In this document: positions 1 through 23,166 of the stretch, one piece after another | Layout: each line of letters begins with the position of its first letter | Position numbering within the stretch: the stretch's first letter is position 1 | Assembly: GCA_026770585.1 (NCBI GenBank) | Contig: MU647424.1 | Location: forward strand, 88,048-111,213 | Reading direction: 5' to 3' | From: Baffinella frigidus | Lineage: Eukaryota > Cryptophyceae > Cryptomonadales > Baffinellaceae | DNA: 23,166 nt | Notes under the pieces: generated by a model | What the model saw: the letters and a program-made list of their open reading frames with translations, nothing else | The model's database searches: none | What the model was told of the DNA's origin: nothing | Made by a program: the position numbers and the translations under genes

Positions 1-60
<60 letters not shown>
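1..60. repeat. (TA)30 microsatellite
   Basis: Uninterrupted alternating TA fills the first 60 bases. It may continue outside the window. A long perfect palindrome starts about 45 bases after it. Confidence 0.98.
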
Positions 61-63
<3 letters not shown>

Positions 64-299
64 ATAAATATATGGGTTGCGGTAAAACCTTAAACCACGC
101 GGTAGGCTACATGAGAGGGGGCGCCCCCTCTCATGTAGCCTGCAAGGGCGTGCTTGATCGCATTTGGAGACTGCCTCAAATCAATTGGCGTTTTTGCTAT
201 CTCGAGGCCTCAACTCAGCTCCACAACCCGACAAACCCCACCCGTAAGATAGCACGAAAACGTGATTTAAAGTTGAGAATGTTTCCGGATGGGGGGCAG
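61..299. other. Non-coding lead-in with palindrome
   Basis: No gene could be supported here. The stretch holds the palindrome at 104-141 and unique sequence up to a GGCAG that resembles an acceptor at 298-299. The BUD13 start codon and first exon were looked for and not found. Confidence 0.5.
104..141. repeat. 38-bp perfect palindrome
   Basis: Each half is 19 bases, AGGCTACATGAGAGGGGGC followed directly by its reverse complement, with no spacer. One further G-C pair (102/143) follows a mismatch. It can extrude as a cruciform or fold as a hairpin in RNA. Confidence 0.97.
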
Positions 300-335
300 G
301 CACGACCAGTCCCCCCGCTCCGCAAGCCTGCCTAA
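300..335 (+). pseudogene. Degenerate BUD13 HDSD-repeat exon copy
   Basis: After GCAG the sequence reads H-D-Q-S-P and then leaves the frame seen in the intact modules downstream. The DSDED part is missing. It looks like a decayed duplicate of the exons at 764-819 and 973-1073, directly followed by CCCTAAA repeats. Confidence 0.5.
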
Positions 336-557
336 ACCCTTACCCCTAACCCCTAAACCCTGATCATAAACCAGGAACCAGAAACTAGAAACTCTAAACC
401 CCAAACCCTAAACCCTAAACCCTAAACCCAAACACAAAAAAAATAACAATAGACACTAAACAATAAACCATAAACACTTGAAACTAAACCATCAACAATA
501 AAAGATACACAATAAACAATAAACAATAAACAATAAACAATAAACACAGCACCGGGT
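336..557. repeat. Degenerate CCCTAAA and AATAAAC arrays
   Basis: Telomere-like CCCTAAA units run to about 430 and are followed by an A-rich AATAAAC tandem array up to about 545. No coding signal was seen. Confidence 0.85.
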
Positions 558-604
558 GCAGGCACGTTTCCGACCGAGGGCCAGTCCCCCCCTCGCCGCA
601 AACT
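558..604 (+). pseudogene. Frameshifted BUD13 HDSD-repeat exon copy
   Basis: GTGCAG is followed by a module matching the [13 protein letters not shown] exons, but an extra base inside it shifts the frame before the QSP motif. It is flanked by AATAAAC repeats upstream and CCCTACA repeats downstream. Confidence 0.5.
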
Positions 605-763
605 TGCCTAACCCTACGCCCTACACCCGGCACCCTACACCCTACACCCTACACCCTACACCCTACACCCTACACCCCACACCCTACACCCTACACCCTT
701 CACCCCCCCGCGCTAAAAACGGAATTCTCAACCCTAAATCCTGACCCTGAACCCATACACCAG
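605..763. repeat. CCCTACA heptamer array
   Basis: Near-perfect CCCTACA tandem units cover about 610-705, followed by CCCTAAA-like degenerate units. The C-rich strand is the + strand, which is the coding strand of the BUD13 locus. Confidence 0.85.
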
Positions 764-819
764 GCACGACTCGGACGAGGACCAGTCCCCCACGCGGCGC
801 AAGCCTCCCGGGGGCGCCG
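764..819 (+). CDS. BUD13 alternative N-terminal exon (HDSDEDQSP)
   Basis: Acceptor CCAG|G at 762-763 and donor GTAGTA at 820 bound an open module reading HDSDEDQSPTRRKPPGGA. It has the same phases (2 in, 1 out) as the exon at 973-1073. It can therefore replace that exon without shifting frame, but including both would shift the frame. I left it out of the main model as a duplicate or mutually exclusive exon. Confidence 0.55.
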
Positions 820-824
820 GTAGT

Positions 825-905
825 AAATATACGTATGTGGGACATGGTATATTGACCATATACGTATACTGGATGTGGGATGTTGGCCATGTACGTATAC
901 ATATA
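825..905. repeat. AT-rich imperfect repeat
   Basis: The motif TATACGTATA and the segment GTGGGAYRTTGRCCAT occur twice with small changes, giving imperfect direct and inverted repeats. The patch is an AT-rich island inside GC-rich DNA. Function is unknown. Confidence 0.6.
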
Positions 906-972
906 GGATAATTTTGATGGGTGGCGTGGCGTAGACGGCAGGCGGTGGCCGAAACCCCAAACCCTGAAGCAG

Positions 973-1073
973 GCACGACTCGGGCGAGGACCAGTCCCCC
1001 CCTCGGCGCAAGTCTCCCGGGGGCGCGGGGCGGCATGACTCCGACTCTGACCAGTCTCCGCCCCGCAAGGCCG
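973..1073 (+). CDS. BUD13: BUD13 exon, double HDSD repeat
   Basis: Acceptor GCAG|G, donor GTGCGC. The codons give [13 protein letters not shown] followed by [13 protein letters not shown], two units of the repeat typical of BUD13 N-termini in animals and plants. Phase is 2 in and 1 out. Confidence 0.75.
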
Positions 1074-4000
1074 GTGCGCACCCTCAACCTTACATCCGTC
1101 ACCCTCAAACGCCATACCCTACACCCTCAACGTAGGGGTTAGGTGCCTTAGGGTTTGAGGTTGGCGACATGACTGCCAGGGTGGCGGCATGACTCCGACT
1201 CCGACCAGTCTCCGCCGCGCAAGGCTGGTGTCTTCGAAATCGGAAACTACACCCCACACCCTACACTGTGCTCCCCACACCCTACACTCTTCACACCACA
1301 CCCTACACTCTACACCCTCAACCCTACACCCGGAGTCATGCCGTGGGCGGCGTGATGCCTGATGGTGCAGGTGCGTTAGGGGTTAGGGTTGGGCACATGA
1401 CTGCGACTACCAACGTGCAGGGGGTGGGGGCGGGCGGAAGCGCCATGACTCAGGGTCGGACCAGAGCCCGCCGCGGAAGCCAGGTACTTTCTTGTCGTTT
1501 TTTTTGTTAAGTCGTTTTCGTAGAGGCGTTTTTTTTTGGCAAAGCCGTGGGATTCAAGAGAGGGGTTTGGGGTTTAGGGTTTAGGGTTTAGAGTTGGTGG
1601 TTTACCTCACGCGGTCAAGTGAAGAGTACAGACAGGGGTTACTCGGAATTCTGGACACGCACCGCCTAGGGTCCCAAAAGGTCCTACAGTAGGGCTAGTC
1701 CTAGGAGCATATGACCACTCCGAGGCGGGCTCGTCCTCAAGGCGCATACACTTTTGTATCACTCAACTCAAGGCGCAAGGGCCTCATTTAGGACCTGTAT
1801 CGAATAAAGAAGAAGAAGAAGCATAGGACCACCCTAGGGGCGAACACATTGATCGGGAAACGCGCCCTCAGCCCTAAACCCACAACCCTAAACCCTAAAC
1901 CCTAAACCCTAATCCCTACAACTTGAACCCTAAACCCTAAACCCTAAACCCTAAACCCTAGACCCTAAACCCTAAATCCTAAACCCTAAACCCTAAACCC
2001 TAAACCCTAAACCCTAAACCCTAAACCCTAGACCCTAGACCCTCAACCCTACATCCTCAACCAGGCCCCGCTCCCCACGGCGTGGAGGAGGAGGGGAGGC
2101 TCCTCGTGGGAGACACGACACACCCCGAAAACCGAAAACCGAAAATCGTAATCCAGGCGGGCGGGCGGGTGCATGGAGGAGGAGGAGTGGGGAGGGAGGC
2201 CCCGTCATCAACCCCAAACCATCAACCCTAGATCCCGGACTCTACACCAGGCGCGCGTGGGCGACCCTCAAACCCGAACCCTAAGCCCTGAACCCTAAAT
2301 CCTGCACCAGACGACGCGAGTGGCGGGCGGGGGAGGGGGAGAGGCCCCGCGTGGCAGTCACGAAACACCCCCAAAATCCTCAACCTTGAACCCTGAACCC
2401 TAAACCCTAATCCAGGTGGGCGGGGGCGTGGAGGAGGAGGAGGGGGGGAGGCTCCTCGGGGGCGACACGACTCGGACAGCGACCAGAGCCCTCCGCGCAG
2501 GTGTGCGGTGATAGGGGTTTCCCGCGCGGGTGTAGCCTGCGTTCTGGGGGCTTCCGCGAGTTTTTACCGCTGGTGGCGGTCCACTTGTAAAGGACTTGTA
2601 AAGGACTTCGAAAGTTAAAACTTTCAAGATACTGACATTTCTAGCCACGAGTGGTGGGGCGGGGAGAGTGTGCCGCATCTATGCTTCTGAATTCACCAGT
2701 CAGGGTGCGGAAGGGTACGTGGGAGAAAGAGAGGAGGGAGGGGAGAGAGAGAGAGGAGGGTGGAGAGAGAGAGAGAAGGGCGGGAGAGGGGAGGGGGGGG
2801 GGGGGGCACGATTCGGACAGCGACCAGAGCCCGCCATGCAGCTTTGGGTCTAGGGTTTTTCGGGTTCTCGAGTTTGTGCCTCGTGTTCAGGGTTCGCGAG
2901 TTTTTGCCGTTGGTTCACGGTGTGCGAGATTTTACCCGGTGGTGGATTTCGCCGGGGAAGGTTTTGAGAGGTCTTGGGCAAGCTGGTTCACCCAATGTTT
3001 AAGGTTTAGGGGTTAGTGGTGAGGGTTCTCAACCGTAGCCCCTAAATCCTCAACTCTAAATCCTGAACCCCAAACCCCACACCCTAAACCCCACACCCTA
3101 AACCCTATACCCTAGACCCTAAACCCTAGACCCTAAACCCTGAAACCTAAGCCTCGTTGGCAGGGGTGGGGGGGACCTGAGCCCGGCGCGCAAGGGCGCT
3201 TCCACGGGTGGTAAACCCTCAACCCTAAACACTAAACACCAAATACTCAAACCCAAACCCTAAAACCTAAAACCTAAAACCTCAACCCTGAACCCTAAAT
3301 CCTAAAACCTAAAACCTGAACCCTGAACCCTGAACCCTAAACCCAAGCCCCCAAATCCTAAATCCTAAACACCAACCATAAACCATAAACCATAAACCAT
3401 AAACCATAAACCATAAACCATAAACCATAGACCATAGACCATAGACCCTCAACCCTAAACCCCAAACCCCAAATCCCAAACCCGAAACCAGGCGACGAGG
3501 GGGGGGGGCAGAAGGGGCCGCGCACCGTCAACGGCCTCAAAGCCGGGTACACCCTTAACCCTAAAACCTAAACTCTCAACCCTAAACCCTGAACCCCAAA
3601 ATCTAAAACCTGAACTCTAAACCCTGAAACGTCAACCCTAGCCCTATATTCTGAACCCTGACCCCTAAACCCTAAACCCTAAACCCTAAACCCTAAACCC
3701 CAAATCCTAAACCGTAAATGGCCTGGAAGCTGGATGTGGCATGCGCGCACGCTGGTGTGCTGTTCCGCGCCAAAGTTGACGGTTTTGTACCGCAATCCCA
3801 GCGTGTCAACTTGCGAATAGTCTGCTTACGCGACTGAGCAACGTCGTGTGCACACGACGTGTGTTGACGGATGCTGACTTGAAAAGGTGTGTGCTGACGG
3901 ATCACGACCGCGGCGTGCAGCTTCGTGTTTTTACCCGGTACTAATCGGACGTCACGACGCAGCTTCGTTGGTACTAATCGGACATGACCAGGTCGTTTCC

Positions 4001-5472
4001 CGGTACTCATCGGACGTGACCCGGGTGTTGACTGGTGCTGATTGGACGAGACCGCAGCTTCCTCGGCACGAATAGGACACGACCGCAGCTTTTACCCGGT
4101 ACTAATTGGACGTGACTGCAGGTTCGTGTCCGGGCGGGAGCTCAACGACACCATGGACAAGAAGAAGCAAGACGAGAACGATCGGTACACTCCGCGCCCG
4201 GAGACGAAAACGGCTAGATTTCGGCAGGACAGCCTTGATTTCCGATGTGAAACTCAACGTTTCACGTCTAAACGTTGCGTGTTTTTACGGTGCGAAGTGA
4301 AATTTCGCGAAGTGGTCGAACTTGAAAAGACGTAACCTAATGGTGTCCGGGCGGGATCTCAACGACGCCATAGACAAGAAGAAACAAGATGAGGACGATC
4401 GCTGCGTTTTGAGATTCCCCCGGGGAACATACGTTATGTAACGGTATAAAAGGCGGTCACGTCCTAGACCCTAGACCCTCGAAACGCGTTTCGTGTGAAG
4501 GCGTTTCACCTACTCTTAACATCCAGATTGTGTGCTCTTCCCCGTCCCAGACGCGTTTGGTTTTGGGCAAGGTGTGCGTTGTCGCCTGATGAAATGCATT
4601 TCCGTCCCAACGTGTTCCCGGATTTATTCGCGGTTGACCGAAAAGGCTTGAAAGGTTGGATGGGTTCGAGGCCTCTGATGGTGTCAACTTAAGAGAGGCC
4701 CGCTCTGAAAGCGTTCCCGGATGAACACCCGAAACGATAAACCATACACCCGAATCAGCTTCAAGAAGCTGGACAACGCGACGACGGGGAAGGTCGCCGA
4801 GACCGTCTACCGAGACAAGGTCTGCCCCTCTGCCTCACACCCTCAACCCTACACCCTACACCCTACACCCTACACCCTACACCCTACACCCTACACCCTA
4901 CACCCTACACCCTAAGCCGAGACCGTCTACCGAAACACAGGTCTGCCCCTACACCCTACACCCTACACCCTGCACCCTAAACCCTAAACCCTACACCCTA
5001 AACCCTCAACTCCTAGACCCTCAGCCGAGAGCGTCTACCGAGACAAGGTCTGCCCCTCTACCCTAGACCCTAACCTCTTTCGACGTAGTTGACTTCCTTT
5101 CGACGCAGTTGACTTTCGACGTGGTTGGCCCACCTCCTAAACCCCAAACACCAAACCCTAAACACCAGACCCTAAACACCAGACCCTAGACCCTAGACCC
5201 TAGACCCTAGACCCTAGACCTTGGACCCTGGACCCTGGACCCTGGACCCTGGACCCTGGACCCTGGACCCTGGACCCTGGACCCTGGACCCGAACCCGAG
5301 ACTGTCTACCGAGACAAGGTCTGTCCCTCTACGTGAAAGGGTCTTTCGACGTAGCTGACTTGACACACCTCCTAAACACTAAACACTAAACCCCAAACAC
5401 TAAACCCCAAACACTAAAAATCCTAAACCCTGAGCCCCAAACACTAAACCCTAAACCCCAAACCCTCAACCA

Positions 5473-5552
<80 letters not shown>

Positions 5553-8531
5553 ACCCCAAACCCTAAACCACAAACCCCAGACCCCAAACACTAAAACCCC
5601 AAACACTAAAAACACTAGACCCTACACCCTAAACCTAAAACCTAAAACCTAAAACCTAAAACCTAAAACCTAAAACCCTGAAACCTGAAACCTGAAACCG
5701 AAAATCAGGAGGGGAAGCGCGTGGAGGCGGACGCGACGAGCGGGAAGCGCAAGAAGACCGCCGACGAGGTGCCGACCCCTCAAACCCGAAACCCTAAACC
5801 CTAAACCCTGAACCCTACACTCTACACCCTGACCCCTACGTAGCTCTAGCTCTTGCAGAGTTCCGGAGGAGGCAGGCGAGTCTCGCGGGGGGGGTAGGGT
5901 CTCGGGTTGGGGGTTGGGGGTTGGGGGTTGGGGGTTGGGGGTTGGGGGTTGGGGGTTTAGGGTTGAGGATTTAGGGCTTAGGGTTGATGGATTGTGGATT
6001 AGGCAAACCCCAAAACCCAAAACCCAAAAACCAAAACCCAAAACCCAAAACCCAAACCAAAAAATAATAAATAATAAATAGCAAATAGTAAATAATCAAC
6101 AATACGCCTCTAAACCGAAAGCCAAACCCCAGGAGGAGACGGAGCTGAAGAACATGGTGTGGGGCAAGGGCCTCGTCCAGATGGAGGAGAAGCAGGAGCA
6201 GCTCCGCCGCCTCGAGGCCGAAAAGTCTCCCCTCCCACACACTCACCCCCCACACACACCCCACACCCCCCCCACACACACACACCCCACACACACACCC
6301 CACACACACACCCCCCACACACACCCCGCACACACTCGAGGCCGAAAAGTCTCCCCCACCTCCCCACCACCCCTGAGTGAGTGAGTGAGTGAGTGAGTTG
6401 GTGGGAATTAGTGCGTTGGAGAGTTAGCCAGCATCATGCAGATGGAGGATGAGGACAGATGGAGGAGACGCAGGAGCAGCTCCGCCGCCTCGTGGCCGAA
6501 AAGTCTCCCCCCCCTCCCCTCCCCCCCCCCACACACTCGAGACCGAAACGTCTGCCCTCCCCCCGCTCGTGCACGCCTTAAGTAAGTTGTAGATCAAAAC
6601 CGGTTTCCTATGAAATCGGACGAGCCAGGGGCGTTTCCTGGTACTAATCGGACATGGCTAGGGCGTTTCTTGGTACTAATCGGACGTGACGCAGGACGGC
6701 GCCGTTCGCGCGCACGGTGGAAGACACGGACATCCAGGACAAGGTCATCAACGATGCCTTTCCTGGTACTAATTGGACACGCCCGGGGCGTGCCGCGGTA
6801 CTAATCGGACACGACCGGGCAATTTCCCGGTACTGATTGGACGTGACCCTACACAGGACGGCGAGACGGCGCCGTTTGGTACTAGTCGGAAGTGAAGAAG
6901 GAGTTTTTTGGTATTAAGTGGACATGGCCCTACGCAGGACGGCGCCGTTTGCGCGCACGGTGGAGGACAAGGACATGAACGACGAGCTGAAGGCTGTCAC
7001 GCGCTGGGGCGACCCGATGGCAACACCCTCTACCCAACATCCTACTCCCGAAACCAGAAATCTGCAATCAGAAACCTGAAACCCGAACTCCGAAATCCCT
7101 ATACCCCTATACCCCTATACCCATATACCCATATACCCCCACACCCCTACACCCCTATACCCCTAAACCTCTATACCCCTATACCCCTGTACTCCTATAC
7201 TCCTATACCCCCATACCCAAAACACTTAACCAAAATAAGGACATGAACGAGGTCAAGGCGACGACCTCACCCGCTGGGGCGACCCTTGGTCAACTCTAAA
7301 CCCTAAACCCTAAGCCCTAAGCACTAAACCCTGAACCCTAAACCCTAGGACTGAAGTAAATCCTGAATCCTAAACCTTAACGGTTTAGGGTCTTGAGCCC
7401 GCTGGGGCGACCCTATGGTGACCCCCTCTCCACCAATTACTAACCCAGAAATCAGAAATCAGAAATCAGAAACCTGAAACCCGAAACCCGAAACCCCCAA
7501 CGATAAACCCGAACCCCGAAACCCTGAACGCTAATACCCCACCCCAATACCCAAAACACTATTCCAATCCCTCAACCCTTAAACCCTAAATAATAAAGCA
7601 CGAGCCATGAACCACGAACCCTAAACCCTAAACCCTAAACCCCTGGTGCAGGCCACGCGCACCGCAAAGGCCCAGACAGCCAAGCCCAAGTACACGGGGC
7701 CTTTCCCGCCCAACAGGCGCGCACCAACCCTCCACCCCCTCCCTCACCTACTCACTCCCTCACTCCCTCACTCCCTCACTCCCTCCCTCCCTCACTCCCT
7801 CCCTCCCTCCCTCCCTCACTCACTCACTCACTCACTCCCGGAAACACCCCCCCCCGGGGGGGGTTGGGGTGGATACACCCGTAGCCCGAGACTGGAAACC
7901 CGAAACCACAAACCACAAACCCTGAACCATAAACCCGAAACCATAAACCCTAAGCAGAGTCGCTGACGCGCCAGGGTGCTGCTGGGACAGCTGGATAAAT
8001 CGCTTTCAACGGCTTCGAGCGCAACCACTTCAACTCTCTAAACCCTCAACTGCAAACCCTTAACTGCAAACTTCAAACCCTAAACTGCAAACTCTAAACG
8101 ATAAATAACAAATAAATAAAAAATGATAAATAATAAATAATAAAACCATAAACCTGGGCTAACAAAGCACACGTGGAAATACAGGTTCGGGGTGCCCCCC
8201 GGGTACCGTTGGGACGGCGTGGATCGCTCCAACGGCTTCGAGCGCAACTACTTCAACTCTGCCAACACCCGCCGCCAGCAGGTGCGCTTGCGGCTTCGGG
8301 TTTGCTGCTGGTAGTTGGGGTTCGCGGTTTACGGTTCTGGTACTGAACCCTCAACTTGTGGCATGCAATGTTTCGTTGTTTGCCGGAGTGTCGACGGGGA
8401 GCGTAGTGCTCCTAAACCTCAAACCCAAAACCCAAAACCCAAAACCCAAACCCCAAAACCCAAAACCCAAACCCCAAAACCCAAAACCGCAGGACCACGA
8501 GGCGCACATGTGGTCGACAGAGCAGATGTAA
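973..8531 (+). CDS. BUD13: BUD13 homologue, RES complex subunit (multi-exon, 5' partial)
   Basis: In the known family, BUD13 joins Snu17/IST3 (RBMX2) and Pml1 (SNIP1) in the nuclear RES complex, which stabilises the activated spliceosome and retains unspliced mRNA. I read 15 exons: 973-1073, 1180-1227, 1421-1483, 2416-2500, 2704-2847, 3164-3210, 3492-3546, 4122-4184, 4759-4819, 5709-5768, 6133-6224, 6938-7019, 7652-7716, 8185-8281 and 8493-8531. All junction phases agree and yield 366 codons with no stop before TAA at 8529. Residues 1-162 are the disordered HDSD/SPPR repeat region. Residues 175-366 are the conserved BUD13 domain: [48 protein letters not shown] and the terminal WSTEQM. In the family, the segment around the [12 protein letters not shown] motif binds the Snu17 RRM. 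The N-terminus is missing. Introns make up about 85% of the locus. Family identity is very secure. The first seven exons are less certain than the last eight. Confidence 0.9.
1180..1227 (+). CDS. BUD13: BUD13 exon, HDSD repeat
   Basis: Acceptor CCAG|G, donor GTGTCT. It reads [16 protein letters not shown] in phase 1 in, 1 out, continuing the previous exon. It is one repeat unit long and flanked by heptamer-rich introns of 106 and 193 bp. Confidence 0.72.
1421..1483 (+). CDS. BUD13: BUD13 exon, glycine run plus HDSG repeat
   Basis: Acceptor GCAG|G, donor GTACTT. A short Gly/Arg stretch precedes [15 protein letters not shown]. Phase is 1 in and 1 out, matching both neighbours. Confidence 0.72.
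1484..2415 (+). repeat. BUD13 intron with T-runs, unique insert and CCCTAAA arrays
   Basis: T-runs at about 1500 and 1530 are followed by a short G-rich TTTAGGG patch (1561-1605). Next comes a unique segment (about 1610-1865) with fragments resembling the core of family A elements (CCTACAGTAGGG, CCTAGG). A homogeneous CCCTAAA array covers 1870-2040. At 2065-2118, 2156-2205 and 2288-2355 lie truncated copies of the next exon (EAPRGRHD-like reading) separated by more heptamers. Confidence 0.75.
2416..2500 (+). CDS. BUD13: BUD13 exon, [17 protein letters not shown]
   Basis: Acceptor CCAG|G, donor CGCAG|GTGTGC, phase 1 in and 2 out. A glycine-rich stretch leads into [17 protein letters not shown]. 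Shorter copies of its first half lie in the intron upstream. Confidence 0.68.
2501..2703 (+). other. BUD13 intron, mostly unique sequence
   Basis: One of the few introns here without a heptamer array. A short direct repeat, CTTGTAAAGGA, occurs twice at about 2583-2607, and an imperfect inverted repeat GAAAGTTAAAACTTTC lies at 2610-2625. Confidence 0.6.
2704..2847 (+). CDS. BUD13: BUD13 exon with Arg/Glu/Gly low-complexity run
   Basis: Acceptor TCAG|G. The donor is probably GTCTAG at 2848. The exon stays open through a GA microsatellite (about 2725-2805) coding for an Arg/Glu/Gly stretch and then reads [12 protein letters not shown]. Phase is 2 in and 2 out, so the exon could also be skipped without a frameshift. 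The length of the G run at 2792-2806 is prone to sequencing error. Confidence 0.5.
2848..3163 (+). other. BUD13 intron, unique then CCCTAAA
   Basis: Unique sequence to about 3030 contains TTCGCGAGTTTTTGCCG, which resembles TTCCGCGAGTTTTTACCG in the intron at 2501-2703. After it come CCCTAAA/CCCTAGA units up to about 3150. Confidence 0.6.
3164..3210 (+). CDS. BUD13: BUD13 exon, DLSPARK
   Basis: Acceptor GGCAG|G, donor GTAAAC, the most canonical donor of the gene. It reads [16 protein letters not shown] in phase 2 in and 1 out. DLSPPRK-like motifs are common just before the conserved domain of BUD13 proteins. Confidence 0.65.
3211..3491 (+). repeat. BUD13 intron, CCCTAAA and ATAAACC arrays
   Basis: Degenerate CCCTAAA/CCTAAAA units are followed at about 3366-3446 by a homogeneous ATAAACC heptamer array, then CCCCAAA units. 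It is almost entirely repeat. Confidence 0.75.
3492..3546 (+). CDS. BUD13: BUD13 exon leading into conserved domain
   Basis: Acceptor CCAG|G, donor GTACAC, phase 1 in and 2 out. It reads [17 protein letters not shown] and continues in frame into [10 protein letters not shown] of the next exon. Together these match the K-A-G-x-V-S-G-R-E-L start of the conserved BUD13 region. Confidence 0.7.
3841..3860. repeat. 20-bp perfect palindrome
   Basis: ACGTCGTGTGCACACGACGT is its own reverse complement. It sits in the intron just upstream of the branch-point array. Confidence 0.97.
3930..4121 (+). repeat. 32-bp tandem array of branch-point/acceptor units
   Basis: Units follow the pattern GGTACTAATCGGACGTGAC, then about 6 bases, then CAG|CTTCGT. 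The branch-point-like heptamers start at 3939, 3972, 4004 (TACTCAT), 4036 (TGCTGAT), about 4068 (degenerate) and 4100, a spacing of 32-33. The last unit is the real 3' splice site (TACTAAT, then CAG at 4119-4121). Looser TGCTGAC copies lie at about 3871 and 3892. Confidence 0.9.
4122..4184 (+). CDS. BUD13: BUD13 exon, SGRELND
   Basis: It reads [20 protein letters not shown], ending two bases into an Arg codon completed by the next exon. The acceptor is CTGCAG|G and the donor GTACAC, the same hexamer as the previous intron. The lysine-rich helix after SGREL is typical of the family. Confidence 0.85.
4185..4758 (+). other. BUD13 intron with duplicated exon copy
   Basis: It holds a second copy of the preceding exon at 4343-4401 and mostly unique sequence with several GAAACG/CGTTTC inverted repeats, such as GAAACGCGTTTC at 4491-4502. 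Two CCCTAGA units sit near 4465. A GGTATAAAAGGCGG stretch at 4443-4456 resembles a TATA box. Confidence 0.65.
4343..4401 (+). pseudogene. Duplicate of the SGRELND exon
   Basis: It reads [18 protein letters not shown], the same frame logic as the exon at 4122-4184 with mainly conservative changes. It lacks a GT after the last shared base (CT instead) and a recognisable acceptor. The similarity stops exactly at the original exon end. Confidence 0.75.
4759..4819 (+). CDS. BUD13: BUD13 exon, FKKLD...AETVYRDK
   Basis: Acceptor ATCAG|C, the only acceptor in the gene not followed by G. Donor GTCTGC. It reads [20 protein letters not shown], matching the F-K-x-x-D ... A-E-x-V-Y-R-D-K block conserved in BUD13. 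Phase is 2 in and 0 out. Confidence 0.88.
4820..5708 (+). repeat. BUD13 intron, several homogeneous heptamer arrays
   Basis: In order: CCCTACA array (4849-4914); exon-end copy; CCCTACA/CCCTAAA; exon-end copy; three TTTCGACGTAGTTGACT-like repeats (5078-5128); CCCTAGA then CCCTGGA array (5173-5288); exon-end copy; one more TTTCGACGTAGCTGACTT; CCCTCAA array (5465-5553); CCTAAAA array (5632-5678). It ends TCAG|G. Confidence 0.85.
4916..5330 (+). repeat. Three copies of the AETVYRDK exon end plus donor
   Basis: Copies of CCGAGACCGTCTACCGAGAC with the following donor GTCTGCCCCT end at 4940, 5047 and 5318. The third differs slightly (GTCTGTCCCT). Each is separated from the next by heptamer repeats, so up to four equivalent donors exist for this intron. 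Confidence 0.9.
5709..5768 (+). CDS. BUD13: BUD13 exon, Lys-rich linker
   Basis: Acceptor TCAG|G, donor GTGCCG, 20 codons exactly (phase 0/0). It reads [20 protein letters not shown], the basic linker between VYRDK and WGKGLVQ in the family. Confidence 0.82.
5769..6132 (+). repeat. BUD13 intron with C-rich and G-rich arrays
   Basis: CCCTAAA-like units (5778-5835) are followed by a G-rich GGGGGTT array (5907-5957), TTTAGGG-like units (5957-5995), CAAAACC repeats (6005-6060) and an ATAATAA patch. The C-rich and G-rich halves could pair with each other. Confidence 0.75.
6133..6224 (+). CDS. BUD13: BUD13 exon, WGKGLVQ
   Basis: Acceptor CCAG|G, donor GTCTCC. It reads [20 protein letters not shown] and then [11 protein letters not shown], the hallmark WGKGLVQ block plus its coiled Glu/Arg helix. 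Phase is 0 in and 2 out. The last Lys codon is completed by the next exon. Confidence 0.9.
6335..6552 (+). repeat. Three copies of the LRRLEAEK exon end plus donor
   Basis: CTCGAGGCCGAAAA|GTCTCC is repeated with the GT at 6349. A longer copy (6440-6492) starts back at CAGATGGAGGA, with GT at 6493. A degenerate one, CTCGAGACCGAAAC|GTCTGC, has GT at 6550. C-rich or CA-rich filler separates them. Confidence 0.88.
6640..6937 (+). repeat. Branch-point/acceptor array before the PFAR exon
   Basis: Branch-point-like heptamers start at 6642, 6673, 6764, 6800, 6831 (TACTGAT), about 6880 (TACTAGT) and 6911 (TATTAAG). CAG|GACGGCG acceptors end at 6694, 6856 and 6937. The unit GGTACTAATCGGACGTGAC is the same as in the array at 3930-4121, although this is a different intron. 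Confidence 0.9.
6695..6757 (+). pseudogene. Partial duplicate of the PFARTVED exon
   Basis: It reads [21 protein letters not shown] after a proper acceptor. The start is identical to the real exon and then diverges. It has no RWGDPM end and no donor at the matching place. A shorter copy (APF only) follows the acceptor at 6856. Confidence 0.75.
6938..7019 (+). CDS. BUD13: BUD13 exon, PFARTVED ... RWGDPM
   Basis: Acceptor CGCAG|G. It reads [20 protein letters not shown] then RWGDPM. It is the only copy with both a complete start and a complete end. The base after ATG is GC (GCAACA), so this donor would be a GC donor. Two later copies of the exon end have GT. Phase is 2 in and 0 out. Confidence 0.88.
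7020..7651 (+). repeat. BUD13 intron, CCCCTATA array and exon-end copies
   Basis: A CCCCTATA array (7095-7220) precedes an exon-end copy. CCCTAAA-like units, a second copy, then AATCAGA and CCCGAAA tandem patches and CCCTAAA follow, up to CTGGTGCAG|G. Confidence 0.82.
7238..7419 (+). repeat. Two copies of the RWGDPM exon end
   Basis: The first (7238-7288) covers AAGGACATGAACGA to GGGGCGACCCTTG with small deletions and is followed by GTCAAC. The second (7398-7417) is CCGCTGGGGCGACCCTATG followed by GTGACC. Both have GT where the full-length exon has GC. Confidence 0.88.
7652..7716 (+). CDS. BUD13: BUD13 exon, [12 protein letters not shown]
   Basis: Acceptor GCAG|G, phase 0 in. It completes DPM|A and reads [20 protein letters not shown] then N and the first two bases of Arg. 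The donor is GCGCGC, a second GC donor. Using it makes the next exon join as NR-FGVPPG, exactly as in the family. Confidence 0.85.
7717..8184 (+). repeat. BUD13 intron, CACTCCCT array and decayed exon copy
   Basis: A CTCACTCCCT microsatellite (7742-7838), C and G runs, CATAAACC-like units and a decayed copy of the next exon are followed by AACTGCAAACCCT repeats and an ATAAATAATAA patch before ACAG|G. Confidence 0.8.
7972..8037 (+). pseudogene. Decayed duplicate of the [12 protein letters not shown] exon
   Basis: It runs from a GTGCTGCTGGGAC segment to AACGGCTTCGAGCGCAACCA and CTTCAACTCT, tracking the exon at 8185-8281 but with changes in the WDGVDRS part, including an in-frame TAA. CCCTAAA-like repeats begin directly after it. 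Confidence 0.85.
8185..8281 (+). CDS. BUD13: BUD13 exon, [16 protein letters not shown]
   Basis: Acceptor ACAG|G, donor CAG|GTGCGC. It reads [19 protein letters not shown] and then [13 protein letters not shown]. This is the most conserved BUD13 signature. Phase is 2 in and 0 out. Confidence 0.93.
8282..8492 (+). repeat. BUD13 last intron, AAAACCC array
   Basis: About 130 bases of unique sequence are followed by an AAAACCC-type heptamer array (8419-8487) that runs up to CCGCAG|G. Confidence 0.8.
8493..8531 (+). CDS. BUD13: BUD13 terminal exon, AHMWSTEQM stop
   Basis: It reads [12 protein letters not shown] followed by TAA. BUD13 proteins end with an aromatic-W-S-x-x-x-M tail, so this is the natural C-terminus. 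A family A element begins 32 bases after the stop. Confidence 0.9.
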   Translation, partial: DHEAHMWSTEQM

Positions 8532-8563
8532 GCCGCCCTTCTTTAGGTCCGTTACGTCCTTGA

Positions 8564-8666
8564 CAGGGGTACCTCGCTCATAAGAAAGCGCCCCCCCCCC
8601 CCTAGGAGCACCACAGGGCCCTGGGATTAGGCCTACTGGCGTTTTCTTATGCGCGAGGTACCCCTG
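8564..8666. mobile_element. Family A element, copy 1
   Basis: The left end is CAGGGGTACCTCGCTC and the right end its inverse, GCGCGAGGTACCCCTG. The core has CCTAGG and GGGCCC. Flanks are GA and TA. It is non-autonomous, 103 bp, and nearly palindromic. Confidence 0.9.
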
Positions 8667-8682
8667 TAGGTCCTTTAGGTGC

Positions 8683-8757
8683 CCCTGCAGGTCCTTTAGG
8701 TCCTTTGGGTTCTTTTAACTCCCACCATAGGCGGACACCCCGTCCGGGAAGAAAGGC
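8683..8757 (+). mobile_element. Family B arm
   Basis: CCTTTGGGTTCTTTTAACTC followed by CCACCATAGGCGGACACC. It matches the family B consensus, which begins near TTTAGGTTCTT and contains ATAGGCGGACAC. Confidence 0.75.
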
Positions 8758-8798
8758 TGAGATTTCCCGCTCGGAGAGTACGTGCCTAAGGGTTGCCT

Positions 8799-8893
8799 CT
8801 TAAGTGGCGAGGGGGTCTTAAAGGACCCCCTACAGGTCCTAGGCAGGTCCTAGGGCCCTACGGTAGGGCGTATGAGCCTACCCGCCACGTAAG
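8799..8893. mobile_element. Family C element, copy 1
   Basis: 95 bp with ends CTTAAGTGGCGAG and CCGCCACGTAAG. The core, CCTACGGTAGGGCGTATGAG, is in the opposite orientation to the other copies. Confidence 0.82.
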
Positions 8894-8935
8894 GGGTGTA
8901 CACCCCCAACGTTGGGATTCGATTCCGGCAGCCGG

Positions 8936-8959
8936 GAGCTAAGGTTGCAACCTTAGCTC
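8936..8959. repeat. 24-bp perfect palindrome
   Basis: GAGCTAAGGTTG is followed directly by its reverse complement. Not part of a recognised element. Confidence 0.96.
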
Positions 8960-9238
8960 ACCCCCCCAGGGGGGGTCAGGGAGGGGGAGGCACCGAGTAC
9001 TTCGGCGCACAAACCCAACCCCAAACGGTTTGTGGGCCCCACTCGGAACGGTTGGGAACGGTGGTTTTGGAGGTGGGCGCGGCAGTTGCGGTGCTCGCAT
9101 GTCCGACCGAGGCTCGTCACCTGTCCGACCGAGGCTCACATTTCAACGGGTCGGGGTTTCGCGCGCCGCGGATCCCAAGCGCTCGTCGGAGCACGCGACC
9201 CCCTTGGGACCTCGAGCAGGGGGTCAATCCCGCCATCC

Positions 9239-9334
9239 CTTAAGTGGCGAGTAGGCTCATACGCCCTACCGTAGGGCCCTAGGACCTGCCTGGGACCTCT
9301 TGGGGGTCGATTTTGACCCCCTCGGCACTTGAAG
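9239..9334. mobile_element. Family C element, copy 2
   Basis: 96 bp from CTTAAGTGGCGAG to CTCGGCACTTGAAG, with core CATACGCCCTACCGTAGGGC. Direct repeats of AGGGGGTCAATCCCGCCAT-like sequence flank it (9218-9236 and 9341-9359). Confidence 0.85.
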
Positions 9335-9406
9335 GAAAGGAGGGGGTCAATCCCGGCATAGCCGGGCACCTTACCGTTTCGTAGTCGGACTCGGCAGAAC
9401 CGTCTA

Positions 9407-9512
9407 CAGGGGTACCTCGCTCATAAGAAAGCGCCACCCCCTAGGACCCTACAGTAGGGCCCTATGGTGGTCCTATGGGGGGGGGCGGTTTCTTATGAGC
9501 GAAGTACCCCTG
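9407..9512. mobile_element. Family A element, copy 2
   Basis: 106 bp, CAGGGGTACCTCGCTC to AGCGAAGTACCCCTG. TA on the left, CA on the right, so the TA target duplication is partly decayed. Confidence 0.9.
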
Positions 9513-9624
9513 CAGGGGGTGGTACCCCGGCGTGGTGGTACGGTTCTTGGTTCTGATGGAACGGAGTACCAAGTGGCGATGGTATTGCCGACCTGGCCAC
9601 CCTGGAGGCAACCCAAAAGCGAAT

Positions 9625-9688
9625 CTTAAGTCAATATCCCACAGATGCCACCCGATTCTGGTGGCATTTGTATGGGAGTTGACTCAAG
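9625..9688. mobile_element. Family D element, copy 1
   Basis: Ends CTTAAGTCAA and TTGACTCAAG bound an internal hairpin (9641-9652 with 9660-9671, loop CGATTCT). 64 bp. Confidence 0.75.
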
Positions 9689-9854
9689 AAACCATCGATT
9701 TGCCGAGTGTGGGGTCATAGGGCGGCGCTTGTCCTTATTCGCGAGTAAACACTGTACCCACCGTCCTGCCGCACCACCCCTAAAGTGGTACTAGGTTCCA
9801 TGGAACAGATTGCGATCTGCAGGGCACGACGTGGGTGGCCTTTCAGAATCAGAT

Positions 9855-9915
9855 CTGTATTACTACCAACACGCGGGCGCCATGCGCGCACCCCCACCGA
9901 GTCTGCGTCTATGTA
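9855..9915. repeat. Dispersed repeat shared with 21368-21425
   Basis: ACTACCAACACGC, a variable stretch, and CACCCCCACCGAGTCTG match ACTACCAACACGC and CACCCCCGCCGAGGCTG near 21370. The second copy adjoins a family E inverted repeat. Confidence 0.6.
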
Positions 9916-10362
9916 GGACCTAGTGGCTATGTCAGGGCCGAAAATGGAAAAAACTGTGAATTCACTTGGTCAAAAATCCCGTGTTTTTTGGTGGGGGGAA
10001 GGACCGAGAAGGGCAGCAACGAGGGAGGGGGAGGGGGATGCATGCCCAAGCAATGCCCTGAGCCGCTTGAAAGATGTGCTGTCGGGGGGCTCCCGAGTTG
10101 AGCCTGGGCCCGGCGCCCCCCGCATCGCGGACAGCAGCGCTCTTGCTGGTTCCATCGTTGTGTGGACCTTTGGAGGGGCCGCGTTTTGGAGCTGTTGGGC
10201 CTGCTCAGAACCTTGCTGGCCCTGGATACCGCGCAAAGGAAGAGAGAGGTCAGGTCACGTGCAGTCAACACGTTGTGTACAACGACATTGATTGTTACCG
10301 ACACGGTCGCCATGGATGCCCCCCCAGTGGCTCCGGACGAGCAGGGACAACGAGAGGGGGTA

Positions 10363-10484
10363 CAGGGGTACCTCGCTCACAAGAAACTGCCTCCCCCTAG
10401 GACCCTACAGTAGGCCTATCCTAGGGCCCTTACATGTAGGTGGTCCTAGGGTGGGGGCGGTTTCTTATGAGCGAGGTACCCCTG
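10363..10484. mobile_element. Family A element, copy 3
   Basis: 122 bp from CAGGGGTACCTCGCTC to GAGCGAGGTACCCCTG. TA on the left, TT on the right. Confidence 0.9.
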
Positions 10485-10597
10485 TTTGTTCGCTCTGCAT
10501 GTTGTGTGCGAACGGAGACAGAGGGGCGACAAAAAAAACGACCATCATTTTAATAGGGTGGCGGACTAAATTTAGTTGCCAGATCGACTTTTGGCCT

Positions 10598-10690
10598 TTA
10601 GGTCCTTTAGGTTCTTCGAGCTCCCAACATCACTGAACATATGTTAGGCGGACACCGGAACTTATCCTGTGCAGAAAGGCCATGCTTCCT
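10598..10690 (+). mobile_element. Family B arm with insertion
   Basis: TTTAGGTTCTTCGAGCTCCC is followed by ACAT, a roughly 14-base interruption, then TAGGCGGACACCGGAACTTA and CAGAAAGGCCATGCTTCC. It is the most complete forward copy of the far end. Confidence 0.78.
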
Positions 10691-10989
10691 TTCGGATTTC
10701 GTTGATTTTACAGATTTCGTTGATTTCGTGTTTATTAAACAGGATTGTCGGTGTCAGCCCATGCCATCCCCAAGCAAGGATCGGGTCTGCCTTACTTCCC
10801 AAATAGAGCATTGGGCTCCGCCCGCTGTGGTTCAAGGGGCCGCTCCCGATTCCGAATGGCCATGCATAAAAGCTTAACCATTCAGAATGTAGAACTAAAG
10901 AAATAAGAGATATAGTCTTGTCTTGCGCGCATCCGCAATGCCGTCAGGCGCGCCGTCCCCGCTCCCCTTTGTGGCCCCTCAGAAGCAAA

Positions 10990-11008
10990 GGGACCCGGAA
11001 GGGGTCCC
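10990..11008. repeat. Small perfect hairpin
   Basis: GGGACCC, loop GGAAG, GGGTCCC. GC-rich surroundings, no known role. Confidence 0.8.
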
Positions 11009-11124
11009 TCCACGGGCGCACCGCCGCGAGGCATGCTGTGCCCCCCCCCCGCCCCACGTCCGCAGCGGTCCTCGCCTGCCATGCGATGATGCATGCTGTC
11101 CTCACCTGCGGACCCCCAAACGGT

Positions 11125-11392
11125 GTTTGAGTAAAAGCACGGAGCCGCCGGTTCAGGTGAGCGGCGTACAATTCACAAATAGTGTCAATGAGTTTATTTA
11201 TTTGCAAACCAAAACAATACACGGTTGTGGAGTTGTGCGGGTTCCAAAGGCCAGAAGTTGTTTGAGTAAATTCACGGAGCCGCCGGCTCAGGTGAGCGGC
11301 GTAAAATTCACAAGAGTGTCAATCTATTTATTTATTTTACAAACAAAACGACACATACAGCGTGGTTGTCAAGTTGTGCGGGTTGTACAGGT
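11125..11392. repeat. Two-copy tandem duplication, about 135 bp
   Basis: Copy 1 starts at 11125 and copy 2 at 11260. Shared blocks are GTTTGAGTAAA, CACGGAGCCGCCGG, TCAGGTGAGCGGCGTA, AATTCACAA, AGTGTCAAT, TATTTATTT and AGTTGTGCGGGTT. On the - strand each copy carries AATAAATA, reminiscent of a poly(A) signal. Confidence 0.85.
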
Positions 11393-11751
11393 CAAAAGGG
11401 GTGCAGATTCAGAAACCCGGAAATTGCAGGTTTCAAAAGGTCGGCGAGGTACGTCAGGATGCAGGGAGGGGTGATGCAGTCTAGGACGACAGAAATCGGG
11501 AGGGGAGGGGGGGTGATGCAGTCCAGCGAGGGCTCGTGTGCGGCAGGAGAAGTAGGCCTTGCCCTCCAGGTCATGTCCGCTTGAACCTTCAGGGTTAGGT
11601 GTTAGGAGGTTGGCGGTGAGTATGAAGGGAAGGGAGGGGATGCGGCCTGATGAGGGTTTGTTGTCTCGTCACGTTGTAAAACTCGTGGGCGCCAGCGCTC
11701 ACCCGGGGGTGATCACAGGAGGCGGCGCGATCCTTTCAGGCGACCCCTGGG

Positions 11752-11830
11752 ATCCTTTAGGTCCTTTAGGTTCTTTTAACTCCCAACATAGGCGGACACC
11801 GGAACGTATCCTGCAGAAAGGCCTGCTTCC
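11752..11830 (+). mobile_element. Family B arm
   Basis: TTTAGGTCCTTTAGGTTCTT, then CCCAACATAGGCGGACACCG and TATCCTGCAGAAAGGCC. Close to consensus. Confidence 0.8.
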
Positions 11831-12302
11831 TTATGGAGCTTATGGAGCTTTAATGAACGTCATACAGCAGCACGCACGTTTCTTGCTCCGATGGAACGAA
11901 ACGCCGTGGTGAGCACAGCCGCGGGAGCCGACGAGCTAGTAGAGATCCCCTACAATAGGTACACCTCCCGTTCGGGGGCAAGGCATCGGAACCGGATTTT
12001 GCCGGTTTCCCTTAAAACCTTCTACGGGGAACCGCTGGGTTGTAACCGACAAGGATAAGGCGCCCATATGGACGCCCTGTCAAAAGTCATCATACCCGAG
12101 AAACAAATCGATTTTTCTCCTAAAGTGGCCAATTTGTGGGGAACAATTGTGAAATGACCGAAATTCCCGAAATCAACCTAGTGTTCCGCGTAGTTCTTTT
12201 AAAATAAGGTTTTAAAAAGGACTTGGGCCGAGCTGGCTCGGCTGGTTCAAAGGAGAGGCTTCAGGGCGGCGGAGCGGGGCGTTTGGGCGCAAGGCGCCCC
12301 TA

Positions 12303-13100
12303 ATGACATCGAAGAAGAGCGCGATCGTCATCTCGGAGGAGGAGGAGGAGGAGGAGGAGGAGGAGGAGGAGGAGCTGCTTCTTGAAGCAGCCCCACTATT
12401 CATTGCTGGCGCGCATGCTGCGGGTTCGAATGCTTCGGGTTCGAACAATGAGGAGCAGGAGGCAGAAGAAGCGGGAGCAGCAGAAGAAGAAGAAGACCAC
12501 CTACCACCTGCTGCCACCGCGAACTACCGTGAGATGGCGTCAGCCATGAGAGAGCGAGCGGGCGGGTACGCCGCGCAACTCGCAGCGAAGGCGCGCGAGC
12601 GCTGGTCGGGGAAAACTGTCGGCACCCTCAGCGCCGGCGCGGGAGTGAGCGGGGTGGCGCTCGCCGCGCCGGCCGTCGCTGGTTTCACGGCCGAGGGCGT
12701 GGCCGCAGGAAGCGCAGCGGCCGCGTGGCAGAGCAGCATCGGTGGCAGTGTCGCGGCAGGCTCAAACTTCGCAGCCCTCCAGTCGTTCGGCGCCACCATG
12801 ACCGTCGCGCCTGCGGCTGGGGCCGGGCTCGTGGTGGCGGGTCTTGTGGGGGCGGGCTACCTCGGCTGGCGCCGCTACAACGAGGGCCCCCCCGCAACCC
12901 CTGTGCCCCCCGGAGGCCAAGACCCTGTATTTCTCTCGGAAGCGGCGTTGCGGAATGCCATCGTCGAGCTTGGAGGCCGGCCGGAGGACGGCATGGAGAG
13001 GGAAGCGCTTGTCGCGCTGTACCGGGCGCTCGTGGCGGAGAGAGACGCGGGGGTGGCGGGGGGGGGGGGGGGGGGGGCGGGGAAGGAGGAGGTGGCGTAG
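12303..13100 (+). CDS. ISG12/IFI6-like glycine/alanine-rich membrane protein
   Basis: 265 aa. Residues 12-24 are a run of 13 Glu and residues 50-65 are also acidic. Residues 76-101 form a basic helix. Residues 110-188 match the ISG12/IFI6-16 pattern: small hydrophobic helices with AAPAVAGFTAEGVAAGS, a Trp-containing middle, GGSVAAGSNFAALQSFGA and a last hydrophobic helix ending GYLGWRR. The C-terminal part (about 207-248) is a predicted soluble helical region, then a Gly run. Animal family members sit in mitochondrial, ER or nuclear membranes and affect apoptosis or antiviral responses. The function in protists is unknown, so none is inferred. ATG at 12303 is the first in a frame that stays open back to 12216, so an upstream exon is possible. 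No intron is seen. The G run at about 13059-13077 makes the last 15 or so residues uncertain. Confidence 0.75.
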   Translation: MTSKKSAIVISEEEEEEEEEEEEELLLEAAPLFIAGAHAAGSNASGSNNEEQEAEEAGAAEEEEDHLPPAATANYREMASAMRERAGGYAAQLAAKARERWSGKTVGTLSAGAGVSGVALAAPAVAGFTAEGVAAGSAAAAWQSSIGGSVAAGSNFAALQSFGATMTVAPAAGAGLVVAGLVGAGYLGWRRYNEGPPATPVPPGGQDPVFLSEAALRNAIVELGGRPEDGMEREALVALYRALVAERDAGVAGGGGGGAGKEEVA

Positions 13101-13135
13101 GAGCACGCGAAATGTCTACACGGGGTACTTCGCGC

Positions 13136-13236
13136 ACCTTTACGTCCTTGAGGTTGTTCGAGTGCATGGAGCTCCCACCCTAGGCGGGCACTGGAACTGG
13201 TTCTGCAGAATGGCCCTGCTTCCCTTGGGATCGCAT
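13136..13236 (+). mobile_element. Family B arm, diverged
   Basis: CTTTACGTCCTTGAGGTTG, GGAGCTCCCACCCTAGGCGG and CTGCAGAATGGCCCTGCTTC. It starts 36 bases after the stop codon of the ISG12-like gene. Confidence 0.75.
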
Positions 13237-13250
13237 CAAGCCACGTCCCC

Positions 13251-13335
13251 CCCCTATGACCACCGTAGGACCCTAGGCATGGGTTTACTGTAAGGTCCTT
13301 GGCGGATGCGTTATTGTATGAGCGAGGCACCCCTG
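13251..13335. mobile_element. Family A fragment, right half
   Basis: Core CCTAGGCAT and the right end TATGAGCGAGGCACCCCTG are present. The left end is missing. Confidence 0.7.
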
Positions 13336-13470
13336 TACTCGCGAATAATGACACGGGATGAGGTATCAGCTATCTTAGCCTCTATGGGGGTGCATGCACA
13401 TGTGAGGACGCATCCCTAGGGACGGGCCCGCCTCGGGGCGAGAGGCCCGGAGTAGAGGCGATTTCGCCTA

Positions 13471-13689
13471 AATAAACAACCGTGCCCACAATGCATGGCG
13501 GCTGTGGTACTCATACAGGGGTACCTCGCGCATAAGAAAGCGCCCCCCCCCAGGACCGTACAGTATGATACAGTAGGCCTATGCCTAGGGCCCTTTGGTG
13601 GTCCTAGGGGGTGGGCGCTTTCTTATGAGCGAGGTACCCCTGTAAAATAAACAACCGTGCCCACAATACACGGCGGTTGTGGTACTCAT
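13471..13689. repeat. 43-bp flank duplicated on both sides of a family A element
   Basis: AATAAACAACCGTGCCCACA... ending GTGGTACTCA lies at 13471-13513 and again at 13646-13688 with 3 differences. The element at 13516-13642 lies between. The end of the flank (GTACTCATCAACGTC) recurs a third time at about 14316. Confidence 0.88.
13516..13642. mobile_element. Family A element, copy 4
   Basis: 127 bp with perfect ends CAGGGGTACCTCGCGC and GAGCGAGGTACCCCTG. TA lies on both sides (13514-13515 and 13643-13644), consistent with a TA target duplication. Confidence 0.92.
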
Positions 13690-13694
13690 CAACG

Positions 13695-14315
13695 TCTGTC
13701 TGAGAAAGCGTCTCGCCGTAGGACCCTACAGTAGGCCTGCGCCTAAGGGCCTACAGGGGTACCTCGTCTACAAGAAAACGCTTCTCAAGAAACCGCACCG
13801 GATTTGACCCCTGCGTTTTCTTAATGTTAAGGAAATCGGACCGACCGGATTCTCCTGCGTTTCCTCATTTTTAAGAAAACGCAGACCGACGGGATTCTGT
13901 GTGTGCCAAGAAAATTTTGGGCCCCACATTGCTTACCCCCCCGGAGTATGGAACTGGCGAATTTTCGGGCCGAAAAACATGCCAACATTCCCGCGAAAAA
14001 TGGGTTCCCGTCTGGTGCACATTTGCGCTTGCTCACGAGAACCGACCGGCTTCTCCCAGCGTTTTCATACCTTTAAGAAAACGTGGACGAACCGCTTTCC
14101 TGCGTTTTCTTAACTTGTAAGAAAACGCGTACCGACCGCTTTCGTGCGTTTTCTTAACCCTAAGGAAATCGGACCGGCCGGATTCTCGCTCGGTTTTCTT
14201 ATTTTAAGAAAATGCCGACCGACCGACCCTCGAGCAAGGGTTTTCTTGTAGCCGAGGTACCCCTGTATGGTGGTCCTAGGGAGGGGGGCGCTTTCTTATG
14301 AGCGAGGTATTCATG
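13695..14315. mobile_element. Family A element interrupted by another element
   Basis: The left part ends GTAGGCCTGCGCCTAAGGGC-CTA and the right part resumes TATGGTGGTCCTAGG, as in intact copies. The inner element at 13754-14265 sits exactly at the TA of GGGCCCTATGG. The outer right end is decayed (GAGGTATTCATG). Confidence 0.85.
13754..14265. mobile_element. Large family A-type element with internal hairpins
   Basis: 512 bp bounded by CAGGGGTACCTCGTCTACAA and TTGTAGCCGAGGTACCCCTG, with TA on both sides. The interior has repeated GCGTTTTCTTA ... TAAGAAAACGC hairpins (for example 14104-14130) and GACCGACCGGATTCT repeats. No transposase frame is seen. Confidence 0.88.
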
Positions 14316-14454
14316 TACTCATCAACGTCGCTTCTGCAGTGTATCATCCCGTGCAGCCCATCTCCTTTACAAGAGCTGACACGCAGATTGTGTCCTCTCT
14401 CGAAATGGTGAGGTGGGAGGGAGATCTGATATGAGCGTAACGTACCAGGGGGCC

Positions 14455-14555
14455 TGATGTGATCCGAAAGGAAGCATGGCCTTTCTGCAGGATAAGTTCT
14501 GGTGTCCGCCTATGTTGGGAGCGCGAAACATCTAAAGGACCTAAATGCAAAGCAC
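14455..14555 (-). mobile_element. Family B arm, reverse
   Basis: Begins TGATGTGATCCGAAAGGAAG and ends GGAGCGCGAAACATCTAAAG. The core TGTCCGCCTATGTTGGGAG is the inverse of the forward copies. Confidence 0.8.
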
Positions 14556-14609
14556 CAAAGCACCAAAGGGTACCTCGCCATCGATTTACCTCCCCCTTGT
14601 GGGGTTGTG

Positions 14610-14663
14610 AGGGTTTGTACCAGATTGGTCACGTTCCCGACTGAAATCCTGTGTACAAACCCT
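14610..14663. repeat. Inverted repeat, 11-bp arms
   Basis: AGGGTTTGTAC at 14610-14620 and GTACAAACCCT at 14653-14663 are perfect complements around a 32-base loop. Confidence 0.85.
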
Positions 14664-14744
14664 GAAAACCTCACTCTTTGCAGTACCCCTCGTACTTTCT
14701 TCGCCCCACTTTTCCTCAAGACTACACACGAAAATGCTCCCCCC

Positions 14745-14840
14745 CAAGAAACCGCCTCCTCCTAGGCCTCTACAACAGGCCTGTGTTTAGGGCCCTACGG
14801 TGGTCCTGGGCCGTCTCTCCCCCCACAGTCTCTCCCCCTA
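14745..14840. mobile_element. Family A fragment, left part
   Basis: AAGAAACCGCCTCCTCCTAG, CAGGCCTGTGTTTAGGGCCC and CGGTGGTCCTGGG follow the internal order of family A. Both termini are missing, and an intact copy follows at 14841. Confidence 0.7.
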
Positions 14841-14957
14841 CAGGGGTACCTCGCTCATAAGAAAGAGCCTCCTGCTAGGACCCTACAGTAGGCCTACGCG
14901 TAGGGCCCTATGGTGGTCCTATAGGGGAGGCGCTTTCTCATGAGCGAGGTACCCCTG
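14841..14957. mobile_element. Family A element, copy 6
   Basis: 117 bp with intact ends and TA on both sides (14839-14840, 14958-14959). Confidence 0.92.
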
Positions 14958-15221
14958 TACACGGTGTGTACCTGTACGAATCTGGCGCTTTGTAGCGCCC
15001 CGCACGTGCGGGTCCCTGTAACCCTTACACTGGTATCTGGGCTATTTATAAGAACACGGGTGCTCCGACATCGGTTGGTGTCTTTTTAAAAAAATCGTAC
15101 TAGAGGGTTGACTAAAAGCAAGATTTATTTAACCCTCTGGTACTAAATTAAAATAACGGGGGGCCCAACTTGGGACTGTGTTCTTAAGTTTTGGTTTCTT
15201 ATAGCCTTGATGCCCTTGTAT

Positions 15222-15297
15222 CTTAAGTGGCCAGTAGGCGCATACGCCCTACCGTAGGGCCCGAGGACCTGCCTAGGTCCTGTTGGGGATATCTCCT
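15222..15297. mobile_element. Family C element, truncated
   Basis: CTTAAGTGGCCAGTAGGCGC and CATACGCCCTACCGTAGGGC are present. The right end is absent after GTCCTGTTGGGGAT. Confidence 0.75.
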
Positions 15298-15395
15298 TCT
15301 AGTGGATGTGACTGTGGTATAGTCACTCCTGTCATCCTACACGGGACTGTATCCCCAGAACGAACGGAGACAGGGGCGCGAACGCACCTCTGCTG

Positions 15396-15560
15396 ATGTG
15401 ATCCGAAAGGAAGCATGGCTCTTCTGTAGATAAATTCCAGTGTCCGCCGATGTTGGGAGCTCAAAGAACCTGAAGGACTTGAAAGAAACCTGTGACCTTT
15501 AGATCCTACAGGTTCTTTAAATTCACACCAAAGGCGGACACCAGAACTTTCTGGACTGGA
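15396..15560. mobile_element. Two family B arms facing each other
   Basis: A reverse arm (15396-15478, GATGTGATCCGAAAGGAAGC to AGAACCTGAAGGACTT) is followed by a forward arm (15494-15560, CCTTTAGATCCTACAGGTTC to GGCGGACACCAGAAC). Together they form a long inverted repeat. Confidence 0.78.
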
Positions 15561-15719
15561 GAAGGTAAACGAAGAGTTTCCTCTTGTGATGAGTAGGGTG
15601 TGCGAGTTCAACCTCTCTGTGGGGTCAAGTTGGTTGCCATCAAATTTGGCAAGTGGTGTCTGCCCTTGAGAAGTCAAAGTTCTCTGAAGAAAGTACACCA
15701 AAGTGCTTTGACTGGTGGG

Positions 15720-15995
15720 TTTAGGAGTTAGGGGGTTTGTGAGTTTAGGATTTAGGATTTAGGATTTAAGATTTAGGGTTTAGGGTTTAGGGTTGAGGGT
15801 TGAGGGTTGAGGGTTTAGGGTTCAGGTCTTAGGGTTCAGGGTTTAGGGGTTGGGGTTTAGGGTTTAGGGTTTGGGGTTTGGGGTTTGGGGTTTGGGGTTT
15901 GGGGTTTGGGGTTTGGGGTTCAGGGTTTAAGGTTCAAGGTTTAGGGTTTAGGGTCTAGGGTCTAGGGTCTAGGGTCTAGGGTTTAGGGTTTGGCG
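15720..15995. repeat. G-rich heptamer array (TTTAGGG, TTTGGGG, TCTAGGG)
   Basis: TTTAGGG-type units with homogeneous sub-blocks: TTTGGGG at about 15866-15918 and TCTAGGG at about 15953-15980. It is opposite in strand to the BUD13 introns. Confidence 0.92.
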
Positions 15996-16013
15996 AGCAC
16001 GGGCCCCCAGTGC

Positions 16014-16105
16014 TAATGTGATCCGAAAGGAAGCATGGCTTTTCTGCAGAACCAGTTCCAGTGTCTCCCTATGTTGGGAGCTCGAAGAACCTAAAAGACC
16101 TAAAG
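16014..16105 (-). mobile_element. Family B arm, reverse
   Basis: TAATGTGATCCGAAAGGAAG to GAGCTCGAAGAACCTAAAAG, with CCCTATGTTGGGAG in the core. Confidence 0.8.
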
Positions 16106-16145
16106 GAAGTGACTCGTACCTCGGGGGCAAGGCGGGCCCATCCTA

Positions 16146-16263
16146 CAGGGGTACCTCGCTCATCAGAAAGCCGCCCTCCCTAAAACCCTACATTAAGCTC
16201 ATGCCTAGGGCCCTATGGTATTCCTGGGTAGGGGGTCGTTTTCTTATCTGTGAGGTACCCTTG
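16146..16263. mobile_element. Family A element, copy 7
   Basis: 118 bp with ends CAGGGGTACCTCGCTC and TGTGAGGTACCCTTG. TA on both sides. Confidence 0.9.
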
Positions 16264-16640
16264 TAAACAATGGCCAATGGGTATTCCCCTTCTGAACCCC
16301 CTCCTTGCCGCTCTCGAGCGGGAGGGACCTCCTTGCCACTTTCGAGCGGGAGGGACCAACCTAAAGGGTTCTCAAGACTTTCACCACGGGGAGGGGAGCG
16401 AAAGCATGCTGTTGCCCCCACCACACACCGCACTTCCAAGGCATTTTGAATAACCCATAAGCGATAAGAAACATGACCTTACGGTAGGCAATCCGCAGGG
16501 ACATCATCTGTTTTGGACCTTTCTGAAATCTCCAGATGTGTAGTAATTTTCGTGCATTCGAGGAACCCCCGAGCAATTTAATCAAATGCCTGGCGGGACG
16601 AGATCAGCATGTGGTATCCCAGACCCCACGGAGGTTATTC

Positions 16641-16735
16641 CTTAACTGGCGAGTAGGCGCATACGCCCTACCGTAGGGCCCTAGGACCTGCCTAGGACCT
16701 ATCGGGGGTCAATTTTAACCTCATCGCAACTTAAG
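16641..16735. mobile_element. Family C element, complete
   Basis: 95 bp from CTTAACTGGCGAGTAGGCGC to ATCGCAACTTAAG. The core is CATACGCCCTACCGTAGGGC. Confidence 0.85.
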
Positions 16736-17039
16736 AGATATGCAGTGCACTGCAGTGTCTAGAAAAGCCTTGTCTGTAGGTCCTGCTCAGACAAAGCCCG
16801 TGTTTGGGGGAATGCATGGCGGCCGTGCTGGTATCTACAACACTGTGGAACTAAAAGGATCCGACAGGCTCTGATTGTAGTTCGTGAAGGCACGGGTGTG
16901 GCAATAATCGCGAAACCTCTCTGTATAAATCCAGAAATATCCAGAAATGTCCAGAAAAAGAGTTCCGGTTACGTTGGAGTGGCTTTCAGTTTCGTTCACC
17001 GTCCGCAGTTCACGAAAGACTGCTCTCTTTTCTCGCCCT

Positions 17040-17335
17040 TCTCACTCGCACTCTCCCTCTCTCGCTCTCCCCCCCCCCCCCCCCCCCCGCTCTCGCTCTC
17101 TCTCTCTCGCTCTCTCTCTCGCACACACACGCTCTCTCTCTCTCTCTCTCTCTCACACACCCTCTCTCTCTCGCTCTCTCTCACACACACACTCTCTCTC
17201 TCTCTCTCGCTCTCTCTCACACACTCTCTCTCTCTCTCTCTCTCTCACACACTCTCTCTCTCTCTCTCGCTCTCTCTCTCTGTCTCTCTGTCTCTCTTTC
17301 TTGCTTCCACTCGCTCTCTCTCTCTCCCTCCTCTT
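17040..17335. repeat. CT-rich compound microsatellite with poly-C run
   Basis: (CT)n blocks are interrupted by CACACA and GCTCTC, with a C run at about 17070-17088. Open frames across it are an artefact of the repeat. Confidence 0.95.
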
Positions 17336-17390
17336 CCTCTGTTTCACGAATTTTTCGTGAAGGAGAAATTCGACGGCTCCTGCTCAGTGA

Positions 17391-17717
17391 GTGAGACCTG
17401 GAGAGAGACCAGCAATACAACTTTTGAACCCCAGGGCCGATTGCACTTTCCTCGACGGTTCTGGAATCGTGAGGATGGCACCAGAGTGTCCCTATGAACT
17501 TCGTAGGATGCTCCGTTCAAATACGCAACTTTCGCTAGAAGTTGGGAATTCCCAATTCGCAATTCCCGACCCTGACCTCGCGAACAACCCTTCCGAGGGG
17601 CATGTTGAGTTGGAGCCATTTCCTAAGGAATTTCTGCGCGTCCCTTCTTTCGATTCCGTGACCTTGGCAAAGGTCACCTACGAGCCACATGTGTCGTCCG
17701 TCGCGTTTCTCGGATAG
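17391..17717 (+). CDS. Uncharacterised 108-codon open frame
   Basis: Starts right after the CT repeat and ends TAG. The composition is balanced and not low-complexity, but I recognise no domain and see no supporting splice or promoter signal. It contains a GTGACCTT hairpin and a TTGGGAATTCCCAA palindrome. It may be a chance frame. Confidence 0.2.
   Translation: MRPGERPAIQLLNPRADCTFLDGSGIVRMAPECPYELRRMLRSNTQLSLEVGNSQFAIPDPDLANNPSEGHVELEPFPKEFLRVPSFDSVTLAKVTYEPHVSSVAFLG
17658..17677. repeat. Small perfect hairpin
   Basis: GTGACCTT, loop GGCA, AAGGTCAC. Confidence 0.75.
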
Positions 17718-17738
17718 CGAGAGGGGAAATAGATCACC

Positions 17739-17942
17739 AGCTTTTCTGGTCACGTCCAGTTTCAAAGGGATTCAGTGCCCAAATAATACATGTAATGGGC
17801 GACCCGGATCGCGAAAACGAGCTGAAGGGCCACGTGTTTTCAGAGGAAAAATCACGCGCAATAGAAAAAAATGAACGCGCCAGGTGCTAAAGGTCACATG
17901 GGTAAATAAATCGACAGCTTTTCTGGTCACGTCCAGTTTCAA
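17739..17942. repeat. 27-bp direct repeat
   Basis: AGCTTTTCTGGTCACGTCCA then GTTTCAA occurs at 17739-17765 and 17916-17942. Similar AAATARATC sequence precedes each copy. Confidence 0.9.
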
Positions 17943-17958
17943 GGTGAGGCACTTTCCG

Positions 17959-17988
17959 AAACGGCCCCATAATGACATGGGGCCGTTT
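17959..17988. repeat. Perfect 12-bp stem hairpin
   Basis: AAACGGCCCCAT, loop AATGAC, ATGGGGCCGTTT. A T-rich stretch does not follow, so there is no reason to call it a terminator. Confidence 0.9.
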
Positions 17989-18148
17989 TGGAGAGGCGTT
18001 GCGACCCTGGATCCACTTTAGACGTGATGGTGTCAATCGAAAGTCAACTCGATGGCAGAATGTACAGAAATCCGTTCATTCCCTCAAAAGTTGACGAAAA
18101 TCAAGGGGAATTGGACGAAATTGACTTCTGCGATTGCCTCCCCTCGGA

Positions 18149-18187
18149 TCTAGAGATGTGACTGCCTCTAGGCAGTCACATCCTAGA
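18149..18187. repeat. 18-bp stem hairpin with one bulge
   Basis: TCTAG-A-GATGTGACTGCCT, loop CT, AGGCAGTCACATC-CTAGA. It lies about 100 bases upstream of the Ser/Pro-rich gene. Confidence 0.92.
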
Positions 18188-18284
18188 GGAGAAGGGAGGC
18201 GTTTGTTGTGACCGTCTAGGAGAAGGGAGTCGTTAAACTGTCGTTTGTTGAAACAATTCATGAGGCATCCAAATCCAAGATCGT

Positions 18285-19764
18285 ATGTCCGGATCCCCTT
18301 CTTGTTCATCACCCGCCCCAGGACTGAACTGGGACGAAGAACTTGCATCAGGACGGCAGGCGCAGATCATGGACCAGCACCAGCAAGTGGTGGAGGACCT
18401 GGTCAACGATGGACTCTGCCACGCCGCGTCCTTCTTCTCGACCACAACTGCATCCCCGCCGCGCCGACGTCGCCAGCGCCCGCTTCCTCTCGAAAGCCCA
18501 TCCATTGCAGCGAGCTGCAACTCGCTGGATGCGCCGCTCGTGCGGAGCCTCAGTGACCCGCCTGCCGTCTCAGCGTCATCTCATCTACACCAGAGGCCAC
18601 TCGCAGCGCTCTCGCCCTATCACGGCGGTGTCGATGAGGGCATTTACGGCACCCCCCCGATCGTTCGTCGGCATTCGAACGATGCCGGGGCTTCCCCTTG
18701 CAAGCCCATCCGGCTCGTGCGGGCCCCCAGCGCCCCGCCTGCCGTCGCCCCGCCTTCTCCCGCACACCCTCTACAACCTGAGGGGGCGCCAAGCGGGCGG
18801 TCGCCGCACGCGCACCTCCTTTTGGCCGTGGCTATGGCCAAGAGGTGAACGCCCTAAACACACCACCCTAAACGCTACACCCTAAACGCTGTGGCCACGG
18901 CCAAAAGGTGTAAGCCCTAAACGCCACACCCTAAACGCCACGCCCTAAACGCTTCACCCTAAACGCTACACCCTGCACCCTGACCCCAACCCTGCACCCC
19001 AAAGCAGCAAGGTGACCCCGTGGACGCTCTCGCCACAACACTCGTCTGTGGGGGAGAGAGAGCGATCGCCGCTGCACGGGGGAGAGAGAGGGGGGAGAGA
19101 GAGCGATCGCCGCAAACCCTCTACACCCTCGACCGACCAGGGCATCGGGGGAGAGGTGGGTTCGGGGGAGGGGGGTGCGCGGGTGCGGCTCTCGAGCTCC
19201 ATCCCGCTGGACGCGCCGCTCGTGCGGGGCCCCAGTGCCCCGCCTGCCGTCGCCCCGCCTTCTCCCGCACACCCTCTACAACCTCCGCGGACTTCGAACG
19301 GGCCAGTCCATAGCCTCAAGGAGGGGAATGGGGCCAGGAGAGGCTCGTCTCCGACCACGTCGCCACAGCATCATTCGCTGCGCGCGCACTCGCGTCAGCG
19401 CCGGCACTCGCGGGAGTCCTCCAGAGACCCGTCTCCGTGCACTCCGGCAACGTCGCCACAGCATGACTCGCTGCGCTCGCACTCGCGGCGAAAGTTCCTG
19501 TGGGCGCCCACCTCGGGCCCCGACTCGCCGCTTGTGGACACCCGAAAAGACGTCTCCCCAACCATTCGGCGGTCTCAGTCGGCAGAGCCGCTATCTCCGC
19601 CAGCACAGCCTCTGGGGCACACCCCAGTGGAACAGCTCCACGCGGGTCGCTCGATTCAGGTCCCGAGTGGGGTTACCCGCAACGTCACATCAGGGCTGCG
19701 CAGCGGCTCCTCAATGCCAACGCGCACGCGATCGTCGCCTAAGTGGTCTCATCAGGCCCTTTAA
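18285..19764 (+). CDS. Ser/Pro/Arg-rich disordered protein, two exons
   Basis: Exon 1 is 18285-18844 and exon 2 is 19008-19764. The intron has donor GTGAAC and acceptor CAG. Splicing joins the two open frames exactly (AG|C gives Ser) into 438 aa. ATG at 18285 is the first after an in-frame TGA at 18261. Residues 1-40 contain an acidic/Gln helix (NWDEELASGRQAQIMDQHQQ). The rest is Ser/Pro/Arg-rich with basic-Ser motifs (RRHS, RRSQS) like kinase or 14-3-3 sites. A segment reading PLVRGPSAPPAVAPPSPAHP recurs, and so does SPQHDSLRSHSR. No family is recognised. A scaffold or regulatory role would be a guess. Translation ends at a TAA inside a family B arm. Without expression data this remains a moderate call. 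Confidence 0.55.
18523..19290 (+). repeat. Three copies of a 40-75 bp coding repeat
   Basis: CTCGTGCGGGGCCCCAGTGC and the following CCGCCTGCCGTCGCCCCGCC... occur at about 18709-18780 and 19208-19283, nearly identical for about 70 bases. A more diverged shorter copy lies at 18523-18570. All lie in the same reading frame of the Ser/Pro-rich gene. Confidence 0.88.
18845..19007 (+). repeat. Intron of Ser/Pro-rich gene, CCCTAAACG array with duplicated donor
   Basis: 163 bp. CCCTAAACGC-type units surround a second copy of the exon end plus donor (GTGGCCACGGCCAAAAG|GTGTAA, GT at 18908). The original is GTGGCTATGGCCAAGAG|GTGAAC. Using the second donor would include an in-frame TGA. Confidence 0.75.
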
Positions 19765-19930
19765 GTCCTTTAGGTTCTTCGAGCTCCCAACATAGGCGGA
19801 CACTGGAACTTATCTGCAGGCGCATTAGGCGCATCTCGGCGGGCAGGAGAGGTCCGATAGGACGCAGGGCTTTTCTACAGAACCAGTTCCAGTGTCCGCC
19901 TATGGTGGGACTTAAAAGAACCTGAAGGAC
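19758..19930. mobile_element. Family B element with two facing arms
   Basis: The forward arm (19758-19818, TTTAGGTTCTTCGAGCTCCC to GGAACTTATCTGCAG) and reverse arm (19868-19930, TTTTCTACAGAACCAGTTCC to AAAAGAACCTGAAGGACC) make a 173-bp element with about 55-bp terminal inverted repeats. Its left end holds the stop codon of the upstream gene. Confidence 0.82.
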
Positions 19931-20092
19931 CCAAATTTTAGACCTCGTGGCGCGTTCGAAAGCGGCGCTCCTTACGAGCTCGTAGCTTGGTGTTCATAAA
20001 GATCTCCCGCTTGGTGTTAATGAAGGTCTCTCTTGATAAAGTGGACAGGGCAGGTTGGAGCCTCGCTGCCCCTCATCCACCCGTTAGGTCCT

Positions 20093-20182
20093 TTACAGGG
20101 GTACAGGGTTCAGGGTTCAGGGTTCAGGGTTTAGGGTTTAGGGTTTAGGGTTTAGGGTCTGGGGTTTAGGGTTTCGGGTTTA
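20093..20182. repeat. TTCAGGG/TTTAGGG array at the edge of a family A element
   Basis: TTTACAGGGGTAC at 20092-20104 is followed by CAGGGTT and TTTAGGG units, then TTTACAGGGGTAC again at 20180, which continues into the intact element. The array lies between two copies of the element's first bases. Confidence 0.88.
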
Positions 20183-20304
20183 CAGGGGTACCTCGCTGAT
20201 GAGAAAGCGCCCCCCCGCCCCCCTAGGACCATCACAGGGCCCTAGGCATAGGCCTGCTGTAGGGTCCTAGGAGGGGTTGGTTTCTTGTGAGCGAGGTACC
20301 CCTG
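20183..20304. mobile_element. Family A element, copy 8
   Basis: 122 bp from CAGGGGTACCTCGCTGATGA to GTGAGCGAGGTACCCCTG, TA on both sides. The core is inverted relative to most copies (GGGCCCTAGGCATAGGCCTG). Confidence 0.92.
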
Positions 20305-20306
20305 TA

Positions 20307-20385
20307 AGTTGTTGGAGCTCCCACCATAGGTGGACACTGGAACTTGTCCTGGTGTCCTGCAGAACGGCCCCGCTTTCTTTCACGC
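20307..20385 (+). mobile_element. Family B arm
   Basis: GTTGGAGCTCCCACCATAGG, TGGACACTGGAACTTG and CCTGCAGAACGGCCCCGC, starting directly after the family A element. Confidence 0.75.
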
Positions 20386-20526
20386 AGCCAGCGTTGGGAA
20401 ATAGGGCCTTTGAGTTGAGGTCCTAGGCTTAAGGCTAGGTCATCCACTCGGAGCACTACGAGAAACCGTGCTTCAGTTAATTGGTGGATTCCTGTCCTAG
20501 AAAAAGCACCAAAATTCAGCAATTTC

Positions 20527-20562
20527 GCACGTCCCTCCCCGGATTTTCGGGGAGGGACGTGC
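20527..20562. repeat. Perfect 15-bp stem hairpin
   Basis: GCACGTCCCTCCCCG, loop GATTTT, CGGGGAGGGACGTGC. The core CCCCGGATTTTCGGG recurs at about 21109-21122. Confidence 0.95.
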
Positions 20563-20983
20563 CCCGTAGCCTACCGAGTGTTGCTTAAGTTTAGGAGATC
20601 CTAGGTTTGCACCCAAGGCCTTCCCGGAAGGGATCACACGGTGGCCATGTTCTAGCTCTGCTTCACACGGTTTGGCCCCTCCAATTCGGCGAGACCGGGA
20701 AGTCAATTCCGTGGGGGTTTTGTGCATATCCGTCAACTTTTGGAGTGAAACGATTGGTCAACCCGAGTCAGGCAGAGCTAGATGTTGCTTTCGATCGGTA
20801 ATAAACGAACTCATCGCGCTAGCGTGGCGAAACGGTGATTCTTTTCTGTGTAAAACCAGAAAGGTCCAGTCGCATGTTGAGATGCAGGCTCGTAACCTAA
20901 GACCCACTACACACCTCGCCAAGCTCGATGGTAACCCACTTAACACAACATTTCACCTAAGTCAACTGCCCCTCAGATCCAGA

Positions 20984-21060
20984 ACCTTAAGTCAATTGGG
21001 TGCTCTGGGAGCACCCTCCCTGGCAACTTACTGCCGAGGATCAGCCAGTTGACTTAAGGT
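20984..21060. mobile_element. Family D element, copy 2
   Basis: 77 bp with 12-bp perfect ends ACCTTAAGTCAA and TTGACTTAAGGT. An internal hairpin GGGTGCTC/GAGCACCC lies at 20998-21016. Confidence 0.88.
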
Positions 21061-21267
21061 AAAACATCCTGCCTAGCAGTGCACTTAGCAGCCACCGATG
21101 TCGACCTTCCCCGGATTTTCGGGAATGATTTCAAGCTCCTTACCCTGATTTGAATTGCAATTTGTTCCGGAATGGTTAGATAGACCGTTTATCGAAGGCC
21201 CCAGTGGCTGCTACGTGGGGGGCTGTGCACGCCTGTTTCCCTCCGTACACAACTCTGCACGGTGGGT

Positions 21268-21378
21268 TTGGTGGTGAAAAAAGGTCTCTCTGTGTAGGCA
21301 TCGGCAAAGGTCACCCTCCCTGAGACCGTTGGCTCCCTGTTGGAAGGCTCAAGAGAGAGAGACCTTTCTTACTACCAA
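21268..21378. mobile_element. Family E inverted-repeat element
   Basis: Left arm TTGGTGGTGAAAAAAGGTCT, continuing CTCT, and right arm AGAGAGACCTTTCTTACTAC, continuing CAA, pair over about 23 bases. 111 bp. Confidence 0.8.
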
Positions 21379-21512
21379 CACGCCCACAATGCATACACCC
21401 CCGCCGAGGCTGTGTCTGAGTAGTACACAAGGTGGTCAAGGATATCCGGGCTGTAAGAGTTTTCAAGCGACGCCATTCTGATGAGCGCCCGCACAACCCA
21501 CACGATCATTTG

Positions 21513-22540
21513 GAGTTTGGGATTTAGGGTTTAGGGTTTAGGGTTTAGGGTTTAGGGTTTAGGGTTTAGGGTTTAGGGTTGAGGGTTTAGGGTTGAGGGT
21601 TGAGGGTTTAGTGTTTAGTGTCCAAGGTTTAGCGTTCAGGGTTTAGGATTTGGGGTGTAGGGTTTAGGGTTTTATGGTTTAGGGTTTGGGGTTTGGGTTG
21701 TAGGGTTTAGGGTCTAGGGTTTAGGGTTTAGGGTTTAGGGTTTAGGGTTTAGGGTTTAGGGTTTAGGGTTGAGGGTTGAGGGTTGAGGGTTGAGGGTTTG
21801 GTGTTTAGTGTCCAAGGTTTAGGGTTCAGGGTTTAGGATTTGGGGTGTAGGGTTTACGGTTTTAGGGTTTAGGGTTTGGGGTTTGGCTTGGAGAATTTAG
21901 GGTCTAGGGTTTAGGGTTTAGGGTCCAGGATTTGGGGTTGAGGGTTTAGGGTTGAGGGTTCAGAGTTGAGGGTTTAGGGTTTGCTAGGATTTGGGGTTTA
22001 GGTTTGAGGATTTAGGGTTCAGGGTTTCGGGTTTAGGGTGTGGGGTTTGGGGTTGAGGATTTAGGGTTTAGGGTTAAGAGTTTGGGGTTTAGGGTTTGGG
22101 GTTCATGGTTGAGGGCGTAGGGTGCAGAGTTGACTGTCTAGGATTTAGGTATGAGGGTTTGGTACTAGAGTTCAGGGTTTTGGGTTTTGGGTTTTGGGTT
22201 GAGGGTTGAGGGTTTCAAACCCCTAAAAGGGTTAAGGGTTAAGGGTGTAGGATTGAGGGTTGAGGGTTCAGGTTTCGGGGTTGAGGGTTGAGGGTTGGGG
22301 GTTGAGGCGTGAGGGTGAAGGGTTTAGGATATGGGGTTTAGGGTTGAGGGTTTAGGGTTTAGGGTTCACACTCTAAGGTTGAGTGTTGAGGGTTAAGGGT
22401 TTAGGGTTTAGGGTGTAGGGTTTAGGGGTTGGGGCTCAGGGTGTAGGGTTTAGGGTTCAGGGTTCAGGGTTGAGGGTTCAGGGTTCAGAGTTTAGGGTTC
22501 AGGGTTTAGGGTTTAGGGTTTAGTGTTAAGGGTTAAGCGT

Positions 22541-22572
<32 letters not shown>

Positions 22573-23133
22573 GGTCTGAAGTTTAGGGTTGAGGGTTGAG
22601 GGTTAAGGGTTGAGGTTTTAGGGTTAAGAGCTGAGGGGTTTGTGTTCAGGGTTAAGGGGTAAGGGTTGAGGGTTGAGGGTATATTGATTGGGGTTCAGGG
22701 TTTAGGGCCTAGGGTTAAGCGTTGAGGGTTGAGGGTTTAGGGTTTAGGGTTCAAGGTTTGGGGTTTAGGGTTTAGGGTTCATGGTTTAGGGTTGGGGGTT
22801 GAGGCTTGAGGGTGAGGGTTTAGGGTTCAGGATTTTGGGTTCAGGGTTTAAGATTCAGGGCTTCAGGTTTAGGATTTAGGGTTGAGGGTTGAGGGTTGAG
22901 GGTTGAGGATTAAGGGTTTGGGGTTGGGGGTTGAGGGTTGAGGGTTGAGGGTTGAGGGTTAGGGTTGTGGTTGAGTGTTGGGGGTTGGTGTTTTCTAGAG
23001 CTTGGGGGTTATGGTTGAGTGTTGAGGGTTGAAGGTTCAGGGATCGGGGCTTAGGGCTTAGGGTTGAGGGCTGAGGTTTGAGGGTTGAGGGTTGAGGGTT
23101 GAGGGTCAAGGTTCGAGGTTTACGATTTAGGGT

Positions 23134-23165
<32 letters not shown>

Positions 23166-23166
23166 G
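21513..23166. repeat. Long degenerate TTTAGGG/TTGAGGG array to window end
   Basis: TTTAGGG units dominate at 21525-21780, mixed units follow, and TTGAGGG dominates from about 22540 onward. A block of about 170 bp (starting with a TTTAGGG run, then TTGAGGG, TTTAGTGTCCAAGGTTTAG, GGATTTGGGGTGTAGG) occurs twice, at about 21525-21700 and 21715-21890. No exon-like module was seen inside. Confidence 0.92.

Follow-up and report, generated by a model that had tools for sequence, protein, structure and literature searches.

Partial copies of exon edges in the introns of BUD13 and further genes of the cryptophyte Baffinella frigidus

In the BUD13 gene of Baffinella frigidus, pieces of exons recur inside the introns next to them, in part beside C-rich arrays of telomere-like heptamers. 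The locus thus raises the question of how these copies arose, and what part the arrays played in it. A preliminary description had offered two origins: insertion of arrays at staggered breaks that are then filled in, or tandem duplication taking place repeatedly. Here, the exons of BUD13 and their copies were mapped, a census of exon copies was taken over BUD13, CK2alpha and TCP1, and introns were compared among kinase paralogues. The observation stands and extends beyond BUD13 to other genes of this genome.

The BUD13 gene and its exon-edge copies

The window analysed, 23,166 nt of cryptophyte nuclear DNA, sits at the end of a 111-kb contig (C1000:88048-111213) in a 382-Mb assembly. Positions 4122-8531 code for the C-terminal half of BUD13/CWC26 (Pfam Bud13, E 2.3e-45), a splicing factor and subunit of the spliceosome RES complex, and solved chains named BUD13 homolog match at E 2.5e-28. 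With splice sites inferred from the reading frame, the protein match and AG/GT(GC) borders, the eight exons join in frame (Table 1); the introns start with GT in five of seven cases and with GC in the other two, and all seven end in AG. Over the 25 introns of BUD13, CK2alpha and TCP1 (contigs C1000, C7 and C94, corrected CK2 edges), GC donors were found in three, namely BUD13 introns 5 and 6 and TCP1 intron 16. Further N-terminal BUD13 exons lie at 289-2848 of the window, where a 13-residue motif recurs many times between heptamer arrays; some of these are real repeat exons, and others may be copies.

Among proteins the best match is P0001, deposited for Baffinella frigidus, long blocks of which are identical to the exon-joined translation. 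It includes peptides matching two copies of E5 (one of them DGETAP, the other corresponding to the copy 6689..6733) and is without VTRWGDPM and YTGPFPPN; the next best match, ENA protein P0002 (78% identical), has a single canonical form of the sequence in one copy. Both omissions fall where a gene finder accepting GT only would sidestep the GC donors. P0001 is likely a gene-model error, and alternative splicing could also have given rise to its peptides. Automatic gene models in such genomes may splice decoys in, as the deposited BUD13 protein apparently does.

Table 1. Exons, exon-edge copies and repeats of the BUD13 region (positions in the window)
Feature	Position	Strand	Basis
BUD13 exon E1 (SGRELND exon)	4122..4184	+	in-frame join, AG/GT
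BUD13 exon E2 (AETVYRDK exon)	4759..4819	+	in-frame join
BUD13 exon E3	5709..5768	+	in-frame join
BUD13 exon E4, ending LRRLEAEK	6133..6224	+	in-frame join
BUD13 exon E5, GC donor	6938..7019	+	in-frame join
BUD13 exon E6, GC donor	7652..7716	+	in-frame join
BUD13 exon E7	8185..8281	+	in-frame join
BUD13 exon E8, including TAA stop codon (8529-8531)	8493..8531	+	in-frame join
Copy of E1 bases 5-63, 90% identical, downstream of E1	4343..4401	+	BLAST/census
Copy of E2 end and donor (from E2 base 38)	4916..4950	+	census
Copy of E2 end and donor	5024..5062	+	census
Copy of E2 end and donor	5296..5330	+	census
Copy of E4 end and donor	6335..6356	+	census
Copy of E4 end (from base 46) and donor, 95%	6456..6514	+	census
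Copy of E4 end and donor	6536..6561	+	census
Copy of E5 start and acceptor, upstream of E5; matching 16-residue peptide in P0001	6689..6733	+	census
Weak second copy of E5 acceptor/start	6838..6879	+	6838-6863 by BLAST (E 2e-4), rest by eye
Copy of E5 bases 32-78, downstream	7237..7285	+	census
Copy of E5 end and about 80 nt of intron (matches 7002-7099), 81%	7400..7497	+	sequence alignment, census
Copy of E7 bases 14-76, upstream of E7, touching neither splice site	7971..8037	+	census
Intron 2 with 521 nt of C-rich heptamer array, sense strand	4820..5708	+	array scan
32-bp minisatellite units (GGTACTAATCGGACGTGAC) ahead of E1	3929..4116	+	sequence repeats
The same 32-bp minisatellite units (GGTACTAATCGGACGTGAC) within intron 4	6632..6847	+	sequence repeats

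Every BUD13 copy named in the preliminary description was present (E-values of 2e-4 to 2e-25), and those of E1 (4343-4401), of the E2 end (4916, 5024 and 5296) and of the E5 end (7237-7285 and 7400-7429) were recovered as copies of these edges. Three copies of the E4 end were likewise found (6335-6356, 6536 and one more), but the one placed at 6440 really lies at 6456-6514, with only a short CAGATGGAGGA match just ahead of it. For the E5 start, two copies had been claimed; the one at 6689-6733 is sound, and that at 6857 is weak, having in its best alignment seven exon bases plus the acceptor side, below the overlap rule of the census. The E7 copy reported at 7972 exists (7971-8037), but it covers bases 14-76 of the 97 exon bases and reaches neither splice site.

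Units of the 32-bp TACTAAT minisatellite stand twice just ahead of BUD13 acceptors. As a candidate for a genome-wide branch-point element this unit was rejected, since it has 11 exact matches genome-wide on three contigs only (including C20:149749-150282 and C447:85699) and looks like an ordinary minisatellite elsewhere. The rest of the window holds a second gene-like stretch at 18511-19303 with local direct copies of 56-86 nt (18511/18713/19193-19218) and a 63-bp repeat at 18828-18953 that by eye resembles another exon end with donor and array, and also an open reading frame at 12303-13100 with an Ifi-6-16 domain match (E 3e-8). Dispersed short elements occur at 8563-8713, 9405-9512, 10361-10484, 13518-13644, 14843-14962 and 16148-16268; their copies are 66-81% identical, many begin with ACAGGGGTACCTCGCTCATAAGAAA or a variant, and by eye they are MITE-like. 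A megablast of the window gave no related phage record, no viral contig was found with the 25-base repeat of the dispersed element, no Rfam match in the window reached the gathering score, and ARAGORN found no tRNA in it.

Exon copies in three housekeeping genes

The census covered the 28 exons of BUD13, CK2alpha (contig C7, L039, found through a scan of the kinase family) and TCP1/CCT1 (contig C94, L050). Internal exons of these genes are small (42-222 nt) and stand between longer introns. With query flanks of 30 nt, 33 same-strand partial exon copies were recovered at 14 of the exons: 12 over the eight exons of BUD13, 14 over the three of CK2alpha, and seven over the 17 of TCP1, where six exons have copies. 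In CK2alpha all start copies lie upstream and number four for the exon beginning SKTPSLVFEHV, two for the second exon and three for the third. The first and third exons each have one end copy, downstream; of the mid copies, one lies on either side of the second exon and one upstream of the third.

The position of a copy follows from the part of the exon that it repeats. All 14 copies of exon starts lie upstream of their exon and all 13 copies of exon ends downstream, with no case on the opposite side; the remainder are one copy of a whole exon (downstream) and five of middle parts (four upstream, one downstream). One of the start copies (3970-4003, with 13 exon bases) is part of the 32-bp minisatellite. 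The only inverted match was inside its own exon. Matches with fewer than 12 exon bases were left out of the census, which removed the E5 acceptor copy at 6838 and matches of the E8 flank on arrays.

Dinucleotide-shuffled exons gave no match in five whole censuses, and exons compared with random 3-kb pieces of the other two genes gave none in 56 comparisons (E 1e-3 in both cases); these controls were run with 20-nt flanks, at which 32 same-strand copies are found, and with CK2 exon edges off by 1-4 nt, the side-rule census resting on corrected edges. The duplications are real. Among further loci, for which the query was the domain interval only, L018 has two start copies upstream and L044 one end copy downstream, and L042 and L049 (both TCP1) agree; most of the 38 usable loci, searched by domain interval without exon edges, gave no copies. 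A total of 39 such loci were tried, L040 being dropped owing to a cut flank, and several overlap or belong to TCP1.

The copies lie 81-770 nt from their exon and have decayed. Their exonic part is 89% identical to the exon on the whole, single copies differing from it by 0-26%. AG was kept in 11 of 12 copies and GT/GC in 10 of 12, compared with about 80% expected for two bases at 89% identity, so that the splice dinucleotides show no sign of selection on the copies. With flanks of 150 nt, 14 of the 27 start and end copies align for 43-150 nt of intron, lengths that are upper bounds, as these alignments are partly array against array, and 13 of the 27 align for at most 15 nt; the E1 start, the third copies of E2 and of E4 and the first copy of CK2 exon 2 have a neighbouring or array match as their best alignment. 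The earlier statement that copies stop at or just past the splice site is therefore not general. It suits the copy at 4343, which begins at exon base 5 and stops precisely where the exon does, without the donor GT, but the match between 7002-7099 and 7400-7497 extends over about 80 nt of intron (81% identity). An apparent end of homology 3-30 nt into the intron proved to be an effect of the 30-nt query flank, 150-nt flanks reaching further.

Copies that include or nearly include the junction number 28 of 33, only slightly above the mean of 23.0 under random placement (P 0.024). Sequence outside exons is locally duplicated too, in 106 of 347 intergenic windows (a figure that counts dispersed elements) and 78 of 189 intron windows (a figure that counts the exon copies themselves). 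Copying specific to junctions was therefore rejected, and the exon edges are the recognisable part of a general process of local duplication.

Telomere-like arrays and kinase paralogues

Of the 25 introns in BUD13, CK2alpha and TCP1, 24 contain arrays of the CCCTAAA type (in one case of only 15 nt), counted as chains of at least three heptamer-like words and on the uncorrected CK2 edges. They amount to 3072 nt in sense against 222 nt in antisense orientation; the net orientation is sense in 23 introns, by 21 nt or more, and antisense in none, and one run of base-shuffled introns under the same rule gave 347 nt in sense. At kinase loci with at least 12 heptamers of one kind, some of which overlap, the orientation is sense in 14 of 16, both exceptions being on contig C127. 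The opposite strand reads TTTAGGG, which we take to be the telomere repeat of this species, and it would offer an AG acceptor every seven bases, which is a likely cause of the bias. The window itself ends, at 21515-23166, in a 1.65-kb degenerate GTTTAGG array that runs up to the contig end, perhaps a chromosome end.

An array (here at least two words) was found within 12 nt of 16 of the 33 copies, that is six of 12 in BUD13, six of 14 in CK2alpha and four of seven in TCP1. For random intron segments the proportions are 25%, 15% and 20%, respectively, so that copies adjoin arrays about 2.5 times more often. Heptamer filler between the copies, as first described for BUD13, is not universal: 17 of the 33 copies are without a heptamer array within 12 nt, and intron 4 contains a CA/C-rich microsatellite and the TACTAAT minisatellite. 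Arrays and copies are associated, and an array is not required, as half of the copies stand alone.

Sites without the intron were found among kinase paralogues. By tblastn against the query protein, three paralogues are free of introns over the aligned stretch, C23 (residues 1-269), C35 (1-244) and C1019 (1-232); in the same kinase stretch C32 has one intron and C662 two. In C63 five introns were mapped, and its last exon ends in an array that continues into a gap. Four of its introns (55, 77, 96 and 188) are absent from C662 and C32 as well as from the three intronless members of this set of six, for which gain in C63 is the simplest account, since otherwise they would have been lost several times; intron 77 does not consist of array sequence. 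The same 11 bp stand as a direct repeat at either border of intron 188, an array 450 nt long, and the site is uninterrupted in the five other paralogues. Intron 188 is a putative intron, as its donor would be GA, or GC with two residues added. The gene C63 itself may be damaged, although no stop interrupts its joined frame over 242 residues. Intron 146, present in C63 and C662 and absent from C32, is bordered by AGGTCG on both sides; one gain plus one loss and two gains would be equally short histories. In the kinase tree, which has a midpoint root, the intron-bearing trio (C63, C662, C32) is separated from the intronless trio with support of 100/99, and because the root of the family was set by the midpoint a gain of intron 128 is not proved.

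No junction copies were found at any of the 11 exons of C63, C662 and C32 (exon census, E 0.01). Border-to-border similarity over 33 introns, the 11-bp case included, reached P values of 0.05-0.18 depending on the stretch considered, and is marginal or absent. A border resemblance at TCP1 intron 15 (intron start GTCATTCCCAAC, start of the next exon GTGATCCCGAAG) is suggestive only. Two candidates were discarded. The kinase set L011/L021/L025 had been taken as an empty-site comparison, but the 'insertion' of L011 is its own coding sequence, which the other two lack. In C63 intron 146 two sequences had been considered as start copies, but none was found at E 0.01, and they resemble only each other and a third sequence in intron 96.

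Origin of the copies

We consider it reasonably probable that the copies are relics of short direct (tandem) duplications across splice junctions, produced by repair of staggered breaks with fill-in. A duplication across an acceptor gives an extra exon start upstream, and one across a donor gives an extra exon end downstream. The side rule thus points to local duplication in direct orientation, after which splicing stayed with the exon-proximal site, since random, inverted or retro-copy pastes would break it, and the adjoining intron carried by about half of the copies favours tandem duplication. In the repair and splicing steps that we infer, overhangs at staggered breaks would be filled in and joined, which would duplicate some tens to about 200 nt at a time and often leave telomere-like or simple-repeat sequence between the copies, so that introns would be both made and lengthened. 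Within an exon such duplications would be purged by selection; across a junction they would survive because the exon-proximal site is used, and the extra exon edge would become intron and decay. Against this explanation stand the 11 kinase exons without copies, the sparseness of copies in TCP1, and the many domain-interval loci that have none. Furthermore, 13 of the 27 start and end copies share little intron with their exon flank and yet lie far from it; there a plain tandem duplication would have to have been followed by insertion, or by decay of the remainder.

The preliminary idea that the array itself was inserted at a break with a long staggered overhang, fill-in then duplicating the target on both sides, has several observations in its favour. 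Arrays stand directly between successive copies in BUD13 intron 2, copies adjoin arrays more often than random segments do, and one private array intron has the 11-bp border repeat; moreover, direct duplications at telomeric-repeat insertions are known from mammals, at 6 of 130 loci in rodents, 4 of 25 in primates and 3 of 66 in the horse (PMC2246262, PMC7215372). As a general origin of the copies it is nonetheless unlikely, for about half of them have no adjoining array, the excess border similarity over the 33 introns is marginal or absent, and the exons beside kinase array introns are without long copies, which argues against array insertion alone making them. Arrays without junction copies in related strains had been named at the outset as evidence against insertion; the kinase genes provide a near-case, in paralogues rather than strains. 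At the BUD13 copies tandem duplication and array insertion cannot be told apart, an empty site being known from the kinase paralogues only. Taking the three genes together, duplication with fill-in fits, while the arrays are companions and not the sole cause, as in CK2alpha, where an array is near only six of 14 copies. Short direct duplication across junctions, independent of arrays though commoner near them, fits better.

Amplification of a unit of junction and array by unequal exchange or slippage, in the manner of a small satellite after one first duplication, would explain shared boundaries: all E2 copies start at base 38-39, three of the four start copies of CK2 exon 1 end at base 38, and E2 copies 2 and 3 belong to a larger repeated unit with common downstream sequence (5033-5095 matches 5304-5361, in a scan that left out loci L001-L008). 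It is an improbable account of the whole, because breakpoints differ elsewhere (E4 46 and 79; E5 32 and 65; CK2 exon 3 33, 38 and 53), so that several initial events would be needed, and the first duplication is left unexplained. That selection maintains the copies for a function, be it as decoy splice sites, as alternative ones or as mutually exclusive exons, is quite improbable. AG and GT are mostly kept and P0001 has peptides of two E5 copies and lacks two canonical ones, but the choices made in P0001 fit a gene model avoiding GC donors, P0002 has the canonical single-copy sequence, and copies contain indels and truncations; selected splice sites were rejected on the retention of dinucleotides at the neutral level expected for 89% identity. 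Collapsed or mis-joined repeats in the assembly might be suspected from its N gaps and many simple repeats, but this is very hard to reconcile with copies that differ from the exon by varying amounts, occur on several contigs and follow one side rule, which mis-joins would not obey.

Known systems share parts of the pattern. Interstitial telomeric insertions at repaired double-strand breaks in mammals likewise consist of internal telomere-like arrays, sometimes with target duplication, none of the human ones being in exons and 31% in introns (PMC2246262, PMC7215372); here, nearly all introns of the three genes have an array, strongly sense-oriented, and private array introns interrupt the coding sequence of a gene-family member. 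Internal arrays of telomere type are thus common to both, empty sites were found here in the kinase paralogues only (intron 77 not being an array), and the candidates for target duplication at intron borders are the 11-bp repeat at one intron and AGGTCG at another, border similarity over the 33 introns being at P 0.05-0.18. CST and Pol alpha-primase, the machinery that also fills in telomere ends, make small duplications at breaks with 3' overhangs in mammals (PMC8355091). These too are short direct duplications of one site, and our 33 copies are all direct and local to one target, with no inverted copy outside the exon itself; unlike the mammalian ones, the copies here are decayed, repeated at one junction and separated by other sequence. 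Small tandem duplications reportedly also arise from adjacent nicks in plants.

Intron gain by AGGT duplication or during break repair, including direct repeats in Daphnia, is described in PMC3443670 and resembles the present case in direct repeats at some intron borders and in AG|GT borders. The copies in BUD13, CK2alpha and TCP1, however, lie inside introns beside the copied exon, the wrong side for the AGGT-segment model, and mark growth of existing introns and not their birth; the closest approach to that model is C63 intron 146 with its AGGTCG borders, intron 188 needing a GA or GC donor. Introners also provide many introns of related sequence, with target duplications of 3-9 bp in some families (PMC9860276, main text), but the filler here is a simple telomere-like repeat of very variable length, in which neither element ends nor terminal inverted repeats stood out in passing. 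A term search of the main text of that paper found no mention of cryptophytes, Baffinella or telomeres. PMC12730881 reports that a chlorarachniophyte gained introns at AG|G sites, half of them with AT repeats and not thought to be introners, and these are the nearest parallel seen for simple-repeat introns. The Baffinella genome paper (PMC9756366) gives 534.5 Mb, more than the assembly analysed here, and 41.1% repeats, and its main text does not contain 'intron', 'telomer' or 'splice'. A literature search, with subscription papers outside its reach, found no paper joining Baffinella with introns and, among its top papers, no account of introns filled with copies of exon edges, nor of new introns formed by telomere-like arrays.

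Tentatively, telomerase addition and telomere-type fill-in at staggered breaks might be a standing source of introns in this genome, C-rich arrays working as introns at AG|GT in sense orientation and repeated junction repair strewing decoy splice sites, so that splicing would rest on exon definition; joining telomerase and CST fill-in in one step is conjecture. On the main reading as well, whole exons would have to be recognised if the true site is to be told from near-identical decoys; for the CK2alpha exon with four near-identical acceptors ahead of it, the choice probably depends on the complete exon. The copies leave false splice sites for the cell to ignore and hint at how introns grow. 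If this reading is true, introns here record their own growth, in that each decayed edge can be set against the living exon next to it, and they would serve as a test bed for how introns lengthen and arise from non-transposon DNA and for how the spliceosome picks the true site among copies sharing 30-50 nt of exon sequence.
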